A stretch of DNA of 64,000 bases from Parvicella tangerina (lineage in GTDB: Bacteria; Bacteroidota; Bacteroidia; Flavobacteriales_D; Parvicellaceae), in assembly GCF_907165195.1 (NCBI RefSeq), contig NZ_OU015584.1, forward strand, positions 3,172,978-3,236,977. Direction: 5' to 3'. Position 1 is the first letter of the stretch. Every line of letters begins with the position of its first letter. This document shows positions 1 to 64,000 of the stretch, piece by piece. Under the pieces are notes generated by a model. It searched no databases. It saw only the letters and a list, made by a program, of their open reading frames with translations, and was not told where the DNA came from. The translations under genes and the position numbers were made by a program.

Positions 1-143
1 TCTCATCCACGATGAAAACTTTTGGAACAGCGCTTAATGATCATTTTGGTGACGTTGAGGAGACAGGGATACTAGTGACAATCGATGATATTTACGAAAG
101 TAAGAAAGAGCGTCACATTAGTACTTATAGCCCTAAAAGTTAA
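1..143 (+). CDS. C-terminal end of an unidentified protein (partial)
   Basis: An open frame enters from the window edge (first full codon at 3) and stops with TAA at 141-143, giving about 46 residues that end in HISTYSPKS. No motif was recognised, so no function is given. The last 11 bases overlap the 3' end of the convergent DinB-like gene. An internal ATG at 12 could in principle start a 43-residue protein, but the tail of a longer gene is more likely. Confidence 0.5.
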   Translation, partial: SSTMKTFGTALNDHFGDVEETGILVTIDDIYESKKERHISTYSPKS

Positions 144-654
144 TCAGATAACGTTCTTTCAACACATTGAGGTGATGTGTATCATGCCCGGATAATACCC
201 AGCCCAAAACCCTTGGTGTGAAACCCACTCCATTTGCCGTTCCTGCATTATCCAATACAGCTTCAGCAAAAGAATCAAACAAAGCAATTGTTGACTCTCT
301 TACTATTACATACTCTCTGATTATATCTTCCCAAGATCTTAAGCTAGCATGATCATTAGAAGCAAACGCATCTTCTTCAAAACCACATAAATTTTGTTGA
401 TCACCACGAGCTATAGACAAAGCCCTGTAACCAAACACTCGCTCCGTATCAATGACATGCTGCACCAACTGCTTGACCGTCCATTTTCCATCGGCATACG
501 CAAATTCAGCTTGTTCTTCAGATACCTTTTGATAAACAACCAAGGCTTCTTCACAAGCATCTTCAAGCGACTCAATTAAAGCACCACCTTTCGCTAAATT
601 TACATAGCCTGCAAAGTATTTGCTTGTATTTAATTCAGTAGGCTTCGTGATCAT
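133..654 (-). CDS. DinB-like (DinB_2 superfamily) protein
   Basis: A 173-residue protein resembling the DinB/YfiT four-helix metalloprotein superfamily. The features seen are [20 protein letters not shown] in the first half and [16 protein letters not shown] at the C-terminus. These supply the three histidines that usually bind a divalent metal in this family. Family members include thiol-dependent S-transferases and proteins of unknown role, so the substrate cannot be named. The start codon overlaps the aspS stop by 4 bases, so the two genes are translationally coupled in one minus-strand operon. Confidence 0.75.
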
Positions 655-2423
655 TTGACAGGAGACTCCATATTTACTCTCAAACTCAACTCTTTCAGCT
701 GTGTCTCATCAATAACAGCAGGAGCATCAATCATCACATCTCTACCACTGTTATTCTTTGGAAACGCAATAAAGTCTCTTATACTGTCTTGCCCACCAAA
801 CAAAGAACACAATCGATCGAAACCAAATGCGATTCCACCATGCGGAGGCGCACCATATTCGAAGGCATTCATTAAGAAACCGAACTGCGCCTTCGCCTCT
901 TCTTTTGTAAATCCTAACAAGTCAAACATTCTTGACTGGATGCTCGAATCATGAATCCTGATTGACCCACCACCAACTTCAACACCATTGATCGCCAAAT
1001 CATAAGCATTTGCCCTAACTTCTCCAGGAGCCGATTCCAACTTATCGAAATCTTCTTTCTTAGGTGAGGTAAACGGATGGTGCATAGCATGATACCTTTT
1101 TGTTTCTTCATCCCACTCCAACAATGGAAAATCAAGGACCCACAAAGGCTTAAACACATTCGGATCTCTTAACCCCAACTCATCTCCCATGTGCAAACGC
1201 AGTTCATTCATCATCTTTCTGGTTTTATCCAAACCTCCGCTTAACACCAAGATCAAATCTCCAGTTTTTGCACCAGCAAATTCTGCCCACGCTGCCAAGT
1301 CTTCTTGAGAATAGAACTTATCCACGGAAGACTTGAATGTACCATCTGTATTGCACTTGACGTACACCATTCCCTTCGCTCCTATTTGCGGACGTTTCAC
1401 CCAATCGGTTAGCGCATCCAGTTGCTTTCTTGAATACTCCGCACAACCTGGAACTGCAATCGCAATCACCGCTTCACACGAATCAAACACCTGAAAACCT
1501 TTATTCTGAGCCAAGTGAGAAATATTCTTCAACTCCATCCCAAAACGAATATCCGGCTTATCCGAACCATACCTTTCCATCGCTTCTGCGTAATCCATTC
1601 TGGGGAAATCACCTTCAAACTCAACGTCTTTTAATGACTTGAACAAATGCTTCACCAAGCCTTCAAAAGTCATCAAAACATCCTCTTGCTCCACAAATGC
1701 CATTTCGCAGTCTATCTGTGTAAACTCAGGTTGACGGTCTGCACGAAGATCCTCATCACGGAAACATTTAACAATTTGAAAATAACGATCGTAACCACTC
1801 ACCATCAACAACTGCTTGAACGTTTGTGGCGATTGTGGCAATGCATAAAATTCGCCTGGATTCATTCTACTCGGCACCACAAAATCTCTTGCTCCTTCAG
1901 GAGTTGATTTGATCAGATAAGGTGTCTCCACCTCAATAAAAGCTTGATCACTTAAGAACTTCCTAGTCTCTAACCCCATCTGATGGCGCAAAAGTAAGTT
2001 CTTTTTTAAAGGATTCCTTCTCAGGTCCAAGAAGCGATATTGCATTCTTAATTCGTCTCCTCCGTCTGTTTCATCCTCAATGGTAAAGGGCGGCAGCTTT
2101 GCTTCTTTCAAGACCGTCAATTCATCCACCACGATCTCGATTTCACCTGTAGGAATATTCTTATTTTTTGAACTTCTTTCGGCTACTTTTCCTTTGGCCT
2201 GAACTACAAACTCACGCCCCAAAGTTCTAGCTTTCTTACACAATACCTCATTGGACTCCATGTTGAATGCTAACTGGGTAACTCCGTATCGGTCTCTGAC
2301 ATCTACAAACGTTAAACCTCCTAAGTCTCTGGATTTTTGGACCCAACCAACCAATGACACTTCCTCTCCAACATGAGTCATTCTTAACTCACCATTATTG
2401 TGCGATCTGTAACCTGTTTTCAC
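651..2423 (-). CDS. aspS: aspartyl-tRNA synthetase
   Basis: A 590-residue class II synthetase that charges tRNA-Asp in the cytoplasm. The N-terminal OB-fold anticodon-binding domain (about residues 1-110, with [20 protein letters not shown]) is followed by the catalytic core. Motif 2 is [18 protein letters not shown] and motif 3 is [10 protein letters not shown]. The insertion between them (about 290-410) is the bacterial GAD domain, and the length fits the bacterial type. Whether it discriminates Asp from Asn tRNA cannot be judged here. A TACCTTTG box lies about 20 bases upstream of the start, and the DinB-like gene overlaps the 3' end. Confidence 0.97.
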
Positions 2424-2442
2424 TTCTTAAAAATTTTGATTG

Positions 2443-2450
2443 CAAAGGTA
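2443..2450 (-). promoter_or_regulatory. putative aspS promoter -7 box
   Basis: Reads TACCTTTG on the minus strand, a full match to the Bacteroidota TAnnTTTG -7 consensus, about 20 bases upstream of the aspS start. No clear -33 box was seen. Confidence 0.5.
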
Positions 2451-2562
2451 GTATTTTAAGGGAATTAGATGATATTTCGAACACATTGTTTGGAGTATAG
2501 AATTCTTCAAAGCCCATGAACATTGCACCATCAATTAATCATGCTTTACAAACAAGAAAAGA

Positions 2563-3234
2563 CTAACCTCCCCACTCCATCTCTGCCGCTTCAACCACCC
2601 ATCCTTCATCTGATTTCGCCATCTTGTATAAGGTTCCAGAGCCACAATAAAGGCCACAATATTGATTCAAAAGAAAAATAACTTTTGTCCTATCTCTGTT
2701 AAAGATCATTTTTGAGAAGCTTAACAAACTATTAAAATCATCGCGTTTAGCAAGGTCCTGCAATGAATCCTGATCTTTAGCATAGGCATTCTCTGAATCA
2801 ACGATAACAAACCCTTCTTCCCTTATTTTGCTCACGTCAAAAAAATCCGAAGAATCATTAAAGACAACATCTGTAGAATCAAGCAAAAACGTATCATCAA
2901 GGAAACGTTCAACGTGTTGATACTTTATAGGATATTGCTTTCCTTCAACAACAAAGACAAATGTCGTAGTATCCCAACTAGCACGATAACTATCGATCAA
3001 AGAGTCTTTCCGAAACTCATACGCCTCGTCACTCTCATAAGGCCATCTTAACAACGGTGCTGGTGGAGGTTTTGGACTAGACTTATTTGCTTTTTCGATG
3101 ATTGCCTGAACAATTTCAATCTTATCCAAAGAATCAGACTTCACTTCTTGATCAATTGGTTTTGATGTGTTCCTGCTATTATCGCAAGAAAACAACAATA
3201 ACCATATCGCAACGAGCAGAACTATGCGAATCAA
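2563..3234 (-). CDS. hypothetical lipoprotein
   Basis: A 223-residue protein with a lipoprotein signal peptide: a hydrophobic stretch ending LLLFSCDNS puts the lipidated Cys near residue 17. The mature part is acidic and mostly polar, with two CGLYCGS-type cysteines near the C-terminus. No family was recognised. It overlaps the upstream endonuclease gene by 4 bases and is cotranscribed with it, so it could be an envelope partner of that enzyme, but nothing in its sequence shows a nuclease inhibitor or similar role. Confidence 0.7.
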   Translation of the reverse strand: MIRIVLLVAIWLLLFSCDNSRNTSKPIDQEVKSDSLDKIEIVQAIIEKANKSSPKPPPAPLLRWPYESDEAYEFRKDSLIDSYRASWDTTTFVFVVEGKQYPIKYQHVERFLDDTFLLDSTDVVFNDSSDFFDVSKIREEGFVIVDSENAYAKDQDSLQDLAKRDDFNSLLSFSKMIFNRDRTKVIFLLNQYCGLYCGSGTLYKMAKSDEGWVVEAAEMEWGG

Positions 3235-4211
3235 TTCACGACTAGTTTCTTGGTAACACTGCTATCATCAGCAACCATCTTCACAAAATAGACCCCTGTT
3301 GGAAGCGAAGTAGCAACCTCAACCTTTTCGTTCCTGACCACTGGAGTTCTCACCGATTTAACCATCTTGCCCGACAAGTCATAAAACACTATTTCATCTA
3401 TTGAATAAGCTACACCTGTAAAGGAGACGTTTCCAGATACATTAACCGGATTTGGATACATTACAACCCTGTTGAGATCAACCTTCTCTACTTTGTTTGG
3501 CCAACCCCAGGTATCTTCGGCTGGACTTCCTCCCCAAAAGAAGGTTGCCAAATAGGGCTGATCAATAAATGGGTTTCGATTTCCTTGGGCTCCATGAATA
3601 ACATTATTTCGATTCTTTTCAAAATCTGAAACTGGATCATCCACATTCCATTGCAAAAACAAGCTTAATGACCCTACATCCGTCCAGGGCTCATTATACC
3701 TTAAATGAATATACATAATCATTCTTGCCACATCCCCTTTCCACTCATCTCCTGGATACCAACCTCCTGAAACTGCACCATAAGAACCTGAACCTGTCGC
3801 AAAAGCAAGATTCCCTCTATTATTATTGATGACTCCATCACAAGCTCTGAGGTGATGCAAATCCCCAGTGGCAGTAGTTCCAATTAAAGATTGCGGATAA
3901 ACGTGCTCCCTATTCCACACTTCTGGGTTGGAAGTATTTCCACCTCCAATGGTATTGTATTTAGACTCACTTTGTCCGTTGTACATGAGAATAACATTAG
4001 CAGCATTTGCTCCATCCTCGTCAGAGAGTTTAATCCACGGATAAGTATCGCTATAAGAGATGGGGTTGTGCGTATTAGTGATTAACGTTTTTAACTCAGC
4101 CTCAACGGTAGCCGCAGACTGACTAAAGTCAATACCCTGATAGTATACAGGCATCTGTGCCTGAGCAATAACTCCAAATAATATCCCGATGATCACCAAT
4201 AACTTATTCAT
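3231..4211 (-). CDS. secreted endonuclease I family nuclease with T9SS sorting domain
   Basis: A 326-residue protein with three parts. A signal peptide ends near AQAQ (residues 1-19). An endonuclease I domain (about 25-225) carries NREHVYPQS, DLHHLRACD and INNNRGNLAFA, the His/Asn-containing metal-dependent catalytic region of the EndA/Vvn family. A C-terminal sorting domain of about 75 residues begins VVMYPNPV and ends GVYFVKMVADDSSVTKKLVVN minus the last residue or so. That domain is the T9SS type A signal, so the enzyme should cross the outer membrane and degrade extracellular DNA or RNA. It is the first gene of a two-gene operon. Confidence 0.92.
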   Translation of the reverse strand: MNKLLVIIGILFGVIAQAQMPVYYQGIDFSQSAATVEAELKTLITNTHNPISYSDTYPWIKLSDEDGANAANVILMYNGQSESKYNTIGGGNTSNPEVWNREHVYPQSLIGTTATGDLHHLRACDGVINNNRGNLAFATGSGSYGAVSGGWYPGDEWKGDVARMIMYIHLRYNEPWTDVGSLSLFLQWNVDDPVSDFEKNRNNVIHGAQGNRNPFIDQPYLATFFWGGSPAEDTWGWPNKVEKVDLNRVVMYPNPVNVSGNVSFTGVAYSIDEIVFYDLSGKMVKSVRTPVVRNEKVEVATSLPTGVYFVKMVADDSSVTKKLVVN

Positions 4212-4266
4212 ACCCTTCGTTTAAACATTAACCCATCTAAGGTAGCAACTTTAGAGAGCAAACTCC

Positions 4267-4274
4267 TACCTTTG
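4267..4274 (+). promoter_or_regulatory. putative promoter -7 box for the hydrolase operon
   Basis: TACCTTTG, a full TAnnTTTG match, lies 20 bases before the hydrolase start in the divergent intergenic region. A one-mismatch box in the opposite direction (TACCTTAG, 4237-4244) could serve the endonuclease. Confidence 0.5.
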
Positions 4275-4294
4275 GGTAAATTTTAGACCAACAC

Positions 4295-5128
4295 ATGAAA
4301 TATGCGTTTCAACTTCTGATTTTTTTACTCTTATCCGTGCTCTGCTCCTGTCAAGAAAGAGCGGACAATAAAAACGAGATGATTGAAATGATGGGGCAAT
4401 TTGACAGCATCATTGTAGCTCAGGAAAAAGGACCCTCGTTGGAATACCTTTACGAAAACGAAGTGCAACACATCACCTTCCCTTCAAAGGATAGTGTAAC
4501 GATCTTCGCAGACATCTACCAGGGAAAAACAAAACAAGTCAAGCTGCTCCTCTGTCATCAAGCAGGATATTCAAGGGGTGCTTATAAAGAAACGGGCATC
4601 TTGTTGAGCAAATTAGGCTTCAATGCCATGGCAATGGACCAACGTTCTGGGGAGTCCGCTAAGAAAGTGCCTAATCTTACTTATCAAGAAGCCAACCAAA
4701 AAGGACTATCTACGGAGTACATGGACGCCAAACAAGACATCGAAGCAGCTATCGACTACCTCTACGAACACAACGATAATAAACCTATTGTTATTCTCGG
4801 AAGCAGCTACTCCGCATCGTTGTGTTTATTGATCGGAAGTAAAAACCCTAAAGTCAAAGCTATTGCAGCATTCAGCCCTGGGGAATATCTAGAAGGAATC
4901 TCCCTTAAAGATAGTTTAGACAGTATTCAGAAGCCGTTATTCATTACTTCGAGTAAGCTAGAGATTCCTCAAACAACTCAGCTCATTTCTGGAATTGACA
5001 CGACCTATGTCACGCATTTTAAACCATCCGTTGAGGGAGTACATGGAGCCAGAGCCCTTTGGAAAGATACAGAAGGGCACAAAGCTTATTGGAATGCATT
5101 CCTTAAGTTCCTAAAAGAGAATTATTGA
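4295..5128 (+). CDS. alpha/beta hydrolase lipoprotein
   Basis: A 277-residue predicted lipoprotein (LLLSVLCSCQE, lipidated Cys near residue 19). The alpha/beta hydrolase core has LLCHQAGYSRGAYKE with the oxyanion-region His, AMDQRSGES, and the nucleophile elbow GSSYSAS with its Ser. A C-terminal GVHGARALWKD supplies a candidate catalytic His. The overall arrangement resembles dienelactone-hydrolase-like or acyl-esterase enzymes, and the substrate is unknown. Its stop overlaps the TTG start of the following membrane protein, suggesting translational coupling. Confidence 0.8.
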   Translation: MKYAFQLLIFLLLSVLCSCQERADNKNEMIEMMGQFDSIIVAQEKGPSLEYLYENEVQHITFPSKDSVTIFADIYQGKTKQVKLLLCHQAGYSRGAYKETGILLSKLGFNAMAMDQRSGESAKKVPNLTYQEANQKGLSTEYMDAKQDIEAAIDYLYEHNDNKPIVILGSSYSASLCLLIGSKNPKVKAIAAFSPGEYLEGISLKDSLDSIQKPLFITSSKLEIPQTTQLISGIDTTYVTHFKPSVEGVHGARALWKDTEGHKAYWNAFLKFLKENY

Positions 5129-6891
5129 GGCTGAAACGTTTTTTATACCGACCCGAAACGATCGTTTTCATACTTTTATTCCTGATCGTTATCCAATTTA
5201 AATGGCGCAGGGAAAATTGGCGACATTGGGTGCTCTCTACAGACGGAAGAGGTTATTATGCCTACCTCACAGCTGGATTTATTTATCAGGATTTTACCTA
5301 TGAAAGTAACGCCCAAGCTATTGAGAAGCAGCTCGATCATTCGGAGATGTCTCACCATTATATCCTTGAAACAAAGGATGGTAAGAAGTTCAACAAAACC
5401 TTTCCCGGAGTAGCGATCTGCATGGCTCCCTTATTCTTCATTGCCTACTTTTTGTCATTCCTATTAGGATATCCTCTCAACGGATATAGCGATATCTTTC
5501 TATTATCTGTGCAGTTCTCCGCCATTTTTGCTGCAATTGGAGGCTTTTGGTTTATCAAGAAAACGTTGCTTAGAATGGGCGTTAAGCATAAGATTGCGAT
5601 AGCGACCTCATTCTTGGGATTATTTGGCACCAACATCTACTTTTATGCAACTGACCTCCCCAGTATGGGACACATCTACTCATTCTTCGCCATTTCAGCA
5701 TTTCTTTACTACACCTACATCGCTACCCATTCTCAAGCTATCAAAGCTAACTTTCTTGCTACTTTTTTTCTTTGCCTCGTATTTTTGATCAGACCCACCA
5801 ACGTTCTCGTAATTCTGCTCATTCCATTTATTGCGGGATCGAGTAAACAATTTTTAGTATGGTTTAACCATTTATTTAGGAGCAGGAAAGCAATAATTGG
5901 TGTTCTTGGAATAGGACTTGGAATGCTGGGGACACTTCCTTTACTATGGTTAATTCAAACTGGCTCGCCAATTTTATGGTCATATACGGGAGAAGGTTTC
6001 TACTGGAGCCATCCCCTGCCTCACAAAGTTTTATTTAGCTTTCGAAATGGGGCCTTCATATACTCTCCTATCGCTCTAATTGGTCTACTCGGGCTATACT
6101 TGGTTTGGAAAAAGAATCGCTTTGCCGCTTATGTTGGCCTCGTGTATTTTACGTTGAACCTATACATTATTTCAGCATGGTGGACCTTTTACTATGGTGG
6201 TGGCTTTGGTCATCGGGCAATGAGCGAACATTTTGTGTTTATGATTCTTTTGCTAGGTATACTGCTCAATCAGATTCCGAAGATCAAATCAATCCCAACC
6301 TATTTCACCTTAATACCGCTGGGACTTCTCAGCGTTTTTCAGGGCTATCAAATGAACAAGGGAATTTTACCTTATGACTATATCAATTGGGAAATATATA
6401 ACCACCTTTTCTTAAAAACATCGAACGACTACGTTGGTGAGTGCGGTGGTGTTCATGACATCCATCAATTTGGACAAGTCGTCCATACTGACTATAAACG
6501 ACCTGAAAATTATGAGTATGGCAAGGAAATCGTCTTTGGACCCGAAAAGAATTTTGGGGCAGAGCTGAACTATGAACTTCCGTCAGACGACCCGGAAGTG
6601 AATTATTTTCTAGAGTTCCTCTACTCCAAAAAACGTTTGGACAACATTCCATTTAACGAGGTTTATTTAGTATCTGAAGCAAAAGACCAGGAGGGTAATC
6701 TGGTTGAATACCGCACTTACTTTTTATACGATATTAGAAGTGAAGCCTATCAAAAGTTCAAACCACTTTCATTAGAAATCCAACTCAAGAAAAAAGATAT
6801 CGATCACTACAAATTCTATGTTTGGAACAAGGCTGGAAGGGAATTTATTCTTAAGGATATAGAATATAGAATTCATTGGATTAAACCCTAA
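5125..6891 (+). CDS. polytopic membrane protein, GT-C glycosyltransferase-like
   Basis: A 588-residue protein with around ten hydrophobic segments in its first 420 residues, followed by a soluble C-terminal region of about 160 residues. The start is TTG at 5125, overlapping the upstream stop (TTGA), with no nearer ATG. An early luminal segment STDGRGYYAYL with an Asp matches the layout of GT-C enzymes that use polyprenyl-phosphate sugars. The protein is a clear paralogue of the one at 18519-20345: both carry a FxYSP/FVYTP segment, a SAWWTFYYGGGFGHR/TSWTEWWYGAAYSNR segment and a similar tail. Catalytic activity is inferred only. The 3' end overlaps the convergent response regulator by 4 bases. 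Confidence 0.7.
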   Translation: MRLKRFLYRPETIVFILLFLIVIQFKWRRENWRHWVLSTDGRGYYAYLTAGFIYQDFTYESNAQAIEKQLDHSEMSHHYILETKDGKKFNKTFPGVAICMAPLFFIAYFLSFLLGYPLNGYSDIFLLSVQFSAIFAAIGGFWFIKKTLLRMGVKHKIAIATSFLGLFGTNIYFYATDLPSMGHIYSFFAISAFLYYTYIATHSQAIKANFLATFFLCLVFLIRPTNVLVILLIPFIAGSSKQFLVWFNHLFRSRKAIIGVLGIGLGMLGTLPLLWLIQTGSPILWSYTGEGFYWSHPLPHKVLFSFRNGAFIYSPIALIGLLGLYLVWKKNRFAAYVGLVYFTLNLYIISAWWTFYYGGGFGHRAMSEHFVFMILLLGILLNQIPKIKSIPTYFTLIPLGLLSVFQGYQMNKGILPYDYINWEIYNHLFLKTSNDYVGECGGVHDIHQFGQVVHTDYKRPENYEYGKEIVFGPEKNFGAELNYELPSDDPEVNYFLEFLYSKKRLDNIPFNEVYLVSEAKDQEGNLVEYRTYFLYDIRSEAYQKFKPLSLEIQLKKKDIDHYKFYVWNKAGREFILKDIEYRIHWIKP

Positions 6892-7571
6892 TCCTCTAAA
6901 GAAAAGCCAACACCGTGAATGTTTTTAATAGCAATCGACTCATCTGACTTCAGGTACTTTCGAAGCTTTGTGATAAAGACATCCAGACTTCTGCCGTTAA
7001 AGTAGCTATCATCCCCCCAAACCATGTTCAAGATCAATTCTCGCTCCACCACCTTTCCTTTTTGCTCAGTAAGGATTTTTAGAATCTCCGCCTCCTTTTT
7101 GGTCAGCTTCTTTTGTTCTCCATCAATTTCAAGCGTATAATTCTGCACGTTGAATTGGTACTTCCCCAATTGATGTATATCCTTGCTTTTCACCAGACCA
7201 CCCGATCTTTTTAGCAAAGCCTCAATTCTGAGTAACAATTCATCCATAGAAAACGGTTTAGTGATATAATCGTCTGCACCAGCTTTAAACCCCTTTATCT
7301 TATCTTCCGTTTGCGACTTTGCAGTCAAAAAAATAATCGGCATCTCAGGATTCACCTTTCGAACATCTTCAGCTAGGCTAAAGCCATCTTTTTTGGGTAA
7401 CATCACATCAAACAAGCACAACTGGTAAGCCTCTTCATTAAATGCATTCAATCCTTCTTTACCATCTTGACTCAAATGCACCTTATAACCAGCTTGTTTC
7501 AGGTTATCTTGAATTACAAATCCAAGGTTCAAATCATCTTCTACAAGTAGTATTTTGATTTCTTTATCCAT
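6888..7571 (-). CDS. OmpR-family response regulator
   Basis: A 227-residue regulator. The receiver domain (1-120) shows the acidic pair ED at 11-12, phospho-acceptor D55 in CLFDVMLPKKDG, Thr in FLTAKS and Lys in ITKPFS. The winged-helix DNA-binding domain (about 130-227) includes LTKKEAEILKIL and GRSLDVFITKLRKYL. It is encoded 5 bases after the sensor kinase gene and is its obvious partner. The pair resembles the RprY/RprX type common in Bacteroidota, but the specific signal and regulon are unknown. Confidence 0.93.
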   Translation of the reverse strand: MDKEIKILLVEDDLNLGFVIQDNLKQAGYKVHLSQDGKEGLNAFNEEAYQLCLFDVMLPKKDGFSLAEDVRKVNPEMPIIFLTAKSQTEDKIKGFKAGADDYITKPFSMDELLLRIEALLKRSGGLVKSKDIHQLGKYQFNVQNYTLEIDGEQKKLTKKEAEILKILTEQKGKVVERELILNMVWGDDSYFNGRSLDVFITKLRKYLKSDESIAIKNIHGVGFSLED

Positions 7572-7576
7572 ATCGA

Positions 7577-8908
7577 TCAGGTGTTTTGATTTAGTATCAC
7601 TCGAAATGTTGACCCCACTCCAAGTTCACTTTCAACTTCTATCTTTCCTTGATGTGCATTAACAATCTCTTTCACATAATACAACCCCAAACCAAAACCT
7701 TTCACGTCATGCACACTTCCCGTTGGAACGCGATAAAACTTTTCAAATATTTGCTTGGTTTGATCTGGAGACATTCCCTTCCCTTTATCCTCAAACTCAA
7801 TCACTAGGCGTCCATCTTTATTGTACGTTCTGACCTTTATTTCTGGCATACCCTTCGAGTACTTGGTAGCGTTATCCAATAAGTTATGAATAACATTAGA
7901 AAGATGTACTTTATCCCCATAGACCTGGTCACTTTTAGCATCCAATTCCATCTCAATCGAGCCCTGTTTTTGTTTAACTACGAGTTCGAATGACTCCATA
8001 CATTTCTCAATTAATCCATGAATTGCGATAGCTTCTTTTTTCAACTGAATCTTGTCTTTTTCCAATTTAGCCAACTGCAAAACACGCTCAACCTGAGATT
8101 CTAATCTAGCGTTTTCAGCATAAATAATCGATGCATACTGTCTGATTCTATCAAGCTCAGTTGATTCGTCTACCTTTCTAAGAACATCACTACTCAATGC
8201 AATCGTGCTGATAGGTGTCTTTAATTCATGCGTCATATTATTGATAAAATCTGTCTTCACCTCCGAAAGTCTCTTTTGTTTCAGAATCGTAAATATAGAC
8301 ACTGCGAACACCAATAAAATAACACCAATCAAAAGCGTTGACCAGATTAAGCCGCTTGACAGTTGATCCTTCTCATCAATCACCACATCTACCCTATCTG
8401 GAAAATAAACACCAAAGTAGTGCCCATCATGATTCCACTTTTGCTGAGGAGCAGAAGACTCTTTAGATACTACCTCACCTTCACTCAAGTCTACATATTT
8501 GTCAAAAATAATACTATCCGTGAAGCAGTCATAAATACCATATTCAAAAGGCTCTGTAATATTATATTGCGCAAACTTCTCAACCAACAAGTTCTGTAAC
8601 ACTGTTGGGTTTAGCGTATCGTAAAAACTAACCACAAAGTAATTCTCAGTAATCTGCTGAACAGGCTCTAAGTACAATCCTGAAGCCTCCGTATTCAAAG
8701 AGATCAGTTCATCCCTTACACCTACTAACGCCAGTGTTACCTGATTATCGAACTGCGACCGCTCCATTTCAGCATTCTTTTTCTGAATAGAAATCGTCTT
8801 TTCTTGAATATCTACAGAGGATTCCACCCAGAAATACTGGTTCACAACCATAGCTAATACCGCCAGGATGGAAAAAAAGATGATTAAACGGATATTCTTT
8901 GCTTTCAT
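7577..8908 (-). CDS. sensor histidine kinase
   Basis: A 443-residue membrane kinase. TM1 is at about residues 8-27, a periplasmic sensor region of about 160 residues follows, and TM2 (LIWSTLLIGVILLVFAVSIF) is near 190-210. Next come the dimerisation domain with the phospho-accepting His in MTHELKTPIS and an HATPase domain with the N box HNLLDNATKYS, G1 DKGKGM and G2 GFGLGLYYVKEI. All catalytic boxes are intact. The periplasmic domain matched no family I know. A TATTTTCG box on the minus strand (8928-8935) is a plausible promoter for this kinase-regulator operon. Confidence 0.93.
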   Translation of the reverse strand: MKAKNIRLIIFFSILAVLAMVVNQYFWVESSVDIQEKTISIQKKNAEMERSQFDNQVTLALVGVRDELISLNTEASGLYLEPVQQITENYFVVSFYDTLNPTVLQNLLVEKFAQYNITEPFEYGIYDCFTDSIIFDKYVDLSEGEVVSKESSAPQQKWNHDGHYFGVYFPDRVDVVIDEKDQLSSGLIWSTLLIGVILLVFAVSIFTILKQKRLSEVKTDFINNMTHELKTPISTIALSSDVLRKVDESTELDRIRQYASIIYAENARLESQVERVLQLAKLEKDKIQLKKEAIAIHGLIEKCMESFELVVKQKQGSIEMELDAKSDQVYGDKVHLSNVIHNLLDNATKYSKGMPEIKVRTYNKDGRLVIEFEDKGKGMSPDQTKQIFEKFYRVPTGSVHDVKGFGLGLYYVKEIVNAHQGKIEVESELGVGSTFRVILNQNT

Positions 8909-9017
8909 AGAAAGAGTTAGACAACATCGAAAATAAACAATTTGCTGATAAGCCTTTCACAAATAACAATTGATTAACAAATTGTAAACGAGCTTGGCTA
9001 CAGAACAAAGAATTTTC

Positions 9018-9025
9018 TAAATTTG
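9018..9025 (+). promoter_or_regulatory. putative promoter for the small Cys-rich protein
   Basis: TAAATTTG is a full -7 match, with a TTG at 8995-8997 spaced 20 bases upstream as the -33 element. The gene starts 20 bases downstream. Confidence 0.6.
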
Positions 9026-9045
9026 ATTCAGAAAATAATAAAAGC

Positions 9046-9273
9046 ATGAAAAAATTAGGATTACTATCAGGACTTATGTTAGCAGCAACGTTAACAATGT
9101 CTGCTCAAACAACTTCTGCAACAACTGAAACCAAAGAGACGAAAGTTGAGAAAAAATCATGTTGTAAAAAAGGAGAAGCACAAGGAAAGAAATGTTGTGC
9201 AAAGAAAAAATCATGTCATAAGTCCACGGCTAAAAAAGAAGAGGAGACTTCACAACCGGCTGAAAAGAAATAA
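9046..9273 (+). CDS. small secreted Cys/Lys-rich protein
   Basis: A 75-residue protein. The signal peptide (about 1-20, ending MSAQ) is followed by a mature chain of roughly 55 residues that is almost wholly Lys, Glu, Thr and Cys. The five cysteines and one His are arranged CC-x9-CC-x5-CH in residues about 38-58. The clustered cysteines suggest metal binding or disulfide cross-linking in the periplasm or outside the cell, but no family was recognised. It has its own promoter and a strong terminator, and it diverges from the two-component operon, so control by that system is possible. Confidence 0.75.
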   Translation: MKKLGLLSGLMLAATLTMSAQTTSATTETKETKVEKKSCCKKGEAQGKKCCAKKKSCHKSTAKKEEETSQPAEKK

Positions 9274-9296
9274 CTGGCTTGATTATAGAAGAATTA

Positions 9297-9326
9297 AAGG
9301 TTTGCCACTTCAGGCAGACCTTTTTT
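9297..9326 (+). terminator. intrinsic terminator of the Cys-rich gene
   Basis: A 10-bp stem (9297-9306 with 9313-9322, one G-U pair) with a 6-base loop, followed by six T to 9326. It overlaps the gldC stop region and may also act on the opposite strand. Confidence 0.8.
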
Positions 9327-9666
9327 ATTGATCAAATTTTCCTGTTTTAGGAATTACGCCCATTTTCTCCCCAAAAAAATCTGCAAAATCTCTCAAGGCA
9401 TCCGCCATTCCATCCTCATCTGTACTTCTTTGAAGAGTATCTGCCATTGAAACGAACGTTTGAAAGAAAAACTTCTTCATCTCATCAATTGACATTTCTT
9501 TGGTCCACAAATCGATCTTCATGGTGTTTGCTTCATCTTTATCCCAAATGGACAACAAGAAAGCTTTCGCATCTTTAAAGTCTTCTTCGCTTCCAGAGGC
9601 TTTCCACTTGATTCCCTCTGGGATTTTATTCTCATCTAATTCAATTCCTAATTTAATCTCTTCCAT
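9325..9666 (-). CDS. gldC: gliding motility protein GldC
   Basis: A 113-residue soluble protein matching GldC of gliding Bacteroidota in length and in the conserved IKLGIELDENKIPEGIKW start and DALRDFADFFGEKMGVIP end. In Flavobacterium johnsoniae GldC stabilises or supports GldB and its loss gives only a partial gliding defect (family knowledge). It has no signal peptide. The gene follows gldB by 4 bases, the conserved gldBC arrangement. Confidence 0.9.
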   Translation of the reverse strand: MEEIKLGIELDENKIPEGIKWKASGSEEDFKDAKAFLLSIWDKDEANTMKIDLWTKEMSIDEMKKFFFQTFVSMADTLQRSTDEDGMADALRDFADFFGEKMGVIPKTGKFDQ

Positions 9667-9670
9667 AATG

Positions 9671-10717
9671 TTAATCTCTATCTCCCTGGCTATAGGATTT
9701 TAAAATCACCTTCGGGCCAATTGGTTTGAGTAATTCCAATACACTTACTTCATTTTGTTCCACATAGTCCCTCACGATCTGCCATCCTAACCATACCCCA
9801 ACCCTACCTGGAGATTCATGAGGCATACCTTTTGTGAAGGGTCCTTCTGAAACATACTGCAATATTACCGCTTTATCTTTAGAGTAAAGCACTTTCTCGT
9901 CCACTATCGTTTTCCAAATATTCTGCTCGTGAAACTTACACCATTCCATTTGCTCTTTTGAGCAACCGAATTTTACATAATCTTCTTCAAAAGGCATCAT
10001 TGCATCTAGTAGATACATCACTTTACCCAAGGTAATGATGGAAGACAGAAAATCTTCACCATCATGTAGGTGATCAAAAAAACGATTCATCAACCATGCT
10101 TTCATAACATCAGCCACCAGGTATTTTGAATCCATTTTATCCTTCAGGTATTGCGGAAAAATATCGCTAGGTAAAGATTTGACCAGTTCATGATTGGATC
10201 CCAGATACATATCCAACCCTATTCCGATTCGATCTTGGTAAGGAAAAACATTTGCATTGAAGTTACTGTAAAAAGTAACCAAATCTGGAACCAGACTATC
10301 CGGAAAGTAATATTTGTAATACTTGAACGACTCTTCTATTTTCTGTTCATAAACAGAAAAATCAGCAAACTTCGACTCTATATCCTCATAAATTGCTCTC
10401 ATATCAGGATGATTCACAAAACTTTCAAGTGAAGCAGCGGCATGTGGATTAGTGGGAGGCACCTCCCCCAACATATCAATCAAAAATGCCTCATATAACA
10501 TCCCGTACTTCTGCCAAAGTTCCTGATTGAGTTGTGAAAAACCCTTTTTCGTGTTAAAAACCTCTTCTTCCATCCGATCAACCTTCATGTCAATTTCGAT
10601 TCCACTTACATCCACATCAAGTGGGTTTGAATCACATGAAAACAATGTTAAAAGAATCGAAAGGGCGATTAAACCATTAACGAGTCGATTAGAATAGGTT
10701 TGAATTGGTTTTATCAT
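9671..10717 (-). CDS. gldB: gliding motility lipoprotein GldB
   Basis: A 348-residue lipoprotein (LSILLTLFSCDSNP, lipidated Cys near residue 28). The body fits GldB: an alpha-rich domain with YYKYYFPDSLVPDLVTFYS, GIGLDMYLG, a WLMNRFF motif and a C-terminal SPGRVGVWLGWQIVRDYVE. GldB is required for gliding in Flavobacterium and also occurs in non-gliding Bacteroidota, where its role is unclear. It is followed by gldC, with nadE nearby, a neighbourhood I recall from other Flavobacteriales. Confidence 0.92.
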   Translation of the reverse strand: MIKPIQTYSNRLVNGLIALSILLTLFSCDSNPLDVDVSGIEIDMKVDRMEEEVFNTKKGFSQLNQELWQKYGMLYEAFLIDMLGEVPPTNPHAAASLESFVNHPDMRAIYEDIESKFADFSVYEQKIEESFKYYKYYFPDSLVPDLVTFYSNFNANVFPYQDRIGIGLDMYLGSNHELVKSLPSDIFPQYLKDKMDSKYLVADVMKAWLMNRFFDHLHDGEDFLSSIITLGKVMYLLDAMMPFEEDYVKFGCSKEQMEWCKFHEQNIWKTIVDEKVLYSKDKAVILQYVSEGPFTKGMPHESPGRVGVWLGWQIVRDYVEQNEVSVLELLKPIGPKVILKSYSQGDRD

Positions 10718-10734
10718 AAAGCACTTTAGTTACG

Positions 10735-10742
10735 CAAAATTA
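10735..10742 (-). promoter_or_regulatory. putative gldBC promoter -7 box
   Basis: Reads TAATTTTG on the minus strand, 18 bases upstream of the gldB start. It lies only 3 bases from the opposite-facing box at 10746-10753, so the two promoters must overlap. Confidence 0.55.
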
Positions 10743-10745
10743 TCA

Positions 10746-10753
10746 TAAATTTG
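10746..10753 (+). promoter_or_regulatory. putative promoter of the beta-barrel gene
   Basis: TAAATTTG, a full -7 match, with TTTA (10726-10729) as a weak -33 element. The implied transcript start near 10760 supports translation from an ATG at 10797 or 10800. Confidence 0.55.
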
Positions 10754-10796
10754 CAACCCAAATGGTCTTCCATTGAAGCTATTAACAAATTTGATA

Positions 10797-11702
10797 ATGA
10801 TGAAAAAATTAATTTTACTTGCAGCGATCCTGTTTGGTGTATCAAGTATAACGAAAGCTCAGGTTTCCGTAACAGAAGAGAATGACATTAAGAACTTCAG
10901 GTTTGGTCTTAAAGGAGGTATGTCTTTTGACTGGATGAACATTGATAACGACAAAAAGTTCCAGTCTGGAGGTGTTGGTGTAGGATACCACTGGGGACTT
11001 CAGTTAGAATTCAGGCTGAATAAAACGCTAAGTTTTGTAAGCGGTTTATCGTTGACCACCAACTCCCTAAAACTTAATTACACTGGAGCAAGTTCAGCTG
11101 ACACAGTGCTTTACATTTTGGATAGAGATGAGAACTTTGTTGATTTTGGTAGTGACACTTCAACCGTTTTCTCGAACATGCTAGAGTCAACTAATAATGT
11201 TTATTGGCTAAAGCAAAGAGCGATCAAGGCGAACTATGTAAACATTCCAATTGCTCTTAAAATGAAGACTAAAGAAATTGGCTACTTCACCTACTTTGGT
11301 CAATTCGGTTTGAATGTTGGAATAAGAACAGGGGCTAAAACAAATGATGTAGTTCAAAAAATCACCTTTGACGAGGATTCTTTGGTAAGTACAAATTCTT
11401 TTTACGGAGCTAACACCAATATTAATACCGAAGATATTGATCTCGAAAAGCTAGATGTAACTAGCGGTGTTCAACCCGTGAGACTGGGTTTAAGAATCGG
11501 TGGTGGAGCAGAATATAACTTTAGTGGTTCAACCTCCATGTACTTTGAAGTAAATTACAACCATTATTTCACGAATGGGTTGAGAAAAGAGAGCAAAGAA
11601 ACATATTTGAATGCTTTCGATTACGTTGAAAAGTCGTTTGAAAATGTTGGAGCTAAAGCAATCCCTGGTAGTGTGAGCCTAACGGTTGGAGTATTGTTCT
11701 AA
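10797..11702 (+). CDS. outer-membrane beta-barrel protein (PorT-like family)
   Basis: A protein of about 301 residues. The signal peptide (MMKKLILLAAILFG, ending TKAQ) is followed by alternating hydrophobic/polar strands such as FRFGLKGGMSFDWMN, GVGYHWGLQLEFRL and VRLGLRIGGGAEYNFSG. A final strand SVSLTVGVLF ends in an aromatic residue, as expected for BAM-inserted barrels. This matches the porin-like beta-barrel family (PF13568 type). The start is placed at ATG 10797 because it immediately precedes the signal peptide; a TTG at 10773 in frame would add eight residues. The specific role is unknown. Confidence 0.82.
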   Translation: MMKKLILLAAILFGVSSITKAQVSVTEENDIKNFRFGLKGGMSFDWMNIDNDKKFQSGGVGVGYHWGLQLEFRLNKTLSFVSGLSLTTNSLKLNYTGASSADTVLYILDRDENFVDFGSDTSTVFSNMLESTNNVYWLKQRAIKANYVNIPIALKMKTKEIGYFTYFGQFGLNVGIRTGAKTNDVVQKITFDEDSLVSTNSFYGANTNINTEDIDLEKLDVTSGVQPVRLGLRIGGGAEYNFSGSTSMYFEVNYNHYFTNGLRKESKETYLNAFDYVEKSFENVGAKAIPGSVSLTVGVLF

Positions 11703-11727
11703 TAGAAGCGAATTTTATTATACTTTT

Positions 11728-11763
11728 AAATCCTGCTTTGTATTTTCGAAGCAGGATTTTTTT
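11728..11763 (+). terminator. intrinsic terminator
   Basis: A perfect 11-bp stem (11728-11738 with 11749-11759), a 10-base loop and a T-run to 11763. It ends the beta-barrel transcript and lies 10 bases before nadE. Confidence 0.85.
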
Positions 11764-11772
11764 ATTTAACAC

Positions 11773-12549
11773 ATGCAAACAAAGAAAATAATTGGCCACA
11801 TCGTCTCTTGGCTTGATAACTATGCCAACCGTGCGGGAATAGACGGATTTGTAGTAGGCGTTTCTGGAGGTATAGACAGCGCAGTAACCTCCACGCTTTG
11901 TGCGATGACAGGAAAGAATGTAATTCTTTTGAATATGCCTATCTTACAGCCTCCTTCTCAATACGACAGGAGCAATGAACACATCAATTGGCTACAAGCT
12001 AATTACCCGAATACCAAAGGATATATTCAAGACCTTACAGCCACCTTTAAAAAGGTTATGGAGGATTTCCCCGATGAAATTCAGGACAACCTTACCATGG
12101 CAAATGTAAGAGCCCGACTACGCATGACAACACTATATGCCTACGCCAGTCATTATGGCTACCTCGTAGCCGGCACAGGGAATAAAGTTGAAGATTTTGG
12201 TGTTGGCTTCTTCACCAAATACGGAGATGGGGGCGTAGACATATCACCAATAGCAGATCTCATGAAAACCGAAGTTTATGAGCTTGCCAAAGAGATGGAC
12301 ATTGTCAACTCTATTCAGGTAGCACCACCAACTGACGGTCTTTGGGATGACAACAGAAGCGATGAGGACCATCTGGGCGCAACCTATGCTGAGCTAGAAT
12401 GGGCGATGAAATTCTTAGAAAACAAAAACAACGAAACCATGACACCGAGACAAGAAGAAGTCATGAAGATCTATTTGAAATGGCATAATGCCAGCAAGCA
12501 CAAAATGATGCCTATTCCAGTATGTGAAATACCTACCGAGTTAAAATAA
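11773..12549 (+). CDS. nadE: NAD(+) synthase (ammonia-dependent type)
   Basis: A 258-residue enzyme that amidates nicotinate adenine dinucleotide to NAD+ with ATP. The PP-loop SGGIDSA lies at about residues 31-37, with NVRARLRMTTLYAYA and GTGNKVEDFGVGFFTKYGDG as the deamido-NAD and ATP binding regions. There is no N-terminal glutaminase domain, so ammonia is the expected nitrogen donor unless a partner glutaminase exists elsewhere. No convincing promoter was seen; the gene directly follows a terminator. Confidence 0.95.
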   Translation: MQTKKIIGHIVSWLDNYANRAGIDGFVVGVSGGIDSAVTSTLCAMTGKNVILLNMPILQPPSQYDRSNEHINWLQANYPNTKGYIQDLTATFKKVMEDFPDEIQDNLTMANVRARLRMTTLYAYASHYGYLVAGTGNKVEDFGVGFFTKYGDGGVDISPIADLMKTEVYELAKEMDIVNSIQVAPPTDGLWDDNRSDEDHLGATYAELEWAMKFLENKNNETMTPRQEEVMKIYLKWHNASKHKMMPIPVCEIPTELK

Positions 12550-12582
12550 CGTCATCAGATTTCGCATTTCAAAAAATAGCTG

Positions 12583-12590
12583 TATATTTG
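12583..12590 (+). promoter_or_regulatory. putative promoter of the rimP-nusA operon
   Basis: TATATTTG, a full -7 match, with TTTC at 12560-12563 spaced 19 bases upstream. Transcription would start near 12596, leaving a leader of about 60 bases that contains a hairpin. Confidence 0.65.
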
Positions 12591-12619
12591 TGCTATCAAA
12601 ATATTATGAATTGATATTG

Positions 12620-12645
12620 AGAGGGGACGCAAGTCCCCTCTTTTT
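12620..12645 (+). terminator. leader terminator/attenuator hairpin upstream of rimP
   Basis: A perfect 9-bp GC-rich stem (12620-12628 with 12633-12641), a GCAA tetraloop and a run of five T. It sits inside the leader between the promoter and the rimP ATG, 12 bases before the gene. A terminator in this position would cut the operon's own transcript, so regulated readthrough is likely. Confidence 0.75.
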
Positions 12646-12657
12646 GTACATAAAAAA

Positions 12658-13146
12658 ATGATCAGTAAAGACAAAGTTATAGCACTTGCCGAAGAGCGAA
12701 TTGAGGAACTTAACAGCGGTATTTTTCTCGTTGAAGTAAACATCTCACCTACCAATGTCATCACGATTGAATTAGACAAAGAACAAGGTGGTGTGACCAT
12801 TGACGAGTGTGTGAGTGTAAGCAGAAATGTTGAACATAACCTTGATCGTGAAACGGAAGACTTTGAATTGTCTGTTTCCTCTGCTGGAATGGATCGGCCA
12901 TTGAGAGTACCTCAACAGTTCAAGAAGAATATCGGCAACGAAGTTCGTGTAGTGCTAAACCATGGAAGTGTACAGGGTGAATTGATGTCTTACGATGGAA
13001 AAAAGCTCATCGTTCAAACATCGACCAAAGAAAAAATAGAAGGCAGAAAGAAAAAAGAACTGGTCACCAGACAACACGAAGTTGACCTAGGTGATGTAAA
13101 AGAAGTAAAACGTGTAATTAGCTTCGGGAATCCGAAGAAAAAATAA
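12658..13146 (+). CDS. rimP: ribosome maturation factor RimP
   Basis: A 162-residue protein required for 30S subunit maturation. It has the RimP N-terminal alpha/beta domain with IELDKEQGGVTIDECVSVSR, the conserved SVSSAGMDRPL, and the SH3-like C-terminal domain with VRVVLNHGSVQGELMSYDGKK split over the boundary. It heads the conserved rimP-nusA-infB group, 22 bases before nusA. The upstream hairpin at 12620-12645 probably controls its expression. Confidence 0.93.
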   Translation: MISKDKVIALAEERIEELNSGIFLVEVNISPTNVITIELDKEQGGVTIDECVSVSRNVEHNLDRETEDFELSVSSAGMDRPLRVPQQFKKNIGNEVRVVLNHGSVQGELMSYDGKKLIVQTSTKEKIEGRKKKELVTRQHEVDLGDVKEVKRVISFGNPKKK

Positions 13147-13168
13147 ATAGCAACTCAAACTACTTAAA

Positions 13169-14404
13169 ATGAATGCAATAGAGTTAATAGATTCATTCTC
13201 GGAATTTAAAGAGATGAAAAACATCGACCGAGTAACGATGATGAGAATTCTTGAAGACGTTTTTAGAGCAACATTGAAGAAACGTTTTGGAACAGACGAA
13301 CATGTTGATTTCATTATCAACCCAGACAAAGGAGACTTGGAGATCTGGTTGAACAGAACAATTGTACCTGACGGAGAGGTTGAGGACGAAGCCACAGAGA
13401 TCGCATACAGCGAAGCAATCAAGATCGAACCTGATTTCGAAATTGGTGAAGAGGTTTCTGAAGAGATCAAAATGGAGAATTTCGGTAGAAGAAACATTCT
13501 TTCTTTACGTCAGAACCTTGCTGCTAAGCTAATGGAACTCGAAAGAGAAAATATTGTAGCGGTTTATAAGGAAAGAATTGGTGACATCATCACTGGTGAG
13601 GTATACCAAATCTGGAAAAGAGAGATCCTGGTACTTGACGATGAAGGAAATGAGCTAGTTCTTCCAAAGAATGAACAAATTCCTTCCGATTACTTTAAGA
13701 AAGGAGACAATATCAGAGCGGTTGTTTCTGATGTTACCGTTAAAAATAATGCTCCTGTAATTATTCTTTCAAGAACTAACCCTGCATTCTTAGAGCGCTT
13801 GTTCGAACTGGAAGTTCCTGAAGTTTTTGATGGACTAATCACGATCAAGAAGATTGTTAGAGAACCTGGAGAAAGAGCGAAAGTTGCTGTTGAATCTTAC
13901 GATGACAGAATTGATCCCGTAGGTGCCTGCGTAGGGATGAAAGGGTCAAGAATTCATGGAATCGTTCGAGAATTGAGAAACGAAAACATTGACGTGATTA
14001 ACTGGACCTCTAATACACAGCTTTTAGTTCAACGTGCATTGAGTCCGGCTAAGATCGTTTCAATGGAGATATTTGATGATGAGAAAAGAGTGAACGTATA
14101 CCTTAAGCCAGATCAGGTTTCCCTTGCCATTGGTAAAGGAGGACACAACATCAAATTAGCTTCTAAATTAGTAGGTTACGAAATCGATGTTTACCGTGAG
14201 GGTGCTGAAGATATTGATGATGTTGATTTAGATGAATTTACGGATGAAATCGATGATTGGATCATTGACGAATTGAAGGCTGTGGGTTGTGATACGGCAA
14301 AATCTGTACTGGATATTGATAAAGATGATCTAGTAAAAAGAACAGATTTAGAGGAGGAAACCATTGCTGAGATATATAAAATTCTGAAAGCGGAATTTGA
14401 ATAA
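13169..14404 (+). CDS. nusA: transcription termination/antitermination factor NusA
   Basis: A 411-residue RNA polymerase-binding factor. An N-terminal RNAP-binding domain (about 1-130) is followed by S1 (GDIITGEVYQIWKREILVL), KH1 (RIDPVGACVGMKGSRIHGI) and KH2 (VSLAIGKGGHNIKLASKLVG). The C-terminal 60 residues are acidic with one helix-hairpin-like segment, shorter than the AR1-AR2 repeats of Escherichia coli NusA. Two terminator-like hairpins follow the gene, so it may be transcribed largely separately from infB. Confidence 0.95.
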   Translation: MNAIELIDSFSEFKEMKNIDRVTMMRILEDVFRATLKKRFGTDEHVDFIINPDKGDLEIWLNRTIVPDGEVEDEATEIAYSEAIKIEPDFEIGEEVSEEIKMENFGRRNILSLRQNLAAKLMELERENIVAVYKERIGDIITGEVYQIWKREILVLDDEGNELVLPKNEQIPSDYFKKGDNIRAVVSDVTVKNNAPVIILSRTNPAFLERLFELEVPEVFDGLITIKKIVREPGERAKVAVESYDDRIDPVGACVGMKGSRIHGIVRELRNENIDVINWTSNTQLLVQRALSPAKIVSMEIFDDEKRVNVYLKPDQVSLAIGKGGHNIKLASKLVGYEIDVYREGAEDIDDVDLDEFTDEIDDWIIDELKAVGCDTAKSVLDIDKDDLVKRTDLEEETIAEIYKILKAEFE

Positions 14405-14420
14405 AAAAATGTAGTATCTG

Positions 14421-14451
14421 AAAATGAGGTCAGACAACTGACCTCATTTTT
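14421..14451 (+). terminator. intrinsic terminator after nusA
   Basis: A perfect 13-bp stem (14421-14433 with 14438-14450), a 4-base ACAA loop and a 3' T-run, with complementary A-run, so it could act on both strands. Confidence 0.85.
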
Positions 14452-14466
14452 CATTCCAAAATAGTG

Positions 14467-14496
14467 GATATCTACTTCAGACGGTAGATATCTTTT
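14467..14496 (+). terminator. second hairpin between nusA and infB
   Basis: A perfect 9-bp stem (14467-14475 with 14484-14492), an 8-base loop and four T. It stands 15 bases after the first terminator, giving a tandem pair. Confidence 0.6.
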
Positions 14497-14530
14497 AACC
14501 AATAGATTTCCCAATGACAGTGGGATTTCG

Positions 14531-14538
14531 TATAATTG
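14531..14538 (+). promoter_or_regulatory. putative infB promoter
   Basis: TATAATTG is one mismatch from TAnnTTTG, with TTTC at 14507-14510 spaced 20 bases upstream. It lies after the tandem hairpins and 21 bases before the chosen GTG start. Confidence 0.45.
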
Positions 14539-14559
14539 CAAAATATAAAGAAAACAACT

Positions 14560-17181
14560 GTGGTAAGACGATTAAGTAAAGTAGCTAGAGAGTTTAACGT
14601 TGGTACATCAACCATCGTTGAATTTTTGCATTCTAAAGGTAAGGAGATCGAATCAAGTCCTAATACGAAGATTGACCCTGAACTTTATGAGCTGTTGCAA
14701 GATGAATTCTCTAGTGAGAAATCTGTGAAGGAGAAAGTAGAAGAAGTTCGTTCTGAGATCAAAGAGAAAGCTGAAAAGACTACCGAAGAAGAAGTTCAGC
14801 CAGAAGAGGAAGAACCGAAGAAAGACGAAACCATCAAGGCTAAGGCAAACAAACTTAGCGGACCATCAGTTGTTGGTAAAATAGACTTAGGCAAGGACAA
14901 GAAAGAGGAGGAAAAAGAAGAGAAAAAGGAAGAAAAGAAGGAGCCGGAAGCAGAAGAGAAAAAAGCTCCTGTTAAGGCTAAGGAGGAAGAAAAGAAGGCC
15001 GAAAAAGAAGAAAAAGTTGAGCCTAAAGAAGAAGAGAAGGAAGAGAGCGAAGAGGTTGAAACGATCAAGGCAAAAGCTGAGAAACTTTCAGGAGTTACCG
15101 TGGTGAGAAAAATCGATCTTCCAGTTGAAAAGAAAAAAGAGAAAAAGAAACCTCAGGATAACGATGACAGCCGCAAAAAGAAGCGTAAGCGTATCAAGAA
15201 GGTAAATATTGATGAAGCTGGTAGAAAAGCCTCTCAAGAGTATAAAAAATCAAAGAAAGGAAAGAATCAGAAAACAGAGATTTCTGAAGAGGAGATCAAG
15301 AAAGAGATTCAGGAAACGCTTGCTCGATTAAGTAACAAGAGTAAGAATAAAGGTGTTAAACTTAGAAGAGAGAAAAGACAAGCTCAAGCTGAAAAACGTG
15401 AAGAAGAAGCGCTTCAGGCAGAACTTGACAAGGGTAAACTGAAGTTGACAGAATTCGTAACTGTATCGGAGTTGGCAACCATGATGGACAAAACTCCAAC
15501 TGACATCATCGCTACGTTGATGGGAATTGGAATTTTTGCTTCGATCAATCAACGTTTAGACGCTGAAACTTTAGCAATGGTTGCGGAAGAATATGGATTT
15601 GAGGTAGAATGGGTAAGTGCAGAGTTAACCGAAACTATTCCTGAGGAAGAAGACGATCCAAAAGACCTTGAAGCAAGACCTCCAATTGTTACCGTAATGG
15701 GTCACGTTGACCATGGTAAAACTTCCCTATTGGATTATATTCGTACAAGTGATGTAACAGAAGGAGAGGCTGGTGGAATCACCCAGCATATTGGAGCGTA
15801 TAGCGTAACTGGTGAAAGCGGAAGAAAGATCACTTTCCTTGACACACCAGGTCACGAAGCCTTTACAGCAATGCGTGCGCGTGGTGCTCAGGTTACAGAT
15901 ATTGCAATTATCATTATCGCTGCGGACGATGACGTGATGCCTCAGACCAAAGAGGCGATTAATCACGCTCAGGCGGCAGGTGTTCCTATGGTGTTTGCCA
16001 TTAACAAGATTGATAAGCCTGGAGCAAATCCTGACAAGGTTAAGGAGCAGCTTTCTGGAATGAACATCTTAGTAGAAGACTGGGGTGGAAAATACCAGTC
16101 ACAAGAGATTTCAGCTAAGACGGGACAGGGAGTTGAAGAACTTCTTGAAAAGGTTCTTTTAGAGGCTGAAATGCTTGACCTTAAGGCAAATCCAAATAAA
16201 AATGCGATTGGTACTGTAATTGAATCTACACTAGATAAAGGTAGAGGATATGTGACTACCCTACTCGTTGAAGCAGGTACTTTGAAAGTAGGTGATATGA
16301 TTATCGCTGGTACTCAGCTAGGACGTGTGAAAATCATGCATGATGAACATGACCAGGTTGTTAAAGAAGCTGGTCCGGCTAAACCAGTCTCCATTTTAGG
16401 TATGCAGGGAGCTAGTAATGCTGGAGATCGTTTCCATGTAATGACGGATGAAAAAGAAGCGAAAGCAATCGTAAACAAACGTCAGCAACTACAGAGAGAG
16501 CAAGGACTCAGAACTACTAAACACATTACACTTGATGAAATTGGTAGACGTCTGGCCCTTGGAGAATTCCAGGAACTGAACTTGATCGTAAAAGGTGATG
16601 TGGATGGGTCTGTAGAAGCATTAGCGGATTCGATGTTGAAATTATCAACTGAGGAAATTCAGATCAACGTCATTCACAAAGCCGTTGGCCAGATTACTGA
16701 GTCTGATGTGTTGTTAGCGACCGCTTCTGATGCGATTATCATTGGATTCCAGGTGAGACCTTCTGCTGGAGCTAGAAAACTTGCTGAAAAGGAAGAAATT
16801 GATATTCGTCTGTACTCAATTATTTACAAGGCTATTGAAGAGATCAAAGAAGCAATGGAGGGTATGCTTTCTCCAGATGTGAAAGAAGAGATCATCGGTA
16901 CGGCCGAGGTAAGAGAAACCTTCAAAATCACTAAAGTCGGTACAATTGCAGGATGTTTTGTTACTGAAGGTAAAATCACCAGAAACAGTAGCATTCGTCT
17001 GATTAGGGACGGTATTGTAGTGTACACAGGTGAACTTGGTTCGTTGAAGCGATTTAAGGATGACGTGAAAGAGGTTACTCATAACTACGAGTGTGGTCTG
17101 AACATTGAGAAGTTCAACGACATTAAAGTAGGTGACGTCATAGAAGCTTTCGAAGAGGTAGAGGTTGCTAGAAAACTTTAA
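14560..17181 (+). CDS. infB: translation initiation factor IF-2
   Basis: A large GTPase (about 873 residues) that places initiator tRNA on the 30S subunit. An N-terminal IF2_N helix region ([20 protein letters not shown]) is followed by a very charged Lys/Glu linker to about residue 300. The linker holds two copies of a KAKxxKLSGxxVVxKIDL motif (encoded near 14836-14890 and 15067-15121). The G domain has [16 protein letters not shown] and NKID, followed by the C1/C2 domains. The start is set at GTG 14560 because the likely promoter overlaps the alternative TTG at 14536; no ATG is available. Confidence 0.95.
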
Positions 17182-17194
17182 TTCTGTATGGTAG

Positions 17195-17905
17195 ATGCGT
17201 CAAACAATTCATGGCATCTACCTGGGTCATCTCAATTATTCTGAGACAAGTGTTATTGCGCGTTTTTACACGCAAGAATATGGTAAGCGCTCTTTTTTAC
17301 TTAAAGGTGTAAAAGGTAAAAAAAGCAAAACTGCAGGTCTACTTCAGGCATTGAATGAACTTCAGGTTACCTGTAACTTCAGACCAGAACGTGAATTAAA
17401 CACTGCTTTTACTATTGAAAGTAATCATACTCTTCATCAGGTTCACAATGACTTTAGAAAGAGCACAATCGCTGTATTCCTAGCCGAAATTCTGAATAAA
17501 TCCATTATTGAAGAGGAGCCGAACAGACCACTATATTTATTTCTAACCCACCGATTAACAGAGTTAAACCATGAGACCTTTGATGCTAATTTCCATTTAA
17601 AATTTCTACTTGAGCTCTCTCTATTTCTTGGATTTTATCCAAGACTTTCAGTTCATGCATCAGATCAGGTTTTCAATTTGGAAGAAGGTCTCTTCGAGCA
17701 CGAACAGTTTCATTCACCTTTGAGTCTGGACAAAGAAACTTCTCAGCTCTTAAAATCGTTGATTCAGGATGGCAAACTACCTAAAGTAACTAATGAGGAT
17801 CGTGCCAGATTGCTTGATGGCCTAGTAAGTTACTATGAGGTCCAACTTCATTTAAAACCCAATAGTTTTCAAGCTCATCAGGTCCTGAAAACGGTATTTT
17901 CCTAA
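17195..17905 (+). CDS. recO: DNA repair protein RecO
   Basis: A 236-residue protein of the RecFOR pathway, which loads RecA on SSB-coated gaps. The N-terminal OB fold shows [20 protein letters not shown] and [16 protein letters not shown]; the helical C-terminal region includes [18 protein letters not shown]. The C-terminal domain lacks the four zinc-binding cysteines found in some RecO proteins. It starts 13 bases after infB and is probably cotranscribed with it. Confidence 0.9.
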
Positions 17906-17910
17906 CTTTG
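17903..17910 (+). promoter_or_regulatory. putative rnhB promoter overlapping the recO stop
   Basis: TAACTTTG is a full -7 match that shares its TAA with the recO stop codon. The rnhB GTG is only 5 bases further, so a transcript from it would be nearly leaderless. Confidence 0.4.
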
Positions 17911-17915
17911 ATACT

Positions 17916-18512
17916 GTGTTGCTCAATTATCATACAAAAGGATTAATAGAGGCTGGCTGTGACGAGGCTGGAAGAGGTTGTCTTGCTGGCCCTGTTGTAG
18001 CAGCTGCGGTAGTGCTTCCAGACAACTTTAGTAATGATCTACTCAATGATTCTAAAAAGCTTTCAGAAAAACAGCGTTACCAACTTCGTCCTATTGTAGA
18101 ACAAGAAGCCCTTGCTCATGCTGTGGGTATTGTGAGCCATGAAGAAATTGATGAGATCAACATTCTTAATGCTTCCTTTCTGGCCATGCACCGTGCTTTA
18201 GATCAACTTAAAACCTCTTTTGATGAAATATTAGTGGACGGAAATCGATTTAATCCCTACCATAACAAAAAGCATCATTGTATTATCAAAGGAGATGGAA
18301 AATACTTAAGTATAGCTGCGGCATCTATTCTCGCCAAAACGTATCGTGATGACATTATGAAAGAATTACACGAAGCGTATCCTTTTTATGATTGGCACAA
18401 GAATATGGGGTATCCCACTAAAAAACATCGGGAAGCCATTCGAGAACATGGCATCAATGAACATCATAGAAAAAGTTTCAGGCTTCTTCCCGAACAATTG
18501 GAGCTTTTTTAA
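17916..18512 (+). CDS. rnhB: ribonuclease HII
   Basis: A 198-residue RNase H type 2 enzyme that cleaves RNA in RNA-DNA hybrids, including single ribonucleotides in DNA. The signature [20 protein letters not shown] gives the first two acidic residues, LVDGN the third, with [21 protein letters not shown] following. The start is GTG at 17916; no ATG lies upstream in frame near the conserved core. The gene ends 7 bases from the convergent membrane protein gene, and a 6-bp hairpin spans the stop. Confidence 0.94.
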
Positions 18513-18518
18513 AGCTAC

Positions 18519-20345
18519 TTAATCTTTCTCCTCATATTTGAGTACCTTCAAGTTATCCACAAAGAAACTCCCCTTCGCTCTATTCCAGAAAAAGAACTTA
18601 AAAGCGTCACTTTCATCCCGAATCTCAGGGGTAAGATAATCAAATGAAAAATGAGTTACGGAGTCGTTATGAACTTGTAGCTCGGGGCCTTTATACCCGT
18701 AATCTCCTTCTTTTCTATTCATGGTATAAATAAAGCAAGGAAGCACTTCTTTTGTATAATTATTCCCAATGATATCAAAGGAGATATTAAACCAAACGTG
18801 ATCTTTATCTGAGATCTTTTCGTAAGGGAATGCAAAGGTTAATGCAAATTCTTTCTCTTTAGGTATTAAAGCTCTCCCCTCCTCTATCTTTATATTTTCT
18901 TCAGTGTACGTGCCATCATCAAAATTCTCTACAAAAAACACCTCTTCGTTATAGTTTTCTTTATTGTCAAAGATCATAGCCCCCGTAAAGTCTCTTTTAA
19001 TCGACTTAAGTTCTTCCCATTCTGGATTCATTTCTGTTTGCAAAAAGGTTGCCCAATAGTACGCCTTAGTTGTTCGATACGGATCCAAAATCCCCACTCG
19101 CATCTGCCACCACTGGAACAGGTTTAAAGCTGTACACAAAACAATAAATAAGCCTACGCCAACATTTAACAACAACTTTTTTCGTTCAGTGAGAAATTGA
19201 AAAACATAACCCAACCCAAGAAACAGGATCGGATAAGTTACGATGAGTGGTCTATTTGAGTATGCTGCTCCATACCACCACTCCGTCCAACTCGTAATAA
19301 TGTAAAATGACAAGAAAAAATAGGTAAACCCAGCATAAAACAATCCTCTATTCCTCCTGTACATGAATACTAAACCAATCAGATTGAGCAAAATCACTGG
19401 TGTATAAACAAACCACCCTTTTTTATAACTAAAAAGAGAATCGATAATATGAGGACTAAAGATATCAAGACCGACTCCTGGATTTTTGTAGGTATCATAA
19501 TACACCTGTCCAGTCTTGTATAACCAATAGGACAGCTGAGGTATAAAAAGTAAAAAAGCTAATCCAATAGTCCAGTAGAATTGGACCTTGTACTTTAGAA
19601 TTAACTGCCATTTTTCTTTTAATTTTTGCTTAGAAGTAACACCATATAATAAGGGAATAAAGATCACGAAGACCTCGCTAGGCTTGATCAGACACATCAT
19701 CATGACTCCTGCTCCAATAATCAGCAAGTTCTTCAAGCGATGTGTCTCGTGCCACTTTATGGTATTCCACAAGATGATGCATACCCACATGAAAAGTACA
19801 TTGACGGTTTCTAAGTTTTTAATATTTAGATGCTGAACAACGTTGGTTCCAAATGCGAATATCAACAACAGTAAAGCAACCTGCTTATCCTTAAAAAAGT
19901 GTAAGAGGACCTTTCGGAAATAGATTAATCCTATAGTCGTAAAAACGACCCCTCCAATTACCATCCAAATGATATATGGGTAACTAAAACCGTCCATCGG
20001 AATATCGAACACCCATGCAGACAGATGCCCCATAAAAAAGAAGAGTGAAAACATCATCCCCATTCCAAAGAAGAAAAAGTACATTGGTTCACCTTCGTCA
20101 TTCGAAGATATCTGATATAACGTTCCCGTTAAGTCTTTTTCTTCATTGATCTCCTCTATCCAGGTTCTATCGTCCATTAATGGATCATCATAGATTACTG
20201 TTGCTGGTAAAGGAAGATAGTAACCAAGCACATCCCAGGATAATTCTTTTTCTATGACATGCGTAAAACGATAAGTATACAAGCTGATCAGTATCAGAAG
20301 TAGTGCTGCAAGTGAATATTTAGCTTTTAGTTTCAGCATTCGCAA
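18519..20345 (-). CDS. polytopic membrane protein, paralogue of the protein at 5125
   Basis: A 608-residue protein with about ten membrane segments up to residue 430 and a soluble C-terminal domain of about 170 residues. The first loop reads WDVLGYYLPLPAT, where the Asp could be the GT-C catalytic base, and TSWTEWWYGAAYSNRP marks a late loop. Both correspond to segments in the 588-residue protein at 5125-6891. It is the last gene of a minus-strand operon after a GT2 and a GT-C protein, so a role in lipid-linked sugar transfer to the envelope is plausible but unproven. Confidence 0.7.
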   Translation of the reverse strand: MRMLKLKAKYSLAALLLILISLYTYRFTHVIEKELSWDVLGYYLPLPATVIYDDPLMDDRTWIEEINEEKDLTGTLYQISSNDEGEPMYFFFFGMGMMFSLFFFMGHLSAWVFDIPMDGFSYPYIIWMVIGGVVFTTIGLIYFRKVLLHFFKDKQVALLLLIFAFGTNVVQHLNIKNLETVNVLFMWVCIILWNTIKWHETHRLKNLLIIGAGVMMMCLIKPSEVFVIFIPLLYGVTSKQKLKEKWQLILKYKVQFYWTIGLAFLLFIPQLSYWLYKTGQVYYDTYKNPGVGLDIFSPHIIDSLFSYKKGWFVYTPVILLNLIGLVFMYRRNRGLFYAGFTYFFLSFYIITSWTEWWYGAAYSNRPLIVTYPILFLGLGYVFQFLTERKKLLLNVGVGLFIVLCTALNLFQWWQMRVGILDPYRTTKAYYWATFLQTEMNPEWEELKSIKRDFTGAMIFDNKENYNEEVFFVENFDDGTYTEENIKIEEGRALIPKEKEFALTFAFPYEKISDKDHVWFNISFDIIGNNYTKEVLPCFIYTMNRKEGDYGYKGPELQVHNDSVTHFSFDYLTPEIRDESDAFKFFFWNRAKGSFFVDNLKVLKYEEKD

Positions 20346-20356
20346 CGAAGATAAGT

Positions 20357-22141
20357 CTATAATTCTATTTCTCCTTTTTTATACTTTTCAGCTAGTTCCT
20401 CTGCCAGTTTATGAATACCTGCTTCCAATGATATACTCTCTTTCCTTGCCAAACGTTTTGCACTCTCCTTCAATTGCACATTAAAGTATGCTTTTGACTC
20501 AAAATAAGCTACCGAGCCCGAAGAAAAACAAACTTCATCAGCGATATCATCTACGAACTCCTGATCTTGAGCAAGTTGGTATTCATAAACCTGAAAACCC
20601 TTCTCGTTGTACAACGACTCTATCCGCAAGCTTACTTCAGAATGACCGTTCAACGTGAAACGACAAGAAGTAATGGTAACAAATTCCTGATGATTAGATG
20701 CGCAATGCATTACAAGTTTTCCTTTGGGGTGAGTTAACACATAATTGAGATATTTTTCTGTTGGAAAGACATCATTTTTTGCACCTGGAAAAATAAATGG
20801 ATCAGCCTTGGGATACTGCAACGCAAAATAATACGTCTCTGTCCATCCGAAAAAGTCAAGTATTAAGCCGTCCTCTTTATTCCAGTTATTTTTAACTGCT
20901 TCCAAACCACCAGTTAGCAGTGGGTTATCAATCTGAGGAAGCGGCAAGGTCTCTGGCCCAGTGGACAACTGAATATCCTTAATAACAGACTTAATTTGCC
21001 TACTCATTGGTGGCCACTCGTCCAAATTTACCCGGTACCAAAAATAAGACTGAGGTAGGATTAACAAAACGGCCAAAAACATTAAAGGTTTTGAAAATCT
21101 TTTTGACTTCACATCAAGTACAGTAGCCAACAGTGGCGCACTTAAAAGCACTAAACTACCCGTGAACCTGTGCTGCAACAATAATGTTCCGTCTTGTGCT
21201 TTTACTAAGAAAGCCAACCCTATTACAGCAAGAGGAAGTAACCATAAAAACTGCTGAAGGGAGTATGCCTTCTTTATCGTCTTTCTTATAAATGAAACAA
21301 TAATTACCCATGCGAGAATAGGCGAAACTGCCAAAAACCAAGACATTGGAAAGAAGAACAGTCTTTTCAATCGCTCCGTATCATTTACATTGGCATTCAC
21401 GTCCATTTGCTCAATATTCCAACCATAAGCACCGTTAACACCATATAAGAAGTCGCCATGGTAGACTTGACCGATTAGCATCCAACCTGCTGGAACAATC
21501 ATTGCAACTCCCCAAAAAACAGCCGTTCCCTTCCATTGTTTTCTGATAATTCCAATCAATGTGAAGACCGCTATTATAATCCAAGCCTCGTAACGAAAGC
21601 CTGCGGCCAATGTGATACTCAACCCAGCTATAACGTAGAATTTAAAAGAGGATGATCGCAATGCTCTTGAAAAGAAAAATAAGCCCATTGCCAGAAAGAA
21701 TAAATAAGGTGTTCCTGACAAGGCTTGAAAGCTATTTCTGAAGATAACCGGACTAAGCGCAACCAATGCAGCACTATACACTGCACCTTGTTCATTGAAC
21801 TCGCGCTTCACAAAAAAATAGAACGGAATGATCATCAAACCAGACAAGAAGATGTTCAGTATTCTTGGTCCATCTTCAATTGATCCCGTAATCCACATCA
21901 CTGCTCCGTTCAAATAAAAGTGTAAAGGCGCCCACACACTGTCTGTAATGAAGTGTGGATTCTTGAGCCAGTTATAAGAAATCAATGTTCTACTGACCGC
22001 ATCTGCATCAACAGTTTGCGTGAACGGAAACAAGATTAGTTTTACAAGAATCAGCAACAGCGTGCCGTAAATGACTAAAGAATCAGATCTGTTTCCTCTG
22101 AAAAATAGCGACTGCTTAATCTTATTTCCTACTGAAGACAT
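20357..22141 (-). CDS. GT-C / ArnT-like membrane glycosyltransferase
   Basis: About 594 residues with many membrane segments. The early loop contains [10 protein letters not shown], matching the Asp-bearing loop of GT39/ArnT-like enzymes that use polyprenyl-phosphate sugars. A long Lys/Glu-rich tail ends the protein. The start is placed at ATG 22141 ([10 protein letters not shown]), which overlaps the upstream GT2 gene by 20 bases; an ATG at 22219 in frame would overlap it by 98 bases. It sits directly after a dolichyl-phosphate-mannose-synthase-like GT2, a typical donor-synthase/transferase pair. The acceptor is unknown. Confidence 0.75.
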
Positions 22142-22847
22142 TGTATTTGATAATACAATAAATTGCTCGAAAACCATCTTTCCAGCCGATCTTTTTTCCT
22201 TCTTCATAAGTTCTTCCATAGTATGAAATTCCTACTTCATAGATACGAACTTTCGGTACTCTAGACAATTTAGCGGTTAACTCGGGCTCAAATCCAAAAC
22301 GGTTTTCTTTGAGGTTTAACCCTTGAGCAATATCTGTTCTTATTAATTTGTAACAAGTTTCCATATCTGTCAAGTTCAGGTTAGTAAACATGTTTGACAA
22401 AAAGGTTAGAAACTTGTTTCCCAGAGAATGCCAGAAGAACAAAATACGATGTGGATTACCGCCCATAAACCTGGAGCCATAAACGACATCTGCGACTCCT
22501 TCTACAACTGGCTTCAACAAGTGATTATATTCTCTGGGATCATACTCCAGGTCAGCGTCCTGAATGATCAAATATTCACCAGAAGCTAGCTCCATCGCTT
22601 TATGAATAGCTGCCCCCTTCCCCATATTGACAGGTTGAGAAAATAATTGAATATTCAGTGATGGGTTATTGCTTTGATACTTCTCAATAGCAGCGACTGT
22701 GTTATCTCTAGAGCAATCATTCACAATGATGATCTCCTTTTCAATTTCATTGATCAACTCCACATCTCTCACCTTGTCCAAAATCAGGTGGATCGTTCTT
22801 TCTTCATTGTAAGCTGGGATAAGTATGGATAACTTTGATACTGTCAT
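22122..22847 (-). CDS. family 2 glycosyltransferase, polyprenyl-phosphate sugar synthase-like
   Basis: A 241-residue GT-A enzyme: [18 protein letters not shown] at the N-terminus, [22 protein letters not shown] with the metal-binding DAD motif, and the acceptor-site region [11 protein letters not shown]. This matches DPM1-like synthases that load a sugar onto polyprenyl phosphate. There are no C-terminal membrane helices. It is first in the operon with the two polytopic proteins and likely supplies their donor. Confidence 0.88.
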
Positions 22848-22863
22848 TAATTCAATAAAGCCA

Positions 22864-22871
22864 CAAATATA
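22864..22871 (-). promoter_or_regulatory. putative promoter of the glycosyltransferase operon
   Basis: Reads TATATTTG on the minus strand, a full -7 match, 17 bases upstream of the GT2 start. Confidence 0.55.
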
Positions 22872-22886
22872 GCTTATTCGAATTTA

Positions 22887-23918
22887 TCACTCAGGAAAAG
22901 AAAACGAATATAATATCGCTTCCAATTCACGGATATACGGCATCTTTTTGAAATGAGGGGCAAAGACGTATCCTTCAAGGCAAACCACTCGATTATTTTT
23001 GTGATCATAAATGGTCAATGACAAGAAAGGACCTCCCATAATTGCTTTGTGCATTTTCCAAACTCCTCTGGTTTCAATAATATAGTAACCGTTAGCATTA
23101 GTCTCTGAACTCTCCAAACCATATTGACGCTCGGTGACCATATAGCTTCCCTCAATCATTCCAGGCACATATTTCTTGGTCATTGAATCTCGCTTAGCAA
23201 GAATTTTCTCTGTGGTAAAAGCCAAAGAATCTGTGTACGGGTAGGTGTAAGTCAAAATTCCCAACTGAATCTCATGATCTTTTCCATCTACATTCTTTTC
23301 TCTTTGCTGCTTTAACCAAATCAAGTCATTATAGTTTGAAACTAAAGTAAACGAATTCGGAACATCCATATTAACATTCATCGTCAGTTCTAACTCTTCA
23401 TTAATACTGGCATCTACGTTAGCAGCAATTTCAGCTTTGATTTTATTTTGGTAATGATCTTGAAAATACTCGAACAGCTTATCCCCATGCGCTTTCATCA
23501 ACTCTGTTGCACTCTGTACATCGGGTGCTTTGAGTTTGTACACCAACTGTCCTTTTGACCATACATTGGCTTGTGGTTTACCAAAAAATGCCTCAGCACC
23601 CTCTGAAAGTCCGCCAATTTCAATAATCAACACTGAGTGATGATTCATCATATTTCCAGAAAACCCCTTGTTTGTCACCTTCTTGATGGTCATTAACGGC
23701 TCTGGTTGGGGCAATGAAGTCACCTCCTTACCAAATCGCTCATTGATCTCCAACATCAAAGGAGAAGTCCAATAGGCTTTTTCAACCACTACAACCAATT
23801 CTCCTATCTCTCCTGTAGAAGCAGGCAAAGAGTCAACTGGATCGTAGGGCTCATTTTCGCAGCTGCAAAATAATATCGTTACCGTTAAGAAAGCAATTAA
23901 TACTCTCAGCATATTCAT
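22887..23918 (-). CDS. DUF4837-like lipoprotein
   Basis: A 343-residue lipoprotein (TILFCSCENEP, lipidated Cys near residue 20). The mature start STGEIGELVVVVEKAYW and the repeated two-lobed layout resemble DUF4837, a family restricted to Bacteroidota with no known activity. The assignment is from recalled family pattern and is moderate. The gene begins immediately after the stop of the coiled-coil gene at 23919, so the two are coupled and may act together in the envelope. Confidence 0.68.
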   Translation of the reverse strand: MNMLRVLIAFLTVTILFCSCENEPYDPVDSLPASTGEIGELVVVVEKAYWTSPLMLEINERFGKEVTSLPQPEPLMTIKKVTNKGFSGNMMNHHSVLIIEIGGLSEGAEAFFGKPQANVWSKGQLVYKLKAPDVQSATELMKAHGDKLFEYFQDHYQNKIKAEIAANVDASINEELELTMNVNMDVPNSFTLVSNYNDLIWLKQQREKNVDGKDHEIQLGILTYTYPYTDSLAFTTEKILAKRDSMTKKYVPGMIEGSYMVTERQYGLESSETNANGYYIIETRGVWKMHKAIMGGPFLSLTIYDHKNNRVVCLEGYVFAPHFKKMPYIRELEAILYSFSFPE

Positions 23919-24929
23919 TTATTTAAGTGCAAAGGAAGTTTTTCCTATTTGATGTCCCTCACAGTAGATCTCCACGCTGTAAGTTCCTTCCATAGCTTCC
24001 TCTTCTAGTTCATAATAAATACAGACATCTGTATTTTGATTTTGATAATTTATTTGTCTCGCAATACATGCCGTCCCTTCTTTTCCTCCCATGTTAAAGT
24101 AGACGGGATTAACACCAGCCAGTTCTTTAGCATCTGGCGTGACAATCCGCATGTAAAGTGTTTTGGTACCGGATTTGGCAATCTTGTTCTCCATGACTGT
24201 AAAGCACGCCTTGAACTGATCTGCCTTGTTTGCTCGAGAGGTCTCTTTTTGTGCTCCACTATTTTTCACCTTGATCGCCAATGCGGATATATTTACAGTT
24301 TGTAAGATACTTCCTGCAGCAACTGTCTGCTCCAGCTGATCATTCTGACCCTTTACATTTGTCAAATCCTTATTGATCTTCTCAATATGTTGATCTTTTT
24401 CTACAATTGTATTCTGTAGGTTAATGTTCAAGGTGTTCAATGAATCGATGGTGTGGATATATCCTTTCATGATCTCACGCAATGTTTCTGTTTCCTTCTT
24501 CAATTTGTAGATCTTGCCCCAATCCTTTTTCTTTTGGTTTTGTAGATCTTCAACCTCCGTCAAGAGTTGCTGAATCTTCGCTTTTTGAGCTGCAATAGAA
24601 TCATTCATTTCTACGTTTGATGACTCGAGGTTGTCATACTCTTGCAGCATGGACATCAAATTTTGCTTCAGCTCTTGATTGTCAGCCTCTGCTATAATTC
24701 CAGTATTCTTTAAAATTTCATTTAACTCATCTTTATCACTCTGCAATTGATCCGTTACGTTACCACAATCTTCCAGTTGCTTTTTCACTTGCCCCATCTC
24801 ATAACCCAGATATCCGCATGCTCCTAAAGCAAGTAAGATGACAATGATATAGATCGCATCTTTTGTGGAAGACTTCTTCTTACCCGAAGATCCGTTATTC
24901 TGTGGAGTTTGTGCTGGTTTATTTTCCAT
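23919..24929 (-). CDS. membrane-anchored coiled-coil protein
   Basis: A 336-residue protein. A Pro/Asn/Ser/Lys-rich N-terminus (1-23) precedes one TM helix (AIYIIVILLALGACGYLGYE, about 25-44), a long coiled coil (about 48-205, with heptad Leu/Ile and many Glu/Lys/Gln), and a C-terminal beta-rich domain of about 115 residues (ISALAIKVKNSG to GKTSFALK). The likely topology is cytoplasmic N-terminus with the rest periplasmic. No function is recognised; similar proteins occur widely in Bacteroidota. Confidence 0.72.
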   Translation of the reverse strand: MENKPAQTPQNNGSSGKKKSSTKDAIYIIVILLALGACGYLGYEMGQVKKQLEDCGNVTDQLQSDKDELNEILKNTGIIAEADNQELKQNLMSMLQEYDNLESSNVEMNDSIAAQKAKIQQLLTEVEDLQNQKKKDWGKIYKLKKETETLREIMKGYIHTIDSLNTLNINLQNTIVEKDQHIEKINKDLTNVKGQNDQLEQTVAAGSILQTVNISALAIKVKNSGAQKETSRANKADQFKACFTVMENKIAKSGTKTLYMRIVTPDAKELAGVNPVYFNMGGKEGTACIARQINYQNQNTDVCIYYELEEEAMEGTYSVEIYCEGHQIGKTSFALK

Positions 24930-24966
24930 TTAGCTAAATCTTTACTACATTTATTCGTGTTACAAT

Positions 24967-24974
24967 CAAAGGTA
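24967..24974 (-). promoter_or_regulatory. putative promoter of the coiled-coil/lipoprotein pair
   Basis: TACCTTTG on the minus strand, a full -7 match, about 38 bases upstream of the start. Confidence 0.5.
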
Positions 24975-25026
24975 ATTATATACCTGTAACGTTGATAGAT
25001 GCAATAAGTTTCTTTTAACCACCGCT

Positions 25027-25707
25027 ATGTTAAACGATCTCGTCTCCCTCTTTTACCCTCGAAATTGCGTTTGCTGTCACCAAACACTTAACAAAGGCGA
25101 ACAGGATTGCTGCGTGATGTGTTTAACAGAGTTGCCAAGAACTAATTTCAGCAATTTTGACGACAATCCAGTTGCCAAGTTATTTTGGGGTAGAATTGAG
25201 TTAACCTTCGGTTTCTCGGTGTATCATTTTGAAAAGGGAGGCAAACTACAATCCCTGATGCACTCACTGAAGTACAAGGGAAAAACTCAAATTGGGGAAT
25301 TCCTAGGAAGAGCCATCGGTAACGAACTCAACAATTCTGGAAAAGCTTCAAAAATTGACCTTATTCTGCCCATCCCATTGCACCCTAAGAAAGAAAGGCT
25401 CAGAGGATATAATCAGTCTGATTACCTCGCAAAAGGTATCCATGAGGTTACAGCCATCCCTTATGCCAGTAACGTTGTCAGAAGAACCATGCATACAACT
25501 TCGCAAACGCGAAAGGCAAAGTTTGATCGCTGGAAAAATGTCTCTTCAATTTTTGAAATCCATAAGCCTGAACAAGTAAATGGTAAACGTATCCTGGTTG
25601 TGGATGATGTAACCACTACGGGTTCTACACTAGAGAGCTGTGCCAGAGAGCTATTGAATCATCAGGCAGCAGCTGTTGCCGTGACGGTCGTGGCTAGTAG
25701 CGTTTAG
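25027..25707 (+). CDS. ComF family protein (phosphoribosyltransferase fold)
   Basis: A 226-residue protein. The N-terminal zinc-ribbon-like CVCCHQTLNKGEQDCCVMC (about 12-30) is followed by LPIPLHPKKERLRGYNQ and the PRPP-binding motif RILVVDDVTTTGSTLE (about 190-205). This is the ComF/GntX layout. In naturally competent bacteria ComF helps process incoming single-stranded DNA (family knowledge), but no other competence gene is in this window. It stands alone between divergent and codirectional genes. Confidence 0.88.
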   Translation: MLNDLVSLFYPRNCVCCHQTLNKGEQDCCVMCLTELPRTNFSNFDDNPVAKLFWGRIELTFGFSVYHFEKGGKLQSLMHSLKYKGKTQIGEFLGRAIGNELNNSGKASKIDLILPIPLHPKKERLRGYNQSDYLAKGIHEVTAIPYASNVVRRTMHTTSQTRKAKFDRWKNVSSIFEIHKPEQVNGKRILVVDDVTTTGSTLESCARELLNHQAAAVAVTVVASSV

Positions 25708-25795
25708 TGCTGACAAAGATTAGCTACGAATATGAGAAAGGTCATTAATTAACCGTCTTGTAGTTCGTTCATTTGTTTCAATAAAAAAAGGACAA

Positions 25796-26998
25796 ATGAA
25801 AACGACACTTGTTATCGGTGGAAATTTTGCAGGAATGACCGCAGCAATGGAGATTAAACGCAAAGCAAAAGATCAACAGCGCGTGATCTTGTTAGATCGC
25901 TCTCAAAACTTTTTATTCATTCCATCACTCATTTGGATTCCTTTTGGACGTAGAGAGATCAGGGATATATCATTTAAGAAGAAGGAAATTTTGGAAAAAA
26001 GAAGTGTTGAATTTGTTCACACTGAAGCAATCAATGTAGATCCTGACATCAATACCGTATATACTAAAGATGGAGAATTTCAATATGACGATTTAGTGGT
26101 GTGCACGGGACCAAAAGTAGATTACGATTGTGTTCCAGGTCTCAGAGAAAACTGTTGTTACATCGGGCATCCCGATGGAGCGATGCACACTAGAGCTACC
26201 CTGGAAGAGTTCAAGAAAAACCCTGGACCAATAGTTATTGGCTCCACACAAAATGCAGGTTGCATGGGAGCTGCTTACGAATTCTTATTTAACCTAGAAA
26301 AGTGGTTACGTGAACAAAAAATCCGTAAAAAAGTCGACCTCTACTGGGTTACACCAGAAGACTATCTGGGTCATTTTGGAATTGACGGTATGCCGCTTGG
26401 TGAAAGTATGCTCAAAGCATTCATGAAAATGTTCAACATCCACTACAGAACAGAAGTAGGAATTCAAGAAGTACAAAAAGACAAAGTTATCTTAAGTACT
26501 GGCGAGGAGATTGAAAGTAAATTCACCATGCTGATGCCTCAGTTTGTGGGAGTAGATTTTGTAACGAACTCTCCTAAACTGGACGCTACTGAAAACGGGT
26601 ATATGATTGTGGGAGATGACTATCGCTCTACGAAGTATCCAAACGTTTGGGCAGCGGGCACTGCGGTTGAAGTGGCACTTCCGTTTACGCCAGGCAAGGT
26701 TCCTTTCTCCATTCCCAAAACTGGCTATCCAGCTGATGTTACGGGAAAAGTTGTTGCCAATAATATTTTGAAAGTGATGAAAGGTGATACTAACCTCAAG
26801 AAGAAACCATGGGGTAAAATTGCCGGAATTTGTATTATGGACGCTGGTAAGAAAGAGGTGATCATTCTATCGAATAACCTTTTCAGACCACGAGTTATTG
26901 CGCTCATGATCCCTAATGTCATCTATGATTTCGGAAAGGTTCTTTTTGAGAAGTACTTTCTTTGGAAAACCAAAAGAGGTTATTCCTGGCTTCCATAA
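25796..26998 (+). CDS. sulfide:quinone oxidoreductase-like flavoprotein
   Basis: A 400-residue FAD enzyme. The N-terminal Rossmann motif is VIGGNFAGMTAAMEI, the second dinucleotide-type segment ends VVCTGPKV, and a C-terminal WAAGTAVEV contacts FAD. Cysteines at about 120-121, 156 (NAGCMGAAYE) and 346 (GICIMDAG) match the spacing of the three redox cysteines of sulfide:quinone oxidoreductases, and the last 40 residues are amphipathic and hydrophobic as in membrane-bound SQR. It may oxidise sulfide to polysulfide and pass electrons to quinone. An NADH-dependent role is less likely. It is a single-gene unit. Confidence 0.72.
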   Translation: MKTTLVIGGNFAGMTAAMEIKRKAKDQQRVILLDRSQNFLFIPSLIWIPFGRREIRDISFKKKEILEKRSVEFVHTEAINVDPDINTVYTKDGEFQYDDLVVCTGPKVDYDCVPGLRENCCYIGHPDGAMHTRATLEEFKKNPGPIVIGSTQNAGCMGAAYEFLFNLEKWLREQKIRKKVDLYWVTPEDYLGHFGIDGMPLGESMLKAFMKMFNIHYRTEVGIQEVQKDKVILSTGEEIESKFTMLMPQFVGVDFVTNSPKLDATENGYMIVGDDYRSTKYPNVWAAGTAVEVALPFTPGKVPFSIPKTGYPADVTGKVVANNILKVMKGDTNLKKKPWGKIAGICIMDAGKKEVIILSNNLFRPRVIALMIPNVIYDFGKVLFEKYFLWKTKRGYSWLP

Positions 26999-27009
26999 AA
27001 GCAGACCAA

Positions 27010-27501
27010 TCACTCAAAAAATGGCTTCACAGCATCCTTGAAGGTTGTTTCATTCACTTCGGCTCCAGGGATATGTTTTAACGATCCTTTTTTAAGCAGC
27101 ACAAAGCCCTCATCGTTATTCCAAAGGTATTCCGTAAGGTTGAAGAAGACATTATCATCTACCTGAACCATCCCCATGTTCTCATCGGTATAATACTCGT
27201 GAAATTCATAACCTAAGGACTCTTCATTGTTTAGGACCTCCTCCTTTACCTGATGAATTTTATCTCCAGAGCTTTCTTTTTTGTTGTAATAGAAGATCAT
27301 GACCACATCCGTGTCGTAGCTATCCCAAAATTCAGGGGTCACTACGTTCGTTTGCTTAAAATCAGCAGGTGTTTCCTCTGAATTCTGCGCTACCTCATTT
27401 TGAGGGATCTCTTTTTGAGTTTTTTCTTCACTGGTAGTTGCTTCCTCTTGACAACTCACTAAAAATAGTAGAAATAGTGAAAATATAAATACGTTCTTCA
27501 T
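27010..27501 (-). CDS. hypothetical lipoprotein
   Basis: A 163-residue predicted lipoprotein (LFLLFLVSCQEEATT, lipidated Cys near residue 17), with a Glu/Thr/Gln-rich linker and a compact C-terminal domain of about 110 residues. The start is set at ATG 27501 because the signal peptide begins there and a good promoter box (27522-27529) lies inside the longer frame that would start at 27537. No family recognised. It ends 12 bases from the convergent SQR-like gene. Confidence 0.7.
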   Translation of the reverse strand: MKNVFIFSLFLLFLVSCQEEATTSEEKTQKEIPQNEVAQNSEETPADFKQTNVVTPEFWDSYDTDVVMIFYYNKKESSGDKIHQVKEEVLNNEESLGYEFHEYYTDENMGMVQVDDNVFFNLTEYLWNNDEGFVLLKKGSLKHIPGAEVNETTFKDAVKPFFE

Positions 27502-27521
27502 ACCGCTGTAGTTAGTTATTT

Positions 27522-27529
27522 CAAAATTA
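27522..27529 (-). promoter_or_regulatory. putative promoter of the lipoprotein gene
   Basis: TAATTTTG on the minus strand, a full -7 match, 21 bases upstream of the ATG at 27501. Confidence 0.5.
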
Positions 27530-27645
27530 CAAAACAATTTGGCTTTTTTGACTGTTCAGCTAGTTAAATTATGGTCTCGATTAGGGCAAAGAAATCTTTA
27601 CTTGAGTCGAATGACCAAACGCTTTTTTTAGTTACTTCGCACACC

Positions 27646-28560
27646 ATGTTGACCCAGCATAAAAACCTGTTTCTCTTGCACCTCACCGTTCTAATCTTTG
27701 GGGTTACGGGAATATTGGGAAAACTGATGGATGCGGACGAGATCATCATTGTCTTTTATCGGTTGATCATTGCTGTAATTGGAATTTTCGCTTACTTCAA
27801 GATTTCAGGGTATCGAATCAACTTAAGCAAACAAGCGCTCAAAGAAACTTGGTATGTGGGTGTGATTGTAGGCCTTCATTGGATTACTTTTTTTGGAGCC
27901 ATCAAGTTAAGTAATGTGAGTGTCGCACTCATTTGTTTCTCAAGTGGTGCCTTCTTCACTTCATTGTTAGAACCTCTCTACTTTAAAAGAAGGTTAGATT
28001 ATCGAGAGGTGCTACTGGGGCTCATCACAGTTGTGGGAATCTTTTATGTGTGCAGAGAACCGGGCAAGCCATTTTTTGAAAGCAAATATCTTCCAGGAAT
28101 GTTAATGGCCTTATTTTCCGCTTCGCTTTCATCGTGGTTTACGGTTATTAACGGTGTACTTATTAAAAAAGGGAGACGAGCTAAGAACATTTCCTTTCTC
28201 GAGCTAAGTTTTGCTTTTGTCTTTTTAGCTGCAGTAGTGTTGTTTCAGTATCACGATCAACTTGATGTGCTAGCGATGAAACCGATCGACTTCTTGTATG
28301 TGAGTATTTTGGGAATTCTATGTACTTCCTTCGCCTATATTGTAAGTGTAGATGTTATGAAAGAGCTGTCTCCTTATACCGTTGTTATGGCCGTAAATCT
28401 TGAGCCTATCTATTCTATCGTGTTGGCTGTGCTCATCTGGCCAGCATCTGAGAAAATGTCCCCCACCTTTTATGTGGGCGCATTGATTATCATTGGGATC
28501 ATCTTCTTAAATGGCTATTTTAAAATGAAGGATCGAAAAAAGATAGCTCCAGAAAATTAA
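27646..28560 (+). CDS. EamA family (DMT) transporter
   Basis: About 304 residues and ten hydrophobic helices in two EamA halves, with the family pattern IIVFYRLIIAVIGIF near the start of the first half and SPYTVVMAVNLEPIYSIVLA in the second. The drug/metabolite transporter superfamily exports small metabolites or imports nucleotide-sugar-like compounds; the substrate cannot be inferred. The start is placed at ATG 27646, just before the first helix; an ATG at 27571 would add 25 polar residues that do not look like a signal. Confidence 0.88.
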   Translation: MLTQHKNLFLLHLTVLIFGVTGILGKLMDADEIIIVFYRLIIAVIGIFAYFKISGYRINLSKQALKETWYVGVIVGLHWITFFGAIKLSNVSVALICFSSGAFFTSLLEPLYFKRRLDYREVLLGLITVVGIFYVCREPGKPFFESKYLPGMLMALFSASLSSWFTVINGVLIKKGRRAKNISFLELSFAFVFLAAVVLFQYHDQLDVLAMKPIDFLYVSILGILCTSFAYIVSVDVMKELSPYTVVMAVNLEPIYSIVLAVLIWPASEKMSPTFYVGALIIIGIIFLNGYFKMKDRKKIAPEN

Positions 28561-28604
28561 GCATTCCGCAGACGCAAAAGGCCTCCTACTGAAACATGTA
28601 ACAT

Positions 28605-30296
28605 CTACAGCTCTCTTTCTGGCTCTTCCAATTGCTCAACCGCAACTTGAATCTCTCTATCAAATGGGATATTCACCAAGTACCTTGCTGAGAATTCAAA
28701 GAGGTAAGTAGCCAATTCTGCTTTTAAATTTGATTTTAAACGCGCCTTTGAATACTCAATATCCTTTCTGATCGGAGCAATGTCTTCATGCTTACTTGCG
28801 TAATCAATAAACTCTTCTAACAACTCGTCAGAAACCTGAAACTGATCATTGAACTGAACGTCTGTTTTATACTTTTCGAACTTACTTCGGTGCTTATCCA
28901 AATAATCAAAACAGAAGTTTCTATAGGCATCTGAGTAATTGATATTGGTCAAGTAATAAGAACCTCCAGAAGTATCAATTGGGACAAAAATATCTGGCAT
29001 AATGCCACCACCTCCGTAAACCGTTTTTCCTTTAGGCGTAGTAAATTTTGGTGCATTCTCGAAAATCGTACTGTCCATCTCTTGTAGCTCTCCATTCTCA
29101 TAGCGCTCGTAAAAATCAGCTTCGTAATCGATACCATCTCCGTAAGGTTTCTGAATACTTCTTCCAGTAGGTGTGTAGTAACGACTAATGGTCAAGCGTA
29201 ATTCTGAACCATCTGGCAATTCCATTGGACGTTGAACCAACCCTTTACCAAAGGTTCTTCTTCCAATGATCACCGCTCGATCATTATCCTGAAGTGCTCC
29301 TGAAACAATCTCACTGGCTGAAGCCGTACTGCTATTCACCAAAACCGCAACAGGCATATTCTCGCATTGTCCGAAGCTGGTAGCAAACGTCTCCTGCTTT
29401 TCTACATGCACCCCTTCTGTGTAGACAATCAGTTTACCTTGCTTAAGGAATTCATCCGCAACATTGATGGCCGTGTGCATATACCCACCTCCATTATATC
29501 GGAGATCTAGGATCACTTTTTTCATTCCTTTTTTCTTCAACTCGGTTACCGCTTTATCAAATTCGGTATCTGTATAACCTGAAAAACTCGTAATCTTTAT
29601 CACTCCGATCTCATCTGTGATCATGTAAGCGCCATCTACCGAGTAAAGAGGAATATCTCCTCGTAAGAAATCATACTCTTTGACTTTATTACTTCCGCTT
29701 CTCATTACAGATAGTCGAATGGGAGAACCGTATTCTCCTTTCAATCGATCGTGAACGCCTTCTATATCCAACCCTATACCTGCAATATCTTCACCATCAA
29801 CTGCTACGATGCGGTCTCCACTTTTAAGTCCGGCATTGGCTGCTGGTGCTCCATCAATAACATTCGTTACCATCAGTGTGTCTCTCAAAATAATGAAGCG
29901 AATACCTACTCCTCCAAAATGTCCTTGGAGCTGTTCGTTGCTTGCTTCCACATCCTCCAATGGAATGTAGACAGAATGCGGATCTAATTTTTTCAGCATC
30001 CCATTAATTGATGAGAGGTACAACGCTTCTGCATCTACAGAATCGACATAATTCTCTTCTACGATCTGAATAATCTCTGTGATCCTTGAAACCTGCTCTT
30101 CCCTTTCCCTGGCCTCTTTCGATTTGAATTTACTTGCTCCGATGTTATAGAATAAAATCGCAACACCAGCCAATATTAACGGCATGATGTAAATCACCCA
30201 TTTATTAGAGCCATCTCCACCCGGATTATTTGAAGGACGTCTGGAGCTTTTCTGAATGTATTGCTCAATCTTTATTTCTGTGTACTCCTCGCTCAT
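28605..30296 (-). CDS. S41 family C-terminal processing peptidase
   Basis: A 563-residue serine protease. One N-terminal TM (WVIYIMPLILAGVAILFYNI, about 32-51) anchors a periplasmic enzyme. The PDZ domain (about 125-205) includes GVGIRFIILRDTLMV and AGLKSGDRIVAVDG. The protease core has LDLRYNGGGY, the nucleophile region NSSTASASEIVSGAL and the general-base Lys in RTFGKGLVQ. It resembles CtpA/Prc-type proteases that trim or degrade envelope proteins. Its start codon shares one base with the stop of the dCMP deaminase gene. Confidence 0.92.
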   Translation of the reverse strand: MSEEYTEIKIEQYIQKSSRRPSNNPGGDGSNKWVIYIMPLILAGVAILFYNIGASKFKSKEAREREEQVSRITEIIQIVEENYVDSVDAEALYLSSINGMLKKLDPHSVYIPLEDVEASNEQLQGHFGGVGIRFIILRDTLMVTNVIDGAPAANAGLKSGDRIVAVDGEDIAGIGLDIEGVHDRLKGEYGSPIRLSVMRSGSNKVKEYDFLRGDIPLYSVDGAYMITDEIGVIKITSFSGYTDTEFDKAVTELKKKGMKKVILDLRYNGGGYMHTAINVADEFLKQGKLIVYTEGVHVEKQETFATSFGQCENMPVAVLVNSSTASASEIVSGALQDNDRAVIIGRRTFGKGLVQRPMELPDGSELRLTISRYYTPTGRSIQKPYGDGIDYEADFYERYENGELQEMDSTIFENAPKFTTPKGKTVYGGGGIMPDIFVPIDTSGGSYYLTNINYSDAYRNFCFDYLDKHRSKFEKYKTDVQFNDQFQVSDELLEEFIDYASKHEDIAPIRKDIEYSKARLKSNLKAELATYLFEFSARYLVNIPFDREIQVAVEQLEEPEREL

Positions 30297-30724
30297 TACT
30301 GTATATCTTCGATCTGAACAATCTCAACTCCCGCTTTTCTCAAGAAAGCTAATCCATCATCATCTTTATATCCTTTCATATAAACTAATCGTTTAATACC
30401 TGCCTGATGCACTAGCTTTGAACACTCCTTGCATGGGGACAATGTCAAATACAACGTAGCTCCATCACAACTATGAGTACTTCCTGCCACCTTTAAGATC
30501 GCATTTGCTTCTGCGTGCAACACATACCACTTGGTTAAACCATCATCATCCTCGCAGCAGTTTTCGAAACCCGTTGGGGTCCCGTTAAAGCCATCAGAAA
30601 TGATCATTCTGTCTTTTACGATAATTGCTCCCACCTGTTTACGCGTACAGTGACTTAATTTAGCCCATTCCTGTGCCATCCTTAAGTATGCTTTATCAAA
30701 TCTTAACTGCTTTTTCGGTCCCAC
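30296..30724 (-). CDS. dCMP deaminase
   Basis: A 142-residue zinc enzyme converting dCMP to dUMP for thymidylate synthesis. The zinc motifs are HAEANAIL and SPCKECSKLV; the allosteric-type loop GFNGTPTGFENC is typical of ComEB/dCMP deaminases. Start at 30724 and 1-base overlap with the S41 protease gene. Confidence 0.92.
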   Translation of the reverse strand: MGPKKQLRFDKAYLRMAQEWAKLSHCTRKQVGAIIVKDRMIISDGFNGTPTGFENCCEDDDGLTKWYVLHAEANAILKVAGSTHSCDGATLYLTLSPCKECSKLVHQAGIKRLVYMKGYKDDDGLAFLRKAGVEIVQIEDIQ

Positions 30725-30767
30725 TGATCGGTCTTTAGTCTTACAAATTAATACATTTTATTATTAA

Positions 30768-30861
30768 GACGCTGGATTTTTGACGTTGGATGCTAGACTT
30801 TTGATGCTGGACACTGGATGCATGCTCCAAGCAATAAGTCTAGCGTCTAAAGTCCAGCGTC
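30768..30861. repeat. imperfect inverted repeat of degenerate GAYGCTGGA units
   Basis: Degenerate direct copies of a GACGCTGGA-type unit (from 30768) face inverted copies (to 30861). Paired blocks are 30768-30776 with 30853-30861 and 30792-30800 with 30836-30844, so the region can fold into one long hairpin. It starts 11 bases after the leuS stop (minus strand) and could terminate leuS or protect its 3' end. Similar short intergenic repeats occur in other Flavobacteriales, as far as I recall. Confidence 0.65.
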
Positions 30862-30872
30862 TAAAATCTCTC

Positions 30873-33803
30873 TTACACCACCACGTTTACAATCTTCATA
30901 GGAACAACAATTACCTTTTTCGGTGTTTTTCCTTCAAGGTACTTAGCCGTCATCTCAGCTGCCAATACTTCTTTCTCGATCTCTTCTTTACTCAGATCAG
31001 TTCCCAGTTCTAACTTGAAACGCATTTTTCCGTTAAAAGATACAGGATATTCAAAACTACTTTCTACCAACACACTCGGGTCAAAATTCGGCCAGGCCGC
31101 TTTTGTGATGGACTCCGTATGTCCTAAGCGTTCCCATAATTCCTCTGAAATATGTGGTGCATAAGGAGAAAGCAAAATAACCAGGTTCTCTAAAACGTGC
31201 TTATTGTTACAGTTTTGCTCATTCAATTCATTTACAGCTATCATCATCGTACTGACTACCGTATTGAACGAATAACGATTTAAATCTTCCGTTACTTTCT
31301 TGATGGTCTTATGCAAGGTTTTCATTGCCTCTTTAGTAGGTTCTCCTTCCGTCACTTTGAACTCATCACCGTCAAAGAACAATCGCCAAAGTTTCTTCAA
31401 GAAGTTATTTACCCCATTGATTCCTTTTACATCCCAAGGCTTGTACTGCTCTAATGGTCCCAAGAACATCTCATAACACCTAAGTGTGTCCGCACCAAAT
31501 CGATCCACCAATTCGTCTGGAGTTTGTACGTTATATTTTGATTTGGACATTTTTTCCGTTTCTGTTTCAAAGAAAAACTCGAGCGGTTTGGAACCTTCAA
31601 AAAAGTACTCTTTACCATCAAACCAAACTCCTTGACGTGTAACAAACAATGGTTTTCCGTTCATTGATTTGCACAAAGTACTATTTGCATACCCTTCTAT
31701 GTCAATAGTCATCTTCCCAAAATCAGCAAATTCTATTGGCATATTTTCTAAATGCATTGGACCTGTTCCAGGAAATTTTTCTGAATCATTAGCCAGAAAC
31801 TTCCAACAGACAAGTAACGAATCATAATCAAATTCGACATTAAACTTATTCTTTAAAAACTCTTTTATTGCAGTTGTACAGCTATGATGCTTGACATTAT
31901 AGTTAGACTTAAATATTTTTGAAGACACTCCCAAAATCATCCCCTGATTAATCAATTTCTTGAACGGTTCATCAAATGAGATATATCCTCTATCGCACAA
32001 GAATTTGGTCCAGAAACGTGAATACAATAAGTGTCCTGTGGCATGCTCTGCACCCCCTATATAAAGATCTACCTGATTCCAGTAGTCCAGTTTTTTCTTG
32101 TCTGCAAATACCGTCTCATTATGTGGGTCCATGTATCTCAAGAAGTACCATGAACTACCTGCCCAACCTGGCATGGTGTTGTACTCCATCCGATCTCCTG
32201 CGAAAACTTCCCATGCATCTTCCTCTGCTCTCGCCAAAGGTGGTTCACCATCCTCTGTAGGTAAGTATTTATCAACTTCAGGAAGCGTAACTGGCAATAA
32301 CGCATCCTCTAATGCATACGGCACCTCATCTTTGTAATAGATTGGGAATGGTTCACCCCAGTAGCGTTGTCTGGAGAAAATAGCGTCTCTCAATCTAAAG
32401 TTGATCTTTCCTTTTCCAAACCCTCTTTTTTCAATCTCTTCAATGGCTTTTTCGATTCCTGTTTGAGCATCTAACCCATTTAGGAAATCGCTATTGGCTA
32501 AAACAGCTTCTTTATCTGCGTAAGCCTCCTCAGAAATGTCTACACCTTCAAAAATGTTCGGAATATCAATCCCGAAATGTTTTGCAAAATCATAATCTCT
32601 TTGATCCCCAGCTGGTACCGCCATCACAGCGCCTGTTCCATATCCTGCCAACACATATTCTCCAATCCAGATCTGAACTTTGTCTCCAGTGAACGGATGA
32701 ATTGCGTAAGCTCCTGTAAACTGCCCCGTAATGTCTTTCACATTTGCCTGACGATCTCTTTCAGTTTTGAGCGCAGCCTTTTGTTTGTAGTGGGCCACAG
32801 CATCTTTATATTCGTCTGTTGTGATTTCATCCACCAACTCATGCTCTGGAGCTAATACCATAAAGGTTACTCCAAAGATGGTATCAGGACGTGTGGTAAA
32901 TACTTCCACTTTCTTATCTGCGTTCTCTACATCAAAAAATACCGCAGCACCTTTGGATTTACCGATCCAGTTTCTTTGTTGTTCTTTCAACGACTCTGAA
33001 AAGTCTATATCATCCAATCCATTCAGTAGTCGATCTGCATAAGCCGTAATTCGCATGCTCCACTGACGCATTAACTTCTGCTCTACTGGATGTCCGCCTC
33101 TTTCAGAAACACCGTCTTTTACCTCATCATTTGCCAATACAGTTCCTAAAGCAGGACACCAGTTTACCCAGCTATCAGCCAAATAAGCTAAACGATAATT
33201 CATCAACACTTCTCGCTGCTTCTTAACGTCCCATGCATTCCATTCTTCAGCAGAGAATACTGGTGTATCGTCACAAACGGCATTCACATTAGCATTTCCT
33301 TCTTCCACAAACTTCTCCACCAACGTATCAATACTTTCAGCTTTGTTCGTATCGTTATTGTACCATGAGTTGAAAATTTCTTTGAATATCCATTGCGTCC
33401 AACGATAGTATTTAGGGTCTGAAGTACGCACCTCTCTGCTCCAATCAAAAGCAAAACCAATTTGGTCTAACTGATCTCTATATCTTTTGATATTGTTCTC
33501 AGTGGTTATCGCTGGATGCTGACCTGTTTGGATGGCATATTGCTCTGCAGGAAGTCCAAATGAGTCATACCCCATAGGATGAAGCACATTGAATCCTTGC
33601 GCCTTTTTATAACGAGCATACACGTCACTCGCGATATATCCTAGCGGATGCCCTACGTGCAATCCTGCTCCACTTGGATAAGGAAACATGTCTAACACGT
33701 AGAATTTCTCCTTGTTATAGTCTTCCTCTACTTTGTACGTTTGGTTTTCTTTCCAATACGCTCTCCACTTTTTCTCTATCTCGTTATGATCGTAAAAACT
33801 CAT
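30873..33803 (-). CDS. leuS: leucyl-tRNA synthetase
   Basis: A 976-residue class I synthetase. HIGH-type motif HVGHPLGY follows FPYPSGAGL; the CP1 editing domain contains FTTRPDTIFGVTF and GYGTGAVMAVPAGDQRDYDFA with the conserved editing Asp. KMSKS appears as EKMSKSKYN near residue 750, followed by the anticodon-binding helices and a C-terminal domain ending KIVNVVV. The roughly 120 residues before KMSKS (encoded about 31560-31925) are Lys/Asn-rich and unlike the leucine-specific domain I know from other Bacteroidota. A TAAATTTG box lies 23 bases upstream. Confidence 0.96.
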   Translation of the reverse strand: MSFYDHNEIEKKWRAYWKENQTYKVEEDYNKEKFYVLDMFPYPSGAGLHVGHPLGYIASDVYARYKKAQGFNVLHPMGYDSFGLPAEQYAIQTGQHPAITTENNIKRYRDQLDQIGFAFDWSREVRTSDPKYYRWTQWIFKEIFNSWYNNDTNKAESIDTLVEKFVEEGNANVNAVCDDTPVFSAEEWNAWDVKKQREVLMNYRLAYLADSWVNWCPALGTVLANDEVKDGVSERGGHPVEQKLMRQWSMRITAYADRLLNGLDDIDFSESLKEQQRNWIGKSKGAAVFFDVENADKKVEVFTTRPDTIFGVTFMVLAPEHELVDEITTDEYKDAVAHYKQKAALKTERDRQANVKDITGQFTGAYAIHPFTGDKVQIWIGEYVLAGYGTGAVMAVPAGDQRDYDFAKHFGIDIPNIFEGVDISEEAYADKEAVLANSDFLNGLDAQTGIEKAIEEIEKRGFGKGKINFRLRDAIFSRQRYWGEPFPIYYKDEVPYALEDALLPVTLPEVDKYLPTEDGEPPLARAEEDAWEVFAGDRMEYNTMPGWAGSSWYFLRYMDPHNETVFADKKKLDYWNQVDLYIGGAEHATGHLLYSRFWTKFLCDRGYISFDEPFKKLINQGMILGVSSKIFKSNYNVKHHSCTTAIKEFLKNKFNVEFDYDSLLVCWKFLANDSEKFPGTGPMHLENMPIEFADFGKMTIDIEGYANSTLCKSMNGKPLFVTRQGVWFDGKEYFFEGSKPLEFFFETETEKMSKSKYNVQTPDELVDRFGADTLRCYEMFLGPLEQYKPWDVKGINGVNNFLKKLWRLFFDGDEFKVTEGEPTKEAMKTLHKTIKKVTEDLNRYSFNTVVSTMMIAVNELNEQNCNNKHVLENLVILLSPYAPHISEELWERLGHTESITKAAWPNFDPSVLVESSFEYPVSFNGKMRFKLELGTDLSKEEIEKEVLAAEMTAKYLEGKTPKKVIVVPMKIVNVVV

Positions 33804-33825
33804 TCTTGCTTGATTTATAAGTCTG

Positions 33826-33833
33826 CAAATTTA
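33826..33833 (-). promoter_or_regulatory. putative leuS promoter -7 box
   Basis: TAAATTTG on the minus strand, a full match, 23 bases upstream of the leuS ATG and downstream of the preceding operon's terminator. Confidence 0.6.
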
Positions 33834-33850
33834 GCATAAATAGGGACGTA

Positions 33851-33884
33851 AAAAAAGGGAGCTGAAACTTATCAACTCCCTTTT
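33851..33884 (-). terminator. intrinsic terminator of the T9SS operon
   Basis: A 12-bp stem with one mismatch (33853-33864 with 33873-33884) and an 8-base loop; on the minus strand it is followed by a T-run (A-run 33851-33856 on the plus strand). It lies between the OmpA-family gene and leuS. Confidence 0.8.
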
Positions 33885-33906
33885 ATATTTCATTAATAGT
33901 ACTCGT

Positions 33907-36435
33907 TTACAACACCTTGATCTCGACTCTTCGGTTTACTTGATTTTCCTCTTCAGAACATTGGTTCCATTTTACACAACCATTCAAGATTTTTGTCTCT
34001 CCATAACCTTTCGCTTCAATTCTGGAAGCTTTGATTCCGTGATTAACGAGATAATCTTTACAACGTTCTGCTCTGGCTTGCGATAACTTCATGTTAAAAT
34101 CATCTTTACCGACTGCATCTGTATGCGCACTCAGTTCAATGCGAATCGTTGGGTTGTTATTCATGAAATCAACAATATTATCTAGGATCGGATAAGATTC
34201 TTCTTGCGGATGAGACCTTGCAAAATCAAAGTAGATATTATCTACTCGGATCACGGCATCCTTCTCACCTTTTGATCTGAATTCCAACGGGTTCATTTTG
34301 GCGATGATCTCGTCCCTTCCTCCATCGTCAATAGATGGAACCACAAACTCCTGTGCTTCAAAGCCGTCCTTATCGAATTTCACTTTATACTCTTTGGTCG
34401 GATCAATCTCAAAGCTCCATTTCCCATCATCACCCGTAACCATCGAGTTAACCTCGATCCATTCTCCATCTCGATCCTCCAGCAAGGTTACCGTAACTCC
34501 TTCTACTGGTTTTTCCGTAATCTGATCCAGTACGATTCCTGCCAAAATATTATCCTTATCATCGTTAAGGGTTACCTTCTTCAGCTTATCAATTTGTCCC
34601 TCGCGCTCATCATAATTCGTACCGTCATACGCATCAACAGGAAAGTTCTTGCTCCCTAATTCAGGGTGAATGAACTGCACATCATAGTTTTTATCTGGAT
34701 CGACTTCAAACTGCCATTTACCATCTTCAATTGTGATTTGCGTCTCCACTTGTTTTCTGGAACCATCAGGCAAAATTTCATTCAAAATAACCTTAACATC
34801 TGCCAAAGGTTCTCCCGTTTGTGCATCTTCAACGACTCCACTAATGACCCTGCTTACTGGCTTTAACTCAATATCCTTCAAATCTTCAATTACTTGATCC
34901 CGATGATCGCCATCATCTTCACTCAACGATGGAATGACCTTGTTTTCTGGCGCCATGTCTGGATGAATGAATTCTACCTTATAAGTTTCATTAGGGTCAA
35001 TCTCAAACTCCCAATAGCCATCATCACCTGTTATTCGGTCTTCTACGAGTTCCCAATCGTCATTCTCATTCTTTTTATATAACTCCACTTTTACATCGGC
35101 AAGTGGCTCTCCAAAAGTTCCTTCTCTCACCACTCCACTAATGATCTCAGAAGGGTTGTAATCGTAGAAGTAATAGACCTTGTCATATCCATGTGTTCCT
35201 TCTCTATTAGAAGAAAGGTATCCATTAGTTCCTTCATCGCTTAAAATGAAACTAAAATCATCTTTGGTGCTATTTAATGGTCTACCCACATTTTTTGCAG
35301 CCCCAGCCAGAGTTTCATTCAAGCTAGCCACAAAAATATCCGTTCCTCCAAACCCAGGATGTCCTTTGGATGAGAAGAACAGTTTGTTCTCCGTTGCAAA
35401 AGGATAGGTTTCATCTTCGAATGTATTTATTTGCTCTCCTAAGTTTTGTGGAGTAGACCAGGTTGTATCGTTCTCTTTTGTGACATACCAAATATCATAT
35501 CCTCCGTAACCACCAGGCATATCTGAAGCAAAGAATAAGGTTTCCCCGTCAGGAGAAAGGTTTGGAAAAACACAGCTGTAGTTATTCCCATTGAATGCTA
35601 GTTCTTTAATGTTCGTCCATTCTCCGTCAATCAGTTCTGCACTGCAGATTTTTAAGATATTTCTGCCATCCTCAGAAATTGGTAACTCATCCAACTTTTT
35701 CTGTTTGTACTTTTTGATATCTGCACTGTTTGAAGAGAACAACAATTTCGTTCCGCCCTTATACAAATAGGGAGTTCCTTCGTAATAAGGCCCATTAAGT
35801 TCTTTACTCAAAAGCACGGGTTCTCCAAATTCATTTGGCGAGGAGTTTGAAACACTCGCCAAATCGTAATAAGCTGTTTTCTTATCATATTTATCCGTCT
35901 GTGGGGTGGCAATGATCAATCCATCCTCACTGAATGAAACACCTAAAGAGCGTGACCCCGTTTCTATATTCGTAACACTGGTTTTAGCCACTTCCGGATC
36001 ATCTTTGTGATCCTGAGCATAACTGACATACTCCTCAAAATAGGCTAACTCAGCGGCCGCATCTTCTCGGGAAGCATAGTCGGAGAATACCTCAAGTGCT
36101 TTATCGTACTCTCCCAGATTGCAAAGCACTCTCCCGTAATCGTATAAATTATCTGTTTTGTTTTCTCCTTTATAGGTGGTTAGCTCTTGATAATAAGTAG
36201 CCGCATTTTCATAATCAAATAAATGATTATACGTCTTGGCCACTTGTTGAAGCATGTAGTATTTATTGACAACCACTTTTTCTTCTAATGCTAACTTGTA
36301 ATAGTCAATCGCCTCTCTGTACTTTCTTTTCGAGTAATACTCATCAGCAATATCCAAGTACTTTCGCTGCGCTGTAGCCTCATTTGCTACTCCTAAGACC
36401 AATAAACTGGTCAACAACAATATCAATCCTCTCAT
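33907..36435 (-). CDS. PorE-like T9SS protein (TPR, PD40, triple CRD, OmpA)
   Basis: An 842-residue outer-membrane-associated protein. After a signal peptide (ending ATAQ) come TPR helices (about 25-145), a PD40 beta-propeller (about 165-430, with repeated LSPDGETLFFASD and FFSSKGHPGFGGTDI patterns), three tandem carboxypeptidase-regulatory-like repeats (about 432-715, each with GEPLADVKV and TGDDGxWxFEIDP), and an OmpA domain (about 730-842) with the peptidoglycan-binding pattern LSAHTDAVGKDDFN and LSQARAERCKDYL. TPR-PD40-CRD-OmpA is the layout of PorE/PG1058 of T9SS, though PorE has one CRD, not three. It is last in an operon with a PorP/SprF protein and a type B cargo protein. Confidence 0.88.
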   Translation of the reverse strand: MRGLILLLTSLLVLGVANEATAQRKYLDIADEYYSKRKYREAIDYYKLALEEKVVVNKYYMLQQVAKTYNHLFDYENAATYYQELTTYKGENKTDNLYDYGRVLCNLGEYDKALEVFSDYASREDAAAELAYFEEYVSYAQDHKDDPEVAKTSVTNIETGSRSLGVSFSEDGLIIATPQTDKYDKKTAYYDLASVSNSSPNEFGEPVLLSKELNGPYYEGTPYLYKGGTKLLFSSNSADIKKYKQKKLDELPISEDGRNILKICSAELIDGEWTNIKELAFNGNNYSCVFPNLSPDGETLFFASDMPGGYGGYDIWYVTKENDTTWSTPQNLGEQINTFEDETYPFATENKLFFSSKGHPGFGGTDIFVASLNETLAGAAKNVGRPLNSTKDDFSFILSDEGTNGYLSSNREGTHGYDKVYYFYDYNPSEIISGVVREGTFGEPLADVKVELYKKNENDDWELVEDRITGDDGYWEFEIDPNETYKVEFIHPDMAPENKVIPSLSEDDGDHRDQVIEDLKDIELKPVSRVISGVVEDAQTGEPLADVKVILNEILPDGSRKQVETQITIEDGKWQFEVDPDKNYDVQFIHPELGSKNFPVDAYDGTNYDEREGQIDKLKKVTLNDDKDNILAGIVLDQITEKPVEGVTVTLLEDRDGEWIEVNSMVTGDDGKWSFEIDPTKEYKVKFDKDGFEAQEFVVPSIDDGGRDEIIAKMNPLEFRSKGEKDAVIRVDNIYFDFARSHPQEESYPILDNIVDFMNNNPTIRIELSAHTDAVGKDDFNMKLSQARAERCKDYLVNHGIKASRIEAKGYGETKILNGCVKWNQCSEEENQVNRRVEIKVL

Positions 36436-36448
36436 CCCTATTATTTAA

Positions 36449-37384
36449 TTAAAATCTTGGTGCTTCTATTACTGGTTCTTCAGCGTTACTCTTAATATCG
36501 AATACGAACATGATTTCATGACTTCCCGAGGAATAATTCCCCAGATTATTCAAGGTATAATCATAAGAATACCCAAGCTTGAACATATCGTTAATTCTAA
36601 ATTGAGCAAGAGCAGCTATTTCATTACTCGTTCTGTATGAAAAGCCTAAACCAAATTTTCTCATGTATTCAGCCAGTACATTCAAATCTGACTGCAGCGG
36701 AGCTCCAGCAACTTGTTTCAATAAGGTAGATACATTTAGATCAAACTTTGGGTTGATCTCAAACTTATAACCACCATGCAAATAAAAATGCATCTGACTA
36801 AAATCAAATGTTGTTTTACCAGAGTAGCCTCCGTTGTTAACGATCTCATTATGCAATAGATTCGGAATTGCAAATCCAATGTAGTATTTCCGACTGTTGA
36901 AGTATGTTCCAAACTTGAAGTTCGGCATCAGCAAAGTAGGTGAATTAGCCTGAAAACTCGGGTCAACCACTCCATTTGTTTCTACATCGGCATAATTACT
37001 TTGATTCATTCTTAAAGTAGCAGATAATCCGAAGCTTAATTTTGTCTTTAAAGAAGTTTGAATACTATAAGCATAGTTACCACTTACATCTGTTGTATTG
37101 TTTACTCCAATTCGATCATTTACCAGCGTCAAACCTACATTTGAATTTCCATTACCAATCGGAGAGTTGATGTTGAAGCCTGCTACATTAGGAGCACCAT
37201 CAAATCCCACCCATTGAGCTCGATAAAAAAGTGCCCCATTCAGATTCTCAAAAGCTCCTACCGCTCCAGGATTGATCAATGGATGATGGGTCATGTACTG
37301 CGTGACATGAAACTGATTTTGCGCCTTGCCAGCAAACCCTACTAAGACTAGTAGGAGTCCGAAAAATATTTTATTTACTCTCAT
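36449..37384 (-). CDS. PorP/SprF family T9SS outer-membrane protein
   Basis: A 311-residue beta-barrel. The signal peptide ends GKAQN, followed by QFHVTQYMTHHPLINPGAVG, the conserved start of the PorP/SprF family, and amphipathic strands such as NSNVGLTLVNDRIG and FKFGTYFNSRKYYIGFAIPNLL. In Flavobacterium SprF-like proteins are needed for secretion and attachment of type B C-terminal domain cargo. Here it lies 6 bases after such a cargo gene and 13 bases before the PorE-like gene, so it is probably the dedicated partner. Confidence 0.92.
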   Translation of the reverse strand: MRVNKIFFGLLLVLVGFAGKAQNQFHVTQYMTHHPLINPGAVGAFENLNGALFYRAQWVGFDGAPNVAGFNINSPIGNGNSNVGLTLVNDRIGVNNTTDVSGNYAYSIQTSLKTKLSFGLSATLRMNQSNYADVETNGVVDPSFQANSPTLLMPNFKFGTYFNSRKYYIGFAIPNLLHNEIVNNGGYSGKTTFDFSQMHFYLHGGYKFEINPKFDLNVSTLLKQVAGAPLQSDLNVLAEYMRKFGLGFSYRTSNEIAALAQFRINDMFKLGYSYDYTLNNLGNYSSGSHEIMFVFDIKSNAEEPVIEAPRF

Positions 37385-37390
37385 AGTTCG

Positions 37391-40300
37391 TTAGTCTCTT
37401 TTAATTTCAATTGATCCTTTTAAAGGTTCCATCCCGTCTCCTAATTCCAGAATATAGAAGTACGTCCCAGTAGTCACTTTATCTCCCATTAAGACGCCAA
37501 CACTAGGCGTTCCGTCCCAATCATTATTGTAGGGAGCGGCTTCATAAACCAGGTTACCCCACCTATTGAAGATGCTCAACTTATTATCAGGGTACAGATC
37601 TAAGCCAGTTATCACAAAAATGTCATTGATGTTATCGCCATTTGGAGAGAACCCTCCAGGCACCTTAAAGTCTACCGAAGACTCAATGGTTATCGTCACT
37701 GTAGCCGTATCGCAAATATTCACACAGAATGCATCACAAATCTCATACGTAAATGCCTCAGTCCCTACAAAATCATTATTACTGGTATAATCAATTGTTC
37801 CATCCACATTCACAGTTGCAGTTCCGTTTGAAGGAGAACTAACAATTGCTGGAGTACTTGAAGTCTGCGTATCATTGCTCATCACGTCAAATGTCTCATT
37901 GACACCAGAATTACTTGTATAACTGTCGTCAACTGCAACCAAGCTTCCTCCCACCGTTTGAACCGTTACGATCACATCATCTGAATTCTCACAGCTATTT
38001 CCATCGGTAAGCGTAACCGTGTAGGTTGTGGTAGCTGTTGGACTTACTGTAATACTAGGTGTTGTTTCTGTCGTACTCCACACTACGGAACCTGTTCCAG
38101 TGGCGGTTAAGGTAACATTGTCACCTGGACAAATGGTTTCATCCGCCCCGGCATCCACTGCTGGCAAAGGGTTAACCGTAATAGTAACCGCATCCCGACC
38201 ACCAACGTTTCCACATCCATTACTATTGAAAGCTTCAACATAGTACGTAGTCGTTGTAGTTGGCGATACAGTTAGAGGTGTTGAACCTAGATTCGTTCCT
38301 CCTGTAGAAGCGTCAAACACACTGTAAGTAACTCCAGTTCCAGTAGATCCAGCTCCCGTGATATCTACCGATTCACCTTCACAAATGGTATTCGAACCAG
38401 CTGTAGAGCCAGCCGTTGGGGCGGTTGGAGACTCATTCAAGGTAATTGTCACCGTACTGTTATTAGGGCAAGTTCCACCAGTAGTGTAGGTAATATCATA
38501 AGAGGCTCCTGCCGTTGAAGTAGACAAATCAATCTCTCCAGTCGTTCCATCAACTGTTATTCCTGCTGGTGTACTCGTAAACGTTCCTCCAGCAGTTCCA
38601 GAAATGTTCGCAACTGGATTGGTTTCATTCTCACAGAAACTTGTCGTTCCGTTGTAATCGAATGACGCATCATCCTGGGCAGTAATTGTAATCGTTGCTG
38701 TTTCATTTGCGGCAACACAACCTCCACCTGCTGGAATATCATTCTCTACGGTATACGTTCCAGGAACACTCGTGTTTAGATCCACTTCTCCTGTACTCGC
38801 GTTGATCACAAGATCAGTAGTTGCAGGTACGGCAGCAAAGGTTCCTGCACTTGCCCCAGGATCAAAAGTCACTGAAGCTGTTCCTGCACCTTCGCAATAA
38901 GGTGTTCCAGCATAACTAAACCCTGCTGTTGGTGATGAAGTCACTGTGACCTGAACCGTACTGTTATCTGGACAAGCACCACCTGTAGTATAAGTAATAT
39001 CATAAGTGTTAGCCGATGAAGATGCCAATGTAATTTCACCTGTTGTTCCATTCAGTGTTAAACCAGCTGGTGTGCTCGTAAATGAACCTCCAGAAGTCGT
39101 AATGGTAGGTGTAGGATCCGTTCCAGATAAACAATAAGTACTCGCTCCGTAAGCAAATGTTGGGTCATCTACTGCTACAACTTCAATTGAGCTTGTTGCG
39201 CTTGCAGCAGCACACCCACCAGCAGCAGCGATATCATTTGAAACCGTATAAACGCCTGGCGTACTTGCCGCCAGATCAACATCACCTGTTGAACTATTAA
39301 TGGACAAACCAGCTGTTGAACTAAACACTCCGCCACTTGCTCCGGCACCAAATGTAACAGAAGCAGTTCCAGCATCTGAACAATAAGGAGTTCCTGTGTA
39401 GCTGAATGTCGCATCAGGAGCAGAAGTTACACTAATACTTTGTGTAGATGAATTCGGACAAGTACCAGCTGTAGTGTATGTCACCGTATAACTCGTAACG
39501 CCATTCGCATCAAGATCAACCTCACCAGTTCCAGCAATGATAACTCCAGAATTGTCTATGGTAAACGTACCTCCAGTTACCCCTGAAATGGTTGGTGTTG
39601 GATCAGCTCCAGTCAAGCAATACGTACCACTTGCGTAGCTGAATGAAGCATCATCTAGTGCGTTGATGGTGACATCTGTTGTTGCAGCTGTTGACGTGCA
39701 CCCTGCCACAGTTACCGTACATGAATACGTCCCATCTGCTGCAGTTGTTGCTCCAGTGATGGTTGGGTCTTCTGAAGAAGAACTAAAACCATTTGGTCCT
39801 GTCCAAGCATAAGTTGCACCTCCAATCGTATTTGCAGTCAAATTAATAGTACCTCCATCACAAACTGGTGAGTTCGAACCAAGAGTTGGTGCACCTGGGA
39901 TTGGATTAACCGTAACTGCTACAGTTCCTGAGGTGGAAGTACAACCAGCCACTGTTGCCGTCACATTGTAGGTCCCATCTGCTGCAGAGGTAGCTCCTGA
40001 AATTGTTGGATTCTGACTACTTGACGCAAAACTATTTGGACCCGTCCATGAATAGGTTGCACCACTTACCGCGCTTGCGGTCAAGTTGATGTCGTCTCCA
40101 TCGCAAATCGGTGAGTTACTGCCCGCTGTTGGGGCGCTTGGTGTAGCGTTTACAGTTACATCTGTTGTAGCTGCTGAAGAAGTACACCCAGCAACCGTAA
40201 CGGTACAAGAATAAGTCCCATCTGCAGCGGTTGTCGCACTGGCAATAGTAGGATCTTCTGAAGAAGAACTAAAGCTATTTGGCCCTGTCCAGGCATACGT

Positions 40301-41644
40301 TGCACCACCAATCGTATTTGCTGTTAAATTAATTGGATCACCTTCACAAACTGGCGAGTTAGAACTAATTGTTGGAGCGCTTGGACCAGGAGTAACGGTA
40401 ATCATTGTAGGAGAACGATCACTCAAGCAAATTCCTGAGCCACTCGACACGTAATAAGTTGTTGTTGAAGTCAGTGAAGGGGTCGTAAACGATGCTCCCG
40501 TATGAACTGGCGAACCTCCTGAGGGAGTTGTATACCAATTATATGGAGCCCCAGATCCTCCACTAGCCGTTAGCGTTACTGAAGTTCCCGAACAAACTGA
40601 TTGATCTGCAGTAACAGATGGAGATGGGACCACATTCAGCTCCCAGAACACAAAACTCTTTGAACCTCCTGTGCCGTGAACGCCATCATAATAAGCACCC
40701 CCACCTGGGTCTGTAACAGGTAGAGCGGTGTCGTACGTTTGTTGAGCCATGAATAGTCGGTTCGTACCATCTACGTATGCTAAATGAGGAGCATAAGTAC
40801 TTCCATCACCAAAATAAGAAGACCAATCTGGGGAATAAGTCGAACGATCAACTTCCCACAAAAACGCCTGACCACCAGTTGCATTATTATAATGACCTGT
40901 AGCAGAAATAGCTGTCATTGACCAACTTCTACCAAAAAAGATCATCTTGTTACAGCTAACAATGACCGACCCGTAAAGCAGATCACCACTCGCGTCATCT
41001 CCCCAATAGGTTGCCCAGTTTCGGACTCCATTATTGGTGAATTTCAAGATCAAACTATTGAAACCACTAAATCCGGTACTCGTACCAGCATTTGCTGGAG
41101 CTGTTGTCAAGTTATATGCCCCTGCTAAAGTCTGTGTTGGGACATCACTACTATGGGTTCCAGCAGTTATGATAACTTCATCAGTTACAGGATCGATTGT
41201 TATAAAATTACCATTTCCCATTCTACTATCAATCCCATCATAACTGCTTCCTCCATATAAGGTATGCCAAACTAATGCTCTGGATGAATTGAACTTTCCA
41301 ATACTAATATCTTCTGATGTTGTGGTATTATCAAAGTACGCTCCACCACCAGGGTTGACCATCTGTTCAGTAGCGGTACCTGAAGAAAAATAGGATGCAT
41401 CGCCTGTAAAGAAGATATTGTCATTTTCATCATATCGTACGTTAACTCCATCCAACGAGCCCGCACCCCCTAAAAATGTTCCCCAAGTCAGGTTATAAGA
41501 GGCATCTAATTCAAAAAAGAAGTAGTCGGTGAACCCACCATTGACTGCTTGATTATAGGCCCCTGCTCTCGTCATTAAAGGCCCTGGACCCCAGTCATAG
41601 GCTCCCATACCAAAAACAACTTTACCTGTTGAACTAATATCCAA
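37391..41644 (-). CDS. type B T9SS surface protein, downstream part of a frameshifted gene
   Basis: About 1417 residues open in this frame. They hold the rest of an SBBP-type beta-propeller (to about residue 340, with repeats like WGTFLGGAGSLDGVN), then an Ig-like domain, three nearly identical Ig-like repeats (SNSPVC...WTGPN), about five repeats opening DDxxFxY...GxxYC, two further Ig/PKD-like domains, a cadherin-like VDDSYTSNSG domain, and a C-terminal gliding-motility-associated type B sorting domain (GGFSPNGDNINDIF to SIEIKRD). The frame has no signal peptide; the N-terminal part is in the +1-shifted frame upstream. Together the parts form one roughly 1810-residue secreted protein. Translation of this part alone from the internal ATG is unlikely to be the native product. 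Confidence 0.85.
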   Translation of the reverse strand: MDISSTGKVVFGMGAYDWGPGPLMTRAGAYNQAVNGGFTDYFFFELDASYNLTWGTFLGGAGSLDGVNVRYDENDNIFFTGDASYFSSGTATEQMVNPGGGAYFDNTTTSEDISIGKFNSSRALVWHTLYGGSSYDGIDSRMGNGNFITIDPVTDEVIITAGTHSSDVPTQTLAGAYNLTTAPANAGTSTGFSGFNSLILKFTNNGVRNWATYWGDDASGDLLYGSVIVSCNKMIFFGRSWSMTAISATGHYNNATGGQAFLWEVDRSTYSPDWSSYFGDGSTYAPHLAYVDGTNRLFMAQQTYDTALPVTDPGGGAYYDGVHGTGGSKSFVFWELNVVPSPSVTADQSVCSGTSVTLTASGGSGAPYNWYTTPSGGSPVHTGASFTTPSLTSTTTYYVSSGSGICLSDRSPTMITVTPGPSAPTISSNSPVCEGDPINLTANTIGGATYAWTGPNSFSSSSEDPTIASATTAADGTYSCTVTVAGCTSSAATTDVTVNATPSAPTAGSNSPICDGDDINLTASAVSGATYSWTGPNSFASSSQNPTISGATSAADGTYNVTATVAGCTSTSGTVAVTVNPIPGAPTLGSNSPVCDGGTINLTANTIGGATYAWTGPNGFSSSSEDPTITGATTAADGTYSCTVTVAGCTSTAATTDVTINALDDASFSYASGTYCLTGADPTPTISGVTGGTFTIDNSGVIIAGTGEVDLDANGVTSYTVTYTTAGTCPNSSTQSISVTSAPDATFSYTGTPYCSDAGTASVTFGAGASGGVFSSTAGLSINSSTGDVDLAASTPGVYTVSNDIAAAGGCAAASATSSIEVVAVDDPTFAYGASTYCLSGTDPTPTITTSGGSFTSTPAGLTLNGTTGEITLASSSANTYDITYTTGGACPDNSTVQVTVTSSPTAGFSYAGTPYCEGAGTASVTFDPGASAGTFAAVPATTDLVINASTGEVDLNTSVPGTYTVENDIPAGGGCVAANETATITITAQDDASFDYNGTTSFCENETNPVANISGTAGGTFTSTPAGITVDGTTGEIDLSTSTAGASYDITYTTGGTCPNNSTVTITLNESPTAPTAGSTAGSNTICEGESVDITGAGSTGTGVTYSVFDASTGGTNLGSTPLTVSPTTTTTYYVEAFNSNGCGNVGGRDAVTITVNPLPAVDAGADETICPGDNVTLTATGTGSVVWSTTETTPSITVSPTATTTYTVTLTDGNSCENSDDVIVTVQTVGGSLVAVDDSYTSNSGVNETFDVMSNDTQTSSTPAIVSSPSNGTATVNVDGTIDYTSNNDFVGTEAFTYEICDAFCVNICDTATVTITIESSVDFKVPGGFSPNGDNINDIFVITGLDLYPDNKLSIFNRWGNLVYEAAPYNNDWDGTPSVGVLMGDKVTTGTYFYILELGDGMEPLKGSIEIKRD
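39655..40390 (-). repeat. three tandem Ig-like domain repeats
   Basis: Three units of about 240 bp, each starting with a SNSPVC/SNSPIC-type motif and containing GATYxWTGPNxF. The first and third are much closer in DNA sequence than either is to the second, which suggests conversion or duplication within the gene. Boundaries are approximate. Confidence 0.75.
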
Positions 41645-42828
41645 AGAGGTCTCTGACGAACTATGCCCCCAATGAACGTTGAATGCACTAACTCACCAGT
41701 ACTAACATCGAACCTCACGTAGAAATTAGGATCATCAGCTGCATTATAGTAACCACTCCCATTCACCAAAGGCCAAGTACTATTGCTGTAACCTGTCAAA
41801 TGAACCATTCCATTATCGATCGCCATTGGATCCGTTCCATAAACATAATCTCCGCTGGTCCCTCCGATATTTGTTGCCCAAACCAACTGTCTGGAACTGT
41901 TGAACTTGGCTATATAAAGTTCTGCTCCACTTGCGTAAGCTTGTGAATATGCAGAACCTCCCGGATCGACCATAGGGAAACCTCCTTTGTTATCTGTGGC
42001 CACTAAAAATAAATTCCCACTTGCATCCGCCTCAATGTACTCATAATCGAGACCACCAAAGGAAGTAACTGTTGACTCGAAATATGTACACCAGGTCAAT
42101 GATGGATCAATTACAAGTGAGTTGTACCCTTGATCAGTTTTGAACTTTATTCGATTCTCATGAATTGAATAAGCAACATCAACTTCTGCTTTTTCATCTC
42201 CATTCATGTATGAATAAGGGATATCTTCTACCAGATCAAGAAACTCTGTTTCAATCACCAATTCATTATCAGTAACCCGAACATTCTCCGCTCCATTATA
42301 GAACAATGAGACATCACTAAGATCTGCGCCTTTGTGTAGTACAATGTCATATTTCAACCCTGCTTCATTTGGATAAAAGACAAAATCGATATGATCATAC
42401 ATCTCCTTATAGGTCAACTTTTCATAAACGGGCGCATTTTGAACATTTACTAAATCAGCGTGATAATAATTGCTGCTATAAGAAGCTTTATCACTTCCCA
42501 AAAGTTCCACATTTTCATTAGCGCCTTCAAACTCTAGGTCAACTCTGTTTACATCATAAGTCATTTCTCTAAATAGGCTATCGTAGACATCACTTCCGGG
42601 CTCATGCCCTTCCAAAACTTCACGATGAACATTCTTAATCGCATAGACTACCTTATTATCGAGAAAAAAGACTTCTGCATCTCCCAATTGATAAGTAAAT
42701 TTAACTTCTGAATGAAGCTGCCCCTCCGCGTCATAGACCTGTCCTTTATTTTCTACAAATTGAGATGTGTAAATATTAGACCATCCCATTAGCACTAATA
42801 GGGGTAAAATTCTAAACGTGTATTTCAT
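41575..42828 (-). CDS. type B T9SS surface protein, upstream part of a frameshifted gene
   Basis: About 417 residues. The signal peptide (MKYTFRILPLLVLMGWS) is followed by FVENKGQVYDAEGQL, the start of the DUF7948 domain found before SBBP repeats in Bacteroidota, then the first SBBP propeller units (VWATNIGGTSGDYVYG). The frame reads sensibly to STFIGG at 41666-41683 and then runs as unrelated sequence to a stop at 41575. The next expected words, HSSSETSLDISSTG, are in the other frame. An ATG at 42861 is an alternative start, but the signal peptide begins at 42828. Confidence 0.82.
   Translation of the reverse strand: MKYTFRILPLLVLMGWSNIYTSQFVENKGQVYDAEGQLHSEVKFTYQLGDAEVFFLDNKVVYAIKNVHREVLEGHEPGSDVYDSLFREMTYDVNRVDLEFEGANENVELLGSDKASYSSNYYHADLVNVQNAPVYEKLTYKEMYDHIDFVFYPNEAGLKYDIVLHKGADLSDVSLFYNGAENVRVTDNELVIETEFLDLVEDIPYSYMNGDEKAEVDVAYSIHENRIKFKTDQGYNSLVIDPSLTWCTYFESTVTSFGGLDYEYIEADASGNLFLVATDNKGGFPMVDPGGSAYSQAYASGAELYIAKFNSSRQLVWATNIGGTSGDYVYGTDPMAIDNGMVHLTGYSNSTWPLVNGSGYYNAADDPNFYVRFDVSTGELVHSTFIGGIVRQRPLWILVQQVKLFLVWEPMTGVQGL
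41666..41670 (-). other. G5 homopolymer at the frameshift point
   Basis: The minus strand reads ATT GGGGG CAT. Six G would keep the DUF7948/SBBP frame joined to the Ig/CHU_C frame; there are five. The lost base could be a true mutation, a base-calling error, or a slippage site. Confidence 0.85.
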
Positions 42829-42880
42829 AAGATAAACTGTAAGATTTCTAGCAATCTCCATAACCAGGAGACCTCAATTC

Positions 42881-42888
42881 CAAAACTA
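42881..42888 (-). promoter_or_regulatory. putative promoter of the T9SS cargo operon
   Basis: TAGTTTTG on the minus strand, a full -7 match, upstream of both candidate starts (42861 and 42828). Confidence 0.45.
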
Positions 42889-42914
42889 ATTAAAAAGCAA
42901 TAAAAATTGAACTA

Positions 42915-43592
42915 TTACTTCTCTTTTTTTCTAATAACAACCACAAATTCCCCTTTTGGTTCCTTAGAACGGAACTTCTCGAGCAATTCTTTAGGAGTAC
43001 CTCTTAAGTTCTCTTCAAACTTCTTAGATAGTTCACGAGACAAAGACACTTGGGTGTCTTCTCCCAAAATATCCTTTACCTCATTTAATAACTTTACGAT
43101 GCGATAAGGAGATTCATAAAGCACCAGAGTTTCAGCAAATTCAGCCAATTCACCCCAACGCTTTTGGCGCCCTTTTTTTTGTGGAAGGAATCCTTCAAAA
43201 TGGAATTTATCGCAAGGGAATCCACTGTTTACCAGAGCAGGAACAAAAGCTGTTGCTCCGGGCAATGTCTCCAACTCTAGATCATTAGCAATGCACTCAC
43301 GAACCAATAAAAACCCTGGATCTGAAATTGCAGGAGTACCCGCATCTGAAATCAACGCAAACCCATTTTCCGCTTGTGCAATCTGTTCGACTATCGAATT
43401 GACCACCTTATGCTCGTTGTGCATGTGGTAAGACCTCAGTGGCGTTGTTATTTCAAAATGATTAAAAAGAAACTTACTCGTTCTAGTATCTTCTGCTAAC
43501 ACCAAGTCAACCTCTTTCAAAACACGAATTGCTCTGAAGGTCATATCCTCCAAATTACCAATAGGAGTGGGAACAATATACAGTTTTGACAT
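42915..43592 (-). CDS. rsmI: 16S rRNA (cytidine(1402)-2'-O)-methyltransferase
   Basis: A 225-residue tetrapyrrole-methylase-fold enzyme. Signature segments are YIVPTPIGNLEDMTFRAI, VLAEDTRTSKFLFNH, LISDAGTPAISDPGF and the SAM-site PGATAFVPALVNSG. It lacks the C-terminal extension seen in some RsmI proteins. It methylates C1402 in the decoding centre together with RsmH. The gene starts 1 base after the RDD gene stop on the same strand. Confidence 0.95.
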   Translation of the reverse strand: MSKLYIVPTPIGNLEDMTFRAIRVLKEVDLVLAEDTRTSKFLFNHFEITTPLRSYHMHNEHKVVNSIVEQIAQAENGFALISDAGTPAISDPGFLLVRECIANDLELETLPGATAFVPALVNSGFPCDKFHFEGFLPQKKGRQKRWGELAEFAETLVLYESPYRIVKLLNEVKDILGEDTQVSLSRELSKKFEENLRGTPKELLEKFRSKEPKGEFVVVIRKKEK

Positions 43593-43593
43593 T

Positions 43594-44349
43594 TTAAGAA
43601 CGTGTTAGTACAATGTAATCTTGCAGTGCAGTCTTCAAGAACGTTAATTTTTTCTCTGGCACCTCAGCCATCCCGAGTCTATCGGATGTTTTTTGAGCCA
43701 ATTGCCGAACAAGGTCTTTGTGCGCATCGTTCGGATTTTTTTTCAGACGCTCCATGGCATTTTTAATCAACAACATATCCTCATCCGTCATTTGAACGAT
43801 TGTCGGGTAAGTAGCTTCATAATCTTTACTGCTTTTAATGTTCAGAATATCCGTAATACTAAATTCATTGGTGGGTCTTAGTTTAATGACCACTGTGTTT
43901 CCAACCAGATCCCCCAGGCGCTGCGACCGTTCATTAGATAAGGCCACCACGATTCCTAATGCGCCAATGGAACCGGTCAGATCAATGAACCGAAACACCC
44001 ATCTAAGAAAAAGATCACCGATTGAAGCATTCTCACCATTCGATCGAATCACTCGGAGCCCCATCGCCATTTTCCCAACGGTTTGTCCAGCAAAAATGGC
44101 CTCCATCCAAAAAGAATAGAAAAAGCCCGGTAAGCACAACAAATAGAAAATGAGCATTTCCACTCCAAAATCACTGTTCCAACGAAAACTTGAGAACATC
44201 AAGGCAGAAACAAGGATCGAGATCAGAAAAATATAAAACCCAACAATAACAAGATCCAAAACACTCGCTACAACACGACTCATGATCGGAGCCATCTCAT
44301 ACTGAATCACCACATTGTGGGCCGTTACTATTTCTGCCGTTTTTGCCAA
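43594..44349 (-). CDS. RDD family membrane protein of the MoxR cluster
   Basis: A 251-residue protein with an N-terminal RDD domain (about 20-165, four hydrophobic segments; SRVVASVLDLVIVGFYIF carries the Arg and Asp, and GQTVGKMAMGLRV follows) and a soluble C-terminal helical region of about 80 residues. RDD proteins of this type sit beside SpoIIM, DUF4129, DUF4350, MoxR and DUF58 genes in Bacteroidota. Here it is divergent from the rest of that group by 113 bases. A transport role has been proposed for RDD proteins but cannot be judged here. Confidence 0.88.
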   Translation of the reverse strand: MAKTAEIVTAHNVVIQYEMAPIMSRVVASVLDLVIVGFYIFLISILVSALMFSSFRWNSDFGVEMLIFYLLCLPGFFYSFWMEAIFAGQTVGKMAMGLRVIRSNGENASIGDLFLRWVFRFIDLTGSIGALGIVVALSNERSQRLGDLVGNTVVIKLRPTNEFSITDILNIKSSKDYEATYPTIVQMTDEDMLLIKNAMERLKKNPNDAHKDLVRQLAQKTSDRLGMAEVPEKKLTFLKTALQDYIVLTRS

Positions 44350-44371
44350 AACACTAATCGAATGTATCCTC

Positions 44372-44379
44372 CAAAATTA
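44372..44379 (-). promoter_or_regulatory. putative RDD-rsmI promoter -7 box
   Basis: TAATTTTG on the minus strand, full match, 22 bases upstream of the RDD start. In the opposite direction only a TAAATTTA near-match precedes the SpoIIM gene. Confidence 0.5.
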
Positions 44380-44462
44380 GCAGGATATTTTTAAATTATT
44401 CCAATTTAGAGGGCAAATAGCCAAAATCATTTCTAAATTTATGGTCTGTTGAAATTTTCAGT

Positions 44463-46418
44463 GTGAAGGAGACTACATTCATCAACCAAAACAAGAAAAA
44501 GTGGGCGAAATTTGAGAAGATGTCCAAAACGCAGCAGAATGATCCTGATGAGATGACCCAACTTTTTGTGGAATTGACGGATGATTTGGCTTTTGCTCGG
44601 ACATACTACCCAAAGCGCTCAGTACGTGTATACCTAAATGCTCTTGCTCAGCGTATCTTCCACGATCTTTACAAGAAAAAAAGAACTCCTTTAAAGAAGT
44701 TTTGGTCCTTTTGGACTACCGACCTTCCTTTAGAAATGTATCGGGCAAGGTGGACTTTACTCACTGCCTTTGTCATTTTTGCTATCGGCATGCTGATTGG
44801 CATTGTATCTACCATTGACAATCCAAACTTTTTGGGCTCAGTTATTGGCTATGACTATGTTGCCGTTGCAGAACACAATATTGACCAAGGAAAACCAATG
44901 AGCATTTACGGAGATGGTTCAGAAGAACTTTCATTCGTTATGATCGCTGTCAACAACCTGTTGGTGGCTTTAATGGCCTTTTTATTAGGCATCTTTTTCT
45001 CTATTGGTTCTGGTGTCTACCTGTTCTTTAACTCCATCATGGTAGGTGCTTTTCAGTGGTTCTATGTGGTGCGGAACCTAACTCTTGCATCCTTTCTTAC
45101 GATTTGGATCCACGGTGCAATTGAAATCCCTGCAATCATTTTGGCGTCTACAGCTGGGATTGTAATGGGTAACGGCATTCTATTTCCGAAAACCCTGACG
45201 CGTGGACAATCGTTGATCATTTCAGCTAAACGAGGTATCAAGATCATGATCGGGATTATTCCTTTTATTCTTCTTGCAGCCTTTATAGAAGGCTATGCAA
45301 CGAGACACACGGTTGTTTCCATTGAAGGTGATCCCATCCCAACAGAATGGCCCCCTGCCCTAAAATGGACATTCATTCTTACCAGCTTTGGATTAGTCCT
45401 GTTCTATTTTGTGATCTACCCCATTATCGTTGCCAGAAAACAAAACTTTTCAGGGAAATTGGTCGAGGCTCCTCAATATAAAAAGAAACAACAAGTTGTC
45501 TTCAACCGCATCAAGAGTACTGGAGAACTTTTTTCAGATACGTTTTCAAGTTATGCAAAATCATTTGCCCTCTTTTTTAAACTTTTCCTGATTTCCGTAC
45601 CACTCATCGGCCTACTTACTTACCTTACCTTTGAACAAATACCCTATTACTTTTATGATGCCATAGGCAATCAATATAGTCTCTTTGACCCGTTTCAAAT
45701 TGTATTTTCGCGCACCAGGGAACTCTGGGAAAACATGCCTGTTATTATGCAGTGGAATGACTTTTTTGTTTGGGAACTCTTCCTACTTCATGTTTTCATT
45801 TTTGCACTAAATGGCTTTCATCTACTTTATGCGTTTAGGGTCTGTGTAAAAAAGGACCTGAAAGCAAATGTATCTAGTTATTTCAGGCTGATGCTGCGGT
45901 CATTCATTCCGCTTTTATTCGCCTTCTTTATCATGGGAATTATTGCTGCTCATGTACCTTTTGCAGCAATGCTTCTCTTGGGCGGTCTAAGTCCATTTCT
46001 TATCATGTGGGCCTTACCTACGGCAATTACTAAAGAACCTCTCGGAAAGGGACTCAAGTATGGACTTACTAAAAGCTGGAAATCATTTGGAATTGGAATA
46101 GGTTTGTTTTTTGCTATTGCTGGTACATTAACCTTTATCATTACCTACGTTGGGATTCCCATAAACTATGTTAAAGATATGCCTATACAGTGGTTTGTAC
46201 TTCCTTTGGCTGACAACCCACAATACATGTTTGTAATGATCGATGCAAACATCAATTTAATTTTGAGTCATTTACTATTCCCAATTTTCCTATTGGCTTT
46301 TAGCTTTTTGTACTTCTCGATCATGGAAAAAGAAGAAGCAAGAGGAATGTACGAAAGACTCAAATCGTTTGGAACAAAAAGTAAAGTGTACGAAGCTTTT
46401 GATGAAGGAACCTATTAA
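44463..46418 (+). CDS. SpoIIM-family membrane protein with C-terminal extension
   Basis: A 651-residue polytopic protein starting at GTG 44463. The first 330 residues match the SpoIIM (stage II sporulation M) family of non-sporulating bacteria: a cytoplasmic helical start (FVELTDDLAFARTYYP), then helices with NNLLVALMAFLLGIFFSIGSG and an IHGAIEIPAIILA motif. The remaining 320 residues add about six further helices (for example FMIGFII-like AFFIMGIIAAHV and ALPTAITKEPLGKGLKYG) that are not part of SpoIIM. It opens the operon running to DUF58 and overlaps the next gene. Confidence 0.86.
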   Translation: MKETTFINQNKKKWAKFEKMSKTQQNDPDEMTQLFVELTDDLAFARTYYPKRSVRVYLNALAQRIFHDLYKKKRTPLKKFWSFWTTDLPLEMYRARWTLLTAFVIFAIGMLIGIVSTIDNPNFLGSVIGYDYVAVAEHNIDQGKPMSIYGDGSEELSFVMIAVNNLLVALMAFLLGIFFSIGSGVYLFFNSIMVGAFQWFYVVRNLTLASFLTIWIHGAIEIPAIILASTAGIVMGNGILFPKTLTRGQSLIISAKRGIKIMIGIIPFILLAAFIEGYATRHTVVSIEGDPIPTEWPPALKWTFILTSFGLVLFYFVIYPIIVARKQNFSGKLVEAPQYKKKQQVVFNRIKSTGELFSDTFSSYAKSFALFFKLFLISVPLIGLLTYLTFEQIPYYFYDAIGNQYSLFDPFQIVFSRTRELWENMPVIMQWNDFFVWELFLLHVFIFALNGFHLLYAFRVCVKKDLKANVSSYFRLMLRSFIPLLFAFFIMGIIAAHVPFAAMLLLGGLSPFLIMWALPTAITKEPLGKGLKYGLTKSWKSFGIGIGLFFAIAGTLTFIITYVGIPINYVKDMPIQWFVLPLADNPQYMFVMIDANINLILSHLLFPIFLLAFSFLYFSIMEKEEARGMYERLKSFGTKSKVYEAFDEGTY

Positions 46419-47349
46419 ATATCTCTCCATAGTTTGGCTTTTGACTCTTTTTTCAGGGTTGAATTTGGCGTTCAGCCAGGTTGATCATGAAGACTACATT
46501 AATAGTAGTACAGATAAAAAAGAGTTCAGTAACAAACAGTGGAAAAAACTAAAAGGCAAGCTCAAATCAGAATCCTCTGGAAGCAATTCATCAGGAGAAG
46601 GGTTTGACGGATCTGACTTTAGTACTGGAGAAGGCGCTGAAGGAGATTATTATGACTATTATGAGGAGGAATACAAGGGAGAGTTTAGTGAGTATCAAAA
46701 TTACGAGGATTACGAGAATTCAGATTATGATCATAGTGAATACGATGACTACGAGTCGTACTCTAACGAAGACTACTATTACGAAGATAAGGATGATTCT
46801 GAGCAATTTGATTATTACGAAAAGCCTCAAGAAAAGTCTAGCCAGCCCAAATCAAGACCTAAAAGCTCATCGAGTTCATCAGGTGTAAGTTCTGGGGCGC
46901 TATCTTTCATGCAAATCCTATTGATTATCATTGGCGTGGCTATACTCGCCTTCCTGATCTATTATCTTTTTATGCGTTATCAGGAAGAGAATGATGGTGC
47001 CAAAGTAGCAACCAACTTTGATGAAGTTGCACCCTCGGAAATCCCAAAAACTGAACTAGAAAGAAGGCTGGAAGAAGCATTGGGCAAAGGTGATTACCGA
47101 GAAGCTGTTCGTATTTACTTTATTTTTATCATTAAGGACCTTTCCGATAAGAATTGGATCCAATGGGAGAAAAGAAAAACGAATATCTCCTACCTTATAG
47201 AAATGAGGAATCGACCTCAGTATGATTTATTCAATAAAAGCGTTTCTGTATTTGAAGTAGTGTGGTACGGCAACTACAACATTGATCAGCAATCATTTCA
47301 AGAGGTAGAGCCTACCTTCAAACAACTACTAGCAGCCATTCATCGTTAA
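46402..47349 (+). CDS. DUF4129-type membrane protein with Tyr/acid-rich linker
   Basis: About 315 residues. A signal peptide (to about FSQVDHE), then a Ser/Gly/Glu stretch and a roughly 75-residue region dominated by Tyr, Asp, Glu and Ser (encoded about 46640-46840), one TM (MQILLIIIGVAILAFLIYYL, about residues 168-187), and a cytoplasmic C-terminal domain with ELERRLEEALGKGDYREAVR and YEVVWYG-like FEVVWYGNYNI, as in DUF4129. The start at 46402 overlaps the SpoIIM stop by 17 bases; an ATG at 46369 is also in frame. The gene occupies the usual DUF4129 position of the MoxR cluster. Confidence 0.82.
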   Translation: MKEPIKYLSIVWLLTLFSGLNLAFSQVDHEDYINSSTDKKEFSNKQWKKLKGKLKSESSGSNSSGEGFDGSDFSTGEGAEGDYYDYYEEEYKGEFSEYQNYEDYENSDYDHSEYDDYESYSNEDYYYEDKDDSEQFDYYEKPQEKSSQPKSRPKSSSSSSGVSSGALSFMQILLIIIGVAILAFLIYYLFMRYQEENDGAKVATNFDEVAPSEIPKTELERRLEEALGKGDYREAVRIYFIFIIKDLSDKNWIQWEKRKTNISYLIEMRNRPQYDLFNKSVSVFEVVWYGNYNIDQQSFQEVEPTFKQLLAAIHR

Positions 47350-47351
47350 GC

Positions 47352-48653
47352 GTGTCAAAAAGGAATAAATATCTCATATTAATTGGAGTTGGGGTGATCC
47401 TGATCGTCCTACTCTACTTCTTTACTTCTGGTTCTGGAGCCGAAGACGATGATAACGTAATAGGCAACAAGGCGGACTCTACTGTGGTCAAGAAACCGAT
47501 CAATCCAGCCGGAACTTATTTGCTGTATAATTTAGTAAAAAAGTACAGTAAGACCAAATCAATTCGAACGATTCAAACTACTTCTGAACAATACCTGCAT
47601 AGCGTTTTACCGTTTAAACATGACAATGGATACCCAAATCTGTATGTGAGTTTAGCAGAATCCTACAAGATTAAGAAGATCGACTATGAACATTTGCTGG
47701 ATTTTGTATCGGCAGGTAACTACGCGATGATCTCAGCTGAAGAGTATAGCAATGGTTTTATGAATAAGTTGATCGAGGAGAAATTTGTAACAACTTCTTA
47801 TTTCTTCGATACCGTGACTCATGTTCATTTTAACCATCCTGATTTCAAGTCTCAAAAGGACTTAACCTTGTTTGCCGAAGAACTGAATTATCATGGAAAA
47901 CATAAATATCGGGATTTTGGTTTTTTCAGAGACGATATCATCACAGAGGAAATGATCAAGATCTCGGGAACAGATAATCACATCAATTGTTTGATGGTTC
48001 CATACGGAGATGGTTTTTTTATAGTACATACTCAACCCTATAACTTTTCAAACTTGAATGTGGTCAGCGTAGACGGAAAAACGAATGCAGAAAATATTTT
48101 TTCTCACTTTCCTTATGTTAATGTCTATTGGCACCAGAACTTTGGTAAGTATTCAGAATACAGAGGAGTTCCTCGACCAAAAGCTAAGAAGAAACCACAG
48201 CAGTTCTCCAGATCAAGCCCGTTGGAGTTTATCGTGAGCAACCCAATGTTATTCATGGCGTTCATCCTGATCATCATTGGGTTGGTGCTGTATGTTGTCG
48301 TGTTCAGCAAGAGGCAACAGCGCACCATTCCGCCTGTTGAGTCTAATGACAATTCAAGTCTGGAATTCCTTGACATTGTGAGTAAGCTGTATTATCAACA
48401 AAAACAGCATAATAAACTAGTGAATCACATGCTCAATATTTTTGTTTCGTTCGTTCGGGAGCGCTACTACATCAACCTCACAACAAAGCAACCAGACCTT
48501 CCAAAAAGACTGAGCGAAAAATCGGGTATCGAAGAAGGTAAAATCAAAGAAATTATTGAACGTTTTCGTTCAGCAAAAGCTAAAAAGTTTAGCGAACAAG
48601 AATTAATCGATTTATACGTACAATTAGAATATTTTTATCAGCACTGTAATTAA
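47352..48653 (+). CDS. DUF4350 domain-containing membrane protein
   Basis: A 433-residue protein with TM1 near residues 6-25, a periplasmic DUF4350 domain (about 40-270, opening with INPAGTYLLYNLVKKY), TM2 (PMLFMAFILIIIGLVLYVVV, about 297-316) and a C-terminal cytoplasmic helical domain of about 110 residues. Start GTG at 47352, two bases after the DUF4129 stop. Member of the conserved MoxR/DUF58 cluster; biochemical role unknown. Confidence 0.86.
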   Translation: MSKRNKYLILIGVGVILIVLLYFFTSGSGAEDDDNVIGNKADSTVVKKPINPAGTYLLYNLVKKYSKTKSIRTIQTTSEQYLHSVLPFKHDNGYPNLYVSLAESYKIKKIDYEHLLDFVSAGNYAMISAEEYSNGFMNKLIEEKFVTTSYFFDTVTHVHFNHPDFKSQKDLTLFAEELNYHGKHKYRDFGFFRDDIITEEMIKISGTDNHINCLMVPYGDGFFIVHTQPYNFSNLNVVSVDGKTNAENIFSHFPYVNVYWHQNFGKYSEYRGVPRPKAKKKPQQFSRSSPLEFIVSNPMLFMAFILIIIGLVLYVVVFSKRQQRTIPPVESNDNSSLEFLDIVSKLYYQQKQHNKLVNHMLNIFVSFVRERYYINLTTKQPDLPKRLSEKSGIEEGKIKEIIERFRSAKAKKFSEQELIDLYVQLEYFYQHCN

Positions 48654-48673
48654 CCCTATTAAAATCCAATACT

Positions 48674-49795
48674 ATGGAAGAAAACAACAATAACCCAGAC
48701 AATATTAACCAGCCTGAAGAGAATAAACCAGAGGAAGCTAATACCCCCCTTGAGAACAATCCTGAGACACCTGAGAACCCAACTACAAGCTCACCAGTAC
48801 CGAGTGTACCTCCAGTAGGAAGCACCCCAGCTTTTGGTACTCCGAGAATTGACCTTTCGTTGATTAACGAAAAAGTAAATGCCGCAAGAACAGAGATTGC
48901 CAAATACCTTATCGGTCAAAACGAAATGGTAGACCTCTTACTAATTGGATTATTCAGTGGTGGGCACGTACTTTTAGAAGGTGTGCCAGGTATCGCCAAA
49001 ACTTTAACAGCAAAGCTGTTGTCTCAAACGTTGAATGTTGATTTTTCAAGAATTCAGTTCACACCAGATATGATGCCCTCAGATATTATTGGTACTTCAG
49101 TATTCAACATGAAGGATAGTGAGTTCAACTTTAAAAAAGGCCCTATTTTCACGAACATTGCGTTGATTGATGAGATTAACAGAGCCCCAGCGAAAACACA
49201 GGCTGCGCTGTTTGAGGTTATGGAAGAGCGTCAGATCACCTATGATGGCGTGACGTACAAACTCGATTTCCCCTTTCTTGTGATCGCCACTCAAAACCCA
49301 ATTGAACAAGAAGGAACATATCGTCTACCTGAGGCGCAACTCGACCGTTTCTTGTTTAAAGTCAACCTGATCCACCCTTCTCTAGACGAAGAAAAGGAGA
49401 TTTTGAGCAGGTTTAGAAACAACACCAGAATCGACTTTGAAAAAATCCCGAATGTTTTCAATGCAGCTGACCTCAAGAAGATTCAAGAAACTGTGCAAAA
49501 TGTTCGTGTCGATGACTCAATCATCAAATACATTGCAGAGATCACTCATGAAACAAGAATTCATGGAAAAATATATCTCGGAGCATCTCCCAGAGCCTCC
49601 TTATCCATGATGAAGTCAGCGAAAGCCATGGCTGCCATGAGAGGTCGTGATTTTGTCGTTCCAGATGATGTTCAGTATGTAGCCTATCACGTTATGAATC
49701 ACCGTATCATTCTAACTCCAGAAGCTGAAATGGAAGGTCTTGACCCTCAGTTAGTACTTCAGGAGATCATTAAAAAAGTAGAAGTGCCTAGGTAA
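48674..49795 (+). CDS. MoxR-family AAA+ ATPase
   Basis: A 373-residue ATPase. The first 55 residues are an Asn/Pro/Glu/Thr-rich disordered tail, followed by the MoxR core: Walker A GVPGIAKT, Walker B ALIDEINRAPAKTQAALFEV, sensor VIATQNPIEQEGTYRLPEAQ and the MoxR-specific LDRFLFKV. MoxR proteins act as chaperone-like ATPases for vWA proteins, here presumably the DUF58 protein encoded 7 bases downstream. Confidence 0.94.
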   Translation: MEENNNNPDNINQPEENKPEEANTPLENNPETPENPTTSSPVPSVPPVGSTPAFGTPRIDLSLINEKVNAARTEIAKYLIGQNEMVDLLLIGLFSGGHVLLEGVPGIAKTLTAKLLSQTLNVDFSRIQFTPDMMPSDIIGTSVFNMKDSEFNFKKGPIFTNIALIDEINRAPAKTQAALFEVMEERQITYDGVTYKLDFPFLVIATQNPIEQEGTYRLPEAQLDRFLFKVNLIHPSLDEEKEILSRFRNNTRIDFEKIPNVFNAADLKKIQETVQNVRVDDSIIKYIAEITHETRIHGKIYLGASPRASLSMMKSAKAMAAMRGRDFVVPDDVQYVAYHVMNHRIILTPEAEMEGLDPQLVLQEIIKKVEVPR

Positions 49796-49802
49796 ACCAA
49801 CC

Positions 49803-51134
49803 ATGAGATTCATCAGAGCACTATATATTCGGAAAGTCTTCTTCTTGTACTGGTCCATTGTGATTGGCGTATACTGCCTGTCTTTTGTTTGGCCCATTAT
49901 TTTCCCAATAGCTCACATTGTTTTAATGGTGCTGCTCGCTTTAGTTGTGGTAGATATCATGGTGCTTTTCCTCACCAAATCAAAAGTGAAGGCACGAAGA
50001 ATCATAAATAAACAACTTTCATTAGGTGACCGAAATACGGTGCGTTTACAGATCTCAAGCAAGTATAAGCAGCCCATTAGTATTCGCATCATTGATGAAC
50101 TCCCTTATCAACTACAAATTAGAGACTTTGAACATTTTATGTTTTTGAAGCCCAATGAAACCAAAGAGCTTCGATATGAAATCGAACCAACTCAAAGAGG
50201 TGAATACGATTTTGGGGACCTGAACATTTATGTTTCAACCGTATTGAGATTAATCGAACGAAGAATCAAGCTTCCACTTCATCAAACGGTAAAGGTTTAC
50301 CCTTCCATTTTTCAGATGAAAAAATATGAGCTTCAGGTATTCTCCAAAACAGCTATTTTTCAAGGCATTAAGAAAGTCAGGCGACTCGGTAACAATAATG
50401 AGTTTGAACAAATCAAAAACTATGTACAAGGCGATGACATCAGAACAATCAATTGGAAAGCAACCAGTAGACGAGGCGAACTAATGGTAAATCAATATCA
50501 GGAAGAAAGAGCCCAACAGGTCTATTGCGTTATTGACAAAAGTCGTTCAATGCGCATGCCTTTCGAAGGACTTACACTGCTCGATCATGCTATCAATTCT
50601 TCATTGGTACTTTCAAATATTATTCTCAGAAAAGGAGATAAAGCTGGTGTGATCACTTTTTCCGATAAGTTAGGCGCTCAACTTCCAGCCGAAAGCAATG
50701 CAGGACAACTCAGAAAAATTCTAGATACCTTATACAACCAGAAAACCAAGTTCATGGAATCCAATTATGAACGATTGTATTTTGGCTCCCGGAATATCAT
50801 TAAAGGAAGAAGTATGCTTTTACTCTTCACTAACTTCGAAAGTATGTATGCCCTCAAACGAAACATGCACCTGCTACGAAAGTTAAACCAGCAACATTTG
50901 TTAGTCGTTGTGTTTTTCGAAAACACCGAACTTGATGAAGTCTCAAAAATGGAAGTGGCAAAAACGAAAGACATTTATTTCAAAACGATGGCTAGAAAAT
51001 TTGCCCTAGAAAAAGAATTGATCGCTTATGAATTGAGAAAGTATGGGATCCAAAGTATCCTTACTAAACCTCAGGACCTATCGGTAAACACCATTAACAA
51101 ATACCTCGAAATTAAATCAAGGGGAATGCTTTAA
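49803..51134 (+). CDS. DUF58 domain-containing protein
   Basis: A 443-residue protein with two N-terminal membrane helices (about 12-55), a beta-rich middle, the DUF58 signature DIRTINWKATSRRGELMVNQY (one residue trimmed in places) and a vWA-like domain with a MIDAS-type YCVIDKSRSMRMP and SLVLSNIILRKGDKAGVITF. It closes the MoxR operon and probably binds metal through the DxSxS motif. Confidence 0.92.
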   Translation: MRFIRALYIRKVFFLYWSIVIGVYCLSFVWPIIFPIAHIVLMVLLALVVVDIMVLFLTKSKVKARRIINKQLSLGDRNTVRLQISSKYKQPISIRIIDELPYQLQIRDFEHFMFLKPNETKELRYEIEPTQRGEYDFGDLNIYVSTVLRLIERRIKLPLHQTVKVYPSIFQMKKYELQVFSKTAIFQGIKKVRRLGNNNEFEQIKNYVQGDDIRTINWKATSRRGELMVNQYQEERAQQVYCVIDKSRSMRMPFEGLTLLDHAINSSLVLSNIILRKGDKAGVITFSDKLGAQLPAESNAGQLRKILDTLYNQKTKFMESNYERLYFGSRNIIKGRSMLLLFTNFESMYALKRNMHLLRKLNQQHLLVVVFFENTELDEVSKMEVAKTKDIYFKTMARKFALEKELIAYELRKYGIQSILTKPQDLSVNTINKYLEIKSRGML

Positions 51135-51271
51135 TTAATGTGATAATTGCACATCAATAAAGTTTATCAAAAAATTGACACTTAGCTCATAATTTTAATC
51201 ACTTCATTCATTGAATTCATTAGTAAAATGCCACATTAATGAATCCCTTTGCGCAATCCATTGTTTATGAC

Positions 51272-51279
51272 TACATTTG
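51272..51279 (+). promoter_or_regulatory. putative queA promoter
   Basis: TACATTTG, full -7 match, with TTTG at 51248-51251 spaced 20 bases upstream as the -33 box. queA starts 33 bases downstream. The rest of the 177-base spacer (51135-51271) holds an imperfect ATGTG-N7-CACAT palindrome at 51138-51154 but no gene. Confidence 0.65.
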
Positions 51280-51311
51280 CCACCCTTAAAATGAATAATA
51301 AAAAGTAACAC

Positions 51312-52361
51312 ATGAAGTTATCTGAATTTGATTTTGAACTACCTGCCGAATTGATCTCTGAGTATCCTGCGGAGCAAAGAGATGAGTCAAGGTTAATGGT
51401 AGTGAACAGAGAAAAAGGAACTATCGAACACAAAGTGTTCAAGGATGTTATAGACTATTTTGATGACGGAGATGTGTTCGTATTGAACAATACCAAAGTT
51501 TTTCCAGCCAGATTATACGGAAATAAGGAGAAGACAGGAGCGAGAATCGAAGTGTTCTTGTTGAGAGAACTAAATCGTGAATCTTTGCTTTGGGATGTAT
51601 TGGTAGACCCAGCTAGAAAGATTCGAATTGGAAACAAATTGTACTTCGGTGAGAACGATGATCTTGTTGCCGAAGTAATCGATAACACCACTTCCAGAGG
51701 AAGAACGTTAAGGTTTTTATTTGATGGTCCTTATGAAGAATTCAAAAGAAGAATTACCTATTTAGGACAAACTCCATTACCTAAGTATATCAATCGCGAA
51801 GCTGAGGAGTCGGATGAAGAAAGATACCAAACCATCTTCGCTAAGCATGAAGGTGCGGTTGCTGCGCCAACAGCAGGTCTTCACTTTAGCAAGCACTTGA
51901 TGAAGAGGTTGGAGATCAAAGGAATTAACTTTGCTGAGATCACTCTTCACGTAGGATTAGGAACTTTCCGTCCAGTAGAAGTAGAAGATCTTACCAAGCA
52001 TAAGATGGATTCTGAGCAACTTGAGATTGATCAGAAAAGTTGTGACGTTATTAATGACGCTAAATCACATAAAAAGAAAGTAGTTTCTGTAGGAACCACG
52101 GTTATGAGAGGGCTGGAGACTTCACTTTCTGTAGATAACATTGTTAAACCATTCTCAGGATGGACCAACAAATTCATCTTTCCTCCATACGAATTTGGAG
52201 TGGCGGATGCCATGATCACCAACTTCCACACACCTAAATCAACGTTGATTATGATGGTGAGCGCATTTGGCGGATATGACCTGATGATGGAAGCATACCA
52301 GGAAGCCATTAAAGAAAAATATAGGTTCTATTCATACGGGGACGCAATGTTAATCTTGTAA
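51312..52361 (+). CDS. queA: S-adenosylmethionine:tRNA ribosyltransferase-isomerase
   Basis: A 349-residue enzyme of queuosine synthesis that transfers the ribosyl part of SAM to 7-aminomethyl-7-deazaguanine in tRNA to give epoxyqueuosine. Conserved segments are [20 protein letters not shown], the [13 protein letters not shown] region ([15 protein letters not shown]), [13 protein letters not shown] and [17 protein letters not shown] single-gene unit with its own promoter and terminator. Confidence 0.96.
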
Positions 52362-52386
52362 TTCCTGTATTGACAATTATACTTTG

Positions 52387-52394
52387 TAACTTTG
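52387..52394 (+). promoter_or_regulatory. putative ancestral rlmN promoter in the queA terminator
   Basis: TAACTTTG, full -7 match, directly abutting the terminator stem. Before the cassette insertion it would have been about 43 bases from the rlmN ATG; it is now separated by the cassette. The overlap with the terminator makes its use uncertain. Confidence 0.4.
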
Positions 52395-52430
52395 TCCCTG
52401 ACCTCCACAGAGCGTCAGGGATATTTTTTT
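52395..52430 (+). terminator. queA intrinsic terminator
   Basis: A perfect 8-bp stem (52395-52402 with 52414-52421), an 11-base loop and a run of seven T (52424-52430). The T-run is the apparent insertion target of the cassette that begins at 52431. Confidence 0.8.
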
Positions 52431-52457
52431 ACGCAACTATCCCTTTTGATACAGAAT
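52431..52457 (+). repeat. left terminal inverted repeat
   Basis: 27 bp, begins ACGCAACTAT and ends ACAGAAT; exact reverse complement of 52956-52982. It includes the candidate -33 box (TTTG, 52445-52448) of the internal promoter. Confidence 0.9.
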
Positions 52458-52470
52458 CAGATGTAATTAC

Positions 52471-52478
52471 TACATTTG
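52471..52478 (+). promoter_or_regulatory. promoter inside the cassette
   Basis: TACATTTG, full -7 match, 16 bases before the cargo ATG; TTTG in the left repeat is 22 bases upstream. Readthrough could also express rlmN. Confidence 0.5.
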
Positions 52479-52494
52479 AGGAAAACCAAAAGGC

Positions 52495-52953
52495 ATGGAA
52501 AATAAGATTTATAAATTAATTATGAAATATCCAATACCAAGTATAATTGGTTCACTCGCTATGTTTGTGCCTTTTTATGTAGCTATATTATATTTCCACG
52601 TCCACAAAATTCATACTCTTGGAGGTTTTGGAATTATTATTAGTTCTGTTATTTTTCATTCAACAGTAGTATTCTTATGGTGGCTCATATCTTACTTATC
52701 CAACGACTTAATGTTTAGAGCACTCAATAAAAAAACACCTTTAGATAATAATTTCCAGACTAAAAAATGGCAGACAAATATAGTGGTTGGATCATTATTT
52801 AGTCTGATTATAGCGTTCTTATCTTTATTGTTATGCTATGTTTTTAATTGGGAGTTTAAGGTTTTTTTAATTTTAGTATATGCTATTCCATTTCTTAGGA
52901 TTTTTATTCTTTTCATAGAATATATTTACTTTAAATTAACAAATAAAATTTAA
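52495..52953 (+). CDS. hypothetical four-helix membrane protein, cassette cargo
   Basis: A 152-residue protein with four hydrophobic segments (about 16-34, 43-65, 95-115 and 121-141) and short Lys-rich loops; cytoplasmic loops follow the positive-inside pattern around residues 75-92 (NKKTPLDNNFQTKKW). No signal peptide or known motif. Codons are strongly AT-biased compared with queA and rlmN, which suggests recent acquisition. It is the only gene within the inverted repeats. A host-protection or toxin/immunity role is possible but nothing in the sequence shows it. Confidence 0.7.
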   Translation: MENKIYKLIMKYPIPSIIGSLAMFVPFYVAILYFHVHKIHTLGGFGIIISSVIFHSTVVFLWWLISYLSNDLMFRALNKKTPLDNNFQTKKWQTNIVVGSLFSLIIAFLSLLLCYVFNWEFKVFLILVYAIPFLRIFILFIEYIYFKLTNKI

Positions 52954-52955
52954 CT

Positions 52956-52982
52956 ATTCTGTATCAAAAGGGATAGTTGCGT
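52956..52982 (-). repeat. right terminal inverted repeat
   Basis: Exact 27-bp reverse complement of the left repeat; begins ATTCTGTATC three bases after the cargo stop codon and ends 8 bases before the rlmN ATG. Confidence 0.9.
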
Positions 52983-52990
52983 TTTTTTAA

Positions 52991-54064
52991 ATGGCAACAA
53001 CAACTTCAAATAAAACAGACATTCGTCAACTGGATCTTCAGGAGCTGAAGGACTATTTCGTAGAGATCGGAGAAAAGCCCTTCCGCGCTAAGCAGGTTTA
53101 CGAATGGCTTTGGAAAAAGGGAGCTACATCTTTTGAAGGAATGACTAACCTTTCACTCGATCTGCGGGAAAAGTTAAACGAGACCTTCGAAATTCGCTTC
53201 CTAACTGTTGCTGAAGCCCAAAAAAGTAACGACCGTACCATAAAAGATGCTTTTAAACTTGCTGATGGTGCAGTCGTTGAAGGTGTCCTAATTCCTACAT
53301 CCAAGCGAATGACAGCTTGCGTATCTACTCAAGTTGGGTGCAGTTTAAACTGTGATTTCTGCGCTACTGGTAAACTCAAACGAGTTAGGAACCTCAATGC
53401 AGATGAGATCTACGATCAGGTGGTTTTAATCAATGAACAAGCCAAAGAGAATTACGGACTTCCACTTTCCAACATTGTCTACATGGGAATGGGAGAACCC
53501 CTGCTCAACTATAAAAATGTTTTACAATCGATCCATCATATTACCTCTGAAGATGGTTTAGCCATGTCGCCAAGAAGAATTACGGTTTCTACTGCAGGAA
53601 TTGCGAAGTTGATCAAACAGCTTGGTGATGATGAAGTACGTTTCAACCTCGCATTGAGTTTACATGCAGCCAATGATGAAAAACGAAGTAAGATCATGCC
53701 CATCAATGATTCAAATACGCTGGAGGCATTGGCAGATGCGCTAAAATACTTCTATGAAAAAACAGGAACCAGAGTTACTTATGAATATATTATTTTTAAG
53801 GATTTTAATGACGAATTGGAAGATGCCAGGGAGTTATTTGAATTCTGCCAACACGTTCCATGCAAAGTAAACATCATCGAGTACAATACGATTGATGGTG
53901 GCGTATATTTTCAAGCGGACCCTAAGAAAGTAGATGCTTTTGCAAATTACCTGGAAAGCAAGAATGTCATCGTAAATATTAGAAGGAGTAGAGGTAAAGA
54001 CATTGATGCTGCCTGTGGGCAGTTGGCGAATAAGAACGAGGTGAGCTCTACTACCTCATCCTAA
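52991..54064 (+). CDS. rlmN: 23S rRNA/tRNA adenine C2-methyltransferase RlmN
   Basis: A 357-residue radical SAM enzyme that methylates A2503 of 23S rRNA and A37 of some tRNAs. The cluster motif is CSLNCDFC (CxxxCxxC) near residues 116-123; GMGEPLLNY and the substrate-binding LSLHAANDEKRSKIMP follow, and the Cys in DAACGQL near the C-terminus is the methyl-bridge residue. The ATG lies 8 bases past the right repeat of the cassette. The 3' end overlaps convergent rsmG by 14 bases. Confidence 0.96.
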   Translation: MATTTSNKTDIRQLDLQELKDYFVEIGEKPFRAKQVYEWLWKKGATSFEGMTNLSLDLREKLNETFEIRFLTVAEAQKSNDRTIKDAFKLADGAVVEGVLIPTSKRMTACVSTQVGCSLNCDFCATGKLKRVRNLNADEIYDQVVLINEQAKENYGLPLSNIVYMGMGEPLLNYKNVLQSIHHITSEDGLAMSPRRITVSTAGIAKLIKQLGDDEVRFNLALSLHAANDEKRSKIMPINDSNTLEALADALKYFYEKTGTRVTYEYIIFKDFNDELEDARELFEFCQHVPCKVNIIEYNTIDGGVYFQADPKKVDAFANYLESKNVIVNIRRSRGKDIDAACGQLANKNEVSSTTSS

Positions 54065-54689
54065 AGTACACTACCCTCTTCGTCTCGAAGAACTCTTGTG
54101 GATAGAAATCAGAGATATTATGTATTGAAGGTAAGTGTTTTGAATTCACTTCACTGAGCTCTTCATGAATATCTCCTCCTTTAAGATAAAGAATTCCATT
54201 GTGTAATTCATTGAGTTTTCTGGGTAAAAACTTTCCCCTAACCCATGGCATAAACTTGTTCATTCGGGTTACTGCCCTACTCACCACAAAGTCATACTGT
54301 TCTTTGATCTTTTCTGCTCTTTCGTGTGAGGTTCTGACATTTTTTAGTTCCAAGGCCGCAGCAACTTCATCCACCACCTTAATCTTCTTACCTATTGAAT
54401 CCACTAAATGAAAATCTACTTCTGGAAATAGAATGGCTAAAGGGATTCCTGGAAACCCTCCACCTGTGCCAATGTCTAACACCTTCGACTCAGGAGCAAA
54501 TTTCATCACTTTGGCAATAGCCAGAGAATGTAATACATGGCGTTCATCAAAATTGTCCATGTCTTTTCTACTGATGACATTGATCTGAGCATTCCAATAA
54601 TTATACTGATCGTATAGTGCTTCCAACTGCTCAATCTGAACCTTTGAAGCCTCTGGAAAATAGGTTTGGTAATCTACCTTAACACGCAT
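54051..54689 (-). CDS. rsmG: 16S rRNA (guanine(527)-N(7))-methyltransferase
   Basis: A 212-residue SAM-dependent enzyme with the RsmG motif VLDIGTGGGFPGIPLAI, NVISRKDMDNFDERHVLHSL before it, and VVSRAVTRMNKFMPW after. Loss of RsmG gives low-level streptomycin resistance in other bacteria. It starts 5 bases after the sigma-factor gene stop on the same strand. Confidence 0.95.
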   Translation of the reverse strand: MRVKVDYQTYFPEASKVQIEQLEALYDQYNYWNAQINVISRKDMDNFDERHVLHSLAIAKVMKFAPESKVLDIGTGGGFPGIPLAILFPEVDFHLVDSIGKKIKVVDEVAAALELKNVRTSHERAEKIKEQYDFVVSRAVTRMNKFMPWVRGKFLPRKLNELHNGILYLKGGDIHEELSEVNSKHLPSIHNISDFYPQEFFETKRVVYFRMR

Positions 54690-54694
54690 ATCGG

Positions 54695-55318
54695 TTAAAT
54701 ATTTTCCTTCGTGTTCTTGAGAATGTTGGCTAGGAAGTCTCTTGCTCGAAATAGTTGAGCCTTAACAGTACCTAAAGGTAGATCTAACTCTTGAGAGATC
54801 TCATCGTAGCTCATCTCTTTGAAATAACGCATTTCAACCAATTGCTTGTACCTTGGTTTTAAACGAGTCACTACCTCACGCATAATCTTGATCTTCTGTT
54901 CTCTAATTGCCTCTTGTTCTGGATTCCGAGTATTACTTTTCAGTTCAATCATTAACGAATCGCCATCATCATTGTTATAGCGATTATCCAAAGAGAGAAC
55001 ATTCTTCTTCTTCTTTCGAATAAAGTCAATACAGTTATTGGTAGCAATCTTGAACAACCAGGTGCTGAATGCAAAGTTGGGAGTGTATTGGTGTAAACGG
55101 TTGAAAGCCTTACCAAAAGCTTCAATGGTCAAATCATCCGCATCATCCGAATCATTCACCATTTTTAACAGCATGAAGTAAATTGAGTCGCGGTACCTAT
55201 CCATCAGCTCAGCATAAGCTTGCTGATCGCTTTTATGAACAGCTCTTTGTACCAGATCAAAGTCATGTTGTGCTTTATCAGACAGGTGACTCAGATCATA
55301 TTCTTCTTTTTGACTCAT
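54695..55318 (-). CDS. ECF-type RNA polymerase sigma factor
   Basis: A 207-residue sigma-70 family protein. Region 2 (about 22-95) includes YAELMDRYRDSIYFMLLKM and WLFKIATNNCIDFIRKKKK; region 4 (about 140-200) has YKQLVEMRYFKEMSYDEISQ and the helix-turn-helix LPLGTVKAQLFRARDFL. No anti-sigma gene is adjacent: the neighbours are a glycosyltransferase and rsmG. Its target promoters are unknown. Confidence 0.93.
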   Translation of the reverse strand: MSQKEEYDLSHLSDKAQHDFDLVQRAVHKSDQQAYAELMDRYRDSIYFMLLKMVNDSDDADDLTIEAFGKAFNRLHQYTPNFAFSTWLFKIATNNCIDFIRKKKKNVLSLDNRYNNDDGDSLMIELKSNTRNPEQEAIREQKIKIMREVVTRLKPRYKQLVEMRYFKEMSYDEISQELDLPLGTVKAQLFRARDFLANILKNTKENI

Positions 55319-55321
55319 TGC

Positions 55322-56437
55322 TTAATGTAGTTTATTGTATTTGTTACTGGTTAAACTCAAATACGGATTTAAAATTAGCATTATTAATTCATAGACTGGA
55401 ATCAACCAGTAGACATCTTTCGACTGCATAGTCTTGAAAACTCTCCAATTGGCAATATACTGTAGGATTAAACGCACCCCAATCAATGCTAAGGGAATAT
55501 ACCAAAAACCATGAAAAGTTGCACTTAGGACAGCAAAGAAGAGAAACAAAAGGTATGACAAAGGGAACAACGTTAATAGCAGTTTATGCTTGAACTTATA
55601 ATGCTTTCCTGTTACCATGTGCCTTCTCTTCTGAATTCGCCAATCTCGAAAAGTTCGTTTAGGTTCACTCAGTGTTATTGCATCTTCTTCGAAGCATATA
55701 GCTGTATTCTTCCCATTAGCAACTTCATTAATAAATAAATCATCATCCCCACTTGGAATATGGTAATGGCTTTTAAATCCTCTTACACTATCATACAATT
55801 CATTCTTGTAGGCCAGATTTCTCCCTACTCCCATATACGGAACACCAGCTTTGGCAAAGGACAAGTACTGTGCTGCAATTGAGCAAGTATCAAATCGAAT
55901 CAATTTATTGGTCAACCCTTTATGCTTAAGGTAAGTACCCGCTCCCAAAACGATTCTTTTTTGAGAGGAAAATCGCTCAGCCATCTTCTTCAACCATTGA
56001 CTAGATGCAGGGTAACAATCTGCGTCAATAAAAACCAACTGATCATATTTGGCCGCCTTTATACCAACAGTGAGTGCAAATTTCTTCGCGAAATCATCTT
56101 TGCCACTATCTGGAATATTAACCAATTTGATTCGATCATCTTTCCGAGCCATGGCCTCCATCACATCCCAGGTTTCATCCCAACTTCTATCATTAATTAA
56201 CACCACCTGAAATCTTGGGTAATCCTGCTCTAACACCTTTGGCAAATAATTTAGGATGTTCTGTTCCTCATTTCTGGCACAAATGATCACCGAAACAGGC
56301 TTCAATTCGTGCACTACCGACTCTCTTTTGCCTTTTACCGTAATTCTGAGAAATATAAAAAGATAATACATGAGTTGTATTAAAAAGAAAAAACCAGTAA
56401 TTCCCAATATGATATTCGGCAGATCTAAGGCAAACAT
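55322..56437 (-). CDS. membrane-bound family 2 glycosyltransferase
   Basis: About 371 residues. One N-terminal helix (IILGITGFFFLIQLMYYLFIF), the GT2 core with VSVIICARNEEQNI, VLINDRSWDET, FIDADCYPA (DxD) and a QKRRHMVTGKH motif similar to the QxxRW acceptor motif, then two or three C-terminal helices. It resembles cellulose-synthase-like and poly-N-acetylglucosamine-type GTs. The start is ATG 56437 because the promoter box at 56446-56453 lies inside the longer frame that begins at 56470. Confidence 0.88.
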   Translation of the reverse strand: MFALDLPNIILGITGFFFLIQLMYYLFIFLRITVKGKRESVVHELKPVSVIICARNEEQNILNYLPKVLEQDYPRFQVVLINDRSWDETWDVMEAMARKDDRIKLVNIPDSGKDDFAKKFALTVGIKAAKYDQLVFIDADCYPASSQWLKKMAERFSSQKRIVLGAGTYLKHKGLTNKLIRFDTCSIAAQYLSFAKAGVPYMGVGRNLAYKNELYDSVRGFKSHYHIPSGDDDLFINEVANGKNTAICFEEDAITLSEPKRTFRDWRIQKRRHMVTGKHYKFKHKLLLTLFPLSYLLFLFFAVLSATFHGFWYIPLALIGVRLILQYIANWRVFKTMQSKDVYWLIPVYELIMLILNPYLSLTSNKYNKLH

Positions 56438-56445
56438 ATAAACAA

Positions 56446-56453
56446 CAAATTTA
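56446..56453 (-). promoter_or_regulatory. putative promoter of the GT2-sigma-rsmG operon
   Basis: TAAATTTG on the minus strand, full -7 match, 8 bases upstream of the chosen ATG at 56437; the transcript would have almost no leader. Confidence 0.45.
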
Positions 56454-56508
56454 CCTGATCCAACAATCAATTACTTAACTACATCACGAGTTATTCAACA
56501 AGGAGGTT

Positions 56509-57222
56509 TTAATTGCTGGTGTCCAACACCTTTTTTGCCGCTTTTTGTTCTGCCTTCCTTTTGGAAAAAGCATCGGCTCTAGCTTTCTCTTCTTCATCAA
56601 TTACAACCGCCATTGTGAAAACGGGTTTGCCATTTGGACTGATCACTTCCTCAATGAGTTCAAACTTTATTTCCTGACGGTTTCTTTGACATTGGATGAT
56701 TAACTGACTTTTGTAGTCTACATTTTGCTTAACAACCTCTTCAAAATTAAACTGTTCGTTAAAGATGTTCTTTTTGAGTGCTGTTGCGGTCCTATCATAT
56801 CCAAACTCCACGAATAATGCCCCTACAATAGATTCTACCGTATTTCCCATCAGGGACTTAAATTTATTCCTGGTCTTTTGATAGTTGATAAAAGGTTCCA
56901 GACCAATTTTATCACCAATAACATTCAGGTTGTCACGACTTACTATGCGTGCTCGCATTTGGGTCAGTTGTCCCTCTGTCTTAGTTGGATATTTATAAAA
57001 GAGTACCTCAGCAACCACAGTACTGATTACTGCATCACCTAAAAACTCTAAGCGTTCATTATGCTCCTGATCGGCATTCTTTTTTAAATAAGACTTATGT
57101 GTTAATGCCTGTTCGTAAAGTTTAAACTTTTTAGGCTTTAGTCCGAAATTGGTTTGAATTAGGTAGTTGATTTGTTTCTCACGATCAGACTTCTTTAAGT
57201 TCCAAAAGAAGATACTACCCAT
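56509..57222 (-). CDS. rnc: ribonuclease III
   Basis: A 237-residue dsRNA-specific endonuclease: catalytic domain with NERLEFLGDAVIS and the acidic NTVESIVGALFVEFGYD, then a C-terminal dsRNA-binding domain ending AEQKAAKKVL. It overlaps fabF by 8 bases, forming the common acpP-fabF-rnc operon. Confidence 0.95.
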   Translation of the reverse strand: MGSIFFWNLKKSDREKQINYLIQTNFGLKPKKFKLYEQALTHKSYLKKNADQEHNERLEFLGDAVISTVVAEVLFYKYPTKTEGQLTQMRARIVSRDNLNVIGDKIGLEPFINYQKTRNKFKSLMGNTVESIVGALFVEFGYDRTATALKKNIFNEQFNFEEVVKQNVDYKSQLIIQCQRNRQEIKFELIEEVISPNGKPVFTMAVVIDEEEKARADAFSKRKAEQKAAKKVLDTSN

Positions 57223-58462
57223 TGTATTTCTTAACGATTACAGAGGTATTGTGACCTCCAAAACCAAATGTATTGCTCAATGCGGCTCTGACTTCTCTTT
57301 TCTGGGCTTTACCGAATGTAAAGTTCAGCTTGTAGTCAATGTTTTCATCCTCAACTTCAAAGTTGATAGTTGGAGGAACAATATCTTCCTGAACAGCTTT
57401 TACACAAGCAATTGCTTCAATTGCTCCTGCAGCACCTAATAAGTGTCCTGTCATTGATTTCGTTGAGCTGATATTTAAATTGTAAGCATGCTCACCGAAA
57501 ACCTCTTTAATTGCTTTTGTTTCAGCAATATCACCCAACGGTGTAGAAGTACCATGAACATTGACATAATCAATATCCTCTGGCTTCATTCCTGCATCCT
57601 CAATAGCCAATTTCATAACATTCATTGCGCCAAGTCCCTCTGGATGAGGAGCTGTCATGTGATGAGCATCTGCTGTTAGACCTCCACCCACTACTTCTGC
57701 ATAGATCTTAGCTCCTCGAGCTTTGGCGTGCTCCAATTCTTCTAGGATCAAACAACCTGACCCTTCTCCGAGCACAAAACCATCTCTGGTTGCATCAAAC
57801 GGTCTCGAAGCTGTTTCTGGGGAGTCATTTCTAGTAGAAAGCGCCTTCAAGGCGTTAAAACCACCAATACCTGCGATGTTTACCGCTGCCTCTGAACCAC
57901 CAGTTACAATCACATCAGACTTACCGAGTTGGATTAACATCAGTGCATCGATCATCGCATTGGTTGAAGACGCACATGCAGATACGGTAACATAGTTAGG
58001 TCCGCGTAAACCATACTTCATTGAGATATGACCTGCGGCAATATCTACGATCATTTTTGGAATAAAAAACGGATTGAATCGTGGTGTCCCATCTCCGTTA
58101 GCGAAGTTAAAGCACTCCTCTTGAAATGTTTTTAAACCACCAATTCCAGATCCCCAAATCACTCCACATCTGTCCAGGTTTACACTTTCTAAGTCCAACT
58201 TAGAATCCTCCATGGCTTCGATCGCTGTTGCCATAGCATATTGAGAAAAGAGGTCGAGTTTCCTCGCCTCTTTTCTCTCCATAATTTCCTGAACATCGAA
58301 GCCTTTGACTTCGCAAGCGAATTGAGTTTTGAAAAGCTCAGCATCAAATTTAGTAATTGGGGCTGCACCACTCACACCATCTACCAGATTCTTCCAATAG
58401 TCATTGAGGTTGTTACCTAACGGAGTCAAAGCTCCCATTCCTGTTACTACTACTCTTTTCAT
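57215..58462 (-). CDS. fabF: beta-ketoacyl-ACP synthase II
   Basis: A 415-residue condensing enzyme of fatty-acid elongation. Catalytic triad: Cys in VSACASSTNAM, His in NVHGTSTPLGD and His in STKSMTGHLLGAAGAIE. N-terminal RVVVTGMGALTPLG fits the KASII type. It sits between acpP (29 bases upstream) and rnc. Confidence 0.96.
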   Translation of the reverse strand: MKRVVVTGMGALTPLGNNLNDYWKNLVDGVSGAAPITKFDAELFKTQFACEVKGFDVQEIMERKEARKLDLFSQYAMATAIEAMEDSKLDLESVNLDRCGVIWGSGIGGLKTFQEECFNFANGDGTPRFNPFFIPKMIVDIAAGHISMKYGLRGPNYVTVSACASSTNAMIDALMLIQLGKSDVIVTGGSEAAVNIAGIGGFNALKALSTRNDSPETASRPFDATRDGFVLGEGSGCLILEELEHAKARGAKIYAEVVGGGLTADAHHMTAPHPEGLGAMNVMKLAIEDAGMKPEDIDYVNVHGTSTPLGDIAETKAIKEVFGEHAYNLNISSTKSMTGHLLGAAGAIEAIACVKAVQEDIVPPTINFEVEDENIDYKLNFTFGKAQKREVRAALSNTFGFGGHNTSVIVKKYNG

Positions 58463-58491
58463 AAACTCTTGATTACTCGCTTAAATGTTTC

Positions 58492-58725
58492 TTACATATT
58501 TTCCTCGATGTAGCTAATTGCTTCTCCAACGGTTTGGATGTTTTCAGCTTGCTCATCTGGGATAGCAATGTTGAACTCTTTTTCAAATTCCATGATCAAC
58601 TCTACAGTATCCAAAGAATCTGCTCCCAAGTCGTTAGTGAAACTTGCTTCTGGAGTAACTTCTCCTTCATCAACGCCCAATTTATCAACGATAATTGCGA
58701 CTACTCTTGATTTAACATCTGACAT
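58492..58725 (-). CDS. acpP: acyl carrier protein
   Basis: A 77-residue acidic protein with the 4'-phosphopantetheine attachment Ser37 in [13 protein letters not shown]. It carries acyl chains for the fabF-encoded enzyme next to it. First gene of the acpP-fabF-rnc operon; the spacer to 58889 has TACTTTG- and TTTATTTG-like boxes on the minus strand but no exact promoter match. Confidence 0.97.
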
Positions 58726-58889
58726 TTTTTCTTGTTTTAATGATTAATTCAGGTGCAAATAAAATAGATTTTAGGTATCCTGCAAAGTACTTTTATCGAA
58801 AGTTATCCTCATTTCGCTATAAAAAACTAACAATCAACATCCTACAACTAAAGCAGTATGCTTGCAGAAGACTTATTTAAAGCATGCAA

Positions 58890-59432
58890 TTACTCCGACA
58901 GCTCACCATTCTGCATCTGCTTGTACTTTGACGCTAAGTAGGCAAGCACATTGCGAAATGCGTCAAACGCCTCTTCAGTAGATGAAGAAATATCTTTCCC
59001 CTGAAGTTTTAAGATCAATTTGGCATAAAGTGCAGTAAACATCACCTCAATATTTGAGGCTTTCGGATTATTCGAAACTTTTTTGAATTCATCGATAAAC
59101 TGCTCTGCAAAACTGTAGAACTCAATATACTTTTCGTCTTTGTAGTACGTGAGCAATGAATTGTGTAGCATACTTAGTTCCTCTACAACTTCATTAACCT
59201 CTCTCAAATGACCAACTTTCTCGATCTTCTGAATCTTCATTTTGTTACAAAGATCCTTATACCATTTTTTGAGTTCTTCTTTTTGCGCCTCTTCTAGGTC
59301 CTGATTGGCGATAATGGTCTTTTCGATCTTCGCCAGATCCAGGTTACAAGCACGAATCACATCTTCGATCTGCCACATGTAGAGTACGAACTCTGCTATA
59401 TTTTCTTCTCTCTTCTGTCTTGAAATATACAT
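58890..59432 (-). CDS. DUF4924 family protein
   Basis: A 180-residue all-helical protein. The start YISRQKREENIAEFVLYMWQ (trimmed) and the motif QIEDVIRACNLD match DUF4924, a Bacteroidota-specific family of unknown function. It has no signal peptide or membrane segment. It follows the Skp-like gene by 4 bases, so it may be cytoplasmic and cotranscribed with it. Confidence 0.78.
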   Translation of the reverse strand: MYISRQKREENIAEFVLYMWQIEDVIRACNLDLAKIEKTIIANQDLEEAQKEELKKWYKDLCNKMKIQKIEKVGHLREVNEVVEELSMLHNSLLTYYKDEKYIEFYSFAEQFIDEFKKVSNNPKASNIEVMFTALYAKLILKLQGKDISSSTEEAFDAFRNVLAYLASKYKQMQNGELSE

Positions 59433-59436
59433 CTAA

Positions 59437-60072
59437 TTACTCTCCGTGATTAGCGTAAGCCTCATTCAACAAATCTATAATTTCATAAGTAACGTCATCA
59501 CCTTCTGGAACGTAAATCAATTGACCTCCCAAACGATAACTAAAGATGTAATCATACCCTAACTCTTTACCAATTTCCTGCATAAAGTCATGCGTCATTG
59601 AAAGGTAAGATGCATTTGCAGCGTATTCTTTGTTCATCAAATCATTTTGAAGCACTTGCTCTGCTTGCATGATCTGTTGTTCCAATTGTTGGAGCTCACC
59701 CAATCGTTCATTCAGTTCAACTTGACCAAGGATTGGGGCTTCTTTTTCAAGTGCTGCCTTCTTTTTCTGGTATTTCGAATACATATTTTCTAGCTCAGCC
59801 TGTGCACTTGTTTGTTGCTCGATCAGCGTAGCTTCGTATTTCTTTGCCAATTCATAATACTTCGTCACCGTATCGCTATTCGCCCAAGCTATTTTTAGTG
59901 ATTTGCCTGAGCTATTGGTCATTGCCACTTTTGTGGTGTCATCACCGTCTTCTCTTTCAGTACTTCCCGTTTCACCAGAACCACCATTTCCTGCTGCGAA
60001 ATGCAGCACAAATAGCGCTATAACAGCAATTATTAAAATAACGTTTACAATTGTAAGTTTTTTTACGTCCAT
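59437..60072 (-). CDS. Skp/OmpH-like membrane-anchored protein
   Basis: A 211-residue protein. One N-terminal TM (about 5-27) anchors a periplasmic part with a Gly/Ser/Asp linker, then an OmpH/Skp-type core: KIAWANSDTVTKYYE, a long coiled coil (about 75-160) and a return segment GKELGYDYIFSYRLGGQLIYV. Skp is a periplasmic chaperone for outer-membrane proteins; membrane-anchored variants are common in Bacteroidota. Middle gene of the DUF4924-Skp-60074 operon. Confidence 0.85.
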   Translation of the reverse strand: MDVKKLTIVNVILIIAVIALFVLHFAAGNGGSGETGSTEREDGDDTTKVAMTNSSGKSLKIAWANSDTVTKYYELAKKYEATLIEQQTSAQAELENMYSKYQKKKAALEKEAPILGQVELNERLGELQQLEQQIMQAEQVLQNDLMNKEYAANASYLSMTHDFMQEIGKELGYDYIFSYRLGGQLIYVPEGDDVTYEIIDLLNEAYANHGE

Positions 60073-60073
60073 C

Positions 60074-60334
60074 TTATAATGTGTTTACTGCTTTAAATGC
60101 ATCGCTAAAATCTTTACTCATATCAACGAATCGCATCCAAACCTTTTTTAAAAACTCTTCTGAGACCAACTTTTCCATATCCTCCATTCCCGTAACATCA
60201 TTTGCACTTAGCCGATAGACTTGTTCGTATTGATCCAAGACAATCTTGACAATGTATTTATTCTCTCTGAGAAAAATACTGATATCCAATTTAGGGTGAG
60301 GTATTTTAGTGACGGTTCTCAAAACAGAACGCAA
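60074..60334 (-). CDS. hypothetical protein
   Basis: An 86-residue protein, probably a small alpha/beta fold: two predicted strands (KLDISIFLRENKYIVKIVL) and a helix-rich C-terminus (FLKKVWMRFVDMSKDFSDAF). No signal peptide. It ends 1 base before the Skp-like gene start. No family recognised. Confidence 0.65.
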   Translation of the reverse strand: MRSVLRTVTKIPHPKLDISIFLRENKYIVKIVLDQYEQVYRLSANDVTGMEDMEKLVSEEFLKKVWMRFVDMSKDFSDAFKAVNTL

Positions 60335-60395
60335 AGGTAAAATGTTGGCGCTAAGTAACCAACAAAAAAGAATAAAAGTAAAAGTTAATTGAAAA

Positions 60396-60794
60396 TCAGG
60401 CTAACACCTTTTCGTACAATGAATACTCACAAAACTCGAAAGGCACTTTAACCATGAACGCAAAATCCTGTCCCACTTCATACATATCATCCTCATCTTC
60501 ATGGTAATACCATTTCACATCAACGGTATACCCTGAATCGATCAACTCATTCAGTTTATAGAAAACAAAAAGAATGCGTTTACTAGATGAGATATTGAAA
60601 TAATCCAGTTTAACCACCACATGAGTTACCTCATTCGGAGCGGTCAAATAATCATCTAACCAAGAGAGAATCGGTTTAAAAAACTCCTCTGCATCATTAT
60701 TGATTGCCTTCCCCTCTATACTGAACACACCTGATTCGATATTAAAATCAATTTCTGGTGTGGTGTCAGTTGCTTCAATAAAAAGTGATTCCAT
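60396..60794 (-). CDS. DUF1987 / SiaC-like partner-switch protein
   Basis: A 132-residue protein resembling SiaC: TPEIDFNIESGVFSIEGKA at the start, then LDYFNISSSKRILFVFYKL. In Pseudomonas aeruginosa SiaC is controlled by phosphorylation of Thr68 by SiaB and the SiaA phosphatase, and activates the diguanylate cyclase SiaD. Here position 68 is Ile, followed by Ser69-71. No SiaA, SiaB or SiaD gene is adjacent. Confidence 0.8.
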   Translation of the reverse strand: MESLFIEATDTTPEIDFNIESGVFSIEGKAINNDAEEFFKPILSWLDDYLTAPNEVTHVVVKLDYFNISSSKRILFVFYKLNELIDSGYTVDVKWYYHEDEDDMYEVGQDFAFMVKVPFEFCEYSLYEKVLA

Positions 60795-60950
60795 TAAGTA
60801 TCATTTACATTGGTTAGGCTAATATCCTAAAAATATTTGGAACTCTCTTTTTATTTCTACAAAAAAGAACAATGACAAGACTAATTGTTGAAAAGTCTCG
60901 ATAAGATATAAAAGGTTTTATTGAACTACTTCCTGATTTTAGATTATGGC

Positions 60951-60958
60951 TATATTTG
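60951..60958 (+). promoter_or_regulatory. putative promoter of the small secreted protein group
   Basis: TATATTTG, full -7 match, 23 bases before the ATG at 60981. Confidence 0.6.
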
Positions 60959-60980
60959 CACCCTAACCTAAACGATAGAC

Positions 60981-61238
60981 ATGAAAAAGAAGATTATAAT
61001 TATCGTAATTGCCGTGGTTGTAATTGCAGGTGGAACAGTACTGGCACTTTCTTTAACAGGTGGTGGAGCAACTGAAGAAGACCATGCTCAAGGAGAAGAA
61101 ACTGGCCAAGCAGTTGACGAAGTTCTTGGGGATACCGAAAATATCGAAATGGAAAAATCTGACATTGACGATAATTCTGCAGACTCATTAGAAAATGCTT
61201 TAGGCATAGACGAAGAGTTTGACCCAACCGATATTTAG
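60981..61238 (+). CDS. small membrane-anchored acidic protein
   Basis: An 85-residue protein: short Lys-rich start, one hydrophobic helix (about 4-27, no lipobox Cys) and a very acidic tail (Asp/Glu-rich) that ends ADSLENALGIDEEFDPTDI. That last 19-residue segment is almost the same as the end of the next protein. Likely periplasmic tail with an uncleaved anchor, or secreted. No family recognised. Confidence 0.72.
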   Translation: MKKKIIIIVIAVVVIAGGTVLALSLTGGGATEEDHAQGEETGQAVDEVLGDTENIEMEKSDIDDNSADSLENALGIDEEFDPTDI

Positions 61239-61240
61239 TC

Positions 61241-61696
61241 ATGAAATTGACTAAACGACTCCTCATAGTCGCCTTTGTTCCGACCCTTCTTTTAGTTTCT
61301 TGCAATGAGGATACCACAGAGAATTCTGATCAGCAGGAAGAAATGAGTCTTTGCGATTGCTACGATGTTTTTTTAGCACGTCTAAATTCGGCAGACTCAA
61401 AATCATTTGAAAAAGAGAATAAGGAAACGCTTGAATACTGTCATAAACTCGGAGAAGAATTCAACCATAAATCTGAAAAAGAAAAAGACGAAACACTTAA
61501 AGTTCTTATGGTAGACTGCCCTGCTTTTATGGAAATTGGCAACTTTGTTACTGAGGAAGACCTAAAACAAGCAGAGGAAACAGCCAAGCAACTTGATGAA
61601 GCATTGGAGCTGGACGATATTACAACTCCTATCTCTTCGGACTCCCTAGAAAATACTTTAGGCATTGACGAAGAGTTTGACCCCAATGATATCTAA
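61241..61696 (+). CDS. hypothetical lipoprotein sharing a C-terminal tail with its neighbour
   Basis: A 151-residue lipoprotein (PTLLLVSCNED, lipidated Cys near residue 21). The mature part has a CDCYDVF motif and further cysteines at YCHKL and VDCPAF, a helical Glu/Lys-rich core, and the tail SDSLENTLGIDEEFDPNDI. It starts 2 bases after the preceding gene and is cotranscribed. No family recognised. Confidence 0.72.
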   Translation: MKLTKRLLIVAFVPTLLLVSCNEDTTENSDQQEEMSLCDCYDVFLARLNSADSKSFEKENKETLEYCHKLGEEFNHKSEKEKDETLKVLMVDCPAFMEIGNFVTEEDLKQAEETAKQLDEALELDDITTPISSDSLENTLGIDEEFDPNDI

Positions 61697-61756
61697 AGGC
61701 TAATTCTGGCACTATTTTTTCATAGTTTTCGTTGTCTAATCATAAATCAACGAAAA

Positions 61757-61936
61757 ATGAAACGAGGAAAAAAACTTTTGATCGCGCTGGGCGTAGTTGT
61801 CACACTTGTTGGAGCAGCATTTCTATACTTTCACGATGATGCTGATCTTGACGCCATTGAAGAAGAGCAGCAAGCGGATATCGATGAGGTTGTACCTGAA
61901 AAGTTTGATGAGCTCAACGCTTCTTTCGAAGAATAA
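61757..61936 (+). CDS. small single-helix acidic protein
   Basis: A 59-residue frame too short for routine calling: MKRGKK start, one hydrophobic helix (about 7-23, LLIALGVVVTLVGAAFLYF), then an acidic tail (DDADLDAIEEEQQADIDEVV) ending NASFEE. The size and layout echo the protein at 60981, though the shared tail is not clearly present. Adjacent in the same direction, 60 bases downstream. Coding status is inferred from this layout. Confidence 0.55.
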   Translation: MKRGKKLLIALGVVVTLVGAAFLYFHDDADLDAIEEEQQADIDEVVPEKFDELNASFEE

Positions 61937-61982
61937 CTGCATTTTTTTTACTAAAATTTCCGTGTAATCCTACCTTTGCGGT

Positions 61983-62810
61983 ATGGATTATTTTAAGTAT
62001 GTCTTTTACTTAGGGATTGTATATGTTGTCTTTTCCCTAATTTGGTTTTTCATCGCGCAGGGACTCAAGCTTATTTTGCGCTCCGGAAGGGAAGAGCAAC
62101 CGTGGGAAGGTTATGTACTGAAATCTATACAGTATTACTTTATTGCTTCGTTGACCCTGCTTAAAGCTGAGGAGTATGTCTCCTCGAAAGTGGATATGGA
62201 CATCAATTCTGCTTTACTATTTGTTCTAGGAGGAATAGTTCTTTACCTCTACTTATATGGTAAATACGAGCGAACGAAACAGTTCGCTGGTTTTAAAGCT
62301 ACTTTTGCGATGATGAAAAACGGAAAGGTTAGCACAACAAGTACGGCTGATAGAACGAAATACGAACCTCATATCATTGGGGTGACCACGCTATTTTACC
62401 TCATCGCTCTTCAGTTTCCGGTATTAATCGATCATAAGTTGAATCTTTGGTTTCTGACCAACATCAATGACTTTTATGACACCTTCTTAATCAAGTGGAT
62501 TCTAGGAATCATTGGTTTTTTCTTCATGATCAGTATGGTGATTAAAGGAATCTCGGCAACGGGAGAATTGATTCAGGTGGTCATTGGATTGATCACTGGC
62601 AAACCCCACCAGAAGAAACAACCTAAAAACCCTTTCGAAAACATGGGAAACTTCGGACCTTTCGGAGAAATGAATAAAAACAATCCTTTCGGACAACAAC
62701 AAGCACCTCAGCAAGATCAAGAAGAGGAAGAAGTTGATCTTGAAGGCGAATACGTTGACTTCGAGGTAGTGGATGATGAGGACGAAGACGAAGAAGACAA
62801 GAATAATTAA
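61983..62810 (+). CDS. hypothetical membrane protein with acidic C-terminus
   Basis: A 275-residue protein with about five hydrophobic segments in the first 200 residues and a soluble C-terminus: a Gly/Phe/Asn/Pro-rich stretch (ENMGNFGPFGEMNKNNPFGQ) then a nearly pure Glu/Asp tail of about 40 residues. No family recognised. It precedes the THUMP methyltransferase by 9 bases. Confidence 0.68.
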   Translation: MDYFKYVFYLGIVYVVFSLIWFFIAQGLKLILRSGREEQPWEGYVLKSIQYYFIASLTLLKAEEYVSSKVDMDINSALLFVLGGIVLYLYLYGKYERTKQFAGFKATFAMMKNGKVSTTSTADRTKYEPHIIGVTTLFYLIALQFPVLIDHKLNLWFLTNINDFYDTFLIKWILGIIGFFFMISMVIKGISATGELIQVVIGLITGKPHQKKQPKNPFENMGNFGPFGEMNKNNPFGQQQAPQQDQEEEEVDLEGEYVDFEVVDDEDEDEEDKNN

Positions 62811-62819
62811 TCATTTTTT

Positions 62820-63971
62820 ATGAAGCTTATTGCCAGGACATTTGCCGGCTTGGAAGAACTGCTGGAAAAAGAGATCACTCAATTAGGAGGAGAAAAGGTT
62901 AAGACACACAAAAGAGCAGTCTCTTTCCTGGGTGATCAGCGACTGATGTATAAGGTGAATATGTTCTCAAGAGTTGCTCTTGACGTACTAACTCCTATTG
63001 CAAAGTTTGAAGCTAAGAATCCGGAGCATCTCTACAAAGAGATCATGAAGATCAAATGGGACAAGTATATGTCTGCTGATGCTACTTTTTTCATTTCTAC
63101 CATCGTTTACTCTTCTGTGTTTACACATTCGCAATTTGTAGCGCTGAAGACTAAAGATGCTATAGTAGATCAATTCAGAGAAGAATTTGACAGACGGCCT
63201 GATATTGATAAGTCGCGTCCAGACTTGAGGATCACGATAAGGGTTAACGAAACGAAATGTGAAGTTCTGCTTAATTCTAGTGGCGCACCACTTTTTAAAC
63301 GAGGGTACCGAACAAAAACAGGTAAAGCGCCCTTGAACGAAATCCTTGCTGCTGGAATTATTCTTAAAACTAACTGGGATAAAAAAACTCCCTTCATCGA
63401 CCCCATGTGTGGTTCTGGAACCATTCCGATTGAAGCGGGTATGATTGCCAGAAACATCGCTCCATGTCTAATCAGAAAGGACTATGGTTTCCAAAAATGG
63501 AAAGACTATGACCGAAGGGCCTTTGAAGACCTCATGAAGGAGGCTGAGGACCAAGTAGTCGAAAATCGAGTAGTTATAAAAGGGTTTGATCAGGACCTAT
63601 ACGTCTTGGGACTTGCAAAAAGAAATCTTAAAAACGTTCCTCGACTTGCCGGAAATATTACCTTGGAGAAAGCTGATTTCTTCCAGAGTGATAAAATCTT
63701 CGATAAAGGTATTTTGGTGTTTAACCCGCCTTATGACCGAAGAATTGCAATCTATGATGCGGATGAATACTATAGTAAAATTGGTACGCACCTGAAACAT
63801 ACGTTTGATGGCTACCACGCATGGATCCTATCAGGAAACTGGATGGCGCTCAAACATGTTGGCCTAAAGCCTACGGAAAAGATCACACTCTTTAACGGAG
63901 CAGAAGAATGTAAATTGATGCACTACACTCTTTATCAGGGATCGAAGAAAAGGAAATCAAACCGCAATTAG
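62820..63971 (+). CDS. THUMP-domain RNA methyltransferase
   Basis: A 383-residue SAM-dependent enzyme of the RlmL-like/YpsC family, which methylate guanosine in RNA. N-terminal THUMP-associated region (FAGLEELLEKEITQLGGEKV, about residues 9-28) and THUMP domain (about 55-155), then the methyltransferase core with FIDPMCGSGTIPIEAGMIARN and the target-binding VFNPPYDRRI (NPPY). The exact target (a 23S rRNA G, as for RlmL/YcbY) cannot be fixed here. It ends 29 bases before the window edge. Confidence 0.87.
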   Translation: MKLIARTFAGLEELLEKEITQLGGEKVKTHKRAVSFLGDQRLMYKVNMFSRVALDVLTPIAKFEAKNPEHLYKEIMKIKWDKYMSADATFFISTIVYSSVFTHSQFVALKTKDAIVDQFREEFDRRPDIDKSRPDLRITIRVNETKCEVLLNSSGAPLFKRGYRTKTGKAPLNEILAAGIILKTNWDKKTPFIDPMCGSGTIPIEAGMIARNIAPCLIRKDYGFQKWKDYDRRAFEDLMKEAEDQVVENRVVIKGFDQDLYVLGLAKRNLKNVPRLAGNITLEKADFFQSDKIFDKGILVFNPPYDRRIAIYDADEYYSKIGTHLKHTFDGYHAWILSGNWMALKHVGLKPTEKITLFNGAEECKLMHYTLYQGSKKRKSNRN

Positions 63972-64000
63972 TATATTAGTCCCTCCATGGCGGTATCAGA

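Follow-up and report, generated by a model that had tools for sequence, protein, structure and literature searches.

In Parvicella tangerina, a single break in the reading frame divides one giant gene for a surface protein into two parts. The gene lies on the minus strand of a 64,000-nucleotide stretch of DNA (hereafter the window; positions 3,172,978-3,236,977 of one 3.98-Mb contig, in a genome of 99.83% completeness), and the break is best placed at a run of five G. Upstream of it the frame encodes a DUF7948 domain; downstream, it encodes Ig-like domains and a type B sorting domain of the type IX secretion system (T9SS). As a split adhesin gene the case is ordinary in kind, and as real mutation and consensus error are inseparable from sequence alone, we leave the cause between these two. 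The features of the locus, in window positions, are:

41575-42861, minus strand: upstream open reading frame of 428 aa, from the ORF listing
42103-42759, minus strand: DUF7948 (PF25778), E 1.9e-46, residues 35-253 of that ORF
41666-41670, minus strand: run of five G, the best-supported break site (letters, alignment and coding model)
41647-41671, minus strand: interval of the -1 frame change (10 of 10 homologs, the three closest at 41668-41671)
41573-41577, minus strand: TAATG, in which the stop of the upstream ORF is overlapped by an ATG of the downstream frame
37391-41668, minus strand: downstream frame with the remaining repeat region, Ig_7 domains, Big_9 and sorting domain (ORF and domain search)
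37403-37666, minus strand: CHU_C / TIGR04131 type B T9SS sorting domain, profile matches above cut-offs
36449-37384, minus strand: PorP/SprF-family gene (TIGR03519, 2.5e-72; PF11751, 2.9e-67)
33907-36435, minus strand: PorE-like protein with TPR, PD40 propeller, carboxypeptidase-regulatory and OmpA parts (profile searches)

The downstream frame is shifted by -1 relative to the upstream ORF and remains open between 41692 and a stop codon at 37391. Counted from the first ATG the joined gene comprises 1,823 codons, and from the second (42828), which is the likelier start, 1,812; the initial annotation had put the product at about 1810 residues, close to both values. The N-terminus of the upstream ORF is hydrophobic and signal-like, as judged by eye and not by a predictor. 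Both halves are coding, with DUF7948 in the first and Ig_7, CHU_C and TIGR04131 above their cut-offs in the second, and the two long frames carry no further lesions, which fits a recent mutation and an error alike. A scan for promoters and terminators gave counts no different from those in shuffled sequence.

That these are two parts of one large gene with a single frame break, as the initial annotation had proposed, is borne out both by homologs and by a coding model that uses none. At E <= 1e-20, the beginning of the downstream half has strong matches in 10 of 399 genomes of the order, this one included. All 10 homologs, from 9 other genomes, have both halves in one frame across the join; not all of these frames are complete, and for two of them (L070 and L022) openness across the join is the sole claim, since the L070 homolog (genome G046) is without the first half of DUF7948 and the frame of the Brumimicrobium salinarum homolog (L022) runs off the end of its contig. 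A further locus, L087, duplicates the record of L022 and was not counted. The three closest homologs share 62, 47 and 45% identity with the window sequence over the first 350 downstream residues. Identity is uneven along the gene: the segment 40604-41644 is 62% identical to G046, which belongs to another family, and only 36% identical to the copy in G001, of the same genus, to which the C-terminal part of the adhesin is 56% identical. This pattern may reflect a mosaic history or domain exchange.

When the window DNA is aligned with each of the 10 homologs by a frameshift-aware method, exactly one -1 shift results every time. The three closest homologs place it at 41671, 41668 and 41668 and have a common GHS/GHTSS/SHTSS motif at the G-run; the other seven place it at 41662 (two homologs) or 41647 (five), and all seven, in which the shift falls downstream of the G-run, have a loop two codons shorter, a place at which the three closest are gapless. 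A break after the residues RP (41647) had first been read from L022 and the G001 locus L025. Five of the 10 homologs still place it there, but with the shorter loop, and because the homologs that shift downstream all have this loop while the three closest are gapless, we retain 41647 only as the outer limit of the break interval. The homolog-free coding-potential HMM switches frame at 41669 when run along the gene and at 41691 along the other strand. The five G described earlier at 41666-41670 of the minus strand are indeed present in the letters, and the G-run is the best place for the join, though the safe interval is 41647-41671. The chance of a G or C run of at least five in a 25-base interval of this genome is 0.7%.

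The domain content points to a type B substrate of the T9SS. The initial assignment of DUF7948 to the upstream frame stands (E 1.9e-46), whereas its SBBP label finds weak support: one NCBIfam SBBP model matches with an E-value of 0.0032 and falls well short of its cut-off, and the Pfam SBBP model gave no match. In the downstream frame a profile search finds five Ig_7 stretches, Big_9 and the sorting domain, which matches CHU_C (PF13585) at 89.7 bits (cut-off 27) and TIGR04131 at 53.3 bits (cut-off 35). No Sec signal peptide was found in the frame that holds the sorting domain; the signal-like start sits in the other frame. The genome has a T9SS (SprA at 2405.7 bits, cut-off 200) and 44 CHU_C matches, 43 of them over the cut-off. 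It also encodes five DUF7948 proteins; apart from the present one, all have open genes. Literature searches found no paper on the DUF7948 domain and none joining Flavobacteriales, SBBP and type IX secretion. A structure model of the first 780 residues of the B. salinarum homolog, built from 6 sequences, is all-beta with a mean pLDDT of 60.1 and has CylK as its best PDB match (TM 0.39); being too poor to tell which blade is cut, it was set aside.

The neighbouring genes fit this assignment, in that a PorP/SprF-like gene adjoins the substrate gene in a genome that has a T9SS. Type B substrates are often genetically linked to PorP/SprF-like shuttles (PMC12618676), and a complex of PorE, PorP and substrate, in which PorE has four domains, is described in PMC9143113. 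The domains of that PorE, as given there, match those of the third gene here, which differs in scoring below the cut-off of the PorE model (259.7 bits against 600). The locus as a whole resembles those of known type B CTD substrates (SprB/SprF, Fjoh_3952/Fjoh_3951 and PG1035/PorP/PorE): a large protein combines a signal-like N-terminus with Ig-like repeats and a type B sorting domain, and a PorP/SprF gene comes next. It differs from them in its substrate gene, which is divided between two frames. Adhesin, shuttle and peptidoglycan anchor form a known kind of unit.

We compared the locus across four genomes of the genus, this one included. In the sister species G001, a syntenic copy adjoins rsmI and an RDD gene and is followed by PorP; it has one break within DUF7948 (near L025 8640-8690) and another near 11726, in other places than in the window. 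The break at 11726 was found by alignment and not by the filter of the frame-break scan described below, which in 164,407 bases of G001 kept 3 of 24 shift calls: the adhesin gene, a likely break at L162 7835 and one gene junction. As G001 is a metagenome-assembled genome, its breaks may themselves be errors. The syntenic copy in G002 is open in its two assembled parts, which reach the contig ends after 1,408 and 928 codons, and in G003, a genome only 74% complete, rsmI is present with a different gene beside it. P. tangerina, G001 and G002 all have an open gene for the PorP partner. The adhesin is thus broken at differing places here and in G001, open in G002 and missing from the position in G003, with PorP/SprF kept open; that the same adhesin has been silenced again and again in the genus is nevertheless an unlikely reading.

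Frame breaks elsewhere in the genome were sought in a sample made up of the window and 60 further stretches (1.264 Mb). A first filter flagged one candidate and missed the target, and its "loss" score, which let through just 2 of 60 simulated breaks, was dropped. Of 276 same-strand shift calls, 46 passed the final filter, for which either the tail had to exceed 30 nt or a start codon had to be absent within 25 nt; sorted by eye, the 46 were four clear breaks, two unclear cases and 40 gene junctions. With 71 of 118 simulated one-base deletions recovered, this extrapolates to about 20 breaks in the genome. A control scan of loci from 12 named isolates (188,654 bases) kept one of four calls, a gene junction, and covers too little sequence for a comparison of rates. 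Besides the adhesin, the clear breaks affect an ornithine--oxo-acid transaminase, hsdS and an RND adaptor. The transaminase is split at A6 (L096 14050-14063; G000:C1 about 864,050), with TIGR01885 positions 1-43 and 36-401 in successive frames. The type I restriction specificity gene hsdS is split at a 12-nt TA/AT tract (L108 15590-15601; G000:C1 about 3,315,590) with PF01420 in both halves, and is a better candidate for phase variation than the G-run of the adhesin. In the gene for an RND efflux adaptor lipoprotein (L108 2362-2373; G000:C1 about 3,302,362), a 12-nt TA tract shortly after the start separates the start codon from a body that lies in another frame. TA tracts of at least five units number only four in the 1.264 Mb, and the two longest are both at frame breaks, 13 kb apart. 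The unclear calls are one in the window at 60077-60794 (near 60396), where two same-strand frames meet and the second is without a near start codon, and one in L148 near 16275-16384.

Two regulated explanations can be weighed against these results. The initial annotation had suggested that the break might be phase-variation-like; on such a reading the G-run would gain and lose bases and so toggle the adhesin on and off. Slipped-strand phase-variable surface genes likewise combine a surface protein with a homopolymer at the join; moreover, the downstream frame is intact and, of three syntenic copies in the genus, two carry breaks. The tract here is, however, too short and not conserved: it comprises only five G, whereas one survey took 7 nt as its threshold for phase-variable repeats (PMC3711429), and no repeat tract of at least 7 nt was found at the break. 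Such runs are common - 241 sense-strand G5 runs occur in the 1,011 coding segments of the sample, where G or C runs exactly five long number 353 in all and those of at least seven number 9 - and the G-run is not conserved in the homologs, none of the 10 breaks there, the G001 breaks lie elsewhere and the four other DUF7948 genes of the genome are all open. We therefore regard phase variation as very improbable. The same annotation had raised a slippage site, at which programmed -1 frameshifting or transcriptional slippage would yield a short and a long product. The direction of the shift (-1) and the run of G would suit such a mechanism, but the codons ATT GGG GGC make no X XXY YYZ heptamer, the coding segments of the sample hold as many as 11 GGG GGC pairs in frame, and no homolog of the 10 breaks at this point. 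Nor was a stimulatory structure found in the 105 nt downstream, where the fold has a z of -0.42 and 62 of 200 shuffles are at least as good, by a program that does not cover pseudoknots. The chance that the site is recoded in this way appears slighter still. With a short and common G5, no heptamer, no fold and no break in homologs, a regulated role of the site is unlikely.

There remain a real mutation and an assembly error, both also raised in the initial annotation: a recent loss of frame in this type B T9SS adhesin gene, by a one-base slip in or just after the G5 run, or a one-base consensus error in an assembly homopolymer, in which case the cell carries an intact gene. A single shift followed by 4.3 kb of intact downstream frame ending in a sorting domain is as expected of a recent change, and the broken syntenic copy in G001 suggests that the gene may be dispensable in the genus. 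The undamaged downstream frame also suits an error, as do the placement of the break at a homopolymer and the openness of all nine compared genomes across the join. The second homopolymer break, at A6 in the transaminase, speaks for errors as well: a single-copy, conserved metabolic gene is affected, and it looks like a residual one-base error. Against this, breaks are few (four clear ones in 1.264 Mb), the genome is 99.83% complete, and none was found at longer A/T or G/C runs; that none was seen at any of the 681 A/T runs of at least seven speaks for mutation, since a process of homopolymer error might hit those first. About 20 broken genes per genome would be ordinary for real inactivated genes, and the extrapolated number fits both these and a long-read consensus with a few residual indels. 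A literature search on long-read assembly homopolymer indels, interrupted genes and pseudogenes found nothing. The gene is also like the singleton frameshifted genes of the GeneTack survey, with two adjacent frames confirmed by homology and domain models and no conserved break; nothing sets it apart from them, and homology-supported singletons are there expected to be sequencing errors and not mutations (PMC3711429). We consider a consensus error quite possible, if a little short of an even chance. For the recent one-base loss of frame we would put the chance as even, and that the DNA really carries the frame change is something we infer.

If the DNA does carry it, ribosomes on the upstream ORF would stop 31 codons past the G-run. 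The resulting 428-aa product would keep the signal sequence and DUF7948 but have neither a sorting domain nor the Ig-like domains nor the remainder of the repeat region; it should therefore reach the periplasm and not be passed on by the T9SS. As the downstream ATG at TAATG has no signal sequence, even reinitiation should give no surface protein.

Whichever the cause, the frame break in the adhesin calls for caution and is not in itself a discovery. Should it be an error, the giant adhesin would be misannotated, either as two proteins or as a pseudogene. If it is real, the strain is without one large type B surface protein yet keeps the genes of its dedicated partners, a case that bears on the ease with which adhesins are lost and on how loose the pairing of shuttles and substrates is. 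Were recurrent silencing in the genus true, lineages would switch off a large adhesin by frame loss and keep the shuttle, perhaps for other type B substrates.
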